Assembly (NCBI GenBank): GCA_944324635.1
Contig: CALUXC010000004.1
Location: 62,001-126,000 of the forward strand
Reading direction: 5' to 3'
DNA from: Candidatus Avelusimicrobium intestinipullorum
GTDB lineage: Bacteria > Elusimicrobiota > Elusimicrobia > Elusimicrobiales > Elusimicrobiaceae
DNA: 64,000 nt
Shown here: positions 1 through 64,000 of the stretch, piece by piece
Layout of the letters: every line of letters starts with the position of its first letter
How positions within the stretch are numbered: position 1 is the first letter of the stretch
Notes under the pieces: model-generated
The model's database searches: none
What the model saw: the letters and a program-made list of their open reading frames with translations, nothing else
Told to the model about the DNA's origin: nothing
Program-made: the position numbers and the translations under genes

Positions 1-993
1 ACGGCCGCTAAACGCTCCTTGCAAAGAATCAATACCTTGGTTAAGCAAGTTCCCCATCGCCTGCAGCCCCATATCAATCATGCCGCTCCACAATTGCTCA
101 CGCAAGCGGTCTTCCATCGTTTCGCGGAAATCATCTTCCAAATCATCTTTGGCGTCCTTTCCGTCCTTTGCGGCATCGGCTACGGCTTTATCCAAATTGC
201 TTAAATCCGCCGTAGAAACAGGGGCGTTCGTATCCAACCCCAACCCGCCGCTTTTGCTTAAATCCACTCCGCCTTCTGTAAAGGCTTCACTCCCCTGCAC
301 ATGGCCGCCCATCAAAGCTCTCTTGGCGTTGGCACCTTTGGAGTCTTTCAATCCGGCCGCGGCACGGCTGGCTTGCGCAAATTGCGACAAGGCCCGGCGC
401 GCATCTTGATTTTTCAGCTGCACGGGCATTTCGCTTCCCTTTTCCTGGCTCTTATACGGCGAAAAGTCCCCACGCGGGGCACCCCAGGAAGTACTCACTC
501 CGCTGCCGGAAGCACGGTTAATACTGGCACTATTTAATTGGCCCACCTGGGTCGGGGCAGACGTTCCGCCGCCGCCAGAATAGCCCCCGCCGGAATAACC
601 GCTGCCGGACGAATACGAACCGCCCATATCGGTGGAAGCGTTCTCCGTGGCCGCTTCTTCGGCGGCCTCTTCGGCCGCTTCAGCGTCAGCCTCTTGGCGG
701 GCTTCTTTTTCTGCGGCGGAATACAGCATGGTAGAATTGTTCCCCTGCATATCGGGGTATTTGGCCGCCAGCAAATATTCTTCCGCTTCGTCATTCAAAA
801 ACGGCATTTGAGCCAAATCGTATCCGCGGGTATTAAAATTGTCAAACGAAGCCTCGTCCGCATCGCCCATAAAAGAGGCAAGCGTCAGCAAAGCCACAAA
901 CGCGACGATAACAATCGCCCCCCAAGTATAGGCCTGTTTTTTATCCATTTTGTTAATCTTTTGGAATACATTTCCAGGTTTTAATTTGAACAT
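1..993 (-). CDS. Membrane-anchored Gly/Ser- and Ala/Glu-rich protein, unknown function (partial, C-terminus beyond window)
   Basis: The frame is open for 331 codons from the ATG at 993 to base 1, so the C-terminus is outside the window. The start is supported by an AAAGGGG ribosome site about 7 bases upstream. Visible parts are a short cytoplasmic N-terminus, one membrane helix (about residues 22-42), an Ala/Glu-rich, probably helical stretch (about 94-118), a Gly/Ser/Tyr low-complexity linker (about 124-143) and a charged Asp/Lys/Glu region near 270-300. I do not recognise a family. It lies just after the tad terminator at 1102-1134, so it has its own transcript, but its single-anchor, linker-rich build suits an envelope protein and it may belong functionally to the neighbouring pilus locus (inference). 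Confidence 0.75.
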   Translation of the reverse strand, partial: MFKLKPGNVFQKINKMDKKQAYTWGAIVIVAFVALLTLASFMGDADEASFDNFNTRGYDLAQMPFLNDEAEEYLLAAKYPDMQGNNSTMLYSAAEKEARQEADAEAAEEAAEEAATENASTDMGGSYSSGSGYSGGGYSGGGGTSAPTQVGQLNSASINRASGSGVSTSWGAPRGDFSPYKSQEKGSEMPVQLKNQDARRALSQFAQASRAAAGLKDSKGANAKRALMGGHVQGSEAFTEGGVDLSKSGGLGLDTNAPVSTADLSNLDKAVADAAKDGKDAKDDLEDDFRETMEDRLREQLWSGMIDMGLQAMGNLLNQGIDSLQGAFSGR

Positions 994-1030
994 AAAAAAC
1001 CCCTTTATATAATAATAAAAACTACTCTTG

Positions 1031-1057
1031 TTGACCCGTACCCCCCGGTACGCTCAA
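1031..1057. promoter_or_regulatory. Palindrome upstream of the gene ending at base 1 (possible operator)
   Basis: The inner arms CGTACC and GGTACG (1037-1042, 1047-1052) flank CCCC, with outer arms TTGA and TCAA (1031-1034, 1054-1057). The core TACC-N4-GGTA is repeated at 24063-24074 upstream of the first gene of the tad locus. An A/T-rich stretch (1004-1020) between this palindrome and the start codon at 993 could hold a -10 element, but no convincing -35 is seen. Confidence 0.4.
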
Positions 1058-1098
1058 ACACAGAGTTATCCTCGTTCACTACTAGTTAGTATAGGTAG

Positions 1099-1134
1099 AA
1101 AAGACCCCTTTGTCAAGGTGCTTTGGAGGGGTCT
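1099..1134 (-). terminator. Rho-independent terminator of the downstream tad unit
   Basis: The arms AGACCCCT (1102-1109) and AGGGGTCT (1127-1134) form an 8-bp stem. On the minus strand it is followed by TTTTCT. The stem overlaps the TAG stop of the TadE-like gene ending at 1133, so it closes the transcript carrying the kinases and second pilin set. Confidence 0.8.
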
Positions 1135-1678
1135 ATCTCCCTTCCGGACGCTGATACGGCGCAGGGCGTTCGTTATGCCCCACATACTTGATAATTTCTA
1201 CTTCGCCGCCCGTTTCGCACAAAAAGGCATAGCCTTTTAAGCACTTGGCGTCCCGGTCGCACACTTGGTCCTTGTTGTAATTGCACAAAAAGCGAATCCG
1301 CGGCGGACGGGTGCGTGCCGTCAGCACTACTTTGGTCCAAGTACCGGAGGTCTCAATATCCATTTTGAGTTCGTTTAAGCTCAAAAATTTGCGCATACCG
1401 GGGTTATCAAACCCTAAATAGCTTTCCACCTTGCGCTGGATATCTTTTTTCAAGAAGCGGCGGTCCCACGTATTGGCATAATAGTCCGTTTCGTGGGACT
1501 GAAGCTGAAAGCGGCGTGCCGCATAAAAACCGGCAATTTCCATTTTTTGGCTTAAAATCAGCAACCCGAAAATTTTGATAATAAACAGAATAAAAATAAC
1601 AAAAAGCGGGAACAGCAGCACGACTTCCGTGGTCGCCTGGCCTTTGCGGGAACGAAGAAAAAGATGTTTATTCATCAT
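1133..1678 (-). CDS. tadE: TadE-like pseudopilin
   Basis: This is a minor pilin-like protein of the Tad system. A short basic N-terminus (RSRKGQATTEV) carries a class III prepilin-type site, with Gly13 as the likely cleavage point and Glu at +5. A hydrophobic segment of about 25 residues follows, then an exported domain of about 125 residues with several cysteines near the end. The frame is open further upstream to 1723, but the ATG at 1678 is preferred: it overlaps the TAA of the preceding gene by one base (translational coupling) and puts the processing site at the usual distance. Length (181 aa) is normal for TadE. It is the last gene of its transcript. Confidence 0.75.
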   Translation of the reverse strand: MMNKHLFLRSRKGQATTEVVLLFPLFVIFILFIIKIFGLLILSQKMEIAGFYAARRFQLQSHETDYYANTWDRRFLKKDIQRKVESYLGFDNPGMRKFLSLNELKMDIETSGTWTKVVLTARTRPPRIRFLCNYNKDQVCDRDAKCLKGYAFLCETGGEVEIIKYVGHNERPAPYQRPEGR

Positions 1679-2790
1679 TACGGGTCCAACGTGACGGTGT
1701 ATTTCGGCAACGGATTGGGCCACACGCAGTTATTACTGTTGCGCGGGCAGGACAATATGGCCGTGTTACGCACGTACGGTTTATATTTTTGTTCCAAATT
1801 GATATTAAAATGGTTGCGCGGCAATTTGAAAGGCTGCTTAAGCACTACGCCGCGGCCCAGCGTGCGCAGTTTATTGCGGGAGCTGGAATCCAAAAAGGCA
1901 AACTGGAACAACTTGGTTTTGATAATTTCCGACATGGGCAAGTCCAAGTTAATGGCGCCGCCGTGTTCCCCGCTTAAACCGGAATCAGACGCATAGAAAC
2001 GCACCTTATCCAACTCAAACGGTTTGGTGCCCAACGTAATATACCGTTGCAACTGAAAAGCACTTTGGCGGGCACAGTCGGACTTTTTACAATCGTTTGT
2101 ATTCAAGTAATACGCCTCACGGAACATAATGGCGTTTTTGCTTACTTCTTTATACACATAAGACTGGGATTCATAAATAGAACCCGTACGCACATAAGTT
2201 TCCAAATAGTTCTGAATTACCACCGTTCCGTAGCGAAGCGCCGGGAAATAATAATCGTTCACCAGCGATTTGCTCATAACCGGCACCCATTCGTCCGACG
2301 AGGCTAAACGCGGCTGTTCTTTTTCCCAGTCCTGGCGAGAATACTCCTGGTTAGCAGGATCATACTTTACCCCCCAGTCTATAGACTCTGCAGGAGGCGG
2401 GTTGTTGATACCCGTGTCATAATCCGGCCCGATAACGGGAACCCCGCCGCCGTGATAAAACAGTTCAAAAATGCTGATAGGCTGTTTGCCGCTGGCGGCC
2501 GCCGTTTCTTTCGGGTTTACTTTTTGGTCTTTATAGTACAGCATGACGCGGTAGGGCAACGGGCCGTTCACCATGGCCACGGCGTTTAAGTAAGTGCTGG
2601 CGGCGGAAAGTTGGGAGTATGCCGCATTGTCCAGCGCGAACTGTTGGCGCACCTTGGTCATGGAAACTTTGGCCGTTTCAAACAGCAAATAAATCACCAG
2701 CACAAAAATAGGCGCCAAAAGGACCGAAGGCAGCAAAATCTGCGCCTTTCGGTCTTGTAATTTCCAAATGGTTCGCCTAATCAGTTGCAT
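1678..2790 (-). CDS. TadG/TadE-like membrane-anchored pilus-assembly protein
   Basis: A 370-residue protein with a basic N-terminus containing DRKAQILLP, where QILLP resembles the processed end of TadE/TadG-type pseudopilins. One membrane helix (about residues 18-40) and a large exported domain follow. The exported part is rich in aromatic and charged residues and has two cysteine pairs (near 230 and 350) that could form disulfides. It sits between a Flp-like pilin and a TadE-like protein and overlaps the latter, which points to a minor or tip subunit (inference from position). No von Willebrand domain of the classical TadG type is visible, so the assignment is to the TadE/G-like class only. 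Confidence 0.6.
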   Translation of the reverse strand: MQLIRRTIWKLQDRKAQILLPSVLLAPIFVLVIYLLFETAKVSMTKVRQQFALDNAAYSQLSAASTYLNAVAMVNGPLPYRVMLYYKDQKVNPKETAAASGKQPISIFELFYHGGGVPVIGPDYDTGINNPPPAESIDWGVKYDPANQEYSRQDWEKEQPRLASSDEWVPVMSKSLVNDYYFPALRYGTVVIQNYLETYVRTGSIYESQSYVYKEVSKNAIMFREAYYLNTNDCKKSDCARQSAFQLQRYITLGTKPFELDKVRFYASDSGLSGEHGGAINLDLPMSEIIKTKLFQFAFLDSSSRNKLRTLGRGVVLKQPFKLPRNHFNINLEQKYKPYVRNTAILSCPRNSNNCVWPNPLPKYTVTLDP

Positions 2791-2793
2791 AAA

Positions 2794-2970
2794 TCAGCTG
2801 GTGAGCAATTGCCCAATAAACGTAAAGAAAAAGCGCACAATGTGCGTGTGAAACGCCGTCAAAAAGGCCGACAGAATGACAACAATCGTCGCGAGCATGA
2901 GCACATACTCGATGGTCGCCTGTCCTTTCCGGCTGGACAAACGGTCTAAAGCCGGCCTTTTTGCGTGCAT
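2794..2970 (-). CDS. flp: Flp-type pilin (second cluster)
   Basis: A 58-residue Flp/Fap-like pilin. The motif KGQATIEYVLML gives the class III cleavage site after Gly16, with the hallmark Glu(+5)-Tyr(+6) pair, followed by one hydrophobic helix. The ATG at 2970 was chosen because GGAGAA stands about 8 bases before it and because the longer frame (to 3003) would overlap the regulator gene. It directly follows the LuxR-type regulator by 4 bases. It lacks the long leader of the pilin at 17586-17807 and may be a minor subunit. Confidence 0.8.
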   Translation of the reverse strand: MHAKRPALDRLSSRKGQATIEYVLMLATIVVILSAFLTAFHTHIVRFFFTFIGQLLTS

Positions 2971-2974
2971 AGAA

Positions 2975-3667
2975 CTATTCTCCGTCGTTATCGTCGGGAA
3001 CAATCGTCCCTTCCGACGAAATCAGCCCCTTTTCAATCGCCTTCACCACCGCTTCCGTACGGCTGCTTACGCCCAGCTTATGAAAAGCGCTGTTCAAATG
3101 GTTTTTAATCGTTTTTACGCTGCAGTTGAGCTCTTTGGCCAATTCCTTATTGCTCAGCCCTTTGCCCAAGAAATCCATCACCTTAATTTCGGTTTTGGTC
3201 AGCGTAGCTTGAGAAGGCATTCCGTTGTTGCCCATCTTGCGCAGTCCGTGCAGCAATTTGCCCATCAGCTGCTGCGGAATCATCAAGCCTTCGCTGGTAA
3301 ACGTTTTAATGGAATTTACCAACTCCGCCGCCGGCAGCATTTTGGACAAATACCCGTTCGCACCGGCCTGAATGGCGTCAAGCACGTGGGCTTCGTCTTC
3401 AAAGCTGGAGAGCATCAGCACGTTCACTTCCGGGCAAGTCTGGCGGATTTGGCGCGTGGCATTAATGCCGTCCATCTTCGGCAGTTTAATATCCATCAGC
3501 ACCACGTCCGGTTTGAGTTTTTTGGCTTTGGCCACCGCGTCCAATCCGTCGGCGGCTTCACCCACCACTTCAATCCACTTCTCTCCGGTCAGTACGTCTT
3601 TGATGCCTTCGCGAAACAGCGTTTGGTCATCAGCTATCAGTACGGTTACTTTTTTCTTCTTGTTCAT
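2975..3667 (-). CDS. LuxR/NarL-family response regulator
   Basis: Two domains are visible. The N-terminal receiver has acidic pocket ADD near residue 14, phospho-acceptor Asp in VLMDIKLP near 57, and a conserved Thr/Ser and Lys further on. The C-terminal LuxR-type helix-turn-helix (about 160-220) has the typical LSNKELAKEL and SVKTIKNHL helices. The ATG at 3667 is favoured over 3673 because GGGGAG lies 7 bases before it. As the final receiver in a three-gene signalling cassette it probably controls pilus genes. The TACC-N4-GGTA palindromes at 1037-1052 and 24062-24075 are candidate sites (inference). Confidence 0.92.
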   Translation of the reverse strand: MNKKKKVTVLIADDQTLFREGIKDVLTGEKWIEVVGEAADGLDAVAKAKKLKPDVVLMDIKLPKMDGINATRQIRQTCPEVNVLMLSSFEDEAHVLDAIQAGANGYLSKMLPAAELVNSIKTFTSEGLMIPQQLMGKLLHGLRKMGNNGMPSQATLTKTEIKVMDFLGKGLSNKELAKELNCSVKTIKNHLNSAFHKLGVSSRTEAVVKAIEKGLISSEGTIVPDDNDGE

Positions 3668-3696
3668 TGGCATACTCCCCTAAACGTTGTTAAATC

Positions 3697-4818
3697 CTAA
3701 GCATTTGCGATGGGCAGGGTAAAGTTAAACGAGGCACCCTTGCCTAATCCGTCGCTGTGCGCCCAAATGCGCCCGCCATGATTTATGACGATATCCTTGG
3801 CGATAGACAAGCCTAACCCCAGCCTGCCCACACGGCTTTTATCGCCCACTTGGGTAAAGCTGGTAAACAAATTGGGGGCCTGTTCGGGGTCAATCCCGTC
3901 GCCCGAGTCCGTTACCGACACTTTAGCATTTTTTTCATCTATTTTGCTAACGACAATTTCAATCGTCCCATTGTCGGGCGTATGACGCACGGCGTTTTCC
4001 AAAATGTTGGAAATTACCTGGCGAATACGTTTTTCATCGGCAAACACCGGCACCGCCCCGCAGCTTTCAAACGTCACGCGGATATTGCGTTTGGCCCCTT
4101 TGGCACGGAAAATTTCCGCCGTTTTTTTCAGGCTTTCCGTCAATTCAAAACGCGTTTTTTCAATACGCAATTTCCCTTTTTCAATGGCGGCCCAGTCCAC
4201 CAGGTCTTTAATCAAATGTTCAATCTGGCTGATGGATTCGTCCATAAACATCATTTTCTTCTGCTGGTCTTCGTCCGGGGTGAGTTTTTTCTTGAGCATG
4301 TCAAAACTCATCTTCAGCGTCATCAGCGAGTTGGACAAGTCGTGCGACACAATGGAAAAGAACTTGGACTTCATGTTATTTAAGCGGTCCAAATCGGCGT
4401 TGCGGGTCTTCAATTGGGCCAACAATTCTTTGTTGCTTTGTTCCAAGAAATACTTATCCAGCGCGCGGTTAATGGTGCGCTTTAAGTAATCAAAATCCAC
4501 CGGCTTCATCAAGAAATCGTACACCGATTCCTGCATAGCCTCCATGATAGCGTTCAAAGAGGCATAGGCCGTAATCATGATAATTTGCGTATCTTGGTTG
4601 AACGAACGGATTTTGCGAATGAGTTCCAACCCCGTTTCACCGGGCAGGTTGTAGTCCATCAAAATGACGTTAAAAAACTCATTGGCGCAAATTTCCAAAC
4701 ATTCGGCCGCGTTCCCCGCCTGGTAGACTTTGTATCCTTCAATTTCCAGCAAATCCACCAGCGTTTCGCGCAGGTTGTTGTCGTCGTCCACGACCAAAAT
4801 TTTAACTTGCTTCTCCAT
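3697..4818 (-). CDS. Hybrid REC-histidine kinase (receiver first)
   Basis: A soluble 373-residue protein in the order receiver - coiled linker - HisKA - HATPase. The receiver carries VVDDD at its start and phospho-acceptor Asp in ILMDYNLP near residue 54. The dimerisation box is FSIVSHDLSNSL (His near 158), followed by N box NILENAVRHTP, G1 box DSGDGID and G2 box GLGLSIAKD. There is no membrane segment or sensory domain, so its input is probably phosphate from another kinase. It overlaps the gene for the membrane kinase by 17 bases. Neighbours suggest the path membrane kinase to this receiver, and from this kinase to the LuxR-type regulator (inference). Confidence 0.9.
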   Translation of the reverse strand: MEKQVKILVVDDDNNLRETLVDLLEIEGYKVYQAGNAAECLEICANEFFNVILMDYNLPGETGLELIRKIRSFNQDTQIIMITAYASLNAIMEAMQESVYDFLMKPVDFDYLKRTINRALDKYFLEQSNKELLAQLKTRNADLDRLNNMKSKFFSIVSHDLSNSLMTLKMSFDMLKKKLTPDEDQQKKMMFMDESISQIEHLIKDLVDWAAIEKGKLRIEKTRFELTESLKKTAEIFRAKGAKRNIRVTFESCGAVPVFADEKRIRQVISNILENAVRHTPDNGTIEIVVSKIDEKNAKVSVTDSGDGIDPEQAPNLFTSFTQVGDKSRVGRLGLGLSIAKDIVINHGGRIWAHSDGLGKGASFNFTLPIANA

Positions 4819-6697
4819 AATTGGTGTCTCCGGGTTTTCTGTAAATTTTTAGATAAATCTGAAAACAAGTTCCTTTGCCGGGCACACTGTTGATAAACAG
4901 TTTGCCTTTGTGGCGGCTGATAGCTTTGCCCACCACGGCCAGGCCCAAGCCCGTGCCGCGGGCTTTGGTAGTGTAGAAAGGCGCAAACATTTTCTTGCGC
5001 ACTTCCTCGGTAATACCGGTTCCCTGGTCGGCGATATAGATGCACACCATGCGCCGCCCCACCTTGGTACCCACCGTCAGCGTGCCGCCGTTGGGCATGG
5101 CTTCTATGGCGTTGGAAACCACGTTGCGAATGGCCTGTTTAATTTCTTCCGCGTCCACTTTAATGCGCACGCTTTCCGGGTCCAGCTCGTCTTTCAGCTT
5201 AATGCCCGGGATAAACGGATAAGACAGCAAAAGTTCTCTCAAATAGCTGTTCAAATCCACCGTGGTCAAAATCAAGTCGCGCGTGCGGGCATATCCCAGC
5301 ACTTCGCTGATAATACTGTTGGCCTGTTTAATTTCCGCCTCTATAATACCAAATTGTTTTGTCAGCTTGGGATCGGGGGATGCCACCAACATTTTAATCA
5401 GCCGCGTAGCGTTACTGATAACGGCCAGCGGGTTGCGGATTTCGTGGCTAATAATGGACGCCATTTGCCCAATTGCCGCCAAGCGTTCCGCTTTCACCAA
5501 TTCACTGCTGGCGGTTTTCAATTCGCGGGTACGTTCTTCCACGCGTTTTTCCAACGCTTGGTTCACCTGAGCCAGTTCCGTCTGCGCACGGATTAATTCC
5601 TGGCGGCGGGAGTGGAGCGTCTCGGACATATCCACAAACGCCGCGGCCAATTCCCCGATTTCGTTGTTGGGAATTTCCACATCGGTTTTTTTCACTACGA
5701 AATCGTCATTTTCCCGCTGCTTGATAGCCGCCTTGCGCAAGCGTTCCAACGGGCGCGTAATGGGTTTAATTACCCAGTAGCTCACAATCAGCACAAACGC
5801 CAGCATGACTAAAAACAGCACCAACACGTCCCAGAAAGAATGGAACGTGCTTTCCACAAACAACTGCGCCGCCACGTTGGCCGGCTGATCCACATACACG
5901 CGCCAGCCAGGCAAATTCAAATTGGCCACCGCCACCAGCACCCGTTCCCCATCGGGCAGCAGCACTTCCCCGCTGCGGCGTTCGCCCAATTGTTCGTTAA
6001 TGGCGCGCACTTTTTCGCGCATTTCGGGCTGGTCTTCCTGAGCTAAGCCGTCCGGGGCCCCGTTGTAAGAAATAATTTCACCGTCTTCCGAAGCGATAAT
6101 GGCGTTCATATCCAGCGGATAGGACTGCGAAAGGGATTCCCCCATTTCTTTCAAGTCCATTTCCGCCACCAAAATGCCCGATACGCGCGGGTCTTCCAAG
6201 TGTTGGCGTATAGGGAACGCCAGCAGCGCAAAAAGCCCGTTTTGCATGGGATATACGTCACTGATATACTCTTCGCCTCTTTGCACGCAGGCCCGCACAA
6301 TTTGCGGCAGAATTTGGGCATAGTTAACGGAAGAAGCCGGATTGCCGGCAGAAAACATACGCTGCCCGCGGGGAGTTAAAACATCTAAATAAAAAATGGA
6401 AGGATTGCGGGCCAGCAGATACTGCAGATCTTGTTCATTGATAAAATTGTGACCGCCAAAATCCGTATGCAGGTCCACAAAAATAGAAAACAGCTGGGCT
6501 TTGCGGCTGATGTGTGCCCGCGCCACGGAAGCCAAGCGGCTGGCCACCGTCTGCTGTTTTTGCAGAATTTCGTTTTTTAAGATGCGGCTGTCCACCCCCA
6601 TCACGTGGTAAGCGATAATGATCACCGGCACGATGGAAATCAAAATAAGCACGCAAACCGCTTTGGTAAACAAGCCACTCAATCTTTTTATCTGCAT
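4802..6697 (-). CDS. Membrane sensor histidine kinase (Cache-like sensor, HAMP)
   Basis: A 631-residue inner-membrane sensor. An N-terminal helix (about 12-32), a periplasmic domain of about 240 residues with the layout of a double Cache sensor, a second helix near 280-305, a HAMP domain, a coiled coil, then HisKA with ISHEIRNPLAVI (His near 416). The HATPase has N box NVVSNAIEAMPNGG, DQGTGI and GTGLGLAVVGKAI. All catalytic boxes look intact. It is first in the three-gene signalling cassette that runs into the second pilin cluster, and is separated from the upstream DsbA-like gene by a terminator (6781-6816). The ligand is unknown. Confidence 0.92.
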   Translation of the reverse strand: MQIKRLSGLFTKAVCVLILISIVPVIIIAYHVMGVDSRILKNEILQKQQTVASRLASVARAHISRKAQLFSIFVDLHTDFGGHNFINEQDLQYLLARNPSIFYLDVLTPRGQRMFSAGNPASSVNYAQILPQIVRACVQRGEEYISDVYPMQNGLFALLAFPIRQHLEDPRVSGILVAEMDLKEMGESLSQSYPLDMNAIIASEDGEIISYNGAPDGLAQEDQPEMREKVRAINEQLGERRSGEVLLPDGERVLVAVANLNLPGWRVYVDQPANVAAQLFVESTFHSFWDVLVLFLVMLAFVLIVSYWVIKPITRPLERLRKAAIKQRENDDFVVKKTDVEIPNNEIGELAAAFVDMSETLHSRRQELIRAQTELAQVNQALEKRVEERTRELKTASSELVKAERLAAIGQMASIISHEIRNPLAVISNATRLIKMLVASPDPKLTKQFGIIEAEIKQANSIISEVLGYARTRDLILTTVDLNSYLRELLLSYPFIPGIKLKDELDPESVRIKVDAEEIKQAIRNVVSNAIEAMPNGGTLTVGTKVGRRMVCIYIADQGTGITEEVRKKMFAPFYTTKARGTGLGLAVVGKAISRHKGKLFINSVPGKGTCFQIYLKIYRKPGDTNYGEAS

Positions 6698-6776
6698 ACT
6701 GTAATTCCCAAAACAGATGAATGTCTTTTTTCTGAAACAACCGGGTCATAGGCCATCAGCCCATCGCCCGGGGGCT

Positions 6777-6820
6777 TCTGAAAACGGGGGCCGGGATACG
6801 TCCCAGCCCCCGTTTTGGCT
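6777..6820 (-). terminator. Strong rho-independent terminator after the tad core operon
   Basis: A perfect 11-bp stem, AAAACGGGGGC (6781-6791) with GCCCCCGTTTT (6806-6816). The loop can extend the stem with GGGA/TCCC. It lies just after the TAA of the DsbA-like gene and ends the long unit that begins at the PorV-like gene. The minus-strand copy ends in CGTTTT. Confidence 0.8.
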
Positions 6821-6837
6821 TTCAAATCAAGGCTTAT

Positions 6838-7791
6838 TTAGCAGCTGCCGGCAGGGGCCGCAGCGGCGGCACCGGGCTGGGCGGCATTGGGATTAAGGAA
6901 CGAGAAACCTTCAATCTCGGAAGCGGAACCGAAGTCCAGCTGCACTTTTCCTTCCCACAAGAAAGTCGGAGAGGCATTCACGCCGTATTCTTCGCCATAT
7001 TTGGCTTCTTGTTTCAAGAGCTCCATACCTTCTTTGTCAAATTTCTTCATGATTTTTTTGCTGCTGATACCGGCTTCTTCCATCGCTTTATCCCAGCGGC
7101 TGGAGCGGTAATCTTTATTGCGGATTTCCAAATATTTCCAGAATTTTTCCGGGTAGTATTTGGCAATCAACAGCTGGCGGATATCTTCTTCCCATTCGGC
7201 AGAACCGTGCAAGCTGGAAAAGCCGTTGGCTTCATCATAGCTCACCACATAGCGGATTTTGATTTCTTTCCCTTCCGGCAATTTGCCGTCTTTTTGGGCT
7301 TGGATAACCAGGTTTTCAGCCATGGCGCCATAAGGGCACTGAGACATAACGAAAATTTCCATCACGCCCGGTTTAGCCGTTTTGCCCGTGTACACGCCCT
7401 GGCGGGTTTGATGGGGCAAAATAATGAAATCGGCATTTTCCTGCGCGTAACCATATTGGAGGTGTTTTTCCAATTTGGTGCGGATATCGTCCGTTTTCTT
7501 AATCAGATACAGCGGCAAGAAGCTGTAATCCAAACCGGCCAACTTGGGATCGGAGGCCACGTCTTTATAAGACACTTTCGTCACCACCGGTTCGGCATTT
7601 AAGAACTGCGCAATGCCGGCAGTAAGCTGAGGGTCTTCTTTGCCCGCTTTATACTCATCGGATTCCACAATAATGAATTCCGCTTTGGCCTTGGCAGGCG
7701 TTTTGGCCTTTTTGGCCGCTTTTTTGGCAGGGGCGGCAAACGCAAAACCGGCTACCGCACAAGCCAACAATACCGTGAATAATTTTTTCAT
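6838..7791 (-). CDS. Exported DsbA/thioredoxin-like protein with a single active-site cysteine
   Basis: A signal peptide (MKKLFTVLLACAVAGFAFA) is followed by a Lys/Ala-rich linker (about 20-40) and a domain of about 100 residues without recognised family. A thioredoxin-fold domain then begins at VMEIFVMSQCPYGAMAENL. The usual CPxC is CPYG here, so the second cysteine is missing. A cis-proline loop (NASPTFLWEGK) is present near residue 280. The protein ends in an Ala/Pro/Gly-rich tail with a terminal Cys. The ATG at 7791 is chosen over the longer frame because AGGAG lies upstream and a signal peptide follows directly. As last gene of the tad core operon it may help fold cysteine-containing pilus or surface proteins, but with one Cys it may act as an isomerase or bind rather than oxidise (inference). 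Confidence 0.8.
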   Translation of the reverse strand: MKKLFTVLLACAVAGFAFAAPAKKAAKKAKTPAKAKAEFIIVESDEYKAGKEDPQLTAGIAQFLNAEPVVTKVSYKDVASDPKLAGLDYSFLPLYLIKKTDDIRTKLEKHLQYGYAQENADFIILPHQTRQGVYTGKTAKPGVMEIFVMSQCPYGAMAENLVIQAQKDGKLPEGKEIKIRYVVSYDEANGFSSLHGSAEWEEDIRQLLIAKYYPEKFWKYLEIRNKDYRSSRWDKAMEEAGISSKKIMKKFDKEGMELLKQEAKYGEEYGVNASPTFLWEGKVQLDFGSASEIEGFSFLNPNAAQPGAAAAAPAGSC

Positions 7792-7808
7792 TACCCCATT
7801 TCTCCTTT

Positions 7809-8078
7809 TTATTTGTCTTCCAACTCTACGCGTACGCCGCGAATTCCGACGGCGCACAACAAATTATACGCCAACAAAAAGAACACCGTGGAAACCAAAA
7901 AGAGCAGCGTGCTCTGAATGGCCCGCATCACCAGCCCCATGATATAGGCCACGCTGATGACGGCGTCCGGGTTAAAAATCTCCATAAAAGCGCTCAGCAG
8001 CATCACCACGAATACGGCCAGCGGGAAAACGGAAAACAACACCGTTGAAATGCCAATTTTTTTGATTTCTACTCTCAT
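7809..8078 (-). CDS. Small two-helix membrane protein, DUF3566-like
   Basis: An 89-residue integral membrane protein with two hydrophobic stretches (about 10-32 and 48-75). It ends in GIRGVRVELEDK, a C-terminal pattern resembling small DUF3566-type transmembrane proteins; the family call is from memory of that pattern and is tentative. AGGAG before the ATG at 8078 fixes the start. It lies 21 bases after the HAMP-PAS receptor and 17 before the DsbA-like gene, so it is co-transcribed with them. The function is unknown. Confidence 0.65.
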   Translation of the reverse strand: MRVEIKKIGISTVLFSVFPLAVFVVMLLSAFMEIFNPDAVISVAYIMGLVMRAIQSTLLFLVSTVFFLLAYNLLCAVGIRGVRVELEDK

Positions 8079-8099
8079 AGTTTCTCCTAACAAAAATCC

Positions 8100-9209
8100 C
8101 TAGTTTTCGGGTTCCAACACCAGCACGATGCGGTTTTTGCCGGCATCGTCCGGCAGTTGAACGGCTTTCACCAAACATTTTACATTTTTATTGATGACCG
8201 TGCCGCGCAAAACTTTGGTCGGGTTCTCCAAGGCTTCCCCCACCACCTGAATAATTTCTTGCTGTCTTCCGTCAAAAATATCCAGCAGGTGCACGCGTTC
8301 TTTTCCGGGCACGTGCAACTCAAAGTTGGTATACAAAATGTTGTTGTTTTCGTCAATCACCAACGCGCGGGAGCCTTTGGGCACGGTAACGGCCAGAATG
8401 GTTTTCCACCAGCGCTGTTCTTTTTCCAGCGACATGATTTCCACATTCTCCAGGCTCTTGATGTCCTCGCGGATTTTGGCTAAGAGCGAAGAAATCGCCA
8501 CCGCCACATCGCCGATTTCATCGCGTCTAGTAGGGAAGGAAAGCGACAAATTGTTCAAAGACACCGCTTCCACGCTGTCTTTCAACGCCAACAGCGGGCG
8601 CAAAATCTTAAGCAGCAGGAACAAATACAGCACCCCGCCAATGAGCAAAATCATGATAAACGCGCCAAACGCATAGCGAATCATGGACGAATGAATCAGT
8701 TTTTTGGCGCTTTCGCGCGAAACCGTCACATTCACCACACCGGCCACCGTGTTGCCTTTTGCCAATAGCGGAATAGCCATATCATAATAATCGCCGCCGC
8801 CAGCCAAAATGGCACGCGGCAAGCCATCGCGAATGGCCTGCACTACGGCATTGGTATCAAACCCGACGGAGTTATTATAATCCGCATAGGACATGCGCAA
8901 AAACTTGGTGTTTTCGTGCCAGCGGATAGACCCATCGTAGTTCAAATATACCAGGCTTTTGATGCGGTCGTCGTTGCGTTGCAGGCCTTTCATAATTTCG
9001 GCCTCGCGGAACGTGGCTTCGCCTTTGGGGCGGGAAGCCAGCCACTGCACCAAGGAAGGCGCGCGGAAACGCACCATTTCCACCATTTCGTTTTGCAGTT
9101 TTTTATCAAAAACAAATTTGAACAAGTTGTAATAGAAGAGTCCGCCGATAATGGACGCATACACCGTTACCAGCACGAACCATAAAACCCATTTAGACGT
9201 AAGCTTCAT
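8100..9209 (-). CDS. Membrane HAMP-PAS receptor without an output domain
   Basis: A 369-residue protein: helix (about 8-30), periplasmic sensor of about 140 residues, second helix (about 178-203), HAMP (about 205-255, with LRPLLALKDSVEAV and RRDEIGDVA), a helical connector, and a C-terminal PAS-like domain starting near GSRALVIDENNNILYTN. No histidine-kinase, GGDEF, EAL or methyl-accepting domain follows; the protein simply ends. It is embedded between the TPR gene and the small membrane protein of the tad operon, so it may relay a surface or secretion signal by protein contact with the kinases encoded downstream (inference). Confidence 0.8.
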   Translation of the reverse strand: MKLTSKWVLWFVLVTVYASIIGGLFYYNLFKFVFDKKLQNEMVEMVRFRAPSLVQWLASRPKGEATFREAEIMKGLQRNDDRIKSLVYLNYDGSIRWHENTKFLRMSYADYNNSVGFDTNAVVQAIRDGLPRAILAGGGDYYDMAIPLLAKGNTVAGVVNVTVSRESAKKLIHSSMIRYAFGAFIMILLIGGVLYLFLLLKILRPLLALKDSVEAVSLNNLSLSFPTRRDEIGDVAVAISSLLAKIREDIKSLENVEIMSLEKEQRWWKTILAVTVPKGSRALVIDENNNILYTNFELHVPGKERVHLLDIFDGRQQEIIQVVGEALENPTKVLRGTVINKNVKCLVKAVQLPDDAGKNRIVLVLEPEN

Positions 9210-9221
9210 TTGGTTTTTCTC

Positions 9222-10652
9222 CTATTTCAACAACTCTTCCACTTTGCGCAAGCCCAAATCGGCGTCACTGTTGCCGGGGTCTAACTGCTTGGCCACAATC
9301 CAGGCCTGGCGGGCGCGTTCGTAATCGTCTTGGTTAAAAGCGTCCAAGCCTTCAATGTATTTGGCGCGGGAAGCGGCACTGGCTTCGGCCGACACACGGT
9401 TCACCGTACCGCCCAAAGAAGGCAGCGTTTCATTGGGGCCTACCGCTCCTACGGAAGAACCGATCGTTCCCGTTCCCGTGGCACCGGGGATTACCGCCCC
9501 GCTGTTCGGAATACCGGGCACATTTCCTTCCACGGCCACCGTTTCAATGGGTTCTTCTTCCAACGCTTCGTTGGCGGCGTCTTCCGCTTTCTGGGCGGCT
9601 TCTTCGGCTTTCTTAGCGGCAGCTTCCGCCTTTTCCGCCTGCACCTGTTTTACGCGCAGGTGGTTTTCTTTAGCGTTGCGAGCCCGTTTAATCAGGCCGT
9701 CCATCGTAGAGGAATCCGCCCCCCATTTCTTGGCATTGGTCCAATAAGAAATGGCTTGGTCAAAACGATTGGAATTGTACGATTTATTCCCCGCATTGTA
9801 ATAGCCCGCGGCAATTTCATTTTTCAGCTGAGACATGTATTTCTGCACGCGCGGGTCGCCGGGTTGGATTTTGGTAATCCGTTCAAACACGGCGTAAGAT
9901 TCCACGAACTGGCCTTTGTTGTAAAATTCCAAAGCCTGTTTCATGGAGTCGGCCACCTGCTGTTTGCGCAATTTATTTTCCGTGTCGGAAATTTTGGCCA
10001 CCAGTTTCGGGTCGTCTTTGCGCATCAACAGGGCGTTGTACCACGCGTCCAACGCGCGTTGATAGTCGCCCTCATCGTAGGCTACATCGCCGCGGCGGGT
10101 GTATTCTTTGGCAATTTCATAATCAATTTTGCGCTTCCAGGACTGCGCCTTGGAGTTGCCGGGCTGAATGGTTAAAATTTCATTTAATTTATCGTTGGCT
10201 TCCACCAGGCGTCCGCTGTCATAGAGGCGAATGGTTTCCTGGAATTTAGCCTCAATCACCTGCGATTCGGAAATCGTACCGTAGGTGCCCATATTGTTGG
10301 CCTGCTGGGCCAGGGTTTGGGCTTGTTTGAAATTGGGGTCAATGCTCAAAATGGTCTGCGCCATTTCCTGGGCGCGCTGATAGTCCCCGCGTTTATACAG
10401 CAGGTAGGCATTTTCGTACACCATGCGCAGGGTGTAGTTTTGGATGCGCTGTTTTTCCAGCTGAACGGTGGAGAGATATTGTTTCTTTTCTTCCACATCG
10501 TTCAACGTGCCCATGGAAATTTTGCTTAAATCCAAAAGCATTCCCTCTTCCTTGCCGTGCTGACGGACGGGAATTTCTTTGCGGAAAGTCGCCGCTTGGG
10601 CGCAAACCGCGCCAAAAACAAAAAGCAGTGTTAAGGTAAGATATTTTTTCAT
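9222..10652 (-). CDS. Exported TPR protein of the tad operon (TadD-like role)
   Basis: A signal peptide (MKKYLTLTLLFVFGAVCAQA) precedes several tetratricopeptide repeats, clearest around residues 60-110, 125-170, 175-215, 235-290 and again at the C-terminus (about 430-470). Between them lies an Ala/Glu/Lys coiled coil (about 320-350) and a Gly/Pro/Thr-rich linker (about 360-415). Exported TPR proteins are a standard part of Tad loci (TadD, a pilotin or scaffold for the secretin), and this gene follows tadC by 11 bases, so the same role is likely here. It is longer than typical TadD and has no lipobox, so equivalence is inferred from context. Confidence 0.8.
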   Translation of the reverse strand: MKKYLTLTLLFVFGAVCAQAATFRKEIPVRQHGKEEGMLLDLSKISMGTLNDVEEKKQYLSTVQLEKQRIQNYTLRMVYENAYLLYKRGDYQRAQEMAQTILSIDPNFKQAQTLAQQANNMGTYGTISESQVIEAKFQETIRLYDSGRLVEANDKLNEILTIQPGNSKAQSWKRKIDYEIAKEYTRRGDVAYDEGDYQRALDAWYNALLMRKDDPKLVAKISDTENKLRKQQVADSMKQALEFYNKGQFVESYAVFERITKIQPGDPRVQKYMSQLKNEIAAGYYNAGNKSYNSNRFDQAISYWTNAKKWGADSSTMDGLIKRARNAKENHLRVKQVQAEKAEAAAKKAEEAAQKAEDAANEALEEEPIETVAVEGNVPGIPNSGAVIPGATGTGTIGSSVGAVGPNETLPSLGGTVNRVSAEASAASRAKYIEGLDAFNQDDYERARQAWIVAKQLDPGNSDADLGLRKVEELLK

Positions 10653-10663
10653 AGGTTTATCCT

Positions 10664-11554
10664 CTAAAATCCCATACCGCCGCTGACCAAACCGCTAATC
10701 ATCGGGGCTAAAATTAAAATAAAAATCGTCGGGAAAATAAACATAAAGAGCGGGAACAACATTTTAGTGGACGCCTGAGCCGCCAATTTTTCGGCGCGGC
10801 TTAAGCGGCGGGAGCGCAAGTCCGACGAGAAGTTGCGCAGCAAATCCACCAAGCTGGTACCCAGTTCGTCGGATTGAATAATCAAGCTTACCAACGAACG
10901 CACTTCCGCCACACCCGTACGGGCCGAAAAGCGTTCCAACGCTTCTCTGCGGGAGTACCCCAGCTTAATTTCGTTAATCGTCTTATCCAGCTCTTCTTCC
11001 AAAACCGTCTTCACTTTGGCGATTTTGATAATTCTTTCAAAAGCGGTCAAATAATCCAAACCGGACTCAATAATCAAAGCCGCCAAATCCACCGTGGTGG
11101 AAAAGTTGCCCAGAATTTCAGCCTGGCGTTTCTGGATTTTGCTTTTAATCATCACGTCCGGCACCATAAAGCACACCGGCACCAAAATCACCGGCCATAC
11201 AGCCTGGAACAGCAACATGATGGCCGCCGGAATGGCCAAGGCCGCGATGATTTTAGTATATAAAATATCTACAGGCTGCGGGTTATCCGGGCTGCCCAGC
11301 TGCATGTGCATTTCTTCCAAGCTTTTTTCCAAGTGGAAGTTGTGCAGGCAGAAAACGGCCAGTCTGTCCATCAGCTTTTCTTCGGGTTTTAAGCGCGCGA
11401 AGCTGGAAGTGGACTTAAAGCGGCGCACCGCCACGTCCACAATGTCTTCCTTTTTAGGCTTGGGCGCCAGCAAACCGAAGATAGTGAGGAATACGGAAAA
11501 CATCCCCACCGCCAACAATAAGTTCAGCCCTAACGTAAACGCTAAATTGTTCAT
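10664..11554 (-). CDS. tadC: TadC, inner-membrane platform protein of the Tad pilus
   Basis: A 296-residue protein of the type II secretion F-domain (GspF) class: N-terminal helix, paired helices near 105-140, then the cytoplasmic helical T2SSF domain (with EELDKTINEIKLGYSRREALERF split across residues about 190-215), and C-terminal helices. TadC with TadB forms the platform on which the TadA ATPase works. It follows tadB with 2 intervening bases. Size and helix layout are normal for the family. Confidence 0.9.
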   Translation of the reverse strand: MNNLAFTLGLNLLLAVGMFSVFLTIFGLLAPKPKKEDIVDVAVRRFKSTSSFARLKPEEKLMDRLAVFCLHNFHLEKSLEEMHMQLGSPDNPQPVDILYTKIIAALAIPAAIMLLFQAVWPVILVPVCFMVPDVMIKSKIQKRQAEILGNFSTTVDLAALIIESGLDYLTAFERIIKIAKVKTVLEEELDKTINEIKLGYSRREALERFSARTGVAEVRSLVSLIIQSDELGTSLVDLLRNFSSDLRSRRLSRAEKLAAQASTKMLFPLFMFIFPTIFILILAPMISGLVSGGMGF

Positions 11555-11556
11555 AA

Positions 11557-13182
11557 TTATACCCGCACTTCTCCCATCTTTTTAAGCACTTTCATGCCGA
11601 TGCCAATCCAGATGACACAGAACAGGAATACGAAAATTCCCACCGGGCTTGCATAGAACGAAATCATCTGAGTCGGGTTGAAAATAAACATCACCAGCAT
11701 CATTACAAACGGCATAATACTGACCACGATAGACTGGATTTTTTGCTGGGCCGTCATAGCTTGCAGCTTTTCTTCCAGTTTACTTTCTTCGCGGATATTT
11801 TCCACCAAGCGCGCAAAGATGACCGTTAAGTTACCACCCACCTGGCGCTGAATGATGATGGCTTTAATAATATACGAAAGCATACGGCTTTCCACACGGT
11901 CGGAGAGGCCGTCCAGGGCTTTTTCAAAAGGCGTACCCAGCTGATAGTTTTTCACTACCAGGCCGAATTCGTCCGCAATAGGCGGCAGCATATCTTTGGA
12001 CACCAATTCAAACCCCTGTACAATATCCATACCCGAACGAAGCGAGTTGGAAAGCAAAATCAGCGCGTCCATCAGTTGTTTGTTGATGCGTTTGCCGCGG
12101 CTCTTTTTCAGTGCGTCCAACACGGCGCTGGGCATGCGGATACTGACCACCCCGCCCAAAAACACCACCAGCAGGAAAATAAACACACCGACAAATCCGC
12201 CCGTCATTAATCCCAAGAACAAGCCAAACAACCCGAACACAAAAACCGTACCAAACACGATATATTTAATATCAATCGTTACGAACTGACGGTTAAAATC
12301 TTCCGCCCATACCACGCTTTTTTGGCGGTACTCTTCCACCATGCGCAAAATATTTTCGCGTTTGTTTTCCAACAACAGATACACGGCCAGGCCCGCTAAA
12401 GCCGAACCCAATACAATCAAAATCAAGCTGAACAACCGATCCGCAAACGTGGTGCGGTAAATCTTTGGATCCGGCGGATAAGTGGGAATGGCAGTCCCCA
12501 AAAACTGCGAGAACAAATGGTTCGATAATACCACCACCGCCATCACGGACTGACGATACTTATTTTCCCGTTCCGAAATCGGGCTGGAGAAAGATTCAAT
12601 GGTGCTGAAAAACTCGTTGTTAATCAACTCAAAGGTAGAAAGCATGGAGCGCGCACGGCCGTCCATACTGTCTTTCATGATCAGCAGTTTCTGCCCGCGC
12701 AGCAAATCTTTATTCAAGCGGTCCAGCGTAGCCATCAAGTTAATGCGGTTCCCCACAAATCCGCGGGAAAGCTGCTCCAACACTACCGGCTGGCTCGGAT
12801 CCATTGATTTGGCCGCTCTATCCAAAAACAAATAGACGTTGGAAAACGCCTGACGCCACAAATCCACTTCGCTGTAGGTGCCTTCGTTGGGCACGTATAC
12901 CACTTTGTTTTTGTCCATGCGTTCCAATTCCGCGGCAAACCATTCGGGCATTTTCACGGTGCGCCCGGAAGAAGCTCCGCACACGTTGGGCAGCGTATAG
13001 ACCTTCTTTTCGGCAGGCAAATTTACGTCAAAAAATTCCGCCAAAATACGCATTTTTTCCTGAGCGCATTGAATCCGCGCCAAATCCTGCTGACCCAGCG
13101 CGCGCGCCTGCAACGGCACCGGTAACACCGCCGCCGCCAACAGCAATACGCCCAACAGCAATACGTGAACTTTTTTCGTCAT
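11557..13182 (-). CDS. tadB: TadB platform protein with an extra exported N-terminal domain
   Basis: The C-terminal half (about 250-541) is a normal TadB: helices near 252-270 and 310-350, a T2SSF domain with LMDALILLSNSLRSGMDI and QRQVGGNLTVIFARL, and C-terminal helices. The N-terminal 250 residues are unusual. They start with a signal-like segment (MTKKVHVLLLGVLLLAAAVLP) and continue as a soluble, mostly helical region before the first real membrane helix, so they should lie in the periplasm. Typical TadB proteins are about 300 residues and lack this part. The extension contains two cysteines (near 39 and 68). It may contact the short secretin or CpaB across the periplasm (inference). Confidence 0.88.
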   Translation of the reverse strand: MTKKVHVLLLGVLLLAAAVLPVPLQARALGQQDLARIQCAQEKMRILAEFFDVNLPAEKKVYTLPNVCGASSGRTVKMPEWFAAELERMDKNKVVYVPNEGTYSEVDLWRQAFSNVYLFLDRAAKSMDPSQPVVLEQLSRGFVGNRINLMATLDRLNKDLLRGQKLLIMKDSMDGRARSMLSTFELINNEFFSTIESFSSPISERENKYRQSVMAVVVLSNHLFSQFLGTAIPTYPPDPKIYRTTFADRLFSLILIVLGSALAGLAVYLLLENKRENILRMVEEYRQKSVVWAEDFNRQFVTIDIKYIVFGTVFVFGLFGLFLGLMTGGFVGVFIFLLVVFLGGVVSIRMPSAVLDALKKSRGKRINKQLMDALILLSNSLRSGMDIVQGFELVSKDMLPPIADEFGLVVKNYQLGTPFEKALDGLSDRVESRMLSYIIKAIIIQRQVGGNLTVIFARLVENIREESKLEEKLQAMTAQQKIQSIVVSIMPFVMMLVMFIFNPTQMISFYASPVGIFVFLFCVIWIGIGMKVLKKMGEVRV

Positions 13183-13210
13183 ATCAAAACCTTAGTTGCC
13201 TCTTGTAATC

Positions 13211-15523
<2,313 letters not shown>

Positions 15524-15528
15524 ACCGA

Positions 15529-16275
15529 TTATTCCACAATTTCAACCGTGATGAACAGGAACAAAGAGCGCTGTTCTTCCGTAACGTCTTTGTTTTTGAA
15601 CAAAAGGCCAATAAGCGGAAGGCGTCCCAAGAAAGGCACGCGGTCCTCAGATACGTTGCGGGAACTGCTCTTTAAGCCGCCGATAACCAACGTTTCGCCG
15701 CTGTTGATTTCCACGTGGGTTTCCACATCGCGGTTGGTAAACGAAGGCGCGGTGGCCGTACCGATAACCACAGTTCTGGAATAGTCCACCGTGGAGACGG
15801 ACAACTGCACCTGCAAATCAATAATGTTGTTGCGTTCCGGAATAATCGTAGGAAGCACGTTAAGCAAAATACCGTATTCTTCCAGCTGGGAACCGACACC
15901 CTGGTTGTTCACGATCGGTATCGGCACTTTGCCGCCAACGGTAATTTTGGCGCTGTTGCCGGAAGACGTAACAATTTTCGGGTTGGAAAGCACCTGGGCG
16001 CGTCCTTCCGTTTCCATCAAGCGCAAGCGGGTGGTAACGGCGGTTTTGCGTTCAAACTCGCCCAAGGACAAAATGCCGGGGATGGAAGCTTCTTCAAAGT
16101 CAAACAGCTGGTTCCACGAAAACCCTTTTACGCTTTGCATGGTACCGCTGATTTCCACCACGTCGGCGCTGACAGCTACCAAACGCGTTTTTTTGGCAAA
16201 CGCGCAAGACGGCATCAGCACGCTGAAAAGTAATACCGCAAGAGATATTTTGGCTATAAACGTTTTATTCGTCAT
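15529..16275 (-). CDS. cpaC: Minimal secretin (RcpA/CpaC C-domain only)
   Basis: A signal peptide (MTNKTFIAKISLAVLLFSVLMPSCAFA) leads straight into the secretin C-domain: VLSNPKIVTSSGNSAKITVGG, LNVLPTI, and the signature VPFLGRLPLIGLLFKN near the end. At 248 residues it is roughly half the size of typical Tad secretins and lacks the N-terminal periplasmic domains (BON/N1-type). Truncation by frameshift is unlikely, since cpaB ends only 14 bases upstream of this start and AGGACA stands before the ATG. The missing periplasmic ring may be supplied by the exported domain of TadB, the TPR protein or CpaB (inference). Confidence 0.88.
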   Translation of the reverse strand: MTNKTFIAKISLAVLLFSVLMPSCAFAKKTRLVAVSADVVEISGTMQSVKGFSWNQLFDFEEASIPGILSLGEFERKTAVTTRLRLMETEGRAQVLSNPKIVTSSGNSAKITVGGKVPIPIVNNQGVGSQLEEYGILLNVLPTIIPERNNIIDLQVQLSVSTVDYSRTVVIGTATAPSFTNRDVETHVEINSGETLVIGGLKSSSRNVSEDRVPFLGRLPLIGLLFKNKDVTEEQRSLFLFITVEIVE

Positions 16276-16289
16276 ATTTGTCCTGTTCG

Positions 16290-17042
16290 TTATTGAAATA
16301 ATTTTTCAAAAGTCGCAATTTCCATCAAGTAGTTGGTCACGTCGCCGTGAGAGCGCAAGATGACGGAAACATCGCCTTCCGATTGAGCCAACGCCAAATA
16401 CTGCGCGTCACGCGGGGAGAGCGCCAAGGACAGCGCCGAGCTGTCCGAATACGCAGCGGCATCTTCTTCTTTATTCTTCATGGCATTGGCGGCCTTGGCG
16501 TCCAAGCCTTGGCCCAAATCGGAACCAACGCCCAACACTTTCACGTTCTGCAACAGCGTCACCGTCACTTTCTGGCGGGTGCCGCTTTTCATTACGGCTT
16601 CAAACGTCAAAAGAACGTCGATGTTGTCGTCCGGTTTAATCATGCTGGCGGTGGCTATCGGTACGTTGATGATGAAACCTCTCATTTGCACCGGGATTTT
16701 GCTGGATAAGCCCGCCTCGGGAGACAACGAGGTAATGGCATACTTAGAGATCTGGTTGCCTTTGGGAATCTGAATACGCGCAACGGCATTTTCAATGGCC
16801 TTAAAGTCGGCGTCCGTGGTGTAGGTGAAAGCGTCTTTTTGCAGATAGGCAGCCGGCACCGGCACGGGTTTAATAAAGTCGCGTTTAATTACTTCGCGTT
16901 CTTTAATATCGCGCACCGGAACAAAAACTTGTTTGATGTTTTTGGAAGCATTCAGCTTCTTTTCCGCGCTGCTTACAATCATCGCGTATACAATGGCCGC
17001 CAAAATGGCTACCACCAACGGAAGAAAGATTCCTTTTTTCAT
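16290..17042 (-). CDS. cpaB: CpaB/RcpC pilus-assembly protein (SAF domain)
   Basis: A 250-residue protein with one N-terminal membrane helix (about 5-22), a SAF-type domain beginning VFVPVRDIKEREVIKRD, and an RcpC-like region with GFIINVPIATASMIKPDDNIDVL. CpaB proteins link the inner-membrane platform to the secretin and bind envelope glycans. Length and order match the family. AAGGAG precedes the ATG. It lies between the TadE-like gene and the secretin gene, the usual Tad arrangement. Confidence 0.92.
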   Translation of the reverse strand: MKKGIFLPLVVAILAAIVYAMIVSSAEKKLNASKNIKQVFVPVRDIKEREVIKRDFIKPVPVPAAYLQKDAFTYTTDADFKAIENAVARIQIPKGNQISKYAITSLSPEAGLSSKIPVQMRGFIINVPIATASMIKPDDNIDVLLTFEAVMKSGTRQKVTVTLLQNVKVLGVGSDLGQGLDAKAANAMKNKEEDAAAYSDSSALSLALSPRDAQYLALAQSEGDVSVILRSHGDVTNYLMEIATFEKLFQ

Positions 17043-17085
17043 TTAGTCTCCTTAAACGACAGCTGTTAAATTTAATAACTCAAAT

Positions 17086-17574
17086 CTATTTGGTATCGGA
17101 ACTCAGATACGCTTTTTCCACCGGCATACGGGCCGTAGCCTTGATGCGGCGGATCCCCTCTCTGCGGGGCTCGCTGGCCAGCACATAGCTGGTCCCCGGG
17201 AACATCAACCGTACGGGATACGTAACGGTTACAACCACGTCTTCGTGGCGGTGTCTTTTATACATCGGGTCGGTACCGGTGGTTTCCACTTTCACGTTCA
17301 CGCCGATTCCGGCCGCCTTGGTGCCAAAAACTTTTTGTTTGGCTTGGTTAATCTTCTGTGTAATAACGGTTCTGTCCGGCCGGCCGCTGGGCTTTTTGAC
17401 CGCCACCAGCGAACCGATACGGGCAAACTCATAGGAAGCGTGGTTAGCAATAATCGTGTGGTAGGCGATGTTGCCGTATTCAAGGACGAAAAACACCATC
17501 AACATAAATACCGGCAAAATCAACATCAACTCCGCAGTTACCTGCCCGCCACACTTCCTACGAAATTTGTTCAT
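17086..17574 (-). CDS. tadE: TadE-like pseudopilin
   Basis: A 162-residue protein with a basic leader ending in CGGQVTAELML, so prepilin-type cleavage after Gly10 leaves Glu at +5, followed by a 20-residue hydrophobic helix. The exported part is beta-rich, with a VVVTVTYPVRLMFPG strand region typical of TadE. It follows the major pilin gene by 11 bases and precedes cpaB. It is expected to be a minor subunit processed by the same peptidase as Flp; no TadV-type peptidase gene is in this window. Confidence 0.85.
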   Translation of the reverse strand: MNKFRRKCGGQVTAELMLILPVFMLMVFFVLEYGNIAYHTIIANHASYEFARIGSLVAVKKPSGRPDRTVITQKINQAKQKVFGTKAAGIGVNVKVETTGTDPMYKRHRHEDVVVTVTYPVRLMFPGTSYVLASEPRREGIRRIKATARMPVEKAYLSSDTK

Positions 17575-17585
17575 ACGGCCTCAAA

Positions 17586-17807
17586 TTACATTTCGTTCAT
17601 GCTGCCGGTGATTTTGCCTTTCACTTGTTCAAACAAATCAGGCATAAATTTCTTGATCAGCACACCGGCCAAACCGGCCACGCCCACGACCACTACGAGC
17701 ATCAACACGTATTCGATCGTGTTCTGGCCTTCTTTTTTCTTCAGGCAGCCCAAAGCTTGCGCTTTCAAGGCGTCCATTTTGTTCTGCAAAGCTACGATAA
17801 ACTTCAT
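17586..17807 (-). CDS. flp: Flp pilin, probable major subunit
   Basis: A 73-residue pilin. A leader of about 27 residues ends KKKEG, with cleavage expected before QNTIEYVLML; Glu(+5) and Tyr(+6) are present. One hydrophobic helix rich in Val/Ala/Gly and a short amphipathic tail (DLFEQVKGKITGSMNEM) follow. The perfect AGGAGG ribosome site 9 bases before the ATG is among the best in the window and suits an abundant structural subunit, hence the call as major pilin. Confidence 0.88.
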   Translation of the reverse strand: MKFIVALQNKMDALKAQALGCLKKKEGQNTIEYVLMLVVVVGVAGLAGVLIKKFMPDLFEQVKGKITGSMNEM

Positions 17808-17835
17808 GTGAAAGTCCTCCTAATTTTTATTAAAA

Positions 17836-18024
17836 CTATCTGCTTGCGTCATAGTCCGACAAAATAACTTTAGCCCCTTCTTCAAATTGCTGCGGCACCA
17901 AATACGAATAGAGTACGTAGAAAGAAATAATCGCCGTAAAAAGTCCGGCCGCCGTTATAATATATTCTACCGCGGTTTGACCTTTTTTATTCCCAAAGAT
18001 TTTCTTTCCCGCTCCTTTCGTCAT
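17836..18024 (-). CDS. flp: Flp-like pilin
   Basis: A 62-residue pilin-like protein: basic leader, KKGQTAVEYIITAAGL with Gly15 cleavage site and Glu-Tyr at +5/+6, one helix with a Tyr-rich second half, and an acidic tail. It lies 3 bases after the PorV-like gene and 28 before the major pilin. Its weaker ribosome site (AAGG) suggests a lower level than the neighbour; probably a minor pilin. Confidence 0.82.
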   Translation of the reverse strand: MTKGAGKKIFGNKKGQTAVEYIITAAGLFTAIISFYVLYSYLVPQQFEEGAKVILSDYDASR

Positions 18025-18027
18025 ACC

Positions 18028-19002
18028 TTAAAATTCAATACCCAACGCAATCTGTTGCGAGGTTCCCAGCGCCCCAAACGGAGTGACCGCGTAATCAATG
18101 GACGCGCCATAACCAAACAGTTCAGAGCTGTAAATACCAAACCCGAACGATACTTTAGACGTTTCCGCCAGGCCCAAATCGCCTACCCACGAGTCTTTGT
18201 CATTGATACCCGTGTTTTCGCGGGAATAGTAACCCACGCGCAGATCAAAGCGAGCCACCTGCAGCATATCTTCCGGAATATGAATTTCCAAGCCTACGCC
18301 GTAGCGGCCTTTATCGTCGCGGTATTTCATGTATTCACCGGAAATGGTGAAGTAGCGCGTATTCAAGTCCGCGCCCAAGCGCCAGCCACGGGGCATTTCG
18401 TCTTTATCGCCCAAGTTCACAATCGCGCCGCCCAAACCGAGCCAATTTACCAAGCGTAATTTGGCGCCTACGTCAAAACCTACGTTGTTATAATGATCCG
18501 AATCCAATTTTTCGGAAATATATTTGGCCGTACCGCCCAGCTGCAACTTCTGGTCAAAGAAACCGCGCGCAATGGACAGCCCGCCCACAAAGTTCTGCAC
18601 CGGCGTACCTACTTCCGGGTTTTGTTCTCCATGCTCTCCGCGGAAGTCAAACCCGTCCATATCCATATAGTTGACGGTCACACCGATAATGGTTTTACCA
18701 ATCGGCTGCAAATACGCCAACGTGCGGGCTTTATAGCCTTGCAAATAGTCCAAATACGAGAACTGCAGTTCCCGCGTCGTGGCAGAAGCCGCACCCGCCG
18801 GGTTCCAGAATAAGGCTTCCGGACCGTCAGCAATGGACACATAGGCATTACCTAAGGCCTGGGCTCTGGGGGAGCCGGCGTCAATCTTCAAAAACGCACT
18901 CGCGCTGGTACCGGCATCGGAATAAATGGAAGAAGCCGACGCGCTTGCGCTTACAAGACCGACCGTTAAACAAGCAATTAAAACTTTTAATCTTATATTC
19001 AT
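18028..19002 (-). CDS. porV: PorV/PorQ-family outer-membrane protein (UPF0164)
   Basis: A signal peptide (MNIRLKVLIACLTVGLVSASA) is followed by the family N-terminus SAFLKIDAGSPRAQALGNAYVSIADG and EALFWNPAG, then alternating strands ending in aromatic residues, consistent with a beta barrel. PorV in Bacteroidota type IX secretion carries cargo with C-terminal sorting domains to the surface sortase; PorQ is its paralogue. Here the gene stands directly after a giant secreted protein whose C-terminus resembles such a domain, and directly before pilin genes. Whether it acts in secretion, attachment or both cannot be told from sequence. Confidence 0.88.
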   Translation of the reverse strand: MNIRLKVLIACLTVGLVSASASASSIYSDAGTSASAFLKIDAGSPRAQALGNAYVSIADGPEALFWNPAGAASATTRELQFSYLDYLQGYKARTLAYLQPIGKTIIGVTVNYMDMDGFDFRGEHGEQNPEVGTPVQNFVGGLSIARGFFDQKLQLGGTAKYISEKLDSDHYNNVGFDVGAKLRLVNWLGLGGAIVNLGDKDEMPRGWRLGADLNTRYFTISGEYMKYRDDKGRYGVGLEIHIPEDMLQVARFDLRVGYYSRENTGINDKDSWVGDLGLAETSKVSFGFGIYSSELFGYGASIDYAVTPFGALGTSQQIALGIEF

Positions 19003-19085
19003 AAATTAGTTTCTTCTGCCGGACCTATCCGGACTTTTAGTTAAGTTCCGGCCCCACGGGCCACATCAGTACTGCAACAACACCC

Positions 19086-19107
19086 TTGGGGGGCTTTCGC
19101 CCCCCTC
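19086..19107 (-). terminator. GC-rich stem-loop after the giant surface-protein gene
   Basis: GGGGGGC (19088-19094) and GCCCCCC (19099-19105) flank a 4-base loop that reads GAAA on the minus strand. The hairpin lies just after the stop of the giant gene, but no T-run follows. It may be a partial terminator or a processing/stability element that sets the ratio between the giant protein and the pilus genes. Confidence 0.55.
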
Positions 19108-19111
19108 AGGT

Positions 19112-22100
19112 TTACGGCACCAAAATCTTGACTACTTTCTGGCAGTGTTCGCGGCCGTTTTGGGCTTTGAAATCTACCAACCCGAAGTATACACCGCGGG
19201 CTACCTTTTTACCATGCTGGTTGGTGCGGTCCCAGCGGCAGCGCAAGGCTGCGTTGCGGATGTTGGGGAATGCCGCCAAATCATCTTCGTCCATCTGGGT
19301 AGAGCCGTTCGGCGTGTTATCCGGGTTGAACTGCAGGCTGCTGCCCATGGTAATCTGGTAGTTGTTCGCGTCCACACAGGTATAGTTGCTGTCGCGTACC
19401 AAGTCGCCCGCCAAGTTGAAGAACTTGATAGATACCGTTCCGGGCACGGGCATCTTGGTAATTTCCAGCGTACCTTTGGAAGCGTCGCGCAGCGGGTTCG
19501 GATAGAAGAATACCGTTTTCTCCCAGTCTTCGCAGACGAAGCGCCCGTCACCGATAGCCACCGTCGCCTTATGCAGGTTCTGGTATTCATAGGTATCGGC
19601 TACTTTATCAATGCTCCACAGCTGGCTGTTGGTGCTGGCATCGTCTCCGCCCAAGATTTCACCGGTCACGCTGTCGATATCGGCGGAGTTGAGCGCCGTT
19701 ACGAAGCGGAAGGGATAAGTCCCGTCCGGCACTTCTTGTTGGGCATAGTCGCGGCCGTCCCACAATTCTTCAATCAGCGTGGTAGCGGGGCGGATACCCA
19801 CAATGGCTTTCACCAATACTTCGCGGATATCTTTCACTTCCGTACCCGTCGTGGGGTTACGCAAGGTACCTTTTTGGTAATCGTAAATCGTCGTACCGGG
19901 TTTGAAGATTTGGATAGCCACTTTCATCGGAACAGAAATCTGGTAGCCAATCTTCATGTCCGTATTGCGCTGGGACAGGGCATAACCGTCCGCTTCCAGC
20001 AAGTCGAACACTTTAAGCAAGTCCGCATTGACCGTGACGCTCTTGACCGTTTCCTGATACAGGCCCGGATCCGGATAGTTCTTCGCAATCAAGCGGATTT
20101 CATAAATGCCCGGTTTCACATAGATACCGTTGTTATCCGTACCGTCCCAGTAAATCTTGCGGGTAACGTTCGGATCAAAATCGCTGGTGTTGACAATCGT
20201 CATCGTGGAGAGGTATTTGCAGACCTCGCCCGCGGAGGTATTGCGCTGAGTCAGTTTGCCGCTCGTGCCATAGCACATATTGGGTTTCAGGGCCACCACA
20301 GCCACTTCCACGGTAGACGCACGGGACACCGCAAAGTTAATTTCATACGGCGGGATAAACACCGGGCCCGAAGACGCATTGAACAACTGCGGAGAGTTCG
20401 GGTACACCACCACGGAACCGTCCAAGAAGTACACGGGACCGCGAGTAACGTTGATTTTGCTGACCGGTTTTTCCGTCGCATACAAGAAATCTTGCCGCAT
20501 TACCTCGGCCGCCGTTTTGAACGGAGCGCCAGGCAAGTAGTTCGCTTCCGGATTGCTGCCGGCAATTTTTTCGCCGCCGTTGGCATAGTAGCGGTTGAAC
20601 GCTTCGTCCGAGCGAGCAGAGATAAAGAACGGATATTGTCCGTCCGGCACCATTTCGTAGGGGCACTGTTTGAGATCCGTCGCACCCGTGCACTTGGCAA
20701 TTTCCTGCGCCGTGTGGCGTTCGGTAGACGGAGTCGGGTTATAGAAGTACAGCGCGTCCCATTCTTCGGTGATCTGCAACCCGTCACCCACTTTGGTAGC
20801 GGAGCGATCAAACGTTTTGACCGGCTGCAAGCGCACGTCCACCACACCGGAGGCCGCTTCGGCCGCCGTTTTGGGGTAGTTGGTAAACGTCGTATCGTTT
20901 ACATAGATACAAGCATTTTTAGACGTTACTTTCGCAGGGTCCACATACCCGCCCGTAAAAATAGCAGCATCGGTCGTCGCGTCGCAAATGCGGGGCGGCC
21001 AAGCCGTGGCCGTATTGGTCGTCACGTTCACGGTTTCACGTTTCAACGTAACGACATACTGTTCTTCACCCGGCACCACAGAACCCGTCACAAAGTTCGG
21101 GTTTTCCGTCACCGTGATGGTATCGCGGGTATACGGGTTATTGGAACCCGTCAAAGTGGTTACCGTTCCCAAGGCCAAGTTGGTCAACGCAATGGGCGCG
21201 GTGCTTCCCTGTTCATACACATTGGCAGACGCGAGCGAATTGGTATAGCCCGTGGCCAACAGAGAAGAAACGACCGTGTAATCATTATAATCGCCGGTTG
21301 TAGAATTGTAAGCCGGGATCACCACATCCTTATTATAGATGTTGATCTGCACGTTCATCGCTTTAGACAACATATAGGATATGGTCGCTTTGGCCTCGCT
21401 GTCGCCATATACGTCCGTAGTGGCAACGTCCACCACACGGTACATATCCACCGGGAATACGGCAGAGGCTTTATTGGTTACCGCGGGGAACATGGCGTCT
21501 TTGGTCTCCACGGTAAACATATAGGTACCGGGGGTGACCATGCGGCCTTGATCGTCGCGGCCGTCCCAAGACAAGGTGTTAAGCTGTTGAGCTACCTGCG
21601 TGACGCCTTCTTCGGGCGTTAAGTGTTTCACCGGCACGCCGGCAGCGTTTTCCACGCGCGCCACAACCGTAGAATCGCGCACGATGGAATATTTGAAAAT
21701 GAACGGATCCAAACCGTAAGCCGTCGGGCTGGAACCAACCGTGGAATAGCTGACGGGCTGAATGGTGATATCCACCAAACCGCGTTCAATCGCCACCTGA
21801 CCAACGGAGTAGTTCTGCGTTTTCACACCCGTGAAGCACTGTCCGTTGATTTCTTTATCGGCAGAAAAGTTATTTTGACCGGTTGCGGCTGTTCCGCAAA
21901 CAGCCTGGCTATAAAATACCGGTGTATTATCGTTGCCGCCTACGGCATTTAAGTATTTACCGTTGTAGGGGATTTCCGCCCACAGCACGTACACATAGTT
22001 ACCGTCCGGCATGGGCGCACCATAAGCAAAGCTCTGCGTGCAGCCGGCTTGGGTGGTACAAGTGGTTCCGTCAGACATCTTTTCATTATAGGCATACGTG

Positions 22101-23884
22101 CGGACACAGCCATTCGGATGATACTTACAACCAGCATCCACATCACATGTACCGGCCAGAGGAGCCCCTCTGTCATCTACCGCATTAGCGGGATAGGTCG
22201 CTCCTTTGGGAAGCGTCAAAGTCATGCTTGTATTCAAGCCGCACAGACCGTCCCATCTAGAGGTAAAGTTCATGCGGGCGGTGCGGTCTTCTTCCGAGCG
22301 GTACACCAGCGTTCCGCCCACAGGGGTCGGGCCGGTACCCGTAGGTTTGGAAGAATCGGTCACCAAATCCGTAGCGGTAGAAGCCCCGTCAAAAGAAGTA
22401 CCGGGAGTATAGATTTCCCAATACACTTTAGAAGCTTCCGTGGGAACATAGTTAATAGAGGCATAAGCCGTAGATTTTTTGTTCAAGCCGGTAGCCACGA
22501 TATCCGTCAGTTTGAGCGGATCAAGCGATACCTGGCGCGTAACGGCGCGGGAGAAGTCCACCCCCGGCCATTCGTCTTGCGCTTTGGCCTGGATAGAGGC
22601 AATATAGTTACCCGCCGGCAACAGCAAACCGTTATCGTTGCGGCCGTCCCAAGAATCGAATTCCACAATTTGTTTATCGGCTTCGGTTCCTTTCATGCCT
22701 TCGCCAACGCGCGGCTGCCAATCAACCAACGTACGCACTTTCTGCGTCGCTTCCAATTCACCATCATTCGTATCGCCATACTTAATATCGTCTCCGTTGG
22801 ACGCGTCAAAAATAGCGACGCGGACATCGGAATCTTTACTTAACCGATAGGCGAAAGTGTAGGGCTGGGCAGATACGGCCGTAATGTTACCCACCACGGT
22901 AGGCGTACTGCGTACGGAATGCACATTCGTCACGTCCACCTGTATCGGGATTTGGTTCATACCCGGGTAGGCAATCGTGGAGTTAAACTCAATTTTGTCC
23001 GTGATGATATTGTCACCAGGCGAATCGGTAGAAACGGTAGCGCGGTAGGCGAAGTTTCCGTTGGATTTACCAAATTCGCCACCGATTTCGTAAGAACCGT
23101 CCCACGCCGCACAGAACGTAATGGGCTGGTTAGAAGGCGTACCGTCATCGTTGAAAATCACATAGTTACAGCTCTTGTTAGGGCAGTTGGTATCATTTAA
23201 TGTGGTGCTGCACTGCCCAGGAGCGGGAGTATTTGTTCCAAAATGATAACAGGTAGAACCGCGCAATTCATATTTCGGAGCCGGGCACACATAGCCGGCA
23301 TTGGCATCGCCGGGGCAGTGGTAAGAACCGCAAATAGCAGCGTCATTTTCCGTATCCGGATACAAGTCAATCGTGCGCACGGCCGGAGTTTCTTCCGGGT
23401 TTTCTATATTTTTACCATTGTAATACTTAACAATATCAAACTTAATTTGCTGAAGAGGGAAAGCAATAGAGTAGGTACTCTGCGACATGGGCTTGTTGGT
23501 GCAATACACTTGCATACACAAAGACAAACAATGGTTCGGATAGTTGTTTGGCACCTTCGGAGAAGGATAGGGCTGATCATACTCAATCAGGGCAGAGCTC
23601 ACCCACGGATCATTTTGATTAGCATTGCTGGACGGATTTACTTTCGTTGTAAAGCTAACGTTGTTATTATCCGACACAACAGTGTTTCCCCAATTGCAAT
23701 AAACTTGGTCATCGCCCGAGGCATTATTTTGATAATACACACCGGCAGAACGTACCTCAGCCGTTTGGGCAAACAGCGGCGAAGACGCCGCGAAGAGCAA
23801 CGCGGTTAAAACGGCGCAAAGCGCCGCTTTACCCAGGAAAACCCGAAGTAAACTTTTTACTTTATTCATTGTGCAAGTATCCAT
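19112..23884 (-). CDS. Giant secreted repeat protein with FlgD-like Ig modules and a C-terminal sorting-type domain
   Basis: About 1590 residues with a signal peptide (MNKVKSLLRVFLGKAALC onward, ending near SSPLFAQ). The body repeats a FlgD-type immunoglobulin module, marked by WDG..D..G....PG.Y, at about residues 415, 549, 778, 1047, 1250, 1377 and finally 1550. The N-terminal 300 residues are Cys-rich and carry many Asn/Pro turns. The last 130 residues (FYPNPLRD, then VSIKFFNLAGDLVRD, then ARGVYFGLVDF, ending KVVKILVP) match the pattern of type IX-like C-terminal sorting domains. Possible starts are TTG 23896, ATG 23884 and ATG 23869; 23884 fits the AGAAGGGAA site best. It heads the tad locus and is probably a surface adhesin or stalk protein (inference). 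Confidence 0.85.
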   Translation of the reverse strand: MDTCTMNKVKSLLRVFLGKAALCAVLTALLFAASSPLFAQTAEVRSAGVYYQNNASGDDQVYCNWGNTVVSDNNNVSFTTKVNPSSNANQNDPWVSSALIEYDQPYPSPKVPNNYPNHCLSLCMQVYCTNKPMSQSTYSIAFPLQQIKFDIVKYYNGKNIENPEETPAVRTIDLYPDTENDAAICGSYHCPGDANAGYVCPAPKYELRGSTCYHFGTNTPAPGQCSTTLNDTNCPNKSCNYVIFNDDGTPSNQPITFCAAWDGSYEIGGEFGKSNGNFAYRATVSTDSPGDNIITDKIEFNSTIAYPGMNQIPIQVDVTNVHSVRSTPTVVGNITAVSAQPYTFAYRLSKDSDVRVAIFDASNGDDIKYGDTNDGELEATQKVRTLVDWQPRVGEGMKGTEADKQIVEFDSWDGRNDNGLLLPAGNYIASIQAKAQDEWPGVDFSRAVTRQVSLDPLKLTDIVATGLNKKSTAYASINYVPTEASKVYWEIYTPGTSFDGASTATDLVTDSSKPTGTGPTPVGGTLVYRSEEDRTARMNFTSRWDGLCGLNTSMTLTLPKGATYPANAVDDRGAPLAGTCDVDAGCKYHPNGCVRTYAYNEKMSDGTTCTTQAGCTQSFAYGAPMPDGNYVYVLWAEIPYNGKYLNAVGGNDNTPVFYSQAVCGTAATGQNNFSADKEINGQCFTGVKTQNYSVGQVAIERGLVDITIQPVSYSTVGSSPTAYGLDPFIFKYSIVRDSTVVARVENAAGVPVKHLTPEEGVTQVAQQLNTLSWDGRDDQGRMVTPGTYMFTVETKDAMFPAVTNKASAVFPVDMYRVVDVATTDVYGDSEAKATISYMLSKAMNVQINIYNKDVVIPAYNSTTGDYNDYTVVSSLLATGYTNSLASANVYEQGSTAPIALTNLALGTVTTLTGSNNPYTRDTITVTENPNFVTGSVVPGEEQYVVTLKRETVNVTTNTATAWPPRICDATTDAAIFTGGYVDPAKVTSKNACIYVNDTTFTNYPKTAAEAASGVVDVRLQPVKTFDRSATKVGDGLQITEEWDALYFYNPTPSTERHTAQEIAKCTGATDLKQCPYEMVPDGQYPFFISARSDEAFNRYYANGGEKIAGSNPEANYLPGAPFKTAAEVMRQDFLYATEKPVSKINVTRGPVYFLDGSVVVYPNSPQLFNASSGPVFIPPYEINFAVSRASTVEVAVVALKPNMCYGTSGKLTQRNTSAGEVCKYLSTMTIVNTSDFDPNVTRKIYWDGTDNNGIYVKPGIYEIRLIAKNYPDPGLYQETVKSVTVNADLLKVFDLLEADGYALSQRNTDMKIGYQISVPMKVAIQIFKPGTTIYDYQKGTLRNPTTGTEVKDIREVLVKAIVGIRPATTLIEELWDGRDYAQQEVPDGTYPFRFVTALNSADIDSVTGEILGGDDASTNSQLWSIDKVADTYEYQNLHKATVAIGDGRFVCEDWEKTVFFYPNPLRDASKGTLEITKMPVPGTVSIKFFNLAGDLVRDSNYTCVDANNYQITMGSSLQFNPDNTPNGSTQMDEDDLAAFPNIRNAALRCRWDRTNQHGKKVARGVYFGLVDFKAQNGREHCQKVVKILVP

Positions 23885-23924
23885 TTTGGGGACCAATTTC
23901 CCTTCTCAAAAATTAAGTTTTTAC

Positions 23925-23995
23925 AAATCTTTTGCGCCCGTAAAAAAATGTGCGCAAGTAGGCGACTGGTTATATATATATAAACAGACGCCGAC
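23925..23995 (-). promoter_or_regulatory. Structured 5' leader of the giant surface-protein gene
   Basis: Two hairpins are visible between the promoter and the gene. The first pairs GGCGACTG (23961-23968) with CAGACGCC (23985-23992), one mismatch, around an alternating TA run. The second pairs TTGCGC (23932-23937) with GCGCAA (23952-23957). No known riboswitch is recognised. They may stabilise the transcript or control translation. Confidence 0.4.
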
Positions 23996-24008
23996 ATAAT
24001 ACTCTTAA

Positions 24009-24037
24009 ATTTTTGCAACTTTTGGGGCAATTGTCAA
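24009..24037 (-). promoter_or_regulatory. Candidate promoter of the tad locus
   Basis: On the minus strand a perfect -35 TTGACA (24032-24037) is followed after 17 bases by AAAAAT (24009-24014), a poor -10. A weak -10 with a strong -35 would suit activation by a regulator; the palindrome at 24062-24075 lies 24 bases upstream. Confidence 0.4.
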
Positions 24038-24061
24038 CTGTTTTTTGCAATTCTTCCCGTC

Positions 24062-24075
24062 TTACCGTACGGTAA
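24062..24075. promoter_or_regulatory. 14-base perfect palindrome upstream of the tad promoter
   Basis: TTACCGT followed by ACGGTAA, with core TACC-N4-GGTA. It lies just upstream of the candidate -35 at 24032-24037, a usual activator position. The same core occurs at 1039-1050. It could bind the LuxR/NarL-type regulator encoded at 2975-3667 (inference). Confidence 0.45.
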
Positions 24076-24087
24076 TCAAAACAAAGC

Positions 24088-24106
24088 AAAAGAGAAACTC
24101 TCTTTT
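24088..24106 (-). terminator. AT-rich hairpin at the end of the diguanylate cyclase gene
   Basis: AAAAGAGA (24088-24095) pairs with TCTCTTTT (24099-24106) around a 3-base loop and overlaps the TAA stop. A loose T-rich stretch follows on the minus strand. It separates the GGDEF transcript from the tad locus. Confidence 0.5.
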
Positions 24107-25604
24107 ACGCGGCGGCCTGGTCGGCCACTTCGCGGTAAACGGCAAAGCTGCCGCGCCCGTTTTGTTTCACCACGTACAACGCCTTATCCGCTTTTTCCAA
24201 AAGCACGTCCGGCGTTTCTCCGTCAAAGGGGAAAGAAGAAATTCCCTGGCTGATGCTTAAATGCACTTCTTTGCCTTCGGTATAGCGGTCCGGCAAGGTA
24301 ATGGCACGGATGCGCTCCTGCAAACGCTTGGCGATGATTTTGGCTTCCTCGCCGTTGGTGCGCGGGAGCATAATCACCATTTCGTCCCCCCCGAATCGGC
24401 AAGGGACGTCGGTCTGGCGCAGGCTGGTGCGAATCACGCGGCTGACTTCTTTAAGCGCCCAGTCGCCAATTTGGTGGCCATATCCGTCGTTAATTTGTTT
24501 GAACAAGTCAATATCCATAATAATCAGCGACAGGGTCAAATCAAAGCGTTTGGACCGGTAAATTTCTTCGGCGAATTTTTCGTTGAAGTAGCGGCGAACC
24601 GGCAGTTTGGTCAGTTCGTCATAGTTGGAAAGTTCCTGCACGCGTTCAAACAGGCGGGCATTGTCAATAGACAAGGCCATCTGCGACGCAAACTGTTGCA
24701 GGGAAATAAAGTCCATATATCCAATGCGGCGGCGGGAAAGAATATTGTCAAACGCCAAAAACCCCACCTTATTGCGCTGCACCTTAAGCGGAATATAGAT
24801 AACACTGCGGGTAGAGCGGTAGGTGGCCGTGGAGTCAAACACTTCTTTTAGCAAATGACCTTCCCCTTCGGGCAAAGTTTTTCCGTCCTGCTGGGTGACT
24901 TTGCCGGAAATATCCACCCCCAACACGGATTTAATTTTGCTTCCTTCCGAGTCCGTCAAATACAGGCGCACCCGGTCAAAACGGAAGTAACGCTGCACTC
25001 CTTTCAAAATGAGCTCCAATCCGTCGTTTAAGCGCAGCGAAGAAGCAAAAATGGTGGACAAATCGTTTAACGCCGTGGAAATATTAAGCCGCTGGTTTTT
25101 GGCCTGGTCTATTTCCGTATTGCGCAAATTGTGGGAAATTTCCTGCCCCAGGGCTTTAATGAGTTCTTTTTCTTCGTTGGAAAAAACACGATTCTTGCGG
25201 AAGCGTTCCAAGCGCAGCACCCCTACTTTTTCCTGCATAAAGTTGTGCACTTCGCCTGCTTTTAATTCCACGCTGGGGCGTTCCCATTTCACCAGCACAT
25301 AGATGGCGGGATAGCTTAAATCGGTAGATTCGGTAATGCCGGTTTGCAACAGCTGTTTTAAGAAAACGGGTTCATTAAGAACGGAAATATCTTCCTGCAT
25401 ATCCATGCAGTACTCTTTTTTGCACATCATTTTAAGCGACAATAGGGCCCGCTCCTGCTGCCAGTCAAAAAAATACACCCGGTCCAACTTAAACAGGTTA
25501 CGCAAAGCCGGCAAGGCACATTCCAGCAGTTCGCGCTTGTCCTGGAAAGACTGGTTTAGCTGTTTATGAAATTTATAGAGCGTATAGGATTTTTTATCAA
25601 ACAT
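24105..25604 (-). CDS. Diguanylate cyclase with two GAF-like domains
   Basis: A soluble 499-residue protein. Two GAF-like sensory regions (about 15-160 and 170-315) precede a GGDEF domain (about 335-490). The active-site loop is RFGGDEMVI, an accepted GGDE[FM] variant, and the inhibitory I-site RQTD stands five residues before it, so the enzyme should make cyclic di-GMP and be feedback-inhibited. There is no signal peptide or membrane helix. The gene follows the solute-binding-like gene by 4 bases, so the two are translated together, and it stands next to the tad locus, which cyclic di-GMP often controls in other bacteria (inference). Confidence 0.92.
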   Translation of the reverse strand: MFDKKSYTLYKFHKQLNQSFQDKRELLECALPALRNLFKLDRVYFFDWQQERALLSLKMMCKKEYCMDMQEDISVLNEPVFLKQLLQTGITESTDLSYPAIYVLVKWERPSVELKAGEVHNFMQEKVGVLRLERFRKNRVFSNEEKELIKALGQEISHNLRNTEIDQAKNQRLNISTALNDLSTIFASSLRLNDGLELILKGVQRYFRFDRVRLYLTDSEGSKIKSVLGVDISGKVTQQDGKTLPEGEGHLLKEVFDSTATYRSTRSVIYIPLKVQRNKVGFLAFDNILSRRRIGYMDFISLQQFASQMALSIDNARLFERVQELSNYDELTKLPVRRYFNEKFAEEIYRSKRFDLTLSLIIMDIDLFKQINDGYGHQIGDWALKEVSRVIRTSLRQTDVPCRFGGDEMVIMLPRTNGEEAKIIAKRLQERIRAITLPDRYTEGKEVHLSISQGISSFPFDGETPDVLLEKADKALYVVKQNGRGSFAVYREVADQAAA

Positions 25605-25608
25605 AGGG

Positions 25609-26814
25609 CTACCCCTGATAAATGGAAAGCAGATATTCTATTTCTTTGGCGGCCAGGTCCAATTCCCGGTCCAGCGAGGCCTGCGTAAAGCGGTTCTCCA
25701 CAATCTGCGTGGCGCACACGGCCAAAATACGCTTTAAGATTTCCATAATCGTGCCCGTGACGGTGATATTGGGCAGTGTACGGGCCGAGGCCAAAATGTT
25801 GCTGTAAGTTTGCAGCCGCTGAGAAGAGGAAAAGATGAATTGTTCAAAAGCATCATCAAACGCAGGGAACGCGTCTATCATAGCCGCATAGCGGAGCTGA
25901 TTATCCGGCCGGGCGCAGAATTTAATAAATTTAAGCGCGTTTTTCTTTTCCTGCGAGAGCTTATTGATAAACAAATTCATGCCCGACAAGTACGAATAAT
26001 AGGTGGTACCCGTCGTCGGTACCGGCAGGGTGCGCACGCGTATGCCGCGCCGCGCGTTGAAGGTGCTTACGCCCTGTTTGCGGGAAATCATCATACTGGC
26101 TTTGCCGGAAACAATCGTCCCCAGAGAGCCGCGTTCGCGCAAAATGGGCATATAGTTTTTTAGGGCCAAATTTACGTAATCGCGAATGCCTTCCTTAAAC
26201 GCCTTGGTGCCCACTAACGTAGTCCCCAAATCGGCCGACAGCAAATCCCCGCCGCGGCCCCAAATGCAAGGCAGCGCATTGCGCACGGAAAGCGAACCGC
26301 GCCAATCGCTGTTTTGCATGGGATAATAGCCGGGGGTATCTTTGAATTGTTCGCGCAGGGCCTGGCAGATGTTTAACAACCCGTCCCAAGTAGCCAAATC
26401 GTGTTCGGGCTTGGCGGTAACCAATTTCAAATGGTCCGCCCGGTAATGCAGGGCGCTTAAATCAAACCACCACGGATAGGAATAGATGTCTTTGGTTCCG
26501 GGCTGATAGCAGTGCGGCTTAAGAGGAACCAAACAATTGGATAGCGACAGGCCCGGATCCAACTGGGACAAATTTTCCGCCACGCCTTCGCGCACCAACA
26601 GCGCCGTCCAATAATGCGGGATCTGAATCAAATCCGGCACTTCTTCTTCGTAAGTCGGGTTTTTAATGGTGAACATCCGCCGCCACAGCACATTGCGCGT
26701 AAACACGCGCACGGTAACGTCCACGGACGGGTTTTCCTTCTTAAAAAGCTCAATCAGCGAAGCGTAAACCTCTTTGGTTTTATCGCCCGAATCGGGCATG
26801 GCCCACAAAAGCAT
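25609..26814 (-). CDS. Extracellular solute-binding-like protein lacking a signal peptide
   Basis: A 401-residue protein with the fold pattern of family 1 (sugar) ABC binding proteins: MLLWAMPDSGDKTKEVYASL at the start, PDLIQIPHYW, YSYPWWFDLSALHYR, and FIKFCARPDNQLRYAAMIDAFP. Binding proteins of this class normally carry a signal peptide or lipobox. Here the ATG is placed by AAGGAG five bases upstream, and the tsaD stop is inside that leader, so nothing precedes the mature-like sequence. The protein should stay in the cytoplasm. No transporter permease or ATPase is nearby; the partner gene is the GGDEF enzyme 4 bases downstream. It may be a ligand sensor for that enzyme (inference). Confidence 0.82.
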   Translation of the reverse strand: MLLWAMPDSGDKTKEVYASLIELFKKENPSVDVTVRVFTRNVLWRRMFTIKNPTYEEEVPDLIQIPHYWTALLVREGVAENLSQLDPGLSLSNCLVPLKPHCYQPGTKDIYSYPWWFDLSALHYRADHLKLVTAKPEHDLATWDGLLNICQALREQFKDTPGYYPMQNSDWRGSLSVRNALPCIWGRGGDLLSADLGTTLVGTKAFKEGIRDYVNLALKNYMPILRERGSLGTIVSGKASMMISRKQGVSTFNARRGIRVRTLPVPTTGTTYYSYLSGMNLFINKLSQEKKNALKFIKFCARPDNQLRYAAMIDAFPAFDDAFEQFIFSSSQRLQTYSNILASARTLPNITVTGTIMEILKRILAVCATQIVENRFTQASLDRELDLAAKEIEYLLSIYQG

Positions 26815-26826
26815 CTAAACTCCTTC

Positions 26827-27846
26827 TTAATCCCAGCTGCGCACTTTCATGTTGGGATTAATGTCTATATTCTTTTTTATTGGTTTACCGGTTTTTTCGG
26901 CGTGTTCCAGCTGTTTATAAGCGGCCAAGGCAATCATGGCGGCATTGTCCGAAGACAATTTCCGTTCCACAAAATGCACTTCAATTCCTTCTTTGGCGGC
27001 GGTTTCTTGCATGCGTTCGCGCAAAAGCGTATTGGCCGCCACCCCGCCGCCTACGGCGATATGGCGCACTTTGTATTTTTTGGCCGCCAGCAGCGTTTTG
27101 GTCACCAAGGTTTCCACCATGGCTTCTTCAAAGCTGGCACACACGTCCGGAATGCTGAAATCTTTATGGTCGCGCAGGTAATAGCTTACGGCCGTTTTGA
27201 TACCGCTAAACGAAAACTCCCACGTACCGGGCAACAAAGGACGCGGAAAAGCGATGGCGTCTCTGCGGCCCATAAGCGCCTGTTTGGACACCTGCGGCCC
27301 GCCCGGATAGGCCAGGCCCAGCAGTTTTGCCACTTTATCAAACGCTTCGCCCGCGGCGTCATCGCGCGTTTTCCCGAGGACTTTATAATCTCCATATCCT
27401 TTCACGTACCACAATTCGGTGTGTCCCCCCGAAACGACCAAAGCCACCAGAGGGAACTGCAAGCGGTTTTTCGCTTCCGTGCCTTCAAAATCGCACGCAA
27501 AAATGTGCCCCTCCAGGTGGTTTACTCCTAGTATAGGGACTTTTTTGAAATTTGCAAGGGTTTCCGCCGCCACGCGCCCCACCATCAGCCCGCCGGGCAG
27601 CCCGGGGCCGCTGGCAAACGCCACATAATCCAAGGGGTGATCGCCCAAGGCTTCGTTGATGACGGTGGCAATTTTGGCCGCATGGGCGCGGCTGGCCAGT
27701 TCCGGCACGACGCCGTGATATTTTTTGTGTTCGTCTATCTGGGAATAAATCACATTGGTAACGATTTCCTTGCCGCCTTTTAACAAAGCGGCGGAAGTTT
27801 CGTCGCAGGTGGATTCTATGCCCAAAATCATTAAATCTTTTTTCAT
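26827..27846 (-). CDS. tsaD: TsaD, tRNA N6-adenosine threonylcarbamoyltransferase subunit
   Basis: This is a universal tRNA-modification enzyme that, with TsaB and TsaE, transfers threonylcarbamoyl from threonylcarbamoyl-AMP to A37 of tRNAs reading ANN codons. It shows the family start GIESTCDETSAALL, metal-binding His residues in ELASRAHAAKI (near 60), GPGLPGGLMVG, the ATP-site VSGGHTELWYV and VGGGVAANTLL. The length of 339 residues is standard. It lies 3 bases after the carboxy-terminal protease gene. Confidence 0.97.
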   Translation of the reverse strand: MKKDLMILGIESTCDETSAALLKGGKEIVTNVIYSQIDEHKKYHGVVPELASRAHAAKIATVINEALGDHPLDYVAFASGPGLPGGLMVGRVAAETLANFKKVPILGVNHLEGHIFACDFEGTEAKNRLQFPLVALVVSGGHTELWYVKGYGDYKVLGKTRDDAAGEAFDKVAKLLGLAYPGGPQVSKQALMGRRDAIAFPRPLLPGTWEFSFSGIKTAVSYYLRDHKDFSIPDVCASFEEAMVETLVTKTLLAAKKYKVRHIAVGGGVAANTLLRERMQETAAKEGIEVHFVERKLSSDNAAMIALAAYKQLEHAEKTGKPIKKNIDINPNMKVRSWD

Positions 27847-27849
27847 AGG

Positions 27850-29274
27850 TTATTTCTCCGCTTTAGGTGCTTCTTTGGCGGCGGGTTTTTCGTCCTTTTT
27901 AACGTCCTTAGAGGAGGAAGCTGATTTATCGTCCGATTTAGCCTTCTTGGCGTCTTTTTTGGCTTTGCGTTCTTCGGCCTCTTTTTTAGACTGCGCCTTG
28001 GCGTCCTCCAGCGACACTTTCCCCGTCAAAATTTCCACGGCTTTATCCAACACGGGGTCTTTGGCGGTGAATTTCATCTCGGGCGTTTCCTTGCCCGGGG
28101 TATAGACAATGTCGTTATACTGCATGAAAATTTTCACTTCGTCCTCCGCCGGCACCGGTATTTCCACGTCCGGCAGGATTCCGCCCTCATCGGCTTTGGT
28201 TTTATCGCGGTAATCGCGCTGAATGAGGCGGCCGGAAGGAGTATAATATTTGGCAATGGTCAGCCTCAGCCCCGCTCCGCCGGACAACGGCAACACCTGC
28301 TGCACGCTGGCTTTGCCAAACGTACGCTGCCCCACCACAAAGGCCCGCTCGTTATCCTGCAGCGCGCCCGACACAATTTCGCTGGCGCTGGCGGAACCTT
28401 GGTTCACCAGTACCGCCATCGGCAAATCGGGGTAAGCCGGTTTGGAAGAAGTTTTGAATTCCTGATAGTATTCCGGCTTTCTGCCTTTGGTGTACACAAT
28501 CATTTCGTCCGGCTGTAAAAACAGTTTGGCAATATCCACCGCACCGGTCAACAGGCCGCCGGGGTTAAAGCGCAAATCCAACACCAGGGATTTCATACCC
28601 TGCTTTTGCAAAGCGGCCAACGCTTTTTTGACTTCCTCGGTGCTGTGGCCTGAAAAATCCACCATATAGAGGTATCCTACCTGGTCGTTAAGCATGCGGT
28701 AGTACACCACTTCGGGCACGATTCTTTCGCGCTTGAGTACAAAATCTTTTTGCGTCTTATATTCGCCTTTATCGTTCTTGCGGCTGATGGTAATTTTCAC
28801 TTTGCTTCCGGCTTCGCCGCGCATCAAGTCCACCGCTTCGTCAAGCGGCATGCCGTCAATGTCTTGATCGTCCACAAAAAGCACGCGGTCCCCCGGCATG
28901 ACGCCGGCCTTAAACGCAGGCGTGCCCGGCATGGGGCTCATCACGGTTACAAACCCGTCCACCATTTGCAAGCGCATGCCTACGCCGCCAAAGTCCCCGC
29001 GGGTATCGTTTTTCAAATTTTTGTAATCTTTCGGGTCCAAATACTGGGAGAAATCGTCCAGCTCGCCCACCACGCCTTTGATGGCGCCCGTAATCAGTTT
29101 GTCGGTATCGGTATTTTCCACATAGTTTTCTTTCACAAACTCCAACACGTCCACAAACGTGCGCAGCTGTTTTAGGCTGTTGTCCGCCGCCGCATACGCA
29201 TAGGGGAACAACGTCCCGATAAAAAACAATACCGCCGCCAAAACGGCATAACGATTAAGCTTTTTTGATTTCAT
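27850..29274 (-). CDS. ctpA: Carboxy-terminal processing protease (S41, CtpA/Prc family)
   Basis: A periplasmic serine protease. The signal anchor (MKSKKLNRYAVLAAVLFFIGTLFPYAYA), an N-terminal helical part, a PDZ domain (about 85-165, with GVGMRLQ and PAFKAGVMPGDRVLFVD) and the S41 core are all visible. The catalytic Ser is in NQGSASASEIVSG near 300 and Lys in RTFGKASVQ near 320. The C-terminus ends in a Lys/Ala/Asp/Ser-rich tail of about 45 residues that is longer than usual. The ATG at 29274 follows AAGAGG and gives a proper signal; the longer frame to 29304 overlaps the EnvC-like stop. Its place after envC/ftsX suggests a role in envelope or wall-enzyme turnover. Confidence 0.93.
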   Translation of the reverse strand: MKSKKLNRYAVLAAVLFFIGTLFPYAYAAADNSLKQLRTFVDVLEFVKENYVENTDTDKLITGAIKGVVGELDDFSQYLDPKDYKNLKNDTRGDFGGVGMRLQMVDGFVTVMSPMPGTPAFKAGVMPGDRVLFVDDQDIDGMPLDEAVDLMRGEAGSKVKITISRKNDKGEYKTQKDFVLKRERIVPEVVYYRMLNDQVGYLYMVDFSGHSTEEVKKALAALQKQGMKSLVLDLRFNPGGLLTGAVDIAKLFLQPDEMIVYTKGRKPEYYQEFKTSSKPAYPDLPMAVLVNQGSASASEIVSGALQDNERAFVVGQRTFGKASVQQVLPLSGGAGLRLTIAKYYTPSGRLIQRDYRDKTKADEGGILPDVEIPVPAEDEVKIFMQYNDIVYTPGKETPEMKFTAKDPVLDKAVEILTGKVSLEDAKAQSKKEAEERKAKKDAKKAKSDDKSASSSKDVKKDEKPAAKEAPKAEK

Positions 29275-29291
29275 ACATAACCTCTTAAATT

Positions 29292-30458
29292 TTATTTCAG
29301 CCAAGTCTGCGGATCCACGGCGGTGGCACCCTGGCGGATTTCAAAATACACCGCAAAACGCCCCGTACCGGAGGACGCCTGCGTGTCTTTCCCTGCCGTG
29401 CCCAACACGCCTTGCTGCGGGAGTTTATCCCCCACCGCCACGCTGATTTGCTGTAAAAATCCGTAAATCGTAAAGAAGCCCTTTCCGTGGTCTACAATCA
29501 CCACGTTTCCGTACGAACGGAAAGGCCCCGCATAAATCACGCTTCCTTCCTCCACCGTGCGCACCGGCGCACCGGCAGAAGCGGAAATTTTAATCCCGTC
29601 GCGGAAGATCCACGTGTTCAAATCCGAACGGTATTCTTTGCCGAATTTGCTGATAATTTTGCCCGTCACCGGCCAAGGCAAAGAATGTGCCGGCACGTCA
29701 ATCTTCGGCCCGGCTGCCTTTTTGCCCGGCGTTTTGGAAGCGGCCGTTTTCTTGGCATCGGCCGCCTTGCGTTTGCGTTCAAATGAGGCCAGCAACCGGT
29801 TCAATTCTTCGGCCGATTTGTTTAATTCGTTAATTTCCTGGCGCACCGCCGCCACTTTGCGTTTGGTAACGTCCAAATCTTTCTGCTTTTTATTAAAGGA
29901 CTGGGAAATAACCGCCTGTTCCTTTTTGATTTGACTGCTTTGCGCCAACAGCTTTTTATTGCGTTCTTCAAACGTTTGAATCCGTTTTTTAGCTTCGGCA
30001 TTTTCCTTTTTAAGTTCAGCGGCAAAGGCGGCCTTATGCGTCAGCATACGCTCGGCAAAAATCTGTTGTTCCAGGCTATACCCCCCCGCGCAATAGGGGC
30101 AGGAAGGCGTGAAATAATAATTATTCAATTCTTCTTCCACCACGCCCTGCCACATAGGCATGCTGCGTTCCAGCGCGGCGCGTTTTTCTTCAATGGAAAG
30201 CAAATTTTGTTCTACGTACGTAATGTCCGACTCTACTTTGTTTTTCATCCGTTCGGCCCGTGCTTTTTTATCGGCCAAAGCGGAAATTTCTTTGGAAATT
30301 TTCTGTTCTTGTTCGCGGTATTTTTTCAGTTCTTTTTCTTTCTGGGCGGCTTCGTTTTTCAGTTTTTCTATTTCGCGTTTACGATCGGCAGCCTCGTCGC
30401 AAAAAAGCGGCGAAGCGCAAAACGTGAAAAGCAATAAAATACTTAAAATTTTTGCCAT
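29292..30458 (-). CDS. envC: EnvC-like murein hydrolase activator (degenerate M23 domain)
   Basis: A signal peptide (MAKILSILLLFTFCASPLFC) precedes a long coiled coil (about 22-235, interrupted near 110-125 by a Cys-containing loop SCPYCAGGY) and a C-terminal LytM/M23 domain (about 270-388). The zinc ligands of active M23 peptidases are absent: the first His/Asp motif reads WIFRDGIKI, the HxxH site reads IYGFLQ, and the HxH reads VYFEIR. EnvC proteins, which activate amidases and answer to FtsEX, are likewise inactive. The start at 30458 overlaps the end of ftsX, matching that partnership. Confidence 0.88.
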   Translation of the reverse strand: MAKILSILLLFTFCASPLFCDEAADRKREIEKLKNEAAQKEKELKKYREQEQKISKEISALADKKARAERMKNKVESDITYVEQNLLSIEEKRAALERSMPMWQGVVEEELNNYYFTPSCPYCAGGYSLEQQIFAERMLTHKAAFAAELKKENAEAKKRIQTFEERNKKLLAQSSQIKKEQAVISQSFNKKQKDLDVTKRKVAAVRQEINELNKSAEELNRLLASFERKRKAADAKKTAASKTPGKKAAGPKIDVPAHSLPWPVTGKIISKFGKEYRSDLNTWIFRDGIKISASAGAPVRTVEEGSVIYAGPFRSYGNVVIVDHGKGFFTIYGFLQQISVAVGDKLPQQGVLGTAGKDTQASSGTGRFAVYFEIRQGATAVDPQTWLK

Positions 30459-31246
30459 TTTGTTAACGTCCACCCAAACAGCCCGCAAAACGCCAGCATC
30501 AGCAGCTGGCGGCCGGGCGTGGTAAACTGACGCACCGCTTCGGCCAAAAAGCCGGTGGGATACACCAGTACCGCAAAAAACGCGCAGGAAGCCAGCCCCG
30601 CCAATATGCCGGACACCGCCCCCCCAAAATAATGCGCGCGAACCTGGTTGGAAGGATACGCTTCCACCAAAAACATAAAAGCCAAAAACAATAAAATGGA
30701 AAAGATAACCGCCAAATTAAGCAATTTGGAGCACAGGCCCGTATAGAAAAGCAACCGGGCATGCTGCAAATTATAATGCGCTTCCAGGGTGGGATATTCC
30801 GCGGCCAAATTGTCCACAAACGGGCGAATGTTATTGATGGCTTTATAATTTAATTTAAGCTCAAAATAAGCCGGCATTTTGTTTTTGCCCATTAGCAGCA
30901 AGGCTTCGGTAAGCTGCGGGTTTTGGCGGCGTACCACTTCCAGGGCATCTTCCGGCGAGAAAAGTCGCACGGACTGAATATCCTCTTTCTGATTTAACGA
31001 CTCTCCAATCTGCTCCAGCGTTTCATTTTCGGCCTGGGAATTGACCGTCAGCAACACCTTAAACGTGCTGTCCAATTCCTTATAATAATTACCCAGGCGC
31101 ATGTTTACAAACACCACGCTCTGCAATAGCACCGCCACGGCAAACACCAACAAAAACAGCCGTCTGTGCAGGCGGAACACTTGTTTGGGCGCGCCGGAGG
31201 CTTCCGCCTTGCCTTCAAACATTTCTTTTAATTCCGTATCCTTCAT
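30443..31246 (-). CDS. ftsX: FtsX-like cell-division permease
   Basis: A 267-residue inner-membrane protein: cytoplasmic N-terminus, first helix (about 28-48), a periplasmic domain of about 125 residues with the FtsX pattern (VLLTVNSQAENETLEQI, VRLFSPEDALEVV), then three helices in the C-terminal half. FtsX transmits ATP hydrolysis by FtsE to EnvC-type hydrolase activators, and the overlapping downstream gene is EnvC-like. No ftsE is adjacent, which is unusual; the upstream gene is an alkaline phosphatase with which it shares an ATGA overlap. Confidence 0.85.
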   Translation of the reverse strand: MKDTELKEMFEGKAEASGAPKQVFRLHRRLFLLVFAVAVLLQSVVFVNMRLGNYYKELDSTFKVLLTVNSQAENETLEQIGESLNQKEDIQSVRLFSPEDALEVVRRQNPQLTEALLLMGKNKMPAYFELKLNYKAINNIRPFVDNLAAEYPTLEAHYNLQHARLLFYTGLCSKLLNLAVIFSILLFLAFMFLVEAYPSNQVRAHYFGGAVSGILAGLASCAFFAVLVYPTGFLAEAVRQFTTPGRQLLMLAFCGLFGWTLTKWQKF

Positions 31247-32622
31247 TTGTCGCTCCAGCCCAATACGTTTTTCATGCGGGGCAGAATGTCCGTATTATGA
31301 TACACGCCGGTAAATTCGTCCGCTTCCGGCCCATAGGCCACGCTCAAAATAGGCAAGGAGGAGTGGTTAATCGTCGCCCACACCAACCCGCGCGATTCGT
31401 TTAACTGGGCAAACAAGCCGCTCACGTCGGACAGGTTTTCAAATTGAGAAATATCCACTTCATACCCCATCGCTTCGGACAGGCGCTGCTGCAAATACTC
31501 GGGCGTCAGTTTCGCGGCGGGCATTTTCTTCAACTCCATTTCCAAATTGTACAAGCTGCGTTTCTGCTTGGCAAACTGGCGGAACGTTTCAAACGAAGCA
31601 TAGTCGGCATCCCCGCCGTAAAGCACTTCGCCCTGGGCGGTTTTGGCAGCCGCTTTTTCTTTGCCCACGTGGCGATAAGCAAAAGCGCCCAGCCCGGTAT
31701 CGTGGTCGGCGTTTAGGTACACCAGCGTTTCGCCGTTTTTATCCGCATAGGCGGTCAAGTAGCCCAGCAGTTCGTCCAAGGCTTTCATTTCATGGAACCA
31801 GGCCCCCGCATCATGCGCATGACCGGCCCAGTCTATTTTGCCGGCTTCCACAATCAGTACAAAGCCTTTTTCGTTTTTGCTTAACAGCTCCACCGCTTTT
31901 TGGGTTTGTTCGGTAAGAGAAGGAATTTGCGGATACAGGTTCATTTCCAAGGACATCGGCAGCGACGTATCGGCAAACAGCCCCAATACCTTGCCGGATT
32001 TTACCCCCGCCAACTCTTTTTTGTTCAGCGCCACGCGGTAACCTTTTTTCTTGGCCTGGCGCAACAGTTTTTTGTTTTCACCCGTGCTGAAATATTTCAG
32101 TCCGCCGCCCAACACCACGTCGGGCGCGAAATCCACGATTTGCCGCGCAATGGCCATTTTTTCGTTGCGGTTTTGCACATGGGCGGTAAACCCGGCGGGA
32201 GTAGCGTCCGTCACGTAGGTATCGCTAATCACGCCCACCGCTTTGCCCTGTTTGCGGGCCAGCTCCAGCAAGTTTTCCACTTCCTGGCCGTTATGATCCA
32301 CCCCCACCATTTCGGGGCGGGAAAGCTGCCCGGTGGCCATTTGCGTAGCCGAAGCGGCCGAATCGGTCACCACGGTATCATAGGTATTGTTAAAAAACAG
32401 CCCCCACTGCGCACGGTTCATCAGCTTTTCCAGGTTGGACACTTTCCCCGGGAATTCCTCCAGCCCGGCGTACCGAACGCCCTGCATAAAAAAGCCCATG
32501 GCTTCCGGACCCATGCCGTCCCCAATCACCCAAATGACGTTTTTCACATCGCCCGCGCACAACGTCGCGGACAGGAACACCCACGCAAACACGGCCAAAG
32601 CCGCACGGCGAATCTTATTCAT
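31243..32622 (-). CDS. Alkaline phosphatase family protein
   Basis: A periplasmic metallophosphatase that releases phosphate from monoesters. The signal peptide (MNKIRRAALAVFAWVFLSATLCAG) is followed by the metal-site Asp in VIGDGMG, the nucleophile motif VVTDSAASATQMATGQ (Ser near 93), the second metal region EAGKIDWAGHAHDAG and NADHDTGLGAF with further His/Asp ligands. All expected ligands are visible, so it should be active. The ATG at 32622 is set by AGGAG and by the signal peptide; the frame runs on to 32709 without a better site. It lies between glgA and ftsX. Confidence 0.94.
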   Translation of the reverse strand: MNKIRRAALAVFAWVFLSATLCAGDVKNVIWVIGDGMGPEAMGFFMQGVRYAGLEEFPGKVSNLEKLMNRAQWGLFFNNTYDTVVTDSAASATQMATGQLSRPEMVGVDHNGQEVENLLELARKQGKAVGVISDTYVTDATPAGFTAHVQNRNEKMAIARQIVDFAPDVVLGGGLKYFSTGENKKLLRQAKKKGYRVALNKKELAGVKSGKVLGLFADTSLPMSLEMNLYPQIPSLTEQTQKAVELLSKNEKGFVLIVEAGKIDWAGHAHDAGAWFHEMKALDELLGYLTAYADKNGETLVYLNADHDTGLGAFAYRHVGKEKAAAKTAQGEVLYGGDADYASFETFRQFAKQKRSLYNLEMELKKMPAAKLTPEYLQQRLSEAMGYEVDISQFENLSDVSGLFAQLNESRGLVWATINHSSLPILSVAYGPEADEFTGVYHNTDILPRMKNVLGWSDK

Positions 32623-32632
32623 ATCAAATCTC

Positions 32633-34081
32633 CTAAACAATAGTTTTCCGGTAAAGGTCCAAATAAGCCTGGGCCGATTTATCCCACGACAAATCCTGCC
32701 GCATGGCATTGCGCACCAGGCGCGTCCACAATTGGCGGTTGTTAAACACTTTCAAAGCGTTTTCCACCGCCGCGCAAATTCCGTTTTCGGTAAATGTATC
32801 AATAAAAAATCCGGTAGCGGTTTCTTCATTTCCGGGGCGGTAGCCTTTCACCGTATCCACCAAGCCCCCTACCTTGGAAACCACCGGCAAAGCGCCGTAT
32901 TTCATGGCGATTAACTGCGAGAGACCACACGGCTCAAAGCGAGACGGCATCAAAAATATATCCGCCCCCGCGTAAATGCGGTGGGCCAAATCTTCGTCCA
33001 AGCGGCCGTTGTAGCTGACGGACGTCGGATTATTACGCGCCAGGCTTTGGTAGGCTTTTTCCAGCATCGGGTCCCCCATGCCCAGCACCACAAATTGAAC
33101 GCGGTCTTTCATTCTTTCAATCAAGCTGACCACCACGTCCAACCCTTTTTGATAATCCAACCGCGACACAATACCAATTAACGGTTTGTCGGGGTCCTGC
33201 GCCAGCTTGCATTGCTGCTGCAAAGCCAGCTTGGCGGCCAACTTGCCTTTGACCACTTCCGACGTATCATACCCAATCGGCAGCACAGGGTCTATTTCCG
33301 GATCCCACACTTCGGTATCAATCCCGTTTACGATACCGCAGAAATTTTTGCTGCGGTAGCGCAGGAGGCCTTCTAAGCCAAAACCCATGGCGGGGTCCGT
33401 CTGTACCTCGCGGGCATAGTTGGGACTGACGGTGTTGACGTTATCGGCAAACACGATGCCGCTCTTCAAAAAGCTGATACCGCCGTAATATTCAAATTTG
33501 TCGGGCGTATAATCCACGGGGTGGAAGCCCGCTTTCTTGAAAGAAGAATAAGGATAATGCCCCTGATAGGCGATATTGTGAATGGTGTAGAGGCTGCGGG
33601 TGCGGGTATAGAAAGCGTCCAGCTTATAAACGGTTTTCAAATAGGCGGGAATGAGCCCGGTCTGCCAATCGTGGCAGTGGATAATGTCGGGGCGGAAGCC
33701 GATAAATTTGCACCCTTCCAATACCGCCCGGCTAAAAAGGATAAAGCGTTCGTCGTTATCGGGGTATTCGCCCGTTTTGGTGCGGTATAGTTCGGGGCGG
33801 TCAAAATACTTGCGGTTCCCCACAAAAAACACCAGCACATTACCCCAGTTTATATAGGAAAGAGATACCTGTTCAATCCGATCCCCCAACGGAATCAAAT
33901 ACACCCCCGGCACCACCTTAAGCGAAGATACCCGCACAATATTGCGGTAATGCGGCAAGAACAGCAACACTTTGTTGCCTTTGCGCATGGCAAACTGCTG
34001 GCACAAAGCGCCCACCACATCGGCCAGACCTCCAGTCTTGCAGAAAGGGAACGCCTCGCTGGCGGCTAAAACGATATTCAT
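32633..34081 (-). CDS. glgA: Glycogen synthase GlgA
   Basis: A GT5 enzyme that extends alpha-1,4-glucan from ADP-glucose in the cytoplasm. The family start LAASEAFPFCKTGGLADVVGAL carries the ADP-glucose-binding KTGGLAD. Further motifs are IHCHDWQTGLIPAY, IHNIAYQGHYP, NTVSPNYARE and the C-terminal nucleotide-binding SRFEPCGLSQLIAMKYG. Length 482 is standard. It starts only 1 base after the scpB stop region, but no other glycogen gene is in the window. Confidence 0.96.
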   Translation of the reverse strand: MNIVLAASEAFPFCKTGGLADVVGALCQQFAMRKGNKVLLFLPHYRNIVRVSSLKVVPGVYLIPLGDRIEQVSLSYINWGNVLVFFVGNRKYFDRPELYRTKTGEYPDNDERFILFSRAVLEGCKFIGFRPDIIHCHDWQTGLIPAYLKTVYKLDAFYTRTRSLYTIHNIAYQGHYPYSSFKKAGFHPVDYTPDKFEYYGGISFLKSGIVFADNVNTVSPNYAREVQTDPAMGFGLEGLLRYRSKNFCGIVNGIDTEVWDPEIDPVLPIGYDTSEVVKGKLAAKLALQQQCKLAQDPDKPLIGIVSRLDYQKGLDVVVSLIERMKDRVQFVVLGMGDPMLEKAYQSLARNNPTSVSYNGRLDEDLAHRIYAGADIFLMPSRFEPCGLSQLIAMKYGALPVVSKVGGLVDTVKGYRPGNEETATGFFIDTFTENGICAAVENALKVFNNRQLWTRLVRNAMRQDLSWDKSAQAYLDLYRKTIV

Positions 34082-34082
34082 G

Positions 34083-35273
34083 TTATTTATCCTCCTGGGG
34101 TTCGGAATGGTTCGTATTTTCGGTTACTTCGCCCTCGGGCTGCTGCGGTTCGGGTGCAGGCTCGGCCGGCTGAGGGTCCTGGTTCGGGATAGGCAAGGAA
34201 TCATCTTGCGGCTGAGCAACCGCCTGTCCGTCAGCCTGGGCCGGCTGGTCCGAAGGCTCTTGGGCAGGTTGTTCGGCCGCAGCTTCCGCCTGGGCGGCTT
34301 GCGCCAGAGCATCGGGCTGGGCAGCTTCAGCAGGCTGGCCAAAGAAATCGCCTTTATTGTAGCTGTTACGCGTAAAGAACGGATCGGCCGACGAATCCAA
34401 CGCTTCCAAGCGTTCTTCGCCTTCCAATTCTTCCAGCGGGATAATGGCCGGCTCCGCCAAGGGCGGCAACGGCTCGCCAAAGGGCAGGTCTTCTTGTTTT
34501 TCCCGCAGGGATTTGGCGGCAAACACCTGCAAGTCGGGCAAGTCGGAAATTTTGTTCAGCCCGAACATTCTTAAAAATTCGTCCGTCGTGCCGTACACCA
34601 TCGGGCGGCCTACGGTGTCTTTTTTACCCACCACGCGCACCAGAGAGCGTTCCAACAATCTCTCCAGCGGGCCGGCCACATCCACCCCGCGGATAGCTTC
34701 CATTTCCGCACGGGTGATGGGCTGTTTGTAAGCCACGATGGCCAACGTTTCCAACGCGGCGTTGGAAAGCTTGGTGGTCATTTTTTCGTTATACAAGCGG
34801 CGCACCCAGCGGCCGTATTCGGGCTTGGTGGACATTTGAAACCCGCCCCCCAGCTCCACCACGCGAAGCGCGCTGTTTCGGCGGAGATAGTCGGCCTGGA
34901 TTTCCAAAATCATTTCCCGCACGCGCCGTGCGTCCACCCCGTCAATAACGTCTGCAATGCGGGTGGGTTTAAGCGGGCGGTCGGTAATAAACAAAAGGGT
35001 TTCCACAATTTGCTTAAATTCGCTGGTAGGCACCAATTCAAAAGGTTCTTCGTCGCCGGAGGGCTTTTCGGCCGGGGAAGGCTGTTCGGCTGCCGGCTGG
35101 GCGGCCTCTTCTTGTTCCGAATGGGCCGCTTCCGCCTCGGCGGAGGCCTGCGGCTGGACGGCGGGTTCCTGCGCAGACGCCGCCTGCTCAGGCATCTGTT
35201 CGGCAACAGTGCCCGCCGGCTCAGAGGCCGTTTGTTCGGCAGGGATAGGGTTCATTTCTTCTTCGGTCTGCAT
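34083..35273 (-). CDS. scpB: ScpB, condensin accessory protein with long disordered tails
   Basis: The central part (about residues 78-235) is normal ScpB: two winged-helix units with KQIVETLLFITDRPLKP, LSNAALETLAIVAYKQPITRAEME and GRPMVYGTTDEFLRMFGL. ScpB with ScpA and SMC compacts the chromosome. At 396 residues it is about twice the usual size. The extra length is an Ala/Glu/Gln/Pro-rich N-terminal tail (about 75 residues) and a similar C-terminal tail (about 150 residues), both low-complexity. GGAGG before the ATG at 35273 confirms that the N-terminal tail is translated. Confidence 0.92.
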   Translation of the reverse strand: MQTEEEMNPIPAEQTASEPAGTVAEQMPEQAASAQEPAVQPQASAEAEAAHSEQEEAAQPAAEQPSPAEKPSGDEEPFELVPTSEFKQIVETLLFITDRPLKPTRIADVIDGVDARRVREMILEIQADYLRRNSALRVVELGGGFQMSTKPEYGRWVRRLYNEKMTTKLSNAALETLAIVAYKQPITRAEMEAIRGVDVAGPLERLLERSLVRVVGKKDTVGRPMVYGTTDEFLRMFGLNKISDLPDLQVFAAKSLREKQEDLPFGEPLPPLAEPAIIPLEELEGEERLEALDSSADPFFTRNSYNKGDFFGQPAEAAQPDALAQAAQAEAAAEQPAQEPSDQPAQADGQAVAQPQDDSLPIPNQDPQPAEPAPEPQQPEGEVTENTNHSEPQEDK

Positions 35274-35291
35274 ATCAAATCCTCCGGGCGT

Positions 35292-36053
35292 TTATTTGGC
35301 TTCGCCGTGCATTAAGGTCTTAAAATCTTTATCTTTGTTTTCCGGATTAAGATAAATGCGAATCCGGCCCAACTGTTCGTCCTGTCGGGCGATCAGCTTT
35401 TTGATTTTCATCAGTTCCAGCACCGCCATAAAACACGTAATAATGCCGCGCTTTTTGGTTTCGCCCACAAAAATTTCGTCCAACAACACCCATTCGCGCC
35501 GCGCCAGCATATTGACGACTTTTTCCATCTTCATTTCAATGGGGAATTCTTCCACCTTCAGCAGTTCAATTCTCTTCCGCTCGTCTAACCGTTCAAAGGC
35601 GCGTTTCACGGCGGCCAAGAGGTCAAACATCTGCAGGTTGATTACTTTTTCCCCGTCGTCAAAAATAGGGGCGGAACGGTAAAAATTATCTTTATTCTCT
35701 TCAAATTTTTGTTCCAAGAATTTGCTGGCTTCTTTGTATTTTTGATATTCCACCAGCTTGGCCACCAGCTCTTTTACGGGGTTGGGGCCTTCGTCTTCCG
35801 ACGTGGGAGTCTGAGAAGGAAGCAGCGTCTTGGCTTTAATCTGCATCAGCGTGCTGGCCATCACCAAAAACTCGCCCGCCACCTCCAGGTTCAGCTCCTT
35901 CATGACGTTTAGATAATCCAAATACTGCTTGGTAATTTCCGCAATGTTAATGTCGCAAATGTCCAAATTGTCTTTTTTAATCAAGTGCAAAAGCAGGTCC
36001 ATCGGACCTTCAAACACGTTGATATGGACATTTATCGGCGCGGGAGCAAGCAT
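35292..36053 (-). CDS. scpA: ScpA, condensin kleisin subunit
   Basis: The bacterial kleisin that bridges SMC heads together with ScpB. Family features are VFEGPMDLLLHLIKKDNLDICDINIAEITKQYL near the N-terminus (residues about 13-45), EFLVMASTLMQIKAKTLLP, and a C-terminal winged-helix ending ITCFMAVLELMKIKKL. It starts 1 base after the trpS stop and precedes scpB by 18 bases, the common ScpA-ScpB order. Length 253 is typical. Confidence 0.95.
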   Translation of the reverse strand: MLAPAPINVHINVFEGPMDLLLHLIKKDNLDICDINIAEITKQYLDYLNVMKELNLEVAGEFLVMASTLMQIKAKTLLPSQTPTSEDEGPNPVKELVAKLVEYQKYKEASKFLEQKFEENKDNFYRSAPIFDDGEKVINLQMFDLLAAVKRAFERLDERKRIELLKVEEFPIEMKMEKVVNMLARREWVLLDEIFVGETKKRGIITCFMAVLELMKIKKLIARQDEQLGRIRIYLNPENKDKDFKTLMHGEAK

Positions 36054-36054
36054 A

Positions 36055-37110
36055 TTACCGGGTCACCCTCATCGCTTTTTTGACGGCGGCCAACGTCTTG
36101 GCCGCATTGGCGCGGGCACGTTCCTTGCCCAGCGACACGATTTTTTCCAACATAGCATCGTCATTTTCAAACGTTTTGCGCCGTTCGGAAAAAGCTTTCA
36201 GTTCGGGTTCCATCAGTGCGAACAATTCTTTCTTGCACGCCACACAACCCAGCGCGCCGGCTTTGCATTCTTCGCAGCGTTTGGCCGCGCAGGGATTGTA
36301 AATCTGGTGGAACGCATACACCACACAGCCGTCGGGATTGGCGGGGTCGGTAGCTTTTTTCTTGTTGGGGTCGGTGAACATGGACATCACTTTTTTGCGT
36401 ACGGAATCCAAGTCCTCGCCCAGGGTGATGGTATTGTTGTAAGATTTAGACATTTTCCGCCCGTCAATGCCCGGCACGCGGGCCACGCTGGTAAACAGCG
36501 GGGCGGGCTCGGTGAAAACTTCTACGCCGTAAATTTCGGCAAAGCGGCGGGCCAGGTCGCGCGCAATTTCCAGGTGGGCAGTTTGGTCCTTGCCCACGGG
36601 CACATAAGCGGCCTGCTGGATTAAAATATCCGTTGCCATCAGCACGGGATAGCCCAAAAAGCCAAAGGAAGAAATGTCTTCGTCCCCGGCGATAGAGTTT
36701 ATTTTTTCGCCCAGCGATTTTTCGTCCAATTGCCCGGCGTATTTTTGTTTCAAAAGTTCTTGAATCTGTTCTTTGTAAGTCGGGTTTCTAAGCAACCAGC
36801 CCAAAGGCGTAATCATACCCAAAAGCGTGTTGAGTTCGCTTACTTCGGGCACATCGGACTGGATAAAAATGGTGCATTTTTCGGGGTTCAGCCCGGCCGT
36901 CAGCCAATCCACCAGCATGTTGCGGCTGTTTTCGGCCAGGTTTTCGGTGTGTTCATAGGCGGTAGTCAGCGAGTGTAAATCCGCCACGAAAAAATAGCAG
37001 TTGTACTTTTCCTGCAACGCCACCCAATTTTTGAGCGCTCCGTGAAAGTTGCCCAAATGCAGTTTGCCCGTAGGGCGCATACCGGAAAGTACGATTTTGT
37101 CAGTTTGCAT
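36055..37110 (-). CDS. trpS: Tryptophanyl-tRNA synthetase with a probable metal or Fe-S site
   Basis: A class I synthetase that charges tRNA-Trp. HIGH-type motif PTGKLHLGNFHG (residues 13-24) and KMSKS at 219-223 are present. Unlike common short TrpRS forms it holds six cysteines in the anticodon region: 262, 274, 279, 282, 289 and 292. The last three give C-x6-C-x2-C, the spacing used by the [4Fe-4S] tryptophanyl-tRNA synthetase of Thermotoga maritima, which has C-x22-C-x6-C-x2-C; here Cys262 lies 20 residues before Cys282. Cluster binding is therefore likely but the fourth ligand is uncertain. Confidence 0.95.
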   Translation of the reverse strand: MQTDKIVLSGMRPTGKLHLGNFHGALKNWVALQEKYNCYFFVADLHSLTTAYEHTENLAENSRNMLVDWLTAGLNPEKCTIFIQSDVPEVSELNTLLGMITPLGWLLRNPTYKEQIQELLKQKYAGQLDEKSLGEKINSIAGDEDISSFGFLGYPVLMATDILIQQAAYVPVGKDQTAHLEIARDLARRFAEIYGVEVFTEPAPLFTSVARVPGIDGRKMSKSYNNTITLGEDLDSVRKKVMSMFTDPNKKKATDPANPDGCVVYAFHQIYNPCAAKRCEECKAGALGCVACKKELFALMEPELKAFSERRKTFENDDAMLEKIVSLGKERARANAAKTLAAVKKAMRVTR

Positions 37111-37119
37111 AAATACCTC

Positions 37120-37755
37120 TTACATTAAAAACTTGGAAAAAATTCCCACCAGCAGCATGGTCGGCGGCAGGAGGATATATTTTACGCCTCCCGTTAAAAT
37201 AAGCGCCAGCACCACATACATGCCGTAACGGCCGAAAAACGAGTCATACCCATACGCCGCACGCTGGGGCAAAAGAGCCGTCACAATACGGCCTCCGTCC
37301 AGGGGCGGAATGGGGATTAAATTAAATACGGCCAAAAAGATATTGATAAACATTCCGTATTGAAGAAATACGAAAATCTGTTCCAGCGCACGGGGAGAAA
37401 AGAAACTCTGCGCCAGCAGGAAAATTTTCATGGCCAGCACGCACAGCGTCGCCAACAGCAAATTGGCCGCCGGGCCCGCAAACGCCACTTTGCCCATATC
37501 GCGCCGAGGAGAAGCAAACCGCAGCGGATTAATCGGCACGGGTTTGGCCCAGCCAAACAGCGGCATGCCCGTCAGCCAGCACAAAGCCGGCACCGCGATA
37601 GAGCCGATGATATCCACATGCGAAATAGGGTTTAACGTCAAGCGTCCGCTCAGGTAGGCGGTATCGTCCCCCATGCGGAAAGCCACAAACCCATGCGCAA
37701 ATTCGTGCAGGATAATGGAAAAAAATAAAATGGGCAAAAATACAATAACTTCCAT
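37120..37755 (-). CDS. Site-2 protease family (M50) membrane metalloprotease
   Basis: A 211-residue polytopic protein. The zinc motif HEFAH is at residues 17-21 in the first helix, and the second site IPPLDGGRI (Asp near 153) lies in a later helix; together they form the M50 active site. The short form without PDZ domain matches the YwhC/FtsH-like group of rhomboid-independent intramembrane proteases with unknown substrates. It precedes trpS by 9 bases. The stretch 37756-37839 before it holds a weakly paired GC-rich region but no clear promoter. Confidence 0.92.
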   Translation of the reverse strand: MEVIVFLPILFFSIILHEFAHGFVAFRMGDDTAYLSGRLTLNPISHVDIIGSIAVPALCWLTGMPLFGWAKPVPINPLRFASPRRDMGKVAFAGPAANLLLATLCVLAMKIFLLAQSFFSPRALEQIFVFLQYGMFINIFLAVFNLIPIPPLDGGRIVTALLPQRAAYGYDSFFGRYGMYVVLALILTGGVKYILLPPTMLLVGIFSKFLM

Positions 37756-37839
37756 ACCCTTTCATTTTACTAATTTATCCCGCTTCCTGCACGCGTTCGG
37801 AAAGGGGATTTTCCCTATGAAAGCGGGGGGCAAAAACGG

Positions 37840-38955
37840 CTAGTTTAGTTTTGATTTGAAATTCTTGTAAGCAATCAGGCACAACCCGACGGATATAACC
37901 GCCAAACACAGGCAATTTTGCCAAAACAGCCCCCAGTCCCCCCCTTTCAAAATGACGGCCCGAAAGTTGAGTACGGAATACATCATGGGGTTCAAATAGC
38001 ACAACCAGCGAAAAAGCAGCGGAATATTAGCCACCGGAAAGAATACGCCCGAAAGCAAAATGGACGGCATCAAATACAAGACGCTTCCCATCATAGCCTG
38101 CTGCTGGGTACGCGCCACCGTGCTGATAAGCAACGCACAGGCCAAGGCCGACACCGCAAACAACCCGGCATTTATCCCCACCTGCCACAAGCTGCCCCTA
38201 AAGGGAATGCCAAACCCTACCACTCCCACAAACAGTACTACCCCCACAATCCCCAGCCCTATCACGAAATAGGGCAAGGTTTTGCCCAGCATGATTTCTT
38301 CCACACTGCATGGGGAAGCAATTAATTTTTCCATAGTACCCGTTTCTTTTTCTTTAGCCAAGGCCATTCCCCCCACCACCAATAGCACAATAAAAGTTGC
38401 CATCACCATGAGGGCGGGAATCATAAAAGCGGTCGTGTCCATGTAGTGGTTAAACAACACGCGCATATCCAGCTCAATCAAGCCGCCGGAGAGATTGTAC
38501 CCGTTGGCGCGGGCCGTTTCGGCCACGATTTGCTGCACATACCCGTTTACCTGTTGGGCACGTTGGGCATTGGTGGCGTTAAGCAAAAGCTGTATGGGAG
38601 AAGACCCCCGCTCCAGCGCTTTTTCAAACCCTTCCGGCGGGGCCACCAGCACGGCTTCTGCCCGGTGGGAAGCAATCAATTCTTCCGGGTCGGCCACTTG
38701 GGCTCCGTTTAAGCCGGGCACGGACACAAACCACCCCGAAGCCAACGCGCGGCTTTCCAACTGTTGGGCTATTTTCCCGGGTTTGGACACCACCGCAAAG
38801 CGAATATTTTTCACCTCGCTTGTCAGCGCCAGGCCAAACATAACCGTTTGCATGACGGGAATGAAAAAAATGGCAAACAGCATTTTGGGGTCCCGTATGA
38901 TTTGAATAATTTCTTTTATAAAAAACCCTTTTAGGGCGCGAGCACGTATTTTCAT
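37840..38955 (-). CDS. ABC-2 type efflux permease (second)
   Basis: A 371-residue YbhR/YhhJ-type permease: N-terminal cytoplasmic segment ending in a helix (about 28-48), a large periplasmic domain (about 50-175), then five helices including the ABC-2 core (TGTMEKLIASPCSVEEIMLGK loop near 225). It overlaps the preceding permease gene by 4 bases. Two related permeases suggest a heterodimer, as in YbhS/YbhR. Likely substrates are drugs or other hydrophobic compounds, by family (inference). Confidence 0.9.
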   Translation of the reverse strand: MKIRARALKGFFIKEIIQIIRDPKMLFAIFFIPVMQTVMFGLALTSEVKNIRFAVVSKPGKIAQQLESRALASGWFVSVPGLNGAQVADPEELIASHRAEAVLVAPPEGFEKALERGSSPIQLLLNATNAQRAQQVNGYVQQIVAETARANGYNLSGGLIELDMRVLFNHYMDTTAFMIPALMVMATFIVLLVVGGMALAKEKETGTMEKLIASPCSVEEIMLGKTLPYFVIGLGIVGVVLFVGVVGFGIPFRGSLWQVGINAGLFAVSALACALLISTVARTQQQAMMGSVLYLMPSILLSGVFFPVANIPLLFRWLCYLNPMMYSVLNFRAVILKGGDWGLFWQNCLCLAVISVGLCLIAYKNFKSKLN

Positions 38956-40088
38956 GGTTCCACGTCCGTTTTGAATTTATGCACCGCCAGCAAAATCATC
39001 ACCGCCGCAAACGCCACAATGGCCAACAGTGCGCCACCTAGCACGGCAGGTGCGGCATCGCTTAAAAATACCGTACGGCTGATTAACAAAAACCAACGCT
39101 GCGGAAACAGCGCAGTAAAGTATTGAAAAAAAAGCGGCATATTTTCTATCGGGAAAATAAAACCCGAGAAAATAAACGAAGGCAGCAACCCCGCCGCAAA
39201 AGCAAATTGAATGGCCGCCTGCTGTTGGCGCGTGACGACGGAAATCAGCAGCCCCAAAGCAAGCGCCCCCGTAATATACACACCGCAGGCCGTCATGTAC
39301 AGGGCAAAACTGCCCAAAAACGGAATCCGAAACACATACAAGGCCAATACAAACACCACCAATACGTCAACAAACGTCAGCAAAAAATAGGGCATTAATT
39401 TGCCTAACACAATTTCTGCCGGACGCACAGGCGTGGAAAGGAGAAGCTCCATAGAGCCGTTTTCCCACTCTTTGGCAACGGTCAGCGCCGTCAGCACAAT
39501 AGCCAAAAAACCGATAATAATGGTGCTTAGGGCGGGCACAATAAACCAACGGCTGTTAAGCTCCGGGTTAAACAAAAATCGGCTTCGTATCCGTTCCCCT
39601 GCCGGGGCACTTAACGATGAAATATCCGGATTCTCTTTTGCAAATATGGCGGCCGCCTGTTGCAAGGCTCCCTGAATATAGGTGCCCATAATGCCGGCCT
39701 GCACGTTATCGGTACCGTCTGCCAACAGCTGCACCTGCCCGGGTTGTGCGTTGCGGATATTTCGCCCAAATCCTTGGCGGATAATCATGAGGGCCGGGCT
39801 GTCGTTTCGCATAAGGGCACGCTCCAACTCCAGCTGGCCATGAACAGGCAGCAGCTTAAAATAGCCGGAAGAAGCTACCTCCTGCAAGAATCGGCGCGAA
39901 ACGGACGTTTGGTCGTTATCCCGCACATATACGCGCAGATTTTTGTAATCCAAATCAATCACAAACCCAAACAGTCCCACAAACAGCAGCGGCAGTATGA
40001 GGGTGACGGCCAAGGTAAACGGATCCCGCCGAATATGTTTGTACTCCTTATACGCAATACTGCGGGCTCTTCGCCAAGAAAAGTTCAT
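38952..40088 (-). CDS. ABC-2 type efflux permease (first)
   Basis: A 378-residue permease with the same layout as the following gene: one N-terminal helix (about 27-47), periplasmic domain, and a C-terminal bundle with the conserved loop EWENGSMELLLSTPVRPAEIVLGK (split near residues 210-232). It overlaps the second ATPase gene by 4 bases. It is predicted to pair with the downstream permease in the inner membrane and connect to the HlyD-type adaptor and TolC-like channel of this operon. Confidence 0.9.
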   Translation of the reverse strand: MNFSWRRARSIAYKEYKHIRRDPFTLAVTLILPLLFVGLFGFVIDLDYKNLRVYVRDNDQTSVSRRFLQEVASSGYFKLLPVHGQLELERALMRNDSPALMIIRQGFGRNIRNAQPGQVQLLADGTDNVQAGIMGTYIQGALQQAAAIFAKENPDISSLSAPAGERIRSRFLFNPELNSRWFIVPALSTIIIGFLAIVLTALTVAKEWENGSMELLLSTPVRPAEIVLGKLMPYFLLTFVDVLVVFVLALYVFRIPFLGSFALYMTACGVYITGALALGLLISVVTRQQQAAIQFAFAAGLLPSFIFSGFIFPIENMPLFFQYFTALFPQRWFLLISRTVFLSDAAPAVLGGALLAIVAFAAVMILLAVHKFKTDVEP

Positions 40089-41011
40089 ACGCCTCTGCCT
40101 CCGCTTACTGCTTCTAAAAACACATCCTCTAATGTGGGTTCCGTTTCATAAACGGAAAACCCTTTTTGATAGGGGCGCGTGGCCCGCTCAAAGGCCGCTC
40201 GGTCGGCAGTCCGCACCCGCAGGCAATCTCCAAATACGGAGGAAGCCACCCCCTCTTCCGCCAATGCCTGGCGCACCTGCTTGATAAGAGGCTGCGAAAA
40301 AGAAAGCTCCAGCGGCTTAACGGGAAAAAACTGTTTTTTAAGTTCTGCCGGCGTTCCCTGCGCCACCATTTTTCCCCGTTCCATTAAAGCAATCCGCCCG
40401 CAATATTCAGCTTCGTCCATATAGTGGGTCGTCACAAAAATGGTTTTCCCCTGTTCGGCCAAGCGGCGAATAAGCGCCCAAAAGGCTTCACGCGTTTGGG
40501 GGGAGGTACCGGCGGTGGGCTCGTCCAAAAACACAAAATCGGGGTCGTGCAGCAAAGCGGCCGCCAAGGCGGCCATCTGCTTTACCCCGCCAGACAACTG
40601 CCCCACAGGGCCGCTCAAATGTTCCGGCAACCCGATAAAAGATTTAATTTTACGGGCCCGAATATCAATTTGCGCTTCGTCCATACCATAGAGGCTGCCC
40701 GCAAAACGTAAATTTTCCTGTACGCTTAAATCGGGATAAAGCGTAAATTTTTGGGACATATACCCAATCCGCGGCTTTAACACAGCCGTAGAAGAAGAAA
40801 CATCTTTTCCCCCCACTTCCACCTTGCCGCCCGAAGGGTTCAAAATGCCGCACAGGGTGCGCATGGTGGTGGTCTTGCCGGCGCCGTTGGCGCCCAAAAA
40901 GCCAAAAATCTCCCCGCGGTACACTTCAAAGCTCACGTTATCTACGGCCCGAAACGTGCCAAAAGTTACCGTTAAATTTTTCACGCGGATTACAATCTCA
41001 TTTTCGTTCAT
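40085..41011 (-). CDS. ABC transporter ATP-binding protein (second)
   Basis: A 308-residue CcmA-type ATPase. Walker A GANGAGKTTTM near residue 40, signature LSGGVKQM, Walker B FVFLDEPTAG and the His-loop THYMDEAEYC are intact. About 85 residues beyond the nucleotide domain form the C-terminal regulatory extension typical of drug-export ATPases. It overlaps the first ATPase gene by 14 bases. In E. coli YbhF the two ATPase units are fused; here they are separate genes. Confidence 0.92.
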   Translation of the reverse strand: MNENEIVIRVKNLTVTFGTFRAVDNVSFEVYRGEIFGFLGANGAGKTTTMRTLCGILNPSGGKVEVGGKDVSSSTAVLKPRIGYMSQKFTLYPDLSVQENLRFAGSLYGMDEAQIDIRARKIKSFIGLPEHLSGPVGQLSGGVKQMAALAAALLHDPDFVFLDEPTAGTSPQTREAFWALIRRLAEQGKTIFVTTHYMDEAEYCGRIALMERGKMVAQGTPAELKKQFFPVKPLELSFSQPLIKQVRQALAEEGVASSVFGDCLRVRTADRAAFERATRPYQKGFSVYETEPTLEDVFLEAVSGGRGV

Positions 41012-41723
41012 GGTTCAAAAATATCTCCGCAAAGTCTCGCACGCCAAAGCGCTGCATCACGTCCCGCGGGGCCCCGCTGGCCAGCAAACTTCCTTCATCA
41101 AGCACATACACATAAGCACAGCGGGCCGCCTCGTCCATATACGACGTACTTAAAATCACCGTCATATCCGCTCCGGCAAACCCGTATACCAAGTTCCACA
41201 GTTCCTGACGGCTCACCGGGTCCACCCCAACGGTAGGCTCATCAAGCAGTAAAAGTTTGGGGCGGTTTAACAGCACGCACATAAGCCCCAGTTTTTTGTA
41301 CATACCGCCGGACAATTTACCGGCCGGACGGTCCCTAAACGGGGCCATATCCGTGGCCTGGAGTAATTCTTCTGCCCGCGCCGCAAACGCCTCGCGCGGC
41401 AAGCCGTACAAGTCGCGAAAAAATTCCAAGTGTTCCCAGCAGGTTAAATCGGGGTACAGGCTGGGTTCCTGCGGGAAATATCCCGTCACGCGTTTGGCTT
41501 GCGAAGAAGAAACCACTTCCCCCTGTTCGGAATACGACACGGCGCCCTTGTCGGGGTGAAGTAATCCTGCCAGCAAACGCATCAGCGTTGTTTTCCCTGC
41601 CCCGTTGGGGCCGATAATGCCGTGCACGTGCCCCGCAGCAAACGCGGCGTCCACCCGCTTTAGCGCCTGCGTGCGTCCCATTTGTTTGCTTACTTGGCTC
41701 ACCCCAACGCCTAAAGCCGGCAT
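40998..41723 (-). CDS. ABC transporter ATP-binding protein (first)
   Basis: A 241-residue ATPase with Walker A GPNGAGKTTLM near residue 42, signature LSGGMYKKLGL, Walker B LLLLDEPTVGVDP and switch region STSYMDEAARC, where the usual His is replaced by Ser-Tyr. That change may make this the weaker of two non-equivalent ATP sites. It is encoded 3 bases after the HlyD-type adaptor. Confidence 0.9.
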   Translation of the reverse strand: MPALGVGVSQVSKQMGRTQALKRVDAAFAAGHVHGIIGPNGAGKTTLMRLLAGLLHPDKGAVSYSEQGEVVSSSQAKRVTGYFPQEPSLYPDLTCWEHLEFFRDLYGLPREAFAARAEELLQATDMAPFRDRPAGKLSGGMYKKLGLMCVLLNRPKLLLLDEPTVGVDPVSRQELWNLVYGFAGADMTVILSTSYMDEAARCAYVYVLDEGSLLASGAPRDVMQRFGVRDFAEIFLNHERK

Positions 41724-41726
41724 AGC

Positions 41727-42458
41727 TTACTGTGCCTCCTCAAACGATACTTCCAACGTCATACCCGATTTGAGGGAATGCGTGTTGTCGTTTTGAAAGC
41801 GTGTTTTCACGCCATATACCAACCGTTCCCGTTCGCGGCGGGTTTGCACGTTTTTGGGGGTAAATTCGGCCTCGTCATTAATGGCCAAAATAACGCCCTC
41901 AAACGTCTGCCCCGTTTCGGGCAGGAAACCCTTCACTTTTTGCCCCGCCTGAAGCCGAGCCAACAAATCGTGCTCCACATACACCCACACGTCCACTTCG
42001 CTTAGGTCGGCCACTGTCAAAATTTTGCGGCCCGCGGCCACAAATTCCCCCGGCTCATAATACCGGTACAGCACTTTCCCCGTAAGCGGGCTGGCAATAT
42101 CGCACCAAGTGGCATACAAAGCGGCCTGGTCATTTTGATGTTTTTTCAAATCATAATTTTCACGCGAACCGGCCGTTGTTTTCAAAAGCGTTTCGGCGCG
42201 CTTAAACTCTTTGGCCGCAATTTCCGCTTTTAGGCGCGTATCGCGGCAATCCAACCGGGCCAGCACGTCCCCTTCTTTAACGGGGCTTCCTTCCTGCACG
42301 TTTATTTGGGCAATCGTGTCCGACAGGCGGCTCGGCACGTCCACTTCCACCGCTTCCACCACCCCGCTATAAGCAAACGGCGTATGGCGCAGAAACACTA
42401 GCCCGCCCGCTACGGCCAGCACCAACAAAATAATCGCAACAATCAATATCTTTTTCAT
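41727..42458 (-). CDS. HlyD-family periplasmic adaptor (membrane fusion protein)
   Basis: A 243-residue adaptor with an N-terminal membrane helix (MKKILIVAIILLVLAVAGG), a lipoyl/barrel-sandwich part (GVVEAVEVDVPSRLSDTI and GKVLYRYYEPGEFVAAG), a short helical hairpin and a beta-barrel with LSEVDVWVYVEH. The hairpin is shorter than in EmrA or MacA. It should join the inner-membrane ABC complex to the TolC-like channel encoded 7 bases upstream. Confidence 0.9.
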   Translation of the reverse strand: MKKILIVAIILLVLAVAGGLVFLRHTPFAYSGVVEAVEVDVPSRLSDTIAQINVQEGSPVKEGDVLARLDCRDTRLKAEIAAKEFKRAETLLKTTAGSRENYDLKKHQNDQAALYATWCDIASPLTGKVLYRYYEPGEFVAAGRKILTVADLSEVDVWVYVEHDLLARLQAGQKVKGFLPETGQTFEGVILAINDEAEFTPKNVQTRRERERLVYGVKTRFQNDNTHSLKSGMTLEVSFEEAQ

Positions 42459-42465
42459 ATGGCTC

Positions 42466-43797
42466 CTATTTCCCTAAACTGTCCAAAACGGCTAATCCGT
42501 TTAAGCGACGAATATTCAATTCGCTCAGCATTAACTTACTTTGCAAAGCGGAAAGGTTTGCGTCATCTACTTCCAAAAACGTTACCGCCCCCGCATTATA
42601 CGCCCGGTACGTCAGTTCCGCCGCCTGGGCCGCCTTGGCAGACAGTTCCGTTGCCAAGGCCGTTTCCACGTCCAGCGCGCTCAGTACGTCCTGCGCCGCG
42701 GCGAATAAAGATTCCAGCTCCTGCGCCACATCTTCCCGCTTAAAGGCAGCCGCCTGTGCCTGGCTTTGGTTTGAACGCGCCAGCGAACGGTTTGCCCCGC
42801 CTTCAAAAAGAGGCAGACGCAAAGATACCCCCGCACGGCCCAAAAAGACGTCTTCCTGAATGGGGCCGTTGGGATATTGCCAATAGGCCCCCGCATTAAG
42901 GGCAAGCCTGGGCCAAACGGCGGCCGTATAGGCACGCGCGGCCGCCTGGTACGAGGATACTAAACCGTCATACGCGGCCAGGCGGGGTGTGTCTTTGTCA
43001 AAATTTAGCGAAGAAAATGCCGCAAAGCGCTTAACGGTGTCCGCCGGGTTATCGGCCCGAATTACGGCTGTGGTTTTACCGGCCAGCTTCTCCTTCACGC
43101 GAAAGTCCAGCGCGTAATGCGGGTCTATGCCAAAATCCTGTCCCGTGAGGCTAAACAACTCCCGCAAGTGGCGGGCCAACTGGGCACGCGCCGAGCTTAC
43201 GTCCACCGCGGTGCGAAGGGTTTGTTTTTCCGCCAGCAACACATCGCGGCGGCTTTTCGCCCCGGCTTTATAGGCACTATGCACATCGGCTTGTTGCTTA
43301 CGGGCCACTTTAAGCTGTTCGGAAAGCAAATATACATTTTCCAAATCGCCCTGCACGGAGAAATAAGCCTGCCGCACCTGCAACAGCGTCTGCTTGCGGG
43401 CCAACGCATATTCCATCAATTTGCTTTCATAAACGCCCAACGCGCTACGCGCCGAAGCGGAACGTGCCCCGTTATCAAACAACACATATTCTAAGGTCGG
43501 GCCCACGGAATAGCCCCATTCGCTTCCGAACTCAAACAGCTGCGTCCCCACCTGCATCTGAGGCACTTCGGAAGTCCAACTGCCCGAAGCGTCCATATAC
43601 AAGGCGGGGTACAGCCCGCCGCGGCGGCTTTCGTACGAACCGTAGGCCGCTTGGGCCTCGGCCTGAGCGGCCTTGACCGCAGGAGAAAATGCCAACGCGG
43701 CTTCCTCGCAGGCAAGTAAGGGCAACTCCTTAACTTCCGCCCCCGTTACTCCCACCGATACGAAAAGCAGCGCAACTGCCAGCCAATTTCGTTTCAT
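42466..43797 (-). CDS. TolC-family outer-membrane efflux protein
   Basis: A 443-residue protein with a signal peptide (MKRNWLAVALLFVSVGVTG) and two repeats of long Ala/Gln/Ser-rich helices with short strands, the TolC layout: first half to about 220, second half starting near LPRLALNAGAYWQYPNGP and ending in NIRRLNGLAVLDSLGK. It overlaps the TetR stop by 4 bases. It supplies the outer-membrane exit for the pump encoded by the next five genes. Confidence 0.9.
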   Translation of the reverse strand: MKRNWLAVALLFVSVGVTGAEVKELPLLACEEAALAFSPAVKAAQAEAQAAYGSYESRRGGLYPALYMDASGSWTSEVPQMQVGTQLFEFGSEWGYSVGPTLEYVLFDNGARSASARSALGVYESKLMEYALARKQTLLQVRQAYFSVQGDLENVYLLSEQLKVARKQQADVHSAYKAGAKSRRDVLLAEKQTLRTAVDVSSARAQLARHLRELFSLTGQDFGIDPHYALDFRVKEKLAGKTTAVIRADNPADTVKRFAAFSSLNFDKDTPRLAAYDGLVSSYQAAARAYTAAVWPRLALNAGAYWQYPNGPIQEDVFLGRAGVSLRLPLFEGGANRSLARSNQSQAQAAAFKREDVAQELESLFAAAQDVLSALDVETALATELSAKAAQAAELTYRAYNAGAVTFLEVDDANLSALQSKLMLSELNIRRLNGLAVLDSLGK

Positions 43798-44426
43798 TTC
43801 TCCCCCTTAAAAACAGCGTTTACAAGTAGGCGTATTCTTTCTTCGGCGCCTTTATCCGAGAATAATGCCGCCACGGACGGCCGCACTTTGCCTTTCCAGG
43901 GCAACGTCACCCGTTCGTCCAACCCCGCCACCAACTGCGGAAATACTAACGGCACCACCAGCACTAAGGCCGCATTGGCCGCATCATGCAAGGCCAAAGA
44001 TCCTTCCTTTTCGGCACGTTCCAATTGCGTAAGAAGCAGCGTAATATGCTGCGTAAAATTCCGCCCGATAAAATCAATAATTTTAGTGTTTGCACTAAAC
44101 ACGTCCCCCGCCAAAGAAGACAGCATACGGCGGTTTTCCCGTGCAAAGCGTTGTATGGCCAGCAAAATATTCAACACATTTTCCCGTGCGGATTTCTCTT
44201 CCGATACTTCCACCCGTATATTTTTAAGCAGGCTTTCATAAAGCGTACTTAATAAAGCACGGTCAAAATTATCTTTGTTTGTAAAATAATAATGGAACAT
44301 GCCCAAATTTACTTGGCTCTCCGCGCATACTTCCCGCACGGTAAAACCGCCCAGGCCTTTGGCACGCGCAAGGCGAATGCCCGTTTGAATTAATTTCACA
44401 TCATTGCCGGAGGAAGTTCTTCCCAT
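43794..44426 (-). CDS. TetR-family repressor of the efflux operon
   Basis: A 210-residue regulator. The helix-turn-helix is GGFTVREVCAESQVNLGMFHYYFTNKDNF (residues about 21-50, split here by description: recognition helix VNLGMFHYYF). A variable C-terminal helical domain would bind the inducer. It is the first gene of the efflux operon and reads from a promoter containing a near-ideal TetR-type palindrome (44454-44479), so autorepression with release by a pump substrate is the likely control (inference). AGGAG precedes the ATG. Confidence 0.92.
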   Translation of the reverse strand: MGRTSSGNDVKLIQTGIRLARAKGLGGFTVREVCAESQVNLGMFHYYFTNKDNFDRALLSTLYESLLKNIRVEVSEEKSARENVLNILLAIQRFARENRRMLSSLAGDVFSANTKIIDFIGRNFTQHITLLLTQLERAEKEGSLALHDAANAALVLVVPLVFPQLVAGLDERVTLPWKGKVRPSVAALFSDKGAEERIRLLVNAVFKGEK

Positions 44427-44453
44427 AATTCTCTCCTAAAAGTCAGAATGTAT

Positions 44454-44486
44454 AATTATTATACGAGCGTATAATAATTTTGTCAA
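44454..44486 (-). promoter_or_regulatory. Consensus promoter with embedded TetR operator
   Basis: On the minus strand TTGACA (44481-44486), 17 bases, then TATAAT (44458-44463). The palindrome AATTATTATAC-GAGC-GTATAATAATT (arms 44454-44464 and 44469-44479) is perfect over 11 bp and covers the spacer and -10. A bound dimer would block polymerase directly. It drives the tetR-tolC-hlyD-ABC operon. Confidence 0.9.
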
Positions 44487-44546
44487 TGTCTTATTTTAAG
44501 GAAATATATTGCCAACAACATTGAGGCCCGAACCTAGGCAGATAAA

Positions 44547-44574
44547 CAAAAAACCCCGCCGAAGCGGGGTTTTA
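44547..44574 (-). terminator. Rho-independent terminator of the glycan operon
   Basis: AAACCCCGC (44551-44559) and GCGGGGTTT (44564-44572) form a 9-bp stem with a 4-base loop. On the minus strand the stem is followed by a T-run. It lies 20 bases after the msbA-like stop and keeps the glycan operon from reading into tetR. Confidence 0.92.
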
Positions 44575-44591
44575 TCAAAATAGGCGACATT

Positions 44592-46358
44592 TTATTGCCG
44601 CTTAAACTGCATGGCGTACAAATTGGCATACGCCCCTTGCTGTTTTAAGAGCTCCTCGTGGGTGCCTTCCTCCACGATTTTCCCGTCATTAATTACCACA
44701 ATCTTATCCGCATTTTGAATGGTGGACAAGCGGTGCGCAATCACAATCACGGTACGGTTTTTCATCAAGTTATCCAACGCTTCCTGTACCACACGTTCGG
44801 ACTTATTGTCTAACGCGCTGGTGGCTTCGTCCAAAATGACGATAGGCGCATCTTTCACAAACGCGCGCGCAATAGCCAAGCGCTGTTTCTGCCCGCCGGA
44901 AAGCAAAATGCCACGCTCGCCGATTTCTGTATCCAGCTTGGCCGGCAGTTCCCGCACAAAATCGTCCAAACAGGCATTTTTCAAAGCACGCCAAATAGTT
45001 TCTTCATCGGCCTGCACATTGCCCAAAAGCACATTTTCACGAATGGTACCGGAGAAAAGGAAGTTATCCTGAAATACCATGGCGATTTTTTCACGCAGGG
45101 AATTTTGACTAATGTCCTTAATATCGGCGCCGTCAATTTTCACCGCGCCGCGCTGCACATCATATAGCCGCGGAATAAGAGCGGAAATGGTAGTTTTCCC
45201 ACCGCCGGAGTTACCTACCAAAGCCACAGTATGCCCAACGGGAATTTCCAAGTTGATGTCGTGCAATACCTCCCGCCCGGGCACATATTCAAAGTGTACG
45301 TGCTCAAAGGTAATTCCTTTTTTGATTTCTTTTAATTCTTTGGCGGTGCTTAAATCTTTGATATTGGGCTGCAAGTCCAAGATTTCAAAAATACGGTCTA
45401 TCGCCAAGAAAGAATTTTGAATGGAAATATAGTTATTCCCCACGGATTTTAACGGGGTGTAAAGCATCATCAAGGCGGCAATAAACGCCACAAAGTTACC
45501 GCTGGTAATTTTACCGCTTACAATTAAATAGCTTCCGCACCCAATTACTAAGGCTATCCCGATAGACATAATAATATGCATTAACGGCGAGAGCCAGTTG
45601 GTCCCCTTTACCATTTTCATCGCAAGGGAAAAGGTCATATCCGTTACATTGTGGAAGCGTTTTTTAAATTCGTCTTCCAGCACAAACGAGCGGATGGTTT
45701 TGTTGCCGGCAAAGGTTTCATTGTAAATAGTCATCACATAAGACAAGTTCCCCACCGTTTTTTCCAAAATCTCTTTCATTTTCTTGCGCACTTTTGCCAT
45801 CGGATAAATAAAAAACACCAATACCGCAATAGCAATCAAGGCCAGCTGCCACGAGTTGTAAATAAGCACAAAAATAAGCGAGATAGAAGAAAAAGTTTTA
45901 GACAAAAACTGCTTTAAGTTATCAATCAGCCCGGTAGAAGCCAATTCCGCATCGGTAGAATAGCGAAACAAAATAGTCCCGGAATTGTTTTGGTCAAAAT
46001 AGGAGGTATCCATAGAAAGGAGTTTGGCATACAATTTGCGTTTAACGCCAATCGTAATTTTCTGCGCCACCCAGGTGTTTAAGTAGTTAGAGGCATAAAT
46101 CAACACGCCCTGGACAATGGTAAACCCCACAATCAAGAAAGGTATCATCGCCGAGAAATGTGGTTGTTTGTCTACCATCACCTTATCCATAAATGGTTTT
46201 AAAAACATTGCCACCACGCCATCCAGAGCGCCCACTGGCACCGTAAGCGCCACACCCAGGCACGCACGGAACCAATACGGCTTCACATACGGCCACATTC
46301 GCCTAAAGTTAATCACCAAAAGATTACGACTGATTGCTTGTTTAATAAAATGTCCCAT
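44592..46358 (-). CDS. msbA: MsbA-like lipid/glycolipid ABC exporter
   Basis: A 588-residue half-transporter: six membrane helices (to about 310) followed by the ATPase with Walker A GNSGGGKTT near 385, Q-loop, signature LLSGGQKQRLAIARAF, Walker B PIVILDEATSALD and switch His in IAHRLSTI. All are intact. MsbA and relatives flip lipid A or lipid-linked glycans across the inner membrane. As last gene of the glycan operon it may flip the product of these glycosyltransferases, either lipid A-core or a lipid-linked oligosaccharide. Confidence 0.92.
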   Translation of the reverse strand: MGHFIKQAISRNLLVINFRRMWPYVKPYWFRACLGVALTVPVGALDGVVAMFLKPFMDKVMVDKQPHFSAMIPFLIVGFTIVQGVLIYASNYLNTWVAQKITIGVKRKLYAKLLSMDTSYFDQNNSGTILFRYSTDAELASTGLIDNLKQFLSKTFSSISLIFVLIYNSWQLALIAIAVLVFFIYPMAKVRKKMKEILEKTVGNLSYVMTIYNETFAGNKTIRSFVLEDEFKKRFHNVTDMTFSLAMKMVKGTNWLSPLMHIIMSIGIALVIGCGSYLIVSGKITSGNFVAFIAALMMLYTPLKSVGNNYISIQNSFLAIDRIFEILDLQPNIKDLSTAKELKEIKKGITFEHVHFEYVPGREVLHDINLEIPVGHTVALVGNSGGGKTTISALIPRLYDVQRGAVKIDGADIKDISQNSLREKIAMVFQDNFLFSGTIRENVLLGNVQADEETIWRALKNACLDDFVRELPAKLDTEIGERGILLSGGQKQRLAIARAFVKDAPIVILDEATSALDNKSERVVQEALDNLMKNRTVIVIAHRLSTIQNADKIVVINDGKIVEEGTHEELLKQQGAYANLYAMQFKRQ

Positions 46359-46407
46359 AAATTTATTTTCTCTGGGGATACCCTAAAGAGAAATATTCCT
46401 TTCAAAA

Positions 46408-47439
46408 TTATTTAATATTTTCCCGGCACAAATTCATTTTCCGTAAATGTCTTTGTTTCATCTTTCCAAAACATAGTTTGGAAGTGATTTTGTATTTCCA
46501 ATAATGAAAATACGAAGAAACAAACTGTTTATGCGAAAAGCGAATATAGGCGCTTAAAATTTCCTCGTAATACGAAGTACGGCGGGCAGTATTCCACCAT
46601 AAATAGCCTTTAGGCAAACCCGGGAAAAACCATACCTTATCCCCCGCCAAAAAATGATAAACTTTGGCCTTGTCCACTGAAGCGGCGTATCGGGCCAGGT
46701 CTTCCGTTTCCCCGCTAAAAACCTTATCAATAATTTCAAAATTAAATATATTAGGCAACGTGTAAAAATGTCCGTTAAATACGAGGTTTAGCACGTCCTG
46801 TTCCAAGTTAATAAATTGTTTGCTTTGTGCAGTTTCTAACAGATAAGAGAACTCCGCTATAGCATTAAACCTCGGTATATCAACCAACATCACGCCGGTA
46901 TTATAATACGGTCCGCTAAGTTTCAGAACCTCCGGTATATAGTCCTCTATCTTATAATTTAGCTGTTTGAGGCCTTTTCTGTTAGTGGGCGTCCACAAAA
47001 TTTCTTCACACGCGCCAATGGCGCTGCCTTGCATGTCAATCTGAAAAAGTTCAAAAATATCCGATACGGCCAATATATCTATATCGGTAAAAATAACCTT
47101 TTGGTATTTTTCGAAAGCTTTGCCCAAAGCCAGGCGATAATAACATTGCTTGGCAAAATGAGGTTGTGAAATATACAAATTCCGGTCAAACACCTGGTGC
47201 AAATTAAAAAACCGAATAGACAAATTCGGGCGTACGGCTAACGATTGAATCCGCTGTTTATTTTCTTCGGAAATATCCGTTTCAAACACCACGATATCGT
47301 AATGGTTATTGGGTTGGGCATGGTCTATAATGGACTGAAGGTATACCGCCAAATAAGGCACATATTGGTTGCTGCTGGCCATACCAATAGCATAAGGGCA
47401 ATCCTTAAAAAAAGGGTTTATAGGTTCTATTTTTCTCAT
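46408..47439 (-). CDS. Glycosyltransferase family 8 protein
   Basis: A 343-residue GT8-type transferase. Visible are the N-terminal strand YAIGMASSNQYVPYLAVYL, the metal/nucleotide-sugar motif FTDIDILAV (DxD near 120), GPYYNTGVMLVDIPRFN, NLEQDVLNLVF and a distal HF motif in KVYHFLAGDKVW. GT8 retaining enzymes add galactose or glucose to LPS cores. It is closely similar in layout to the C-terminal half of the 643-residue protein at 49452-51383, so one was probably copied from the other. A 132-base gap precedes it, with only a 7-bp palindrome (47561-47576) near the previous stop. Confidence 0.9.
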   Translation of the reverse strand: MRKIEPINPFFKDCPYAIGMASSNQYVPYLAVYLQSIIDHAQPNNHYDIVVFETDISEENKQRIQSLAVRPNLSIRFFNLHQVFDRNLYISQPHFAKQCYYRLALGKAFEKYQKVIFTDIDILAVSDIFELFQIDMQGSAIGACEEILWTPTNRKGLKQLNYKIEDYIPEVLKLSGPYYNTGVMLVDIPRFNAIAEFSYLLETAQSKQFINLEQDVLNLVFNGHFYTLPNIFNFEIIDKVFSGETEDLARYAASVDKAKVYHFLAGDKVWFFPGLPKGYLWWNTARRTSYYEEILSAYIRFSHKQFVSSYFHYWKYKITSKLCFGKMKQRHLRKMNLCRENIK

Positions 47440-47571
47440 GATACATCCTTGATTTTAACAGTTGTATTTTAGGGTAAAAATCTGCGCGCCTCATGTAATA
47501 AAATTCCCTGTAACAGCTATATATTCCACCGTTTTTTTCACACCCGGCAACATTCTCCGTTCTAAAATGTT

Positions 47572-48534
47572 TTAGAGGGTTTTTCTCCCCCAATTAAAAA
47601 TTTCCAGCTTTTGCTTTAATGCGCGGTATTTCTCGCGATAGGCAGCAGAGAAAATACCTTGTATTGCATAGCGGATTAACTTAATCCAATCATTAGAATC
47701 CTTTTCCATTAAAAAGGACGCCTTCATATGCAGCATGTGAATGGTGGTATCTTTTCTAATCTTAAAAAAGAAAAGCGTAGTTAAGTATTCTCCTAAATAA
47801 CCCAAATACCGCAATTTAGCGGAGGAAAAGCCAGTAGAATCAATTTGTTTATCAATTTTATCCATTAGGGGAAACCAAAAAGAGCAATATCTTTCAAACA
47901 AATCCTTGCGCATCACAAATACATCGCATACATACATGATGTTTCCACTTAAAAACTCGTCCAGTTCTTCCCGATAATCCGGCGCATATTGCCGTACTGT
48001 CTTTTCAAAAATATCAAAAAAGCGTTCTTCCGTCCCCGCCGTATTTAAGTAGCGGGTTTTCATAATCGGACCCGGATAAATAGTATCGTGTTTAGTAGGA
48101 ATAAATTCCTGCGGCCCGATAGCCAGTACGTCCCATTTCGGGAAATACGACAGTATTGCTTCATCTGCTATATAAGGCATATACTTCGGACAAATAGGCG
48201 GAAATAAATATACGGAACTATTAGGTTTCAACCAGGTCATCTGGCTATCAGGCACAGGCAAGGACTGATTAAACAATAAATGCCTTCGATTGTGCATTAA
48301 GCCAATATAGTCCGGGTTTCCCAGTTTATCGTAATTTTTCCACGCCCAATACAGCGCGGTAGCTTCACAATATTTCGGATTTTTTAGAGATATATTTTCC
48401 CCATCATCATCCTGTAACATTCCCTCAAAACGTTCCGAAGCCAAAGCACATCCCGTTTGAATGGGGGTGAGGATGGGGCTGTTTACAACGCTTCTTTTTT
48501 CATGATGAGAAATTAATATTTTAACCTTCGGCAT
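47572..48534 (-). CDS. DUF4422-type glycosyltransferase (paralogue 1)
   Basis: A 320-residue protein of the DUF4422 family, which is found in capsule and LPS clusters and regarded as glycosyltransferase. It begins MPKVKILISHHEKR and has the family block DDDGENISLKNPKYCE, YWAWKNYDKLGNPDYIGLMHNRRHL and VFVMRKDLFERYCSFWFPLMD. The ATG at 48534 is chosen over 48579 because it follows AGAGG and its N-terminus aligns with both sister genes. The middle is more divergent than in the other two paralogues, suggesting a different acceptor or sugar. Confidence 0.85.
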   Translation of the reverse strand: MPKVKILISHHEKRSVVNSPILTPIQTGCALASERFEGMLQDDDGENISLKNPKYCEATALYWAWKNYDKLGNPDYIGLMHNRRHLLFNQSLPVPDSQMTWLKPNSSVYLFPPICPKYMPYIADEAILSYFPKWDVLAIGPQEFIPTKHDTIYPGPIMKTRYLNTAGTEERFFDIFEKTVRQYAPDYREELDEFLSGNIMYVCDVFVMRKDLFERYCSFWFPLMDKIDKQIDSTGFSSAKLRYLGYLGEYLTTLFFFKIRKDTTIHMLHMKASFLMEKDSNDWIKLIRYAIQGIFSAAYREKYRALKQKLEIFNWGRKTL

Positions 48535-48545
48535 AATTGATACCT

Positions 48546-49424
48546 CTAGTATATTCTCCCCGATAGAAACAGCCAACAACGCTCAAGCAATTTGGGAGGC
48601 TTTGTATTACAGCAAAAAGTGGTTTTTACTTCTTTTATTTTCCATTTATTTTCCGATTTAAGCTTATTAACAAACAAACTTAAACAAAACTCCCCCAAGT
48701 AGCCCAACACTCTTTTATAATTGGGAATATAGTGGGTAGTGTCTATTTTATCGTCCAATTTTGCCAAAACCGAAAAAAGAAACCGATTGTAGCGTTCAAA
48801 CAAATCCCGCCGCATAATAAACATATTGTAAAGGTATTTGTGCGGGGTGGTTTGTAAACGCTTTACAAACGGCATATATTCGGGATAATCGTGTTCTATT
48901 AATTCAAAAAACAGGGTTAAATCCTTTAGTTGAGAACCGAAAATTCTCTTTTCGTAATCCTCCACTGAATTTGCAATTCCTATTTGGCTAAAATCACATT
49001 CTTTCACACAAATGCAGTCATATTGGGGAACTTCTCTTTCTATATTTTCATCCGTCAAACCAATATCCTGTAAATAAGTTCTCCCCATTTTTTTTACATA
49101 GACAATTTGATAGCAGTTTTCAATAGGGGCGTCCAATACAGGAGGATTGAAATTATTCGCCAAAATAAAATGTCTGCGGTAATGCATGAACCCAATATAA
49201 TCCGGATCACCCAACTTATCATAATTTTTCCACGCCCAATATTGCGCACTTAACTCGGCATATTTGGGGTTTTTAAGCGATATATTTTCCCCATCATCAT
49301 CTTGCAGCATGCCAGTAAAACGTTTTTTTGCCACAGCAGAGCCTGTCTGAATGGGAGTTAAAATATCAGACTTCAGCAAACGGTGTTTATCATGATAAGA
49401 AACCAAAATTTTAACCTTCGGCAT
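48546..49424 (-). CDS. DUF4422-type glycosyltransferase (paralogue 2)
   Basis: A 292-residue DUF4422 protein starting MPKVKILVSYHDKHRLLKSD. It is very like residues 1-270 of the fusion protein at 49452-51383: both share YIGFMHYRR, TYLQDIGLTD, QYDCICV, SQIGIANSVEDYEKRI and LYNMFIMRRDLFERYN. A recent duplication is likely. It lies 11 bases before paralogue 1 and 27 after the fusion gene. Confidence 0.87.
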   Translation of the reverse strand: MPKVKILVSYHDKHRLLKSDILTPIQTGSAVAKKRFTGMLQDDDGENISLKNPKYAELSAQYWAWKNYDKLGDPDYIGFMHYRRHFILANNFNPPVLDAPIENCYQIVYVKKMGRTYLQDIGLTDENIEREVPQYDCICVKECDFSQIGIANSVEDYEKRIFGSQLKDLTLFFELIEHDYPEYMPFVKRLQTTPHKYLYNMFIMRRDLFERYNRFLFSVLAKLDDKIDTTHYIPNYKRVLGYLGEFCLSLFVNKLKSENKWKIKEVKTTFCCNTKPPKLLERCWLFLSGRIY

Positions 49425-49451
49425 ATTAAAACAATCTACTTATTAATAAGT

Positions 49452-51383
49452 TTATTGTCTAAATTGGCGCATAAATTGCACTTTGTTTTTAGCTTTTAAG
49501 CATTCCTCTCTATAATGGGCCCGTTTTTTACCAAATGTAATATGAGCCATTAATTTACAACGTAAATAACGGAAATAAATCAAATAATAGTTTCCACGAC
49601 GTTTTTCAAATTCACCAGTTAACACATCCGTTATCATTTTATGATTTAATCTCAGACAAATTTCTTCATAATATGGGGTTTTTCGGGCGTAACTCCACCA
49701 CACATCAGCAAAATCTATCTCTACAAACCACCAAGGCTTGATGCCTCCCGCGAAATGAATCACTTTGCCCCCTTTCCGCGCATCTAGATATTGAATTAAG
49801 TATTTATTAGAGATATATGGCATTGCCCACTCGAAGTTAGCTCTCGCCAGGACATTCCATTCTAAAGGGAGAATATGAAATTGATTTTGAAATATTTTAT
49901 TGAGAAGATCCTGCTCTAAGAAGCGGAACCGGCCCTCTTGAGCTAATTGTAACAATTCTGTTAAAGAACAAGTTTTATTAAATTTTTGGACATCTACCAA
50001 CAGAACTCCCGTATTAAAATACTGATAAACATTTTTTAATGATAAAGAATTTCGAGAATAGTTTTCGATATCTTCTTTTGTTGCTGGATTATTAAGAAAA
50101 GCGCTCCACATAACTTCTAAAGCTGCGCCTAGAACCTTTCCTTGCAAGTTACTCTTAAACAAATAGGCAGGATCACTCATAAAGACTAAATCCAAATCCG
50201 TAAACAAAATTTTATTATACTTGGACAGTAGTCGAGGTGCAGTAATCCTAAAATAACATTCCAAGCTAAAATGTTCATGCACATACAGGTTATATTTTTG
50301 TAATAATCCCATAGGATTTACAAAGCGTACGCTTACATTTTCTCTCTTAGCAAAACGCAATAATTTCTCTTTTGCCATCGCGGTAATAGTATGCTCAAAA
50401 ATCAAGATATCGTATTTTTCACTCTCTGATATATGCTCCAGGACAGAGGCCAACCAAACCGACAAATACGGCACATATTCATTACTACAACTCACGGCCA
50501 AAGTGACGCTATCCTGTCCAAATGCAGGTTTGATTTCACCGTTGACACTTGTGTCTAATATAAAACTTGTCCGGGTTTCTTTTATTTTCCATTTTTGCTC
50601 TGATTTGAGCTTATTAATAAATAAGCTTAAGCAAAATTCCCCCAAATAGGCAAGAACACGTGTATAATTCGCCGGATAATAAGTAATATCTATTTCTTCT
50701 TCTAGTTTTTCTAAAACCGAAAAAAGAAACTGATTGTAGCGTTCAAACAAATCTCGCCGCATAATAAACATATTATAAAGGTATTTATAGGGGGTTTCTT
50801 GTAAACGCTTTACAAACGGTATATATTCCGGATAATCTCTCTCGATTAATTCAAAAAACAGTTCTAAATCCTTTAGCTGAGAACCGAGGATTCGCTTTTC
50901 GTAATCCTCCACTGAATTAGCAATTCCTATTTGGCTAAAATCACCTTCTCTCACACAAATACAGTCATATTGAGGGACTTCTTTTTCTATATCGGCATCT
51001 GTTAAGCCAATGTCTTGCAAATATGTCTCTTCAATTCTATCTATATAAACCAGCTGATAGCATTTTTCTAACGCTGGATTTTTTACAGGGAATTTAGGAG
51101 TATCCGCAAAAACAAAATTCCGACGATAATGCATAAACCCAATATAATCCGGGTTACCCAACTTATCATAATTTTTCCATGCCCAATACTGAGCAGTCAA
51201 CTCGGCATATTTTGGATTTTTGGCCGAAATATTCTCTCCGTCATCATCTTGCAGCATCCCTTCAAAACGTTCTTCCGCCAAAGCACAGCCCGTTTGAATC
51301 GGCAATAAAATATCTGATTTAATTAACGGGTGTTTATCGTGATAGCTGATTAAAATTTTAATTTTAGGATTTTGAGTGTTCAT
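49452..51383 (-). CDS. DUF4422-GT8 two-domain glycosyltransferase
   Basis: A 643-residue frame joins a DUF4422 domain (about 1-275) with a GT8 domain (about 295-600). The first has DDDGENISAKNPKYAE and YIGFMHYRRNF. The second has VTLAVSCSNEYVPYLSVWL, DxD in LFTDLDLVFMS (near 398), YFNTGVLLVDVQKFN and FLEQDLLNKIF, and ends in a basic tail. Two linked active sites suggest stepwise addition of two sugars. Both halves also exist as single-domain genes downstream. The local sequence is AT-richer than the housekeeping genes. Confidence 0.88.
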   Translation of the reverse strand: MNTQNPKIKILISYHDKHPLIKSDILLPIQTGCALAEERFEGMLQDDDGENISAKNPKYAELTAQYWAWKNYDKLGNPDYIGFMHYRRNFVFADTPKFPVKNPALEKCYQLVYIDRIEETYLQDIGLTDADIEKEVPQYDCICVREGDFSQIGIANSVEDYEKRILGSQLKDLELFFELIERDYPEYIPFVKRLQETPYKYLYNMFIMRRDLFERYNQFLFSVLEKLEEEIDITYYPANYTRVLAYLGEFCLSLFINKLKSEQKWKIKETRTSFILDTSVNGEIKPAFGQDSVTLAVSCSNEYVPYLSVWLASVLEHISESEKYDILIFEHTITAMAKEKLLRFAKRENVSVRFVNPMGLLQKYNLYVHEHFSLECYFRITAPRLLSKYNKILFTDLDLVFMSDPAYLFKSNLQGKVLGAALEVMWSAFLNNPATKEDIENYSRNSLSLKNVYQYFNTGVLLVDVQKFNKTCSLTELLQLAQEGRFRFLEQDLLNKIFQNQFHILPLEWNVLARANFEWAMPYISNKYLIQYLDARKGGKVIHFAGGIKPWWFVEIDFADVWWSYARKTPYYEEICLRLNHKMITDVLTGEFEKRRGNYYLIYFRYLRCKLMAHITFGKKRAHYREECLKAKNKVQFMRQFRQ

Positions 51384-51488
51384 AAATTATTTTCCCCTTT
51401 ACAAGCAAAGCTATGTTTCCATTTGTCTCATATATAAGGCCGAGACTATTTCTCCCAAATTTTTCCGTCATACAACCAAGCGTTAGTT

Positions 51489-53819
51489 CTATTTACAATC
51501 TTTTATTTTATCGCGGTATTTTTCTATTTGGTGCCACATTTTCAGTTTTCTTTTTCCTTTTGCTATCTGATATAGTCCCTGATAGCAATGCACTTTCATC
51601 ACGTATTCTGCGCGCCTTAAGGCACAGCGGGCATGTTCCCACACAGTTTTCTTGTGTGAACGCCCCGCACGGGCTAAAGCCAACATACTGCGCAACACCA
51701 ACCACGAGTCCTGCCTATATTTTTCCAACAATTCATTCACCCGTCTATAGTCAATTGGCTCTTGCGGATGCAACAAATCTTCCTCGGACGATAAAATGCG
51801 CGAAGAAAGCCCCAACATCTTTAGCAAATTGATAAACCGGGTATGTCCTCTCATTTGGTTAAGAATTACGAAAAATTGCTTTTGAAAAATGATAGACAAA
51901 CACATTCCGTGAAAGGAATCCGTAATTACAAAATCAGCCTGCCAAATGGCCTTAAGCCAATCTTCCACGCATACGCGGGTTTCCGAGGTTTCCCATGCCG
52001 CGTCCGACAGCACATGCACACTTAGTTGCCGCGCTTTGGCAAATTGTTTTATAATGGAGTCCTTCTTCTCCTCTTTATCCAAGATATAGCAAAACAAACT
52101 TTTAGGTTGGAAACGGAGTTTACTCTTCTTAATCAAAGGCTGGAAATCCGTTTGATTCATTAAAAACACCGGGTCCAATACCACCGGTCCCGTCAGACCG
52201 CCAAACTTTGTTTGCATTAACTGTTGGCCGCTTTTTTCTCTAAAAGAGAGCATGTCAAAATGTTTTAAGTCCCGGGTCATTTTCCATTTTGTAAATGGCT
52301 TGTTCGGGAAAGTATCTATGCCAAAAGACAGGCCATACACACTTTTAGGGATATCATCTTCTACCCAATCCAGCGTAACGTATTTCCCAAATTCTTTATA
52401 TAAATGGTAACGGAAAATTTGGTCTGACCCTACCAAAAAGCTTTTCACATTCTTATTCAGTTGACGCATTGCCCGCTTAGATGGGAAAATCGGCGCTAAA
52501 TCCTTCGGGTCATACGGGTTTTCAGAAAACAACACCGGCCGTTCATTCGGCTTCCAGATAGCATTTTTCGGCCGTTCTATCATTAGGGCGGAATACCCTT
52601 CTTTCAACACGGCGCGGTAGAGGCTGTAATATTGGATATTATTCCCGTAGTTTTCCACGGTATAGGGCCCCACAATGCCCACATCAAATTTTTTGTATAG
52701 CAACTTATCCACCAAGGTGTTAAAGGGGACCGAACGAAATTCTTTGAAAAAAGCGGCCCTTTCCGGGTGAAATTTGGAACTGCGCCAGAGGGGATAATTA
52801 GGGGAATGGTCCAGCACGGAAACGGGATATTCTTTAATCCATTTTGCTTGAGGACGCAGTTGTTCCACAAGCCGGCTGGCTTTTTGCGTATGCACTAATA
52901 GCAAAGAAGTGCCTTTTCTGTCATTTGCTTCCAGGTCCACATCATCAATTCCCCAGAAATCAGCCAGCGTAAAATCTGCCTGCCGATGAATATGGGTATA
53001 CAAACAATTTTCGCAAGAAGGGCGCAAATATAGATTTTGGTTAAATCCGTCAAAATAGCTGGACTGCAGTTTATGAGAGGCGTCCTTAAAATACACGGAA
53101 AGAGTGGCACAATTCCACCCCAGCTTTTTTTTATCCCGGAAAGAAAGGGCCGACAGAGCCTTTAGGTCAAAATTATCTGCCAAATACTTCTGCCACACTT
53201 CGTTATTGGGAACCCCGTGGCATACGCAATCAGCCGTCATTAACTGGGGATAATCTTTCCCCAGAAACGCATATAGTCCCGCCACCTGGCAAGGAGTTCC
53301 GGTAAACAAAACCGCACGTCCCTGTTCCAACTTTTTTTGAACGTCCGCAAAACAAGCTGCCGCATTACTTTGCACGTATTTGCTCGTACATAACGGGTAC
53401 AGGTCTTCTTCCGTTTCGGCCGCGCGGTGTTTCACGCTCCAATCTTTTTCAAAAGCCGCTCCATACACCACCCCTTTTTGGGCCAATACTTGCCTTGCCA
53501 ACAACGTAAAGGCTCCCCCGGAAGAACTGTGCAGTCGCACAGCATCTTCAGCAAGTACTGCATAACACTGCGTGTGAGAAGAATCTGCTTTAGGAGCCTT
53601 TAATGAAGGGCATTGTTTGGCGCACAGGCCGCAATCTCGGCATAAAGAAGGGTCTATTTGAGGATAGAGGAACCCTTCCGCGTCCGCACGCATGGAAATT
53701 GCCCCAAAAGGGCATATTTTTTCGCACGCGGCGCACCCGGTACATTGTTGCCGGGCTGGAAGAGAACGCGTAGGCTTTTCCACAGAAGGGGCAGCGGGAT
53801 TGGTATTATTTATCATCAA
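51489..53819 (-). CDS. Iron-sulfur/F420-dehydrogenase-like domain fused to polysaccharide pyruvyl transferase
   Basis: A 776-residue fusion. The N-terminus has two 4Fe-4S motifs (CTGCAACEKICPFG and CRDCGLCAKQCPS, residues about 26-68), then an FrhB-like domain (about 80-370) with SSGGAFTLLARQVL, GTPCQVAGLYAFLG and CENCLYTHIHRQADFTLADFWG. The C-terminal part (about 385-740) is a WcaK/CsaB-type polysaccharide pyruvyl transferase with VGPYTVENYGNNIQYYSLYRA, FLVGSDQIFRY and ITDSFHGMCLSIIF. Such domains add ketal pyruvate to glycans; the redox part is often a separate neighbour in glycan clusters. It overlaps the flavoprotein gene by 14 bases. Confidence 0.9.
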   Translation of the reverse strand: MMINNTNPAAPSVEKPTRSLPARQQCTGCAACEKICPFGAISMRADAEGFLYPQIDPSLCRDCGLCAKQCPSLKAPKADSSHTQCYAVLAEDAVRLHSSSGGAFTLLARQVLAQKGVVYGAAFEKDWSVKHRAAETEEDLYPLCTSKYVQSNAAACFADVQKKLEQGRAVLFTGTPCQVAGLYAFLGKDYPQLMTADCVCHGVPNNEVWQKYLADNFDLKALSALSFRDKKKLGWNCATLSVYFKDASHKLQSSYFDGFNQNLYLRPSCENCLYTHIHRQADFTLADFWGIDDVDLEANDRKGTSLLLVHTQKASRLVEQLRPQAKWIKEYPVSVLDHSPNYPLWRSSKFHPERAAFFKEFRSVPFNTLVDKLLYKKFDVGIVGPYTVENYGNNIQYYSLYRAVLKEGYSALMIERPKNAIWKPNERPVLFSENPYDPKDLAPIFPSKRAMRQLNKNVKSFLVGSDQIFRYHLYKEFGKYVTLDWVEDDIPKSVYGLSFGIDTFPNKPFTKWKMTRDLKHFDMLSFREKSGQQLMQTKFGGLTGPVVLDPVFLMNQTDFQPLIKKSKLRFQPKSLFCYILDKEEKKDSIIKQFAKARQLSVHVLSDAAWETSETRVCVEDWLKAIWQADFVITDSFHGMCLSIIFQKQFFVILNQMRGHTRFINLLKMLGLSSRILSSEEDLLHPQEPIDYRRVNELLEKYRQDSWLVLRSMLALARAGRSHKKTVWEHARCALRRAEYVMKVHCYQGLYQIAKGKRKLKMWHQIEKYRDKIKDCK

Positions 53820-55092
53820 TCACTTGCTCCGCCGTTTTTTTGCCGTCCTCAAACGCTTGGTGTGTCCAGTAATAGGCCCATTTTCCAAAACGGCCCGTAC
53901 TGTAAATATGCAAGGAATTCAAATAATCCAGCACCGTTTGGCGGTTTTGATAAATATTTTTATCAAACGTAATGTTGGCATACGGCTCAAAACGAATATC
54001 CTTCACTACAATATCTTCCGGCTTAAACAGGCCCATTTCCTGCAATTTGTCCACAGTCTTTTGCAACACTTCCGAGGCCGGCGGAATTTTGTCCGTATTT
54101 CCATAAAATACTTCCGCCTGCAGGGAAGAGCACCCCTGCGGTGCATTGTCGGGCGACTTCAAATTGGGAGAATACACCCGGGCCGGAGGGATATCTTCAT
54201 CATAAATATAGAACCACAGATATTTCGCCACATCAGGCCGATTAAATCCAAGCGAAACCTGATAGCCGCAGGTATTGCGCAAATTCTTAGCCGCCGTCAA
54301 CACGGCAGACGGGACGTCCGGCAAGATTTTAACAATTTCCGGAAGCGGTAACGAAGAAATCAATTTCTCATATGCTGCCGAAGTTCCATCTTCAAACTTT
54401 ACTTGCTTAGCTTTTGGATCAATAAAAACAGCTTTTTTATTTAGCGCAATATCCGCTTTTTCGTGCAACGCGTTCAAAATGCTTCTAAATCCGCCTTTTT
54501 GCGGATAGCGCATCACCGAGGTATAGTAAAAGATTTCGGAAGGCTTTTCAAACGCGCCTTTTAGCACTTCTTCCAAAGTAGGCGAGTGCATGCGGTTGCC
54601 CACCCATTTAGTTTCCAATTCGTCAGGTTCTGCCCCCCAGTATTTACGCGTATAAGCAAAGGGAAAATGTTCGGCAAAATAATCCCCGTATTGTACGCGC
54701 AGCCAAGTGGCGTAATCCGTAATTTGCTCTACCGGGATTTGGCGGCGATTTACAAATCCGGAAATAATTTTCACCTTTTCTTCCGTCGGCAAAGGATACA
54801 AATTATTTTGAGCGGGGTGATACAGCCAATACCCGTGGTAATAGTTGCAAGAAACGGGAGGGTGATTAAAAAGAGGCCCGGAGGCAGCAAATAATTTTTG
54901 GACTTCCGGGTCTGGAGCAAAAGTGAAGTGGACAAAACGGTCAAACCGAAAACCATCAAGCGTAAAATTCCCGCATAAACCGCCCCAATCCGCATCTTTT
55001 TCAAAGATGCGGACGGGTAGTTTATTTTGCTGCAATCTAAAAGCGGCCGATAATCCGGCAATGCCGCTGCCTAATACTATAATATCTTTCAT
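53806..55092 (-). CDS. FAD-dependent amine-oxidase/mutase-like flavoprotein of the glycan operon
   Basis: A 428-residue protein with an N-terminal FAD-binding motif VLGSGIAGLSAAFRLQ (GxGxxG) and WGGLCGNFTLDGFRFDRFVHF, typical of the protoporphyrinogen-oxidase/UDP-galactopyranose mutase superfamily. No family-specific catalytic residue can be named by eye. In glycan clusters such flavoproteins act as sugar mutases or oxidoreductases on nucleotide or lipid-linked sugars. Its overlap with the iron-sulfur fusion gene suggests the two exchange electrons (inference). Confidence 0.82.
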   Translation of the reverse strand: MKDIIVLGSGIAGLSAAFRLQQNKLPVRIFEKDADWGGLCGNFTLDGFRFDRFVHFTFAPDPEVQKLFAASGPLFNHPPVSCNYYHGYWLYHPAQNNLYPLPTEEKVKIISGFVNRRQIPVEQITDYATWLRVQYGDYFAEHFPFAYTRKYWGAEPDELETKWVGNRMHSPTLEEVLKGAFEKPSEIFYYTSVMRYPQKGGFRSILNALHEKADIALNKKAVFIDPKAKQVKFEDGTSAAYEKLISSLPLPEIVKILPDVPSAVLTAAKNLRNTCGYQVSLGFNRPDVAKYLWFYIYDEDIPPARVYSPNLKSPDNAPQGCSSLQAEVFYGNTDKIPPASEVLQKTVDKLQEMGLFKPEDIVVKDIRFEPYANITFDKNIYQNRQTVLDYLNSLHIYSTGRFGKWAYYWTHQAFEDGKKTAEQVIDDK

Positions 55093-55094
55093 AA

Positions 55095-56177
55095 TTATTG
55101 TTTGGCACTATGGGCTTGGATTTGTTTGACGCAATAGTCCCACATGTTTTTTCCATCTATAGCTTCTTTATACCAATCCACGGTAAACTCTATGGCTTCG
55201 TCAAAGGAAAGTTTAGAATGCCAACGATCCAACATATAATATACTTTGGTCACGTCCAAACTCAACAAAGTATTTTCGTGCACATCTTCTTCTTTAGACT
55301 TATTGATTACTCGTCCTTTCCCATAATATTCCACACATTTTTGTGCCACTTCCCAAACAGTGCGGTTAGCTTCGATTTTGGGCCCAAAGTTAAAACTGGT
55401 GCTGTAGGTCACAGGGTCTTGAATCAGTTTTTCACCAACTTTCAAATACCCGGAAAGGGGTTCCAGCACATGTTCCCACGGGCGGGTGGCCTGCGGGCTG
55501 CGGATTTCAATGTCTTTGCCCGCTTCAATGGCACGAATGCAATCGGGGATTAAACGGTTATCGCTCCAGTCCCCGCCGCCAATCACGTTCCCGGCACGCA
55601 CGCTGGCAATGGCTTTGCCGTGTTTGGCATAATCTTTCGGGTTAAAGAAAGAATTTCTCCAGGAAGAAATCAGCAATTCCGCACAGCCCTTGGAAGAAGA
55701 ATACGGGTCATACCCGCCCATGCGGTCCGTTTCGCGGTACCCCCAAATCTGTTCTACGTTTTCGTAGCATTTATCGGAGGTAATCATAATAACCTGTTTA
55801 ATAAAATCAAACTTCCGCACGGCTTCCAATATGTTCAAAGAGCCCATCACGTTGGTTTCGTAGGTCATTTTGGGGTGCTCGTAAGAAGTTCGCACCAACG
55901 CCTGAGCCGCCAAGTGGAAAATCATGGACGGTCTATATTTAGAGATCACTTCCTCCAAGCGGGACGCATCTCTCACGTCGCCGCGTTCATCGGCAAACAA
56001 ACGTTCTTTTAAGTGCGAAGCACAATAATTGCTCCGATCGGAATACGGATCTAGCGCATAGCCCACCACTTTAGCGCCCAACGAGGTAAGCCAAATAGCC
56101 AGCCACGAGCCCTTAAATCCGGTATGCCCGGTTACTAAGACGGTTTTACCTTCATAAATGCCGTTAAAGTTATTCAT
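55095..56177 (-). CDS. rfbG: CDP-glucose 4,6-dehydratase RfbG
   Basis: A short-chain dehydrogenase that converts CDP-glucose to CDP-4-keto-6-deoxyglucose with bound NAD. NAD motif TGHTGFKGSWLA near residue 18, catalytic YxxxK in DPYSSSKGCAELL near 165, and the family-typical SVRAGNVIGGGDWSDNRLIPD are present. The ATG at 56177 follows GGAAGGAG and overlaps the preceding stop by 4 bases; the longer frame to 56198 is rejected. Substrate comes from the cytidylyltransferase two genes upstream. Confidence 0.95.
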   Translation of the reverse strand: MNNFNGIYEGKTVLVTGHTGFKGSWLAIWLTSLGAKVVGYALDPYSDRSNYCASHLKERLFADERGDVRDASRLEEVISKYRPSMIFHLAAQALVRTSYEHPKMTYETNVMGSLNILEAVRKFDFIKQVIMITSDKCYENVEQIWGYRETDRMGGYDPYSSSKGCAELLISSWRNSFFNPKDYAKHGKAIASVRAGNVIGGGDWSDNRLIPDCIRAIEAGKDIEIRSPQATRPWEHVLEPLSGYLKVGEKLIQDPVTYSTSFNFGPKIEANRTVWEVAQKCVEYYGKGRVINKSKEEDVHENTLLSLDVTKVYYMLDRWHSKLSFDEAIEFTVDWYKEAIDGKNMWDYCVKQIQAHSAKQ

Positions 56178-57073
56178 TTCAAATGCTCCTTCCACCAATT
56201 AATAGTTTGTTCCAATCCGGACGTAAGAGTATATTTCGGGCTCCAGCCCACTTCCTTCGTCAGCCGTTCGTTGGCTCCCACCAGAACGGGATCGGCAAAA
56301 TTCTCTTCCAACGCGCCCCAAAGGATTTTCCCTTTGAAGTTCGTCAAGCGGGCAATTTCTTCCACAATTGTGCGCAGCTGCACGGGCTTGCCGGAAGAAA
56401 TGTTAACCGCACCGCAAACAGAAGAATCAAACAACGCCGCAATGCCGGCAGCGGTGTCTTCCACATGCAAATAATCCAAGAATTTTGTACACGGGCTTAC
56501 TTTCACGTCTTCGCCTTTAAGCATGGAGCAAATAACAGACGGCATCAGACGTGCCGCTCTTTCATACGGACCATACAGATTAAAAATGCGCGCCCACTTA
56601 AAATCCACCCCTGCTTGCCGGCACATACCACCGCCTACCTTAAATAAGGCAGCTTTGGCTTGCCCATAAAGAGAATGGTTATCTAAAGGAGTTTCTTTTT
56701 CGCGCAATAACCCATAAGAAAAATCGTACTCAGATACACTGCCCGCACCCAAAAATTTCTTGCCGCCATTGGCGATAAATTCTTTTATCATATCCAGCGA
56801 CAAACTCAACCAATCGGCATTTCCAAAATTCATGTGACACTTGGGGCCCACATACCACGCCAGGTGAATCAAATTTTCAAATTTGTGCTCTCTCAAATAA
56901 GAAATTAATTTTTCCCGATCAAAGAGATCCATTTCACAGGTTACAACCCCTTTTTGTTCCTCCAGGGCCGAACTATTAGACGGGGCGTACACGGTATACC
57001 CGCGTTCCAACATTTGCTTGGTTACTTGACGGCCGATAAATCCGCTGGCCCCGGTGATGAGTACTTTTTTCAT
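56174..57073 (-). CDS. NAD-dependent epimerase/reductase acting after RfbG
   Basis: A 299-residue short-chain dehydrogenase: TGASGFIGRQV at residue 8, NLIHLAWYVG, SVSEYDF and catalytic Y-x3-K in LYGQAKAAL near 150, RIFNLYGPYE. Given its place between rfbF and rfbG it likely reduces the C4 keto group of the CDP-sugar, as CDP-abequose or CDP-paratose synthases do, or epimerises it. No RfbH-type C3 dehydratase is present, so the product may be a 6-deoxyhexose rather than a 3,6-dideoxyhexose (inference). GGGAGG before 57073 sets the start. Confidence 0.88.
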   Translation of the reverse strand: MKKVLITGASGFIGRQVTKQMLERGYTVYAPSNSSALEEQKGVVTCEMDLFDREKLISYLREHKFENLIHLAWYVGPKCHMNFGNADWLSLSLDMIKEFIANGGKKFLGAGSVSEYDFSYGLLREKETPLDNHSLYGQAKAALFKVGGGMCRQAGVDFKWARIFNLYGPYERAARLMPSVICSMLKGEDVKVSPCTKFLDYLHVEDTAAGIAALFDSSVCGAVNISSGKPVQLRTIVEEIARLTNFKGKILWGALEENFADPVLVGANERLTKEVGWSPKYTLTSGLEQTINWWKEHLK

Positions 57074-57078
57074 TCGGA

Positions 57079-57864
57079 CTAATCCTCCCACACTTTCCAC
57101 GGGGCTTTTCCTTCCGCCCACATTTCGTTCAGTTCCACTTTATCTTTCAGCGTATCCATCGGGTGCCAAAAGCCACTGTGTTTGTAAGCGTTTAATTGCC
57201 CCGCTTTAGCAAGGCCCATCAACGGTTCTCTTTCCCAAACCACTTTTTCTCCGTCGGGGATATAGTCAAACACTTCGGGCTGGCACACAAAAAATCCGCC
57301 GTTTACCCAAGCTCCGTCCCCTACCGGTTTTTCCTGAAAGTGGGAAATGGAGTTATCAGGCTGAATGTTGAGCGCGCCAAAACGGCCGGAGGGCTGCACA
57401 GCCGTAAGCGTGGCCAGCTTGCCGGATTTTTGGTGCGATTCCAACAGTTTTTTAATATTTACATCGGCCACGCCGTCGCCATAAGTCAGCATGAAAGGAT
57501 TTTTTCCCACATAGTGGCGGGCTTGTTTAATGCGGGAACCGGTCATGGCGTTGCGGCCGGTGTAGATCATGGTCACTTTCCAAGGCTCGCAGCGGTTGCG
57601 GTGAATATCGATTTCGTTGTTGGAAAAATTGATGGTAACATCGGAATTGTTGGTGTAATAGTTGAGGAAATACTCTTTAATCACTTCGCTTTTGTACCCG
57701 CACAAGATAACAAAATCCGTCAGTCCGTAGTGGGTATACAGTTTCATGATATGCCACAAAATAGGATATCCACCAATTTCCACCATCGGTTTAGGACGAA
57801 TAGAAGTTTCCTCCCCTAAACGAGTTCCCAATCCGCCGGCCAGCAACAAAACTTTCATACTCAT
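57079..57864 (-). CDS. rfbF: Glucose-1-phosphate cytidylyltransferase RfbF
   Basis: A nucleotidyltransferase that makes CDP-glucose from CTP and glucose 1-phosphate. The signature LAGGLGTRLGEET near residue 7 and RPKPMVEIGGYPILWHIM follow the family closely, with YGDGVADV (metal-binding Asp) and GFWHPMDTLKDK near the C-terminus. Length 261 is standard. ATGs at 57864 and 57858 are both possible; AAGGAG fits either. It is the first gene of the glycan operon, 5 bases before the epimerase/reductase. Confidence 0.96.
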   Translation of the reverse strand: MSMKVLLLAGGLGTRLGEETSIRPKPMVEIGGYPILWHIMKLYTHYGLTDFVILCGYKSEVIKEYFLNYYTNNSDVTINFSNNEIDIHRNRCEPWKVTMIYTGRNAMTGSRIKQARHYVGKNPFMLTYGDGVADVNIKKLLESHQKSGKLATLTAVQPSGRFGALNIQPDNSISHFQEKPVGDGAWVNGGFFVCQPEVFDYIPDGEKVVWEREPLMGLAKAGQLNAYKHSGFWHPMDTLKDKVELNEMWAEGKAPWKVWED

Positions 57865-57888
57865 TCTCCTTTTCCCTAATAAAAAATA

Positions 57889-57940
57889 AAGTTATGCAGG
57901 AATTTAGACGCAATACAGCCCAAGCGCTCCTACATAACTT
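57889..57940 (-). promoter_or_regulatory. Attenuator-like hairpin in the glycan-operon leader
   Basis: AAGTTATGCAGGA (57889-57901) and TCCTACATAACTT (57928-57940) form a 13-bp stem with a single G-U type mismatch and a 26-base loop. On the minus strand the stem is followed by TATTTTTTATT, so it looks like an intrinsic terminator placed between two promoters and the first gene. It could terminate cinA read-through, attenuate the glycan operon, or both. Confidence 0.6.
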
Positions 57941-57975
57941 ATTCCGGGTGAGCCGAAAAAATATTACTTTTCTTA

Positions 57976-58004
57976 ATTCTAGCAAACCACAAAAAATAAT
58001 GCAA
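57976..58004 (-). promoter_or_regulatory. Glycan-operon promoter P2
   Basis: On the minus strand TTGCAT (57999-58004), 17 bases, then TAGAAT (57976-57981), preceded by TG one base away (extended -10). It starts transcription just before the hairpin at 57889-57940. The 57865-58138 gap holds this, P1 and the hairpin; I see no small gene in it. Confidence 0.65.
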
Positions 58005-58049
58005 ACAAACTATTTTAAGCTCGCTTTTCAAACAAATATCGTTACATTC

Positions 58050-58078
58050 AGTTTACCAAATACATACAGGGGCGTCAA
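58050..58078 (-). promoter_or_regulatory. Glycan-operon promoter P1
   Basis: On the minus strand TTGACG (58073-58078), 17 bases, then TAAACT (58050-58055). It lies 74 bases upstream of P2 in the same orientation, so the operon has tandem sigma-70-type promoters. Confidence 0.65.
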
Positions 58079-58138
58079 TACACTAAAAAGGTGCCTTTTC
58101 CCCTATACAAGCAAGATATTCCAAAGCTGCCCAAAAAG

Positions 58139-59377
58139 CTACTTCTCAGCCTTTTCCATTTCGCTTAAAAGCAACTGCAGCGCTTTTACCGACCCACGGC
58201 CGATATTTCGCTCCCGCGTGTGAGAAAAAACGAACTTTTGAGCCTTAGCTCCGTTAGGTCCCGCCACGGCAATCCATATGGTTCCCACAGGCTTTTGTTC
58301 GGAACCGCCGTCCGGCCCCGCTACTCCGGTGGTAGCTACGGCCCAATCGGCCCCCGTCACGCGCCGCGCGCCTTCGGCCATTTGCAAGGCCACCAGTTCA
58401 CTGACAGCGCCAAACTTATCCAAATCCTCCGCTTTTACCCCCAGGACGGATTTCTTTACTTCATTGGAATAAGCCACCACCCCGCCCATAAAATAGGCCG
58501 ACGCACCGGGTACCGCCGTAATTAAATGGGCGATATTTCCCCCCGTACAGCTTTCCGCACAGGCCACTTTTTGGCCGCTTTCACGCAGGCGGCGGGCCAC
58601 TTCTTCTTCGGTAGTTTCGCCGCGGTCAGCCGCAAATACCAGTCCGTCCAGGTTATTTAAGAGCGAGGCAAAAAATCCGTCCAGTTTTTCCGCCGCCGTT
58701 CCTTTGCCCGTAAGGCGCAGGCGCACAAACCCCGCCGAAGGCAAATACGCCAGGGAAATCCCTTGCGGAAGCGTTTTCTCAAATTCGGCCAGCCTCATGG
58801 CCAGCTCTGCTTCGGGGATATCGTACACCGTCACCATGCGGTAACGAAGAAGCATATCGTGAAATTTAACTTTTAACCGCGGCAGCACTTCCGCCGGGAA
58901 CAAATATTCCGTTTCAAACGGCACTCCCGGCAAAGACACTAATACTTTTCCGTCTTTTTCAAACCACATACCGCTGGCGGTACCTTTCAAATTCCGCAGC
59001 GCCACGCACGCCTTGGGCAGCATGGCCTGGGATTTATTATAAGCATTTAAGCGTTGGGGATTGGCCCGAAACATTTCTTCCAGCCACGCGTAAGCGGTAG
59101 GATTAAAAACCAGTTCGGTGCCAAAGTATTGCGCCAACACATTTTTGGTTAAATCGTCCTTGGTGGGGCCCAAGCCGCCGGTTACAAATACGGCGTCCGC
59201 CGCGGCGAAAGCATCGTCCAACGCCTGCCAAATGGCTTCTTTTTGATCGGCCACAGAACGCATCTGCACCGTTTCCGCTCCCAGCAAAGCCAGCTCCCGC
59301 GCAATAAAGCGGGAGTTGGTGTCCAAAATCTGGCCCAACAAAATTTCGTCTCCAATAGTAATGATAACGGCTTTCAT
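58139..59377 (-). CDS. cinA: CinA-family protein (MoCF domain plus nicotinamide-nucleotide amidase)
   Basis: A 412-residue cytoplasmic protein. The N-terminal molybdopterin-binding-like domain has TIGDEILLGQILDTNSRFIA and VFVTGGLGPTKDDLT; in CinA this part is an ADP-ribose/NMN-related pyrophosphatase. The C-terminal PncC-type amidase domain has ACAESCTGGNIAHLIT (catalytic Ser near 272) and TGVAGPDGG. It recycles NMN to NaMN in the pyridine nucleotide cycle. The start at 59377 follows GGAGCA. It is transcribed divergently from the alcohol dehydrogenase gene. Confidence 0.94.
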   Translation of the reverse strand: MKAVIITIGDEILLGQILDTNSRFIARELALLGAETVQMRSVADQKEAIWQALDDAFAAADAVFVTGGLGPTKDDLTKNVLAQYFGTELVFNPTAYAWLEEMFRANPQRLNAYNKSQAMLPKACVALRNLKGTASGMWFEKDGKVLVSLPGVPFETEYLFPAEVLPRLKVKFHDMLLRYRMVTVYDIPEAELAMRLAEFEKTLPQGISLAYLPSAGFVRLRLTGKGTAAEKLDGFFASLLNNLDGLVFAADRGETTEEEVARRLRESGQKVACAESCTGGNIAHLITAVPGASAYFMGGVVAYSNEVKKSVLGVKAEDLDKFGAVSELVALQMAEGARRVTGADWAVATTGVAGPDGGSEQKPVGTIWIAVAGPNGAKAQKFVFSHTRERNIGRGSVKALQLLLSEMEKAEK

Positions 59378-59440
59378 ATCTGCTCCGTTCCGTCCGCCTG
59401 GCACAAAGCATGTTAGACGGTTGGTGTTTAAGTTACCGAT

Positions 59441-59485
59441 ATTCTATCACTTTTGCCGCGCCGCGCGAAGGCAAAGTGTTATAAT
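59441..59485. promoter_or_regulatory. Overlapping divergent promoters of cinA and the alcohol dehydrogenase gene
   Basis: On the plus strand an extended -10, TG-T-TATAAT (59477-59485), lies 30 bases before the dehydrogenase start. On the minus strand an extended -10, TG-A-TAGAAT (59441-59449), serves cinA. Between them TTTGCC (59452-59457) and GGCAAA (59470-59475) form a 6-bp inverted repeat around a GC-rich centre, a possible operator controlling both directions. Confidence 0.55.
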
Positions 59486-59515
59486 GAAGTGTTACCTTTG
59501 ACAAGGAGCCACAAC

Positions 59516-60700
59516 ATGAGAGATTTTACTTTTTATTCCCCTACAGAAATTGTTTTTGGAAAAAACGCCGAAACCCGTGCCGGAGAGCTGGCCAAGAAAC
59601 ACGGTGCTTCGCGGGTGCTAGTCGTGTACGGCGGGCAAAGCGCGGTAAAAAGCGGCTTACTGGACCGAGTAGTAAACGCGCTTAAAAATGCCGGATTACA
59701 GGTCAACACCCTAGGCGGCGTGCAACCCAACCCCACCCTTTCTTTTGCGCGCAAAGGCGCTTTAACGGCCATTGCCTTTCAGGCCGATTTAATTTTGGCG
59801 GTAGGCGGCGGCAGCGTGATGGACACAGCCAAAGCCATTGCCATTGGCGCGGCCACGCCCGGCACTGATCTGTGGACGTACTGGCTGGGGCAGGCCCCTG
59901 TGCAAAAAGCGCTGGCGGTGGGCTGTATACCCACTTTTTCGGCCTCGGGCAGCGAATGCAGCGATTCGGCCGTCATCACAGATGACGCCCACAAAAACAA
60001 ACGCGGCCTCAACACCAATTTCAACCGTCCGCGTTTTGCCTTGATGAACCCGGAACTTACTTTCACCCTTTCACCCAGGCAAATTGCCTGCGGCGTGACC
60101 GATATTTTAATGCACACGCTGGACCGCTACTTTACCCCCATGCAAGGCAACGAACTGACCGACGCCCTGGCCGAAGCCTTGATGCGCACCGTCATATATT
60201 ACGGGCCTCAGGCCGTACAAAAGCCCACCCACTACCAAGCCCAAAGCGAACTCATGTGGGCCGGCACCTTGTCGCACAACAATTTGACGGGACTGGGAGC
60301 CGAAAAAGAATTTGCCGTACACCAGCTGGGGCACGAACTGAGCGGACTATTTAACGTGGCACACGGGGAAAGCCTGTCGGCGGTATGGAAAGCGTGGGCC
60401 ATGTATGTTTATCAGCAGGATCCGGCGCGTTTTGCACGGTATGCGTGCAATGTGTGGCGGATTGACTCCGTCACCGATGCCGATTCCGCCGCCCGCGCTG
60501 GGATAGACGCCACCGTACGCTTTTTTGCTTCGTTGGGCATGCCTACCGATATCAAAAGTCTGCTGGGCCGCCCGTTGGAAGCAAGCGAACTCTGCGAGCT
60601 GGCCGATAAATGCAGCCGCGGCGGCACGCGCCAGGTAAGCAAATTAAAGCCCCTGGGGCGCGAAGACTTGCTGCGCATTTACACCGCCGCCAACCAATAG
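59516..60700 (+). CDS. Iron-containing alcohol dehydrogenase (butanol dehydrogenase type)
   Basis: A 394-residue NAD(P)H-dependent group III dehydrogenase that interconverts aldehydes and alcohols in fermentation. The nucleotide motif is AVGGGSVMDTAKAIA near residue 95. Metal ligands are expected from the Asp/His set in TDILMHTLDRYF, VHQLGHELSGLFNVAHGE, all visible. It starts MRDFTFYSPTEIVFGKN, typical of BDH/YqhD-like proteins. AAGGAG and the extended -10 upstream support the ATG at 59516; the frame is open to 59453 without a ribosome site. Confidence 0.94.
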   Translation: MRDFTFYSPTEIVFGKNAETRAGELAKKHGASRVLVVYGGQSAVKSGLLDRVVNALKNAGLQVNTLGGVQPNPTLSFARKGALTAIAFQADLILAVGGGSVMDTAKAIAIGAATPGTDLWTYWLGQAPVQKALAVGCIPTFSASGSECSDSAVITDDAHKNKRGLNTNFNRPRFALMNPELTFTLSPRQIACGVTDILMHTLDRYFTPMQGNELTDALAEALMRTVIYYGPQAVQKPTHYQAQSELMWAGTLSHNNLTGLGAEKEFAVHQLGHELSGLFNVAHGESLSAVWKAWAMYVYQQDPARFARYACNVWRIDSVTDADSAARAGIDATVRFFASLGMPTDIKSLLGRPLEASELCELADKCSRGGTRQVSKLKPLGREDLLRIYTAANQ

Positions 60701-60754
60701 CGGCCTTGCTGGCAAAAATTATATAATAAGAGTGTATTATTTATTTTCCGCCGT

Positions 60755-60790
60755 CCGCCGGACGTGTTTTTCCTCCGGCGGTTTCTTTTT
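60755..60790 (+). terminator. Rho-independent terminator after the alcohol dehydrogenase gene
   Basis: CCGCCGGA (60755-60762) and TCCGGCGG (60774-60781) form an 8-bp stem followed by TTTCTTTTT. It ends 18 bases before the nhaC start. A TATAAT at 60722-60727 upstream of it could be the nhaC -10, in which case the hairpin would lie in the nhaC leader; no matching -35 is seen. Confidence 0.85.
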
Positions 60791-60808
60791 GCCCGGCGCA
60801 GGAGTATT

Positions 60809-62128
60809 ATGAAAACCGAACCCATCACCCCCAACCCTCTGGCTCTTATTCCGCTGGCGGTATTTTTAGTGTCCTACTTGGCCGTTTCGCTGGCGGCGGG
60901 AGACTTTTACAAAATGCCCATCACGGTAGCATTTGTACTCTCGTCCGTAGTATCCGTATGGATGAGCAAAGGCTCCACCCTGCACAACCGCATTGAACTG
61001 TTCTGCAAAGGTGCGGCCAATTCCAATATTATGCTCATGGTCATGATTTTTATTCTGGCCGGCGCTTTTGCCCAAACCGCCAAAGCCATGGGCGCGGTGG
61101 ACGCAACGGTTAACCTGACGCTTTCCCTCTTGCCCGGCAACGTGCTGGCCGCAGGGGTATTTTTGGCGGCGTGCGTAATTTCCGTTTCCGTAGGCACATC
61201 GGTAGGCACCATCGTGGCGCTCACACCGGTGGCCGCGGGCTTATCGGCCCAGACGGGCATTTCTCCCGCTCTTATGAGCGCGGTGGTCGTCAGCGGGGCC
61301 ATGTTTGGCGATAACCTTTCGTTTATTTCGGACACCACCATCGTGGCCACCCGTTCGCAAGGCTGCAAAATGGCGGATAAATTCAAAACCAATTTTCATA
61401 TCGTCATGCCCTTTGCCATTTTAACCACCATTTTGTATATCCTGCTGGGAAGCGGAGCCAAAACCTCTTTCGCCGCGGGAGACATTTCCTGGATAAAAGT
61501 GCTGCCGTACTTTATCGTACTGGCCGCGGCGGTCATGGGCGTAAACGTTATGCTGGTACTGCTGGGCGGTACGGTACTGTGCGGACTGATTGGATTATTG
61601 ACGGGAGCCTTTGACGTGTGGGGCTGGACCACCTCCATGGGGGCCGGTATCAACGGCATGGGCGAACTCATCATCGTGACGATTTTGGCCGGAGGCATGC
61701 TGGAAATGATCCGCTACAACGGCGGCCTGGCTTGGATTATCCAAAAAATGACGGCCAAAATTAACTCTCGCCGCGGGGCGGAAATGAGCATCGCCGGGGT
61801 CGTCAGCTTTGCCAATTTGTGCACGGCCAACAACACCATCGCCCTTATCATGGCCGGCCCCATTGCCAAAGAAATTGCCCAGCGTTTTGGCATTGCGCCC
61901 AGCCGCTCGGCCAGCTTGTTGGACATTTTTTCATGCTTCGTACAAGGGATTATTCCCTACGGGGCGCAGCTTCTGATGGCGGCCAGTCTTTCGGGCGTAT
62001 CGCCGGTAAACATCATGCAGTACCTGTATTACCCGTACTTGCTGGGAATTGGAGCCCTGCTTGCGATTTGGCTGGGTTTCCCGCGCAAACACGCCGGGCA
62101 AACGGGCGAGGGCGCTGCCCAGGCCTAG
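60809..62128 (+). CDS. nhaC: NhaC-family Na+/H+ antiporter
   Basis: A 439-residue inner-membrane protein with about eleven hydrophobic helices. Family features are SVGTSVGTIVALTPVA, VSGAMFGDNLSFISDTTI (ion-site Asp residues) and NLCTANNTIALIMAGPIAKEIA. It exchanges Na+ for H+, or by family variation organic acids. The ATG at 60809 follows GCAGGAG; the frame runs upstream to 60764 through the terminator hairpin and is rejected there. The position after a fermentation dehydrogenase fits pH and sodium balance (inference). Confidence 0.93.
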   Translation: MKTEPITPNPLALIPLAVFLVSYLAVSLAAGDFYKMPITVAFVLSSVVSVWMSKGSTLHNRIELFCKGAANSNIMLMVMIFILAGAFAQTAKAMGAVDATVNLTLSLLPGNVLAAGVFLAACVISVSVGTSVGTIVALTPVAAGLSAQTGISPALMSAVVVSGAMFGDNLSFISDTTIVATRSQGCKMADKFKTNFHIVMPFAILTTILYILLGSGAKTSFAAGDISWIKVLPYFIVLAAAVMGVNVMLVLLGGTVLCGLIGLLTGAFDVWGWTTSMGAGINGMGELIIVTILAGGMLEMIRYNGGLAWIIQKMTAKINSRRGAEMSIAGVVSFANLCTANNTIALIMAGPIAKEIAQRFGIAPSRSASLLDIFSCFVQGIIPYGAQLLMAASLSGVSPVNIMQYLYYPYLLGIGALLAIWLGFPRKHAGQTGEGAAQA

Positions 62129-62174
62129 TTCCGCACGACGCATAATTTTGATAAAATAGAAACAGACCTTTTGC

Positions 62175-62249
62175 GCGCTCGTAGTTCAATGGATAGAGCG
62201 TCAGCCTCCGAAGCTGGAAATGTGGGTTCGACTCCCGCCGAGCGCACCA
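62175..62249 (+). tRNA. tRNA-Arg (anticodon CCG)
   Basis: A full cloverleaf can be drawn: acceptor GCGCTCG (62175-62181) with CGAGCGC (62239-62245), D arm GTTC/GAGC with one G-U pair, anticodon loop CTCCGAA with CCG at 62208-62210, T arm GTGGG-TTCGACT-CCCGC, discriminator A and an encoded CCA. It reads the arginine codon CGG. A terminator follows at once. Confidence 0.96.
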
Positions 62250-62254
62250 TTTAT

Positions 62255-62284
62255 AAACGCCCGCACCGCCGTGCGGGCGTTTGT
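62255..62284 (+). terminator. Terminator of the tRNA-Arg gene
   Basis: AAACGCCCGCAC (62255-62266) pairs perfectly over 12 bp with GTGCGGGCGTTT (62271-62282) around CGCC, followed by GTT. It begins 6 bases after the tRNA. Confidence 0.88.
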
Positions 62285-62296
62285 TATAAGGCAATA

Positions 62297-62325
62297 AAAA
62301 ATCCCCGGTTTAACCGGGGATTTTT
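62297..62325. terminator. Bidirectional terminator between the tRNA and the barrel gene
   Basis: A 29-base palindrome with 14-bp arms, core ATCCCCGGTT and AACCGGGGAT around one T, flanked by A-run and T-run. It can stop read-through from the tRNA side and, on the minus strand, the barrel gene whose TAG ends 4 bases away. Confidence 0.9.
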
Positions 62326-62328
62326 ACT

Positions 62329-63078
62329 CTACAAATACAACAACTTAAACCCTACGCCAAAACTCCAATCCTTGGACTTCCAGTTCCCCGCCGCATGTGT
62401 GCTGGCATTTGCATAAAAAGCGGTTCCGTCATTCACCAAAGTTCCCACTTCCAGTTCGGGGATAAACTCGGCCATGCCGCTGTTTTCGTAGTCCATATAG
62501 TAATACAGGTTTGTCAGCACCCACCATTCGTTGGGAGACGTGTAACCGATATTGGCGCGAAGGCGGCCCATATTAATATCGGCCCGGGCGTGATCGCCCA
62601 CAATGGAAGCATAATGCTTATACCCTACTGCTCCGTAAAATCCGCCCGGAAAAGCTAACAGTACGAAGGCTGAAGGGCTTGCCTGCAGCTGCCCCGAGCC
62701 CAACAGTTTATCGGTAGCGGTGGGCACAAAGATTTCCATTTTGGCCCCAAAGCCAAACAGCTTTTCGGCGGGGAGCGACCAGGACAAGCTCACCAACGTA
62801 TCCCCCAAGCCGTTAATGGATTTCTCGGGCGATTCATATCTGGACAAGGGCACTTCCACCCCCCAGTTAAACCGCTCGTTAATCACGCGGTAAGTTTTGA
62901 ACGTAAGCTGCGTGCTGGAAATGCCGGCGCTGTCGTCTAACACGGTGGTAGACGGGTTCACCTCAAACGTGGTGATATTTTCCGTAGGTACAACGCCGTA
63001 ATGATAGGTCCGCTGGATTTGCGCGCATAGCGGCGACACAGCCAACAAAGAAACCAACAGCACAGTCCATTTTCGCAT
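62329..63078 (-). CDS. Small outer-membrane beta-barrel protein, unknown function
   Basis: A 249-residue protein with a signal peptide (MRKWTVLLVSLLAVSPLCA) followed by alternating strands with aromatic residues at strand ends and a final strand WSFGVGFKLLYL, the pattern of an outer-membrane barrel of about ten to twelve strands. The layout resembles transporter-type or DUF3187-like barrels, but no firm family can be given. The ATG at 63078 follows AGGAGAA; the open frame to 63255 has no signal before that. It is transcribed alone. Confidence 0.8.
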   Translation of the reverse strand: MRKWTVLLVSLLAVSPLCAQIQRTYHYGVVPTENITTFEVNPSTTVLDDSAGISSTQLTFKTYRVINERFNWGVEVPLSRYESPEKSINGLGDTLVSLSWSLPAEKLFGFGAKMEIFVPTATDKLLGSGQLQASPSAFVLLAFPGGFYGAVGYKHYASIVGDHARADINMGRLRANIGYTSPNEWWVLTNLYYYMDYENSGMAEFIPELEVGTLVNDGTAFYANASTHAAGNWKSKDWSFGVGFKLLYL

Positions 63079-63109
63079 ATGTTCTCCTATTCGCAAGCAG
63101 TATACTTTT

Positions 63110-63138
63110 AATCTACCTGTCTTTCTTTCAAAAATCAA
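63110..63138 (-). promoter_or_regulatory. Candidate promoter of the barrel gene
   Basis: On the minus strand TTGATT (63133-63138), 17 bases, then TAGATT (63110-63115). This is about 32 bases before the start at 63078. A second -10-like TATACT follows slightly downstream. Confidence 0.4.
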
Positions 63139-63151
63139 GTCGTCCGCGCGG

Positions 63152-63931
63152 TTATTTTTTAATCCGGCAGACGCTGTCGTTTGCGGGGCAAACAAGCGGT
63201 TTAACATGCGCCACCGGCCGCGCGGAAAACAGCAAAAAACGCCCGCCCGTTTCAAACGAAGCCGTCAGCAATTTGCCGCCGCACACCCGCAGGAAAGAGT
63301 CCTTCCCGTAACATTCTTTGGCGTCTTTTCCAAAGAACACTTTACCGCCAAAAACATACAAAAGGCATGTGTTTTCTTCGGAAATCAAATAATCAAACGA
63401 GCCCCCCGGGCACAGCGTTACGTCTAAAATCGTCGTGCCCAACGGGTGGGAAGAAATAGCCCCTTCCCGCGTGCCGTATTTCCCGCACAGCACCCGCACC
63501 TGCGCCCCGGACGTACGCACCAGCGGCACCTGTTCGCTTTCAAACTCCCAGCGTTTACCGCCGCCCTCCGCCCCCGGCAGGGTGGCCATCCACAGTTCCA
63601 TATTAAGCACATACACGCTTTGGCTGGGCACGCTTTGCACCAGTCCCCCCACCATGCCAACCCAGCGTCCTTTTTGGCCGCGTTCGTCTTCCAGGTCTGG
63701 CGGGTCCACCAGCCCCGTCACCAAATAATTCAGCGTTTCACGGTTTTCCTGTTCGGGGGGCGGGATAATGTCGCCCCGGTCAAATTCCGGGCTGCAGTAA
63801 CACACCGCCAACCACGAAAACGGATCAAACGACCGCTGATTATGGCGGTCAATTAACCGTCGGGACACCATACACGGCCCCGCGGCAGGCACTTCCCACC
63901 AACCGGAACGCATTTGACACTTTACTCCCAT
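63152..63931 (-). CDS. Pirin-like cupin protein lacking metal ligands
   Basis: A 259-residue bicupin with the pirin layout: ETLNYLVTGLVDPPD in the first cupin, MGLVQ-type MVGGLVQSVPSQ, NMELWMATLP, PLVRTSGAQVRVLCGKYG, LDVTLCPGGSFDYLI and LLYVFGGKVFFG in the second. In pirins the iron is held by HPH and H.E in the first cupin. Here the matching places read PPPEQ and VPSQ, so no ligand remains and quercetinase-type or iron-dependent activity is not expected. The ATG at 63931 follows AAGGGGG. Its upstream region is cut by the window end. Confidence 0.72.
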   Translation of the reverse strand: MGVKCQMRSGWWEVPAAGPCMVSRRLIDRHNQRSFDPFSWLAVCYCSPEFDRGDIIPPPEQENRETLNYLVTGLVDPPDLEDERGQKGRWVGMVGGLVQSVPSQSVYVLNMELWMATLPGAEGGGKRWEFESEQVPLVRTSGAQVRVLCGKYGTREGAISSHPLGTTILDVTLCPGGSFDYLISEENTCLLYVFGGKVFFGKDAKECYGKDSFLRVCGGKLLTASFETGGRFLLFSARPVAHVKPLVCPANDSVCRIKK

Positions 63932-64000
63932 AGGCACCCCCTTCTGCAAAATACACCTGCAGGTTCGCTGCCCATACGGGCGCTTGTGCCTTTATTGTAC

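What the first reader, a model, noticed from the sequence alone, without database searches (positions are those of the whole stretch)
18028..23884. Giant FlgD-repeat protein with a sorting-type C-terminus paired with a PorV-like barrel inside a Tad locus
A roughly 1590-residue exported protein with about seven FlgD-like Ig modules ends in a domain patterned like type IX secretion C-terminal domains, and the next gene is a PorV/PorQ relative, followed at once by Flp pilins. This links a type IX-like surface-delivery idea to a Tad pilus machine. The protein may be a surface stalk, a pilus-associated adhesin, or cargo brought to the surface by PorV.
Basis: partly seen in the sequence, partly recalled or inferred. 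Interest (0 to 1): 0.65.

Follow-up and report, generated by a model that had tools for sequence, protein, structure and literature searches.

The report
Type IX-like surface protein-barrel pair, Elusimicrobiota
Gut Elusimicrobiota carry a giant exported protein and a matching outer-membrane barrel in front of their Tad pilus genes, and a distant SprA/Sov-type translocon gene elsewhere in the genome, which indicates a reduced relative of the type IX secretion system in a phylum where it has not been reported.

Summary
The window (an Elusimicrobiaceae genome) encodes a 1590-1594-aa exported protein with FlgD/Ig-type modules, then a PorV/PorQ-family barrel, then a Tad pilus operon; this order is kept in the relatives examined. 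The last 150 residues match type IX C-terminal domains (PorZ, PorU, TIGR04183) better than FlgD, and their model matches PorU first. The barrel scores above the PorV-family cut-off and its nearest solved fold is PorV. The same genome encodes an 1887-aa SprA/Sov homologue; the profile of its relatives hits only SprA in the PDB (E 1.6e-33). SprA homologues occur in 162 of 199 Elusimicrobiota genomes. Across the phylum 41 of 60 sampled PorV genes directly follow a gene ending in such a domain, and the partners' distances correlate (r 0.68). PorU is absent in 198 of 199 genomes and no GldM was found, so this is not a canonical type IX system. Best reading: a reduced type IX-like system in which each type A-like cargo has its own PorV shuttle or anchor, as type B cargo has PorP/SprF in Bacteroidota. 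A working link to the Tad pilus is plausible (synteny in two lineages) but unproven.

The parts
19112..23896 (-). giant exported protein, 1590-1594 aa, FlgD/Ig-type modules plus C-terminal sorting domain; the proposed cargo
   Evidence: only gene of the genome found with FlgD_ig
19115..19564 (-). last 150 residues: type IX-type C-terminal domain (YPNP ... WDRTNQHG ... GVYFG ... KVVKILVP), conserved cysteines, most conserved part of the protein
   Evidence: NCBIfam best matches PorZ, PorU, TIGR04183; AF2 model pLDDT 80.6, top PDB match PorU 6za2, PorZ 5m11 at rank 8; conservation 0.93 in the last 44 residues
18028..19002 (-). PorV/PorQ-family outer-membrane barrel, 324 aa; the proposed shuttle or anchor of the cargo
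   Evidence: NF033709 92.3 bits over cut-off 90; AF2 model (pLDDT 63.5) matches PorV 6h3i_F and 8gl6_F first
19003..19111 (-). spacer between cargo and PorV genes with strong hairpins
   Evidence: RNA fold -43.3 kcal/mol, z -2.75; no T-run after the first hairpin
17836..18024 (-). Flp pilin 1 (62 aa)
   Evidence: class III signal GQTAVEYI by eye, weak Pfam Flp_Fap E 0.016; synteny
17586..17807 (-). Flp pilin 2 (73 aa)
   Evidence: Flp1_like E 0.0043
17086..17574 (-). TadE pseudopilin
   Evidence: Pfam TadE 42 bits
16290..17042 (-). CpaB/RcpC
   Evidence: TIGR03177 105 bits over cut-off 71
15529..16275 (-). short Tad secretin (248 aa, secretin domain without the usual long N-domains)
   Evidence: Pfam Secretin 143 bits
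13211..15523 (-). CpaE-like ATPase fused to TadA ATPase
   Evidence: T2SSE 209 bits and CbiA 31 bits, TIGR03819 329 bits
11557..13182 (-). TadB-like protein with long N-terminal extension
   Evidence: Pfam T2SSF 62.6 bits
10664..11554 (-). TadC-like protein
   Evidence: Pfam T2SSF 59.5 bits
9222..10652 (-). exported TPR protein, position of TadD
   Evidence: TPR families
24105..25604 (-). GAF-GGDEF diguanylate cyclase upstream of the cargo gene, conserved in synteny
   Evidence: Pfam GGDEF 149 bits; synteny

Best explanation
The giant protein is cargo of a reduced, type IX-like outer-membrane translocation system. Steps: (1) Sec exports it (signal peptide seen, cleavage inferred). (2) Its C-terminal domain enters the SprA/Sov homologue encoded elsewhere in the genome (G000:C2, about 192118-197781) and binds PorV loops at the lateral opening (inferred from homology with the F. 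johnsoniae SprA-PorV-CTD structures, PMC10994853). (3) It leaves sideways with its own PorV-family barrel. With no PorU found to cut the domain off and attach the protein to LPS, the barrel most likely stays bound and is the surface anchor (inferred), as PorP/SprF barrels do for type B cargo (PMC9143113, PMC12618676). (4) On the surface the chain of FlgD/Ig-type modules acts as a stalk or adhesin made together with the Tad pilus; physical contact with the pilus is not shown.
For: SprA homologue in own genome, TIGR04189 117 bits, E 3.7e-34; profile of 21 phylum members hits only SprA in the PDB, E 1.6e-33, and ends in an invariant Phe typical of outer-membrane barrels. SprA in 162/199 genomes, and every SprA-positive genome is PorV-positive. 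PorV family and fold. CTD matched to PorZ/PorU in 42/42 relatives, to FlgD models in one each, CTD fold. Phylum-wide cargo-PorV pairs: 41/60 PorV genes directly preceded by a terminal-CTD gene, 2 followed by one; 37 of 41 scanned domains match TIGR04183; partner distances correlate, r 0.68, 0 of 5000 permutations, and within one genome r 0.65, p 0.004. The beta-7 lysine reported as conserved (PMC10994853, PMC11285876) appears as Lys in 33/41 and Arg in 5/41. Synteny with Tad; SprA heads a Tad operon in four genomes of another genus.
Against: No experiment. The window CTD alone is below the TIGR04183 cut-off (14.9 against 23 bits) and the SprA homologue below its own (117 against 200). No PorU in 198/199 genomes and no GldM, so energising is unexplained; the GldM search had no positive control. 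The PorV model is of modest confidence (pLDDT 63.5). Pair correlation can arise from joint duplication without binding. Ig modules resemble each other, so some CTD scores reflect the general fold.
Confidence: 0.72

Rival explanations
1. The cargo-PorV pair is a real type IX-like pair but sits in front of the Tad genes only by genome history; the protein is a general surface adhesin or coat protein with no role in the pilus.
For: Elsewhere in the phylum such pairs are numerous and not near Tad genes in the loci sampled; cargo domains vary. A 109-bp gap with strong hairpins separates cargo from PorV.
Against: Order kept across the family, including a genus where the cargo is only 36-44% identical; 3 bp between PorV and Flp1; separate SprA-Tad linkage in another lineage.
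Confidence: 0.4
2. The protein is exported through the Tad secretin in a type II-like way and the barrel is an unrelated accessory; the SprA homologue serves another purpose.
For: Same operon as a secretin and Tad ATPase; it has an ordinary Sec signal as type II substrates do.
Against: CTD and PorV pairing recurs across the phylum without Tad genes nearby; SprA and PorV occur together.
Confidence: 0.08
3. The pair is not a secretion pair: the C-terminus is one more FlgD-type Ig module and the barrel a FadL-like transporter, with the giant protein a periplasmic scaffold of the pilus.
For: FlgD_ig and CTD share sequence signature; FadL/TodX structures follow PorV in the fold list.
Against: CTD scores PorZ, PorU, TIGR04183 over FlgD and PorU as best fold; the barrel's best family and fold are PorV; the genome's true FadL is separate; a SprA homologue exists.
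Confidence: 0.1

Closest known systems
Type IX secretion system of Bacteroidota (SprA/Sov translocon, PorV shuttle, type A CTD)
   Same: SprA/Sov homologue, PorV-family barrel, Sec signal plus C-terminal Ig-like domain with the conserved beta-7 lysine
   Different: outside the FCB group; no PorU found; no GldM/PorM found; one PorV per cargo instead of one shared, recycled PorV; other Por/Gld parts not tested
SprB-SprF and other type B cargo with PorP/SprF-like shuttle gene directly downstream (PMC9143113, PMC12618676)
   Same: cargo gene followed directly by the gene of its own outer-membrane barrel; likely adhesin cargo
   Different: CTD is type A-like (TIGR04183 37/41, TIGR04131 1/41) and the barrel is PorV-family, not PorP
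Tad (Flp) pilus loci
   Same: Flp pilins, TadE, CpaB, secretin, TadA, TadB, TadC in order
   Different: cargo-PorV pair at the head, CpaE fused to TadA, very short secretin, TadB with long N-terminal extension
FlgD hook-cap Ig domain (PF13860)
   Same: repeated modules in the stalk carry the FlgD_ig signature
   Different: no other FlgD_ig gene found in the genome; the terminal domain is nearer to type IX CTDs

Membership tests
Type IX secretion system | SprA/Sov outer-membrane translocon | tested here: met
   homologue in own genome, profile hits only SprA in the PDB at E 1.6e-33; below curated cut-off 200 bits
Type IX secretion system | PorV shuttle | tested here: met
   NF033709 92.3 bits over cut-off 90, best fold PorV; the PorV equivalog model itself is far below its cut-off (21 against 250)
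Type IX secretion system | cargo with type A C-terminal domain | tested here: inconclusive
   window domain 14.9 bits against cut-off 23, but best matches and fold are type IX CTDs; 37/41 scanned domains match TIGR04183 at E <= 0.01
Type IX secretion system | PorU sortase (C25 peptidase) | tested here: not met
   no match in own genome; 1 of 199 genomes, where it rang strongly
Type IX secretion system | PorL/PorM (GldL/GldM) motor | tested here: inconclusive
   GldM model: no match in own genome or 199 genomes, but no positive control rang; GldL not searched
Type IX secretion system | PorK, PorN, PorT, PorW, PorE, PorQ, PorZ | not tested
Type B CTD / PorP-like shuttle pair | cargo gene directly followed by its shuttle gene | tested here: met
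   41 of 60 PorV genes
Type B CTD / PorP-like shuttle pair | type B domain TIGR04131 and PorP-family barrel | tested here: not met
   TIGR04131 in 1/41; barrel is PorV-family
Tad pilus locus | Flp pilin, TadE, CpaB, secretin, TadA, TadB, TadC | tested here: met
Tad pilus locus | prepilin peptidase TadV/CpaA | not tested
   not looked for in the rest of the genome

The most novel reading that the evidence does not exclude
Elusimicrobiota use a type IX-like system without a sortase and without the PorL/PorM motor, in which each type A-like cargo keeps its own PorV barrel as permanent shuttle and anchor; in two lineages it has been tied to the Tad pilus, which may use the delivered protein as a surface part or even help to drive its exit.
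Probability: 0.3. Interest if true: 0.85.

Novelty: new variant of a known kind. Interest (0 to 1): 0.7.

Why it matters
[quoted passage not shown] A SprA homologue with PorV and cargo pairs in most Elusimicrobiota genomes would move the system outside that group, separate its core (translocon, shuttle, CTD) from the sortase and perhaps the known motor, and raise a testable question: how the SprA translocon works without them. In Bacteroidota type A cargo shares one recycled PorV (PMC12618676); here each type A-like cargo appears to have its own. The gut lineage, reduced to one detected pair, would be a minimal model, and the Tad synteny suggests a way to put a giant adhesin next to a pilus.

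Tried and rejected
Por_Secre_tail PF18962 over the own genome gave nothing and TIGR04183 only a chance match in an unrelated, sugar-phosphomutase-like ORF: these models are too strict for this CTD; scanning the domain alone against all NCBIfam was more telling. A second PorV-family match in the genome (G000:C1) is an ordinary FadL. Single-sequence PDB searches with SprA, PorV and the giant found nothing useful, nor did PDB profile searches with the CTD and PorV alignments; only the SprA profile did. No Tad genes by tblastn in the sampled cargo-PorV loci outside the family. Downstream of SprA no Tad genes outside genus g30 in the 11-16 kb fetched. Promoter and terminator scans were at chance level. 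Literature searches found no paper on type IX secretion in Elusimicrobiota; the library lacks most subscription journals and preprints.

Full report
What is there. The window lies in an Elusimicrobiaceae genome of 1.57 Mb. At 19112-23896 (-) is one ORF of 1594 codons (1590 from the ATG at 23884) with a Sec signal, FlgD/Ig-type modules (FlgD_ig 75 bits; eight W-D-[G/A/R] motifs) and a distinct C-terminal domain. Then come a PorV/PorQ-family barrel at 18028-19002 (92.3 bits, cut-off 90), two Flp pilins, TadE, CpaB, a short secretin, a CpaE-TadA fusion, TadB and TadC. In L001-L053 the gene order from the giant gene through the Tad genes is kept where the contigs reach, as it is in genome G034 (L157), where the cargo is only 36-44% identical in its best-aligned parts. 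G034 is a single contig of 1,643,562 bases, which from memory is the length of the E. minutum Pei191 chromosome; this was not checked.

The C-terminus. The last 150 residues of 42 relatives were scanned: PorZ and PorU type IX models match all 42, TIGR04183 31, and the two FlgD models that appear one each. The window's own TIGR04183 score is below the cut-off (14.9 against 23). The AF2 model (pLDDT 80.6) has latent PorU as its best PDB match (E 7e-4) and PorZ at rank 8; a flagellar hook cap is at rank 29, and several unrelated Ig-like domains lie in between. It is the most conserved part of the protein, with invariant cysteines at 63, 109 and 141 of the domain and a nearly invariant one at 11, and a near-C-terminal lysine at the place of the beta-7 lysine reported in type IX CTDs (PMC11285876, PMC10994853). 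The equivalence of that lysine rests on the alignment, not on a structure.

The barrel. The AF2 model is modest (pLDDT 63.5, N-terminal part poor), but the two best PDB matches are chain F of the F. johnsoniae translocon entries 6h3i and 8gl6 (PorV), ahead of FadL/TodX.

The translocon. TIGR04189 rang in the own genome. The gene (L075:5119-10782, G000:C2) encodes 1887 aa and scores 117 bits, E 3.7e-34, under the curated cut-off of 200. A profile of 21 homologues from across the phylum hits only SprA among all PDB sequences, E 1.6e-33, over profile positions 146-1181; the C-terminal half is too divergent to align but ends in an invariant Phe. All 21 match TIGR04189. In the phylum 162 of 199 genomes have it, 132 of 143 of good quality. 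Every SprA-positive genome has a PorV-family match; 22 genomes have neither, and those named are in one reduced genus (g30), so that pattern may be a single event.

Cargo-shuttle pairs across the phylum. PorV-family genes are many per genome outside the gut lineage. Of 60 PorV-like genes in loci from many families, 41 are directly preceded on the same strand by a gene ending in a CTD, against 2 directly followed by one; elsewhere in these loci 2.4% of genes carry such an end. The loci were chosen around PorV or SprA and the CTD profile was built from some of these pairs, so the 41/60 is descriptive rather than a blind estimate. 37 of 41 scanned domains (40 paired ones and the window's) match TIGR04183 at E <= 0.01. 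CTD and PorV distances correlate over the 41 pairs (r 0.68, none of 5000 permutations) and within genome G037 (9 pairs, r 0.65, p 0.004); joint duplication alone could give this. Cargo length runs from 132 to at least 2622 aa (some ORFs are cut by the locus) with diverse Ig-like and other domains.

What is missing. PorU (C25) matched in 1 of 199 genomes, where it rang strongly. GldM matched nowhere, with no positive control, so absence is likely but not proven. The remaining Por/Gld parts were not tested. Hence it is not filed as a canonical type IX system; the claim is that it works like one.

The Tad link. In the gut family the cargo-PorV pair heads the Tad operon. In four genomes of genus g30 (G064, G058, G120, G146) the SprA gene, followed by comF, lies directly ahead of TadE, CpaB, TadA, TadB and TadC; in four others of that genus no Tad genes are nearby in the DNA fetched (one locus, L181, is very short). 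Two linkages of different parts to the same kind of pilus operon suggest a functional tie; each may be a single historical event, so this stays an inference.

Mechanism. From the SprA-PorV-CTD structures (PMC10994853): cargo binds PorV loops inside SprA and leaves sideways with PorV. Type A cargo normally shares one recycled PorV, while type B cargo has its own PorP/SprF shuttle encoded just downstream (PMC12618676), which anchors it (PMC9143113). Elusimicrobiota combine a type A-like CTD with the type B gene logic; with no sortase, a PorV that stays as anchor is the simplest reading. Shown by computation: presence and homology of the parts, pairing, synteny. Inferred: secretion, anchoring, stalk or adhesin role, pilus contact, energy source.

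Novelty. Published surveys place type IX systems in Bacteroidota only (PMC4793230) or in FCB phyla with none elsewhere (PMC11285876). I found no paper on Elusimicrobiota, within an open-licence library.

Noticed in passing
L132:2-9115; L182, L184, L185, L187: In four genomes of genus g30 the SprA homologue and comF lie directly ahead of a Tad operon (TadE, CpaB, TadA, TadB, TadC).
   Followed up: partly
window 13211-15523: CpaE-like ATPase domain fused to the TadA ATPase in one 770-aa protein, conserved in the family; the g30 homologue also has an N-terminal extension.
   Followed up: no
window 15529-16275: Tad secretin of only 248 aa, mostly the secretin domain, without the long N-domains of typical RcpA.
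   Followed up: no
window 11557-13182: TadB-like protein begins with a signal-like segment and a region of roughly 240 residues before its membrane-protein part.
   Followed up: no
window 19003-19111: Spacer between cargo and PorV folds strongly as RNA (GGGGGGC-GAAA-GCCCCCC hairpin, z -2.75); a number of relatives have a spacer of only about 17 bp.
   Followed up: partly
L147:1866-3818, L164:1318-3285, L175:7748-9112: PorV-family ORFs of 454-655 aa whose C-terminal part matches the TPR protein of the window: apparent PorV-TPR fusions.
   Followed up: no
L055:3-4757, L064:2-8361: Contigs labelled Candidatus Poribacteria also carry a terminal-CTD gene directly before a PorV gene, so the pairing reaches beyond Elusimicrobiota.
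   Followed up: no
L158, L159 (G006): The only Elusimicrobiota genome of 199 with C25 peptidase matches; whether it is PorU was not tested.
   Followed up: no
window 6838-7857 and the cargo: A DsbA/thioredoxin-like exported protein is encoded near the locus; the cargo has 32 cysteines including conserved ones in the CTD, so disulfides are likely.
   Followed up: no
window 24105-26814: A GAF-GGDEF diguanylate cyclase and a solute-binding protein precede the cargo gene in most family loci whose contig reaches there, hinting at c-di-GMP control.
   Followed up: no

Follow-up and report, generated by a model that had tools for sequence, protein, structure and literature searches.

A sugar-type solute-binding protein without a signal peptide, co-conserved with a soluble diguanylate cyclase in Elusimicrobiota: a candidate internal sensor pair

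The window, a 64,000-nucleotide stretch of the Candidatus Avelusimicrobium intestinipullorum genome, carries on its minus strand the gene order tsaD, solute-binding protein (SBP), diguanylate cyclase (DGC), with the following features:

26827..27846, minus strand: tsaD, the upstream operon neighbour, outside the pair (TIGR03723)
26820..26825, minus strand: ribosome-binding site AAGGAG of the SBP (sequence reading)
26815..26817, minus strand: in-frame TAG abutting the SBP start codon, which excludes a leader peptide (sequence reading)
25609..26814, minus strand: cytosolic SBP of the CUT1 sugar type (SBP_bac_8/SBP_bac_1), 401 aa (Pfam, PDB sequence matches, Foldseek)
26695..26697, minus strand: SBP residue R40, aligned to Trp41 of the Thermus beta-glucoside-binding protein (alignments)
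25618..25644, minus strand: family-specific C-terminal tail of the SBP, residues 391-399, E-x-x-Y-L-L-S-x-Y (alignment)
24105..25604, minus strand: soluble DGC, GAF-GAF-GGDEF, 499 aa (Pfam; NCBIfam TIGR00254, 2e-47)
25146..25538, minus strand: first GAF domain of the DGC, residues 23-153 (profile-profile match to the second GAF)
24660..25022, minus strand: second GAF domain, residues 195-315 (Pfam GAF_3 3.4e-9, GAF 1.9e-5)
24150..24626, minus strand: GGDEF domain, residues 327-485 (Pfam 1e-43)
24378..24419, minus strand: I-site RQTD and active-site GGDEM of the DGC (alignment of 26 DGCs)

The SBP gene runs from an ATG at 26814 to a stop at 25609, and the tsaD stop lies 12 bases upstream of it. 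The initial annotation had proposed that the protein begins with its mature sequence after a strong ribosome site and that no signal peptide is hidden upstream. Both points hold: the SBP starts at the mature fold behind AAGGAG (26825-26820), and an N-terminal extension is impossible because the codon before the ATG is an in-frame TAG (26817-26815). With the relatives concordant, a hidden or mis-called signal peptide is excluded. The ATG of the DGC (25604) follows the SBP stop by 4 bases, and sequence and domain matches bear out the GAF-GAF-GGDEF gene that had been described there. As had also been remarked, no transporter is nearby: a Pfam scan of six genes here turned up no such protein. An Rfam scan of the window returned only a tRNA and no c-di-GMP riboswitch.

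The likeness to sugar-type ABC binding proteins recognized earlier was recovered by Pfam (SBP_bac_8 1.8e-15, SBP_bac_1 4.2e-13), with scores that place the protein among CUT1-type sugar SBPs (58 and 50.4 bits against curated cut-offs of 27 and 26). Its best PDB sequence matches are exported SBPs for beta-glucosides and cello-oligosaccharides (7c6f, 5e-29; CbpB 7x0i, 1e-19). The top Foldseek matches of a structural model (pLDDT 68, pTM 0.63) are sugar SBPs (best 7c68, E 3.7e-18), but with an rmsd of 8-9, which makes the two-lobed SBP fold a tentative assignment.

In the partner protein the first GAF domain falls below Pfam detection. It aligns with the second in a profile comparison (113 columns, P 5.4e-5), and the same region of a family member (L212) matches GAF_2 at 8.3e-6; the GAF-GAF-GGDEF architecture is therefore right. 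R396, D399, G405, G406, D407 and E408 are invariant in 26 aligned DGCs, and the GGDEM signature and the guanine contacts N372 and D381 are present here. The motif RxxD-x5-GG[DE]E occurs in 159 of 171 DGC-bearing loci (redundancy included), and the guanine-contact N and D in 159/159 loci with the search pattern. The DGC is thus a predicted enzyme that, judging from its residues, carries all signatures of a c-di-GMP synthase. Hypr enzymes have Ser at the second guanine-contact position; the Asp found here (D381) sets a Hypr-type (cGAMP) cyclase aside. Pfam detects no EAL domain, and the most hydrophobic stretches found are GAF strands, not the N terminus. The same genome encodes, as other c-di-GMP parts, one REC-GGDEF, one dCache-GGDEF-EAL and one PilZ protein.

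The initial annotation had proposed looking for the same pairing with GGDEF genes in related genomes, and the pairing proved widespread. A conserved signal-less SBP beside an effector gene, the arrangement of cytosolic SBP sensor pairs, was found in 96 of the 98 Elusimicrobiota genomes opened (picked from 176 SBP-matching genomes and four f11 genomes), always adjacent and on one strand; in the other two a contig ends within 360 bases, so that pairing is undecidable there. This arrangement is far beyond chance. It crosses families and classes, down to an SBP identity of about 20%, and the SBP is present in 142 of 149 genomes of the order Elusimicrobiales. The gap between the genes is mostly 2-4 bases in the family of the window and becomes a 4-base start/stop overlap in f11. 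A comparison among close relatives covered 51 of 57 loci from the genome-collection scan and the window locus. In one genome (G164) the SBP is shortened, at 376 aa, and the search for a GGDEF motif in its partner came back empty. Twelve weak or partial outer matches were left out of the count: five encode SBPs with hydrophobic leaders (G063, G067 and G332, the control loci L216, L214 and L215; G236, L180; G243, L177), G183 is a partial match with the DGC present, G161 is cut inside the SBP, and G066, G069, G071, G166 and G242 lie outside the genomes opened.

We also searched for the DGC in 20 genomes negative in the SBP search. Fourteen yielded no such DGC; in four (f11) it is present, immediately behind a highly diverged SBP gene that had escaped the first search; in one (G181) it lies where a contig ends; and G065 gave a generic GGDEF match only. 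Among high-completeness genomes of the class, G061, G068, G168 and G169 lack both an SBP at E 1e-10 and a DGC ortholog, and G065 has no SBP match at that threshold; the pair is therefore not universal.

Across the order, an S41 protease, tsaD, the SBP and the DGC occur together, which would suit two independent proteins that are merely co-transcribed in a conserved tsaD operon. We regard this as unlikely: the pair is kept without tsaD upstream at six class-level loci (L203, L206-L210) and two deeper ones (L211, L212), at some of which its neighbours are glycosidase-like or transporter genes, and a DGC ortholog without an SBP-like neighbour was not found, save at a contig end. Because the pair survives without it elsewhere, tsaD stands outside the pair, and simple operon hitch-hiking can be rejected. 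Gene adjacency itself shows linkage, not contact.

No recognizable signal peptide was seen in any member of the SBP family (assessed without SignalP); in six exported sugar SBPs of this phylum, by contrast, hydrophobic leaders are plain to see. The SBP of the window, like its relatives, has neither the signal peptide nor the lipobox of ABC transport, with its TAG directly before the ATG. For ABC permeases beside homologues, which the initial annotation had named as evidence that would count against its idea, the outcome is divided: no sugar ABC permease was found in the window or in its own genome (92.6% complete), whose only two PF00528 permeases form an oligopeptide pair, but the SBP and DGC genes of two deep-branching genomes (L211, L212) lie directly behind a sugar ABC-importer operon of lipoprotein SBP, permease and permease.

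Those upstream permeases and the family membership of the SBP would fit a transport component, reaching the outside by non-classical export or working with a distant permease partner. We consider this very improbable. Besides the missing leaders and the oligopeptide type of the only permease pair in the genome, exactly two PF00528 matches occur in 77 of 90 genomes of the family, and three genomes (G114, G117, G124) have the SBP but no PF00528 match; of these, G124 is 92% complete and carries the pair (L184). Moreover, the operon at L211 and L212 has its own exported lipoprotein SBP, so that the arrangement points to how the sensor arose rather than to a transport role.

Phylogeny separates the SBPs of the pair from exported SBPs by a single branch in two trees, with SH-aLRT 97 (43 of 87 representatives and 8 exported SBPs) and 96 (27 of the representatives and 10 exported SBPs). 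A recent duplication of the L211/L212 lipoprotein SBP was rejected, as that protein lies far from the cytosolic SBPs in the tree. The importer-adjacent pairs of the two deep genomes suggest that the SBP first served as an internal sensor for an imported sugar and outlasted the importer.

Conservation was assessed in full-length SBPs only, with 87 representatives drawn from 192 loci (redundancy included). Of the pocket residues, W69 (W67 in the Thermus protein) is present in 85/87 and D/E118 (Thermus E117) in 82/87. Position 40, W in 5 of 6 exported SBPs, shifts across the phylum from W through P/A/E/Q to R/K, and is R or K in 69 of the 87, including all 68 of the order Elusimicrobiales. The change to R/K would fit a charged ligand there, for example a phosphorylated one. 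The C-lobe W is likewise replaced, by T/Y/M, and this partial loss of pocket aromatics makes ligand binding uncertain. It also bears on a reading in which the SBP no longer binds a ligand and is a structural or allosteric partner of the DGC (scaffold or activator), with the signal entering through the GAF domains. Deep members score about 100 bits against the SBP_bac profiles and Elusimicrobiales members only 44-58, two f11 SBPs scanned have no Pfam family match at E 0.1, and SiaC-SiaD (7e6g, by its PDB title) offers a precedent for a protein activator of a DGC. We nevertheless find this reading doubtful, since W69, P114, W115, W116, D/E118 and N280 are kept in 69-87 of the 87 representatives, beyond what a scaffold would need.

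A second conserved element is the C-terminal tail (E391 in 81/87, Y394 in 72/87, L396 in 81/87, S397 in 75/87 and Y399 in 73/87). Y394, Y399 and E391 rank 15th, 22nd and 30th among the 401 SBP positions, and the motif was not seen in six exported SBPs of the phylum.

On balance we favour, with moderate confidence, one intracellular signalling unit in which the SBP, derived from an exported sugar-binding ancestor, would act as a cytosolic ligand sensor. This reading draws on four features seen in the sequences: no export signal, a CUT1-type SBP, an adjoining soluble DGC, and co-conservation over much of the phylum. Retention in the cytosol as a cyclase sensor, as originally proposed, is supported on comparative rather than biochemical grounds. 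Kept inside the cell and tied to a c-di-GMP enzyme, the SBP probably serves as an internal nutrient sensor of a kind not yet described.

We hypothesize that a cytosolic sugar or sugar derivative makes the SBP close around it, and that the SBP, closed or open, docks on the GAF region of the DGC, probably through its conserved tail. Docking would turn the DGC dimer on or off, and c-di-GMP would thereby track the internal supply of the ligand. An AlphaFold read-through fusion of the two proteins gave no interface (pTM 0.32). The SBP probably began inside the cell as a reader accompanying a sugar ABC importer, and was retained once the importer was lost; in Elusimicrobiales its pocket would have moved from tryptophan to arginine or lysine. 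The full scenario, an ancient importer-side sugar reader in the cytosol that sets c-di-GMP by contact, outlived its importer and in gut Elusimicrobiota now has a pocket for anionic ligands such as a PTS-delivered sugar phosphate, is speculative, and we give it only a modest chance.

Few signalling proteins of bacteria are as numerous as the c-di-GMP enzymes and yet, to our knowledge, the input of most of them is unknown. Across much of a phylum, the SBP is a ready-made candidate for the input of one cyclase; it is also one of the rare examples in which the conversion of a transport receptor into an internal sensor can be followed. An SBP that lacks a signal peptide is readily annotated as a transport component, so similar pairs may be overlooked elsewhere.

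The closest solved relatives, the Thermus beta-glycosides-binding protein (7c6 series) and CbpB (7x0i), belong to the same family at 20-24% identity in structure matches, but are exported transport SBPs without the tail motif, and W41 stands where the Elusimicrobiales members have R/K. The use of an SBP fold in the cytosol has a parallel in SgrR of E. coli, a transcription factor whose SBP-like sensor domain serves sugar-phosphate stress; SgrR is a single chain of a different SBP family. AmiC has a type I fold for amides. In the abstracts of open-licence papers searched, and in passages that cite AmiC-AmiR for cytosolic SBP-like proteins (PMC9602780), we found no cytosolic SBP-DGC pair. The Vibrio polyamine system NspS-MbaA is alike in that an SBP controls a GGDEF enzyme, but there the SBP is periplasmic and the enzyme an inner-membrane GGDEF-EAL protein (PMC8967002), whereas both Elusimicrobiota partners are soluble and lack export signals; membership is rejected on the missing signal peptide of the SBP and the missing hydrophobic N terminus and EAL domain of the DGC. 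A functional parallel is NasS, described in PMC3795266 as lacking the signal sequence of NrtA, predicted to be cytoplasmic, encoded beside the regulator it controls, and holding NasT until nitrate releases it. According to the same paper, AmiC of Pseudomonas senses amides as a single-domain SBP-like protein complexed with its effector inside the cell. Both systems act through antiterminators, the RNA-binding ANTAR type for the nitrate-family NasS, whereas here an SBP_bac_8 protein is joined to a GAF-GAF-GGDEF enzyme and c-di-GMP, which excludes membership in either family proper. We infer a ligand, a contact and an effect by which the SBP may gate its partner DGC, which would make it a NasS-NasT- or AmiC-AmiR-like sensor with a new output.

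The genes of the solute-binding protein (SBP, 401 amino acids) and the diguanylate cyclase (DGC, 499 amino acids) lie on the minus strand of the window, in the order S41 protease, tsaD, SBP and DGC, with 4 bases between the SBP stop and the DGC start.

25609-26814, minus strand: sugar-type SBP
24105-25604, minus strand: DGC
19112-23896, minus strand: secreted FlgD-Ig-repeat protein of 1594 amino acids, encoded immediately downstream of the DGC

The SBP matches the families SBP_bac_8 (1.8e-15) and SBP_bac_1 (4.2e-13), and its nearest solved relatives (7c6f, 7x0i and 5ysb) are exported binding proteins for beta-glucoside, cellodextrin and beta-1,2-glucan-oligosaccharide. The protein opens with MLLWAMPDSG..., already the mature fold's first strand. 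A TAG stands in frame immediately 5' of the ATG, so a hidden leader is impossible, in agreement with the initial annotation, which had the SBP begin at the mature sequence without a signal peptide. Gene order, spacing and domains likewise bear out the GAF-GAF-GGDEF enzyme described there: we found two GAF domains, the first backed by profile comparison, and a GGDEF domain with an I-site and the canonical guanine contacts. In most relatives, position 5 of the DGC signature is M or I rather than F. The FlgD-Ig protein is the same downstream neighbour of the DGC in many loci of the window's family, and is a possible surface target of a c-di-GMP circuit.

The window comes from a gut-type Elusimicrobiota genome (1.57 Mb, 92.6% complete). 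A search with the single SBP sequence found the protein in 59 of 61 genomes, and a profile built from 36 sequences matched 176 of the 340 genomes of the phylum (E 1e-10). By hand tally of the profile matches, the SBP occurs in 142 of 149 genomes of the order Elusimicrobiales (85/90 in the window's family and 57/59 in a second family); none of the seven misses combines at least 90% completeness with at most 5% contamination.

The SBP–DGC pairing is real and ancient. We opened loci in 98 genomes: the genus supplied 35, other genera in its family 10, the second family 27, further families within the class 24, and other classes 2. In 96 of them, a DGC gene follows the SBP gene on the same strand; in the other two, the contig stops 360 and 327 bases past the SBP gene. 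This count includes two genomes in which the SBP gene is divided between contigs and the pair is visible on one of them. A named collection of 57 loci, which overlaps the 98 genomes and is not summed with them, gave 56 pairs and one contig end. The intergenic gap is mostly 2–4 bases in the window's family. Throughout the order, tsaD is the upstream neighbour wherever the contig extends far enough; in eight loci (L203, L206–L210 and the deepest, L211 and L212) tsaD is not upstream and the pair is still present. At one further locus (L220), where the SBP has only 376 amino acids and the GGDEF motif was not found in its partner, the pair appears decayed.

We also searched with a DGC profile (E 1e-60) in 27 genomes: 20 without an SBP match and 7 pair-bearing positive controls. 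No DGC match was found in 14 of the 20. Of the other six, G181 has a strong match located where its contig ends, G065 has a generic one, and four genomes of a single family, f11, gave three strong matches and a weaker one (G173). In all four f11 genomes, a highly diverged SBP gene lies upstream and overlaps the DGC start by 4 bases. These proteins begin directly with M(V/I)(I/V)WL, with no leader, and match the SBP profile weakly (25–43 bits); two that were scanned matched no Pfam family.

Upstream starts before the conserved first strand were checked in all loci by hydrophobicity and reading frame. For some family members an earlier start, by up to 41 residues, is conceivable; the stretches concerned are charged, proline-rich or mere overlap with tsaD. 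On this basis, no candidate start in the family loci provides a recognisable leader, whereas six exported sugar SBPs of the phylum, all weak matches, have clear hydrophobic ones. Three of these six (L214–L216) lie in single frames of 757–778 residues, and the one scanned with Pfam (L215) fuses an SBP and a permease (BPD_transp_1) in one chain. In the tree, all cytosolic SBPs fall on one side of a branch from the exported proteins (SH-aLRT 97 with 51 rows and 96 with 37 rows).

A transport role for the SBP is very unlikely in these organisms, because the two PF00528 permeases of the window's own genome are located with two oligopeptide ABC ATPases, exactly two PF00528 matches occur in 77 of the 90 genomes of the family (hand tally), and, of the four family genomes with none (G113, G114, G117 and G124), G124 is 92% complete and carries the pair (L184). 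The absence of ABC permeases beside the pair holds for the window's genome but not for two loci of other classes, where two BPD_transp_1 permeases lie upstream on the same strand.

L211:3511-10967 and L212:3643-9387, one strand each: sugar ABC-importer operon with a lipoprotein SBP, two permeases, the signal-less SBP and then the DGC

The L211 operon additionally has an MFS sugar transporter between the lipoprotein SBP and the permeases. The lipoprotein SBPs of both operons are not close kin of the cytosolic SBPs in the tree. A glycoside-hydrolase-like gene precedes the SBP gene, immediately or at a short distance, at L206 (Pfam Glyco_hydro_2_C) and in the f11 loci L240–L243 (by eye). With such carbohydrate-related genes beside it, the pair may have originated as a sensor that reads imported sugar inside the cell.

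The Thermus beta-glycosides-binding protein has been mutated at W41, W67, E117 and W177 (PDB titles). W67 corresponds to W69 of the SBP, kept in 85 of 87 representatives, and E117 to D118, which is D or E in 82. The equivalent of W41 is R40: this position is R or K in 69 representatives, all 68 from the order among them. The 8 deepest cytosolic members have W there, and the remaining 10 have P, A, E or Q; five of six exported SBPs have W. The aromatic-to-basic change suggests that the ligand may have changed, perhaps to a negatively charged one. At the C terminus, a tail motif E-x-x-Y-L-L-S-x-Y ranks high in conservation (Y394 15th, Y399 22nd and E391 30th of 401 positions), is kept in other classes and was not found in the exported SBPs of the phylum; we propose it as a putative dock for the DGC. 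A model of the SBP from 52 rows (relatives of 65–95% identity) reached pLDDT 68 and pTM 0.63, with sugar SBPs as top fold matches and poor superposition, and a read-through fusion of both proteins (19 rows) scored pTM 0.32, without an interface that could be used.

Neither partner carries a signal for export or anchoring, their genes form a unit and the cyclase signature residues are present. We infer that the SBP would close upon its ligand and so touch the GAF region differently, which would alter the activity of the DGC dimer. Other c-di-GMP components of the same genome are a response-regulator GGDEF protein, one dCache-GGDEF-EAL protein and one PilZ protein. Next to the dCache-GGDEF-EAL gene, 111 bases away and in the same orientation, lies a gene for a PTS EIIC-EIIB sugar transporter (L223:169-4233).

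We found no description of a cytosolic SBP–DGC pair in the searchable literature; the proposal of a new signalling pair stands in this sense, as a combination, and the signalling itself is our reading. What is new is how known parts are combined, a sugar SBP without a signal peptide being joined to a soluble cyclase of its own. Single-domain cytosolic proteins that match SBP profiles are a recognised minority with other functions (PMC9602780). NasS–NasT (PMC3795266) and AmiC–AmiR (PMC3795266, PMC9602780) are known pairs with the same mode of working as we propose here. In NspS–MbaA (PMC8967002), an SBP also governs a GGDEF enzyme, but from the periplasm.
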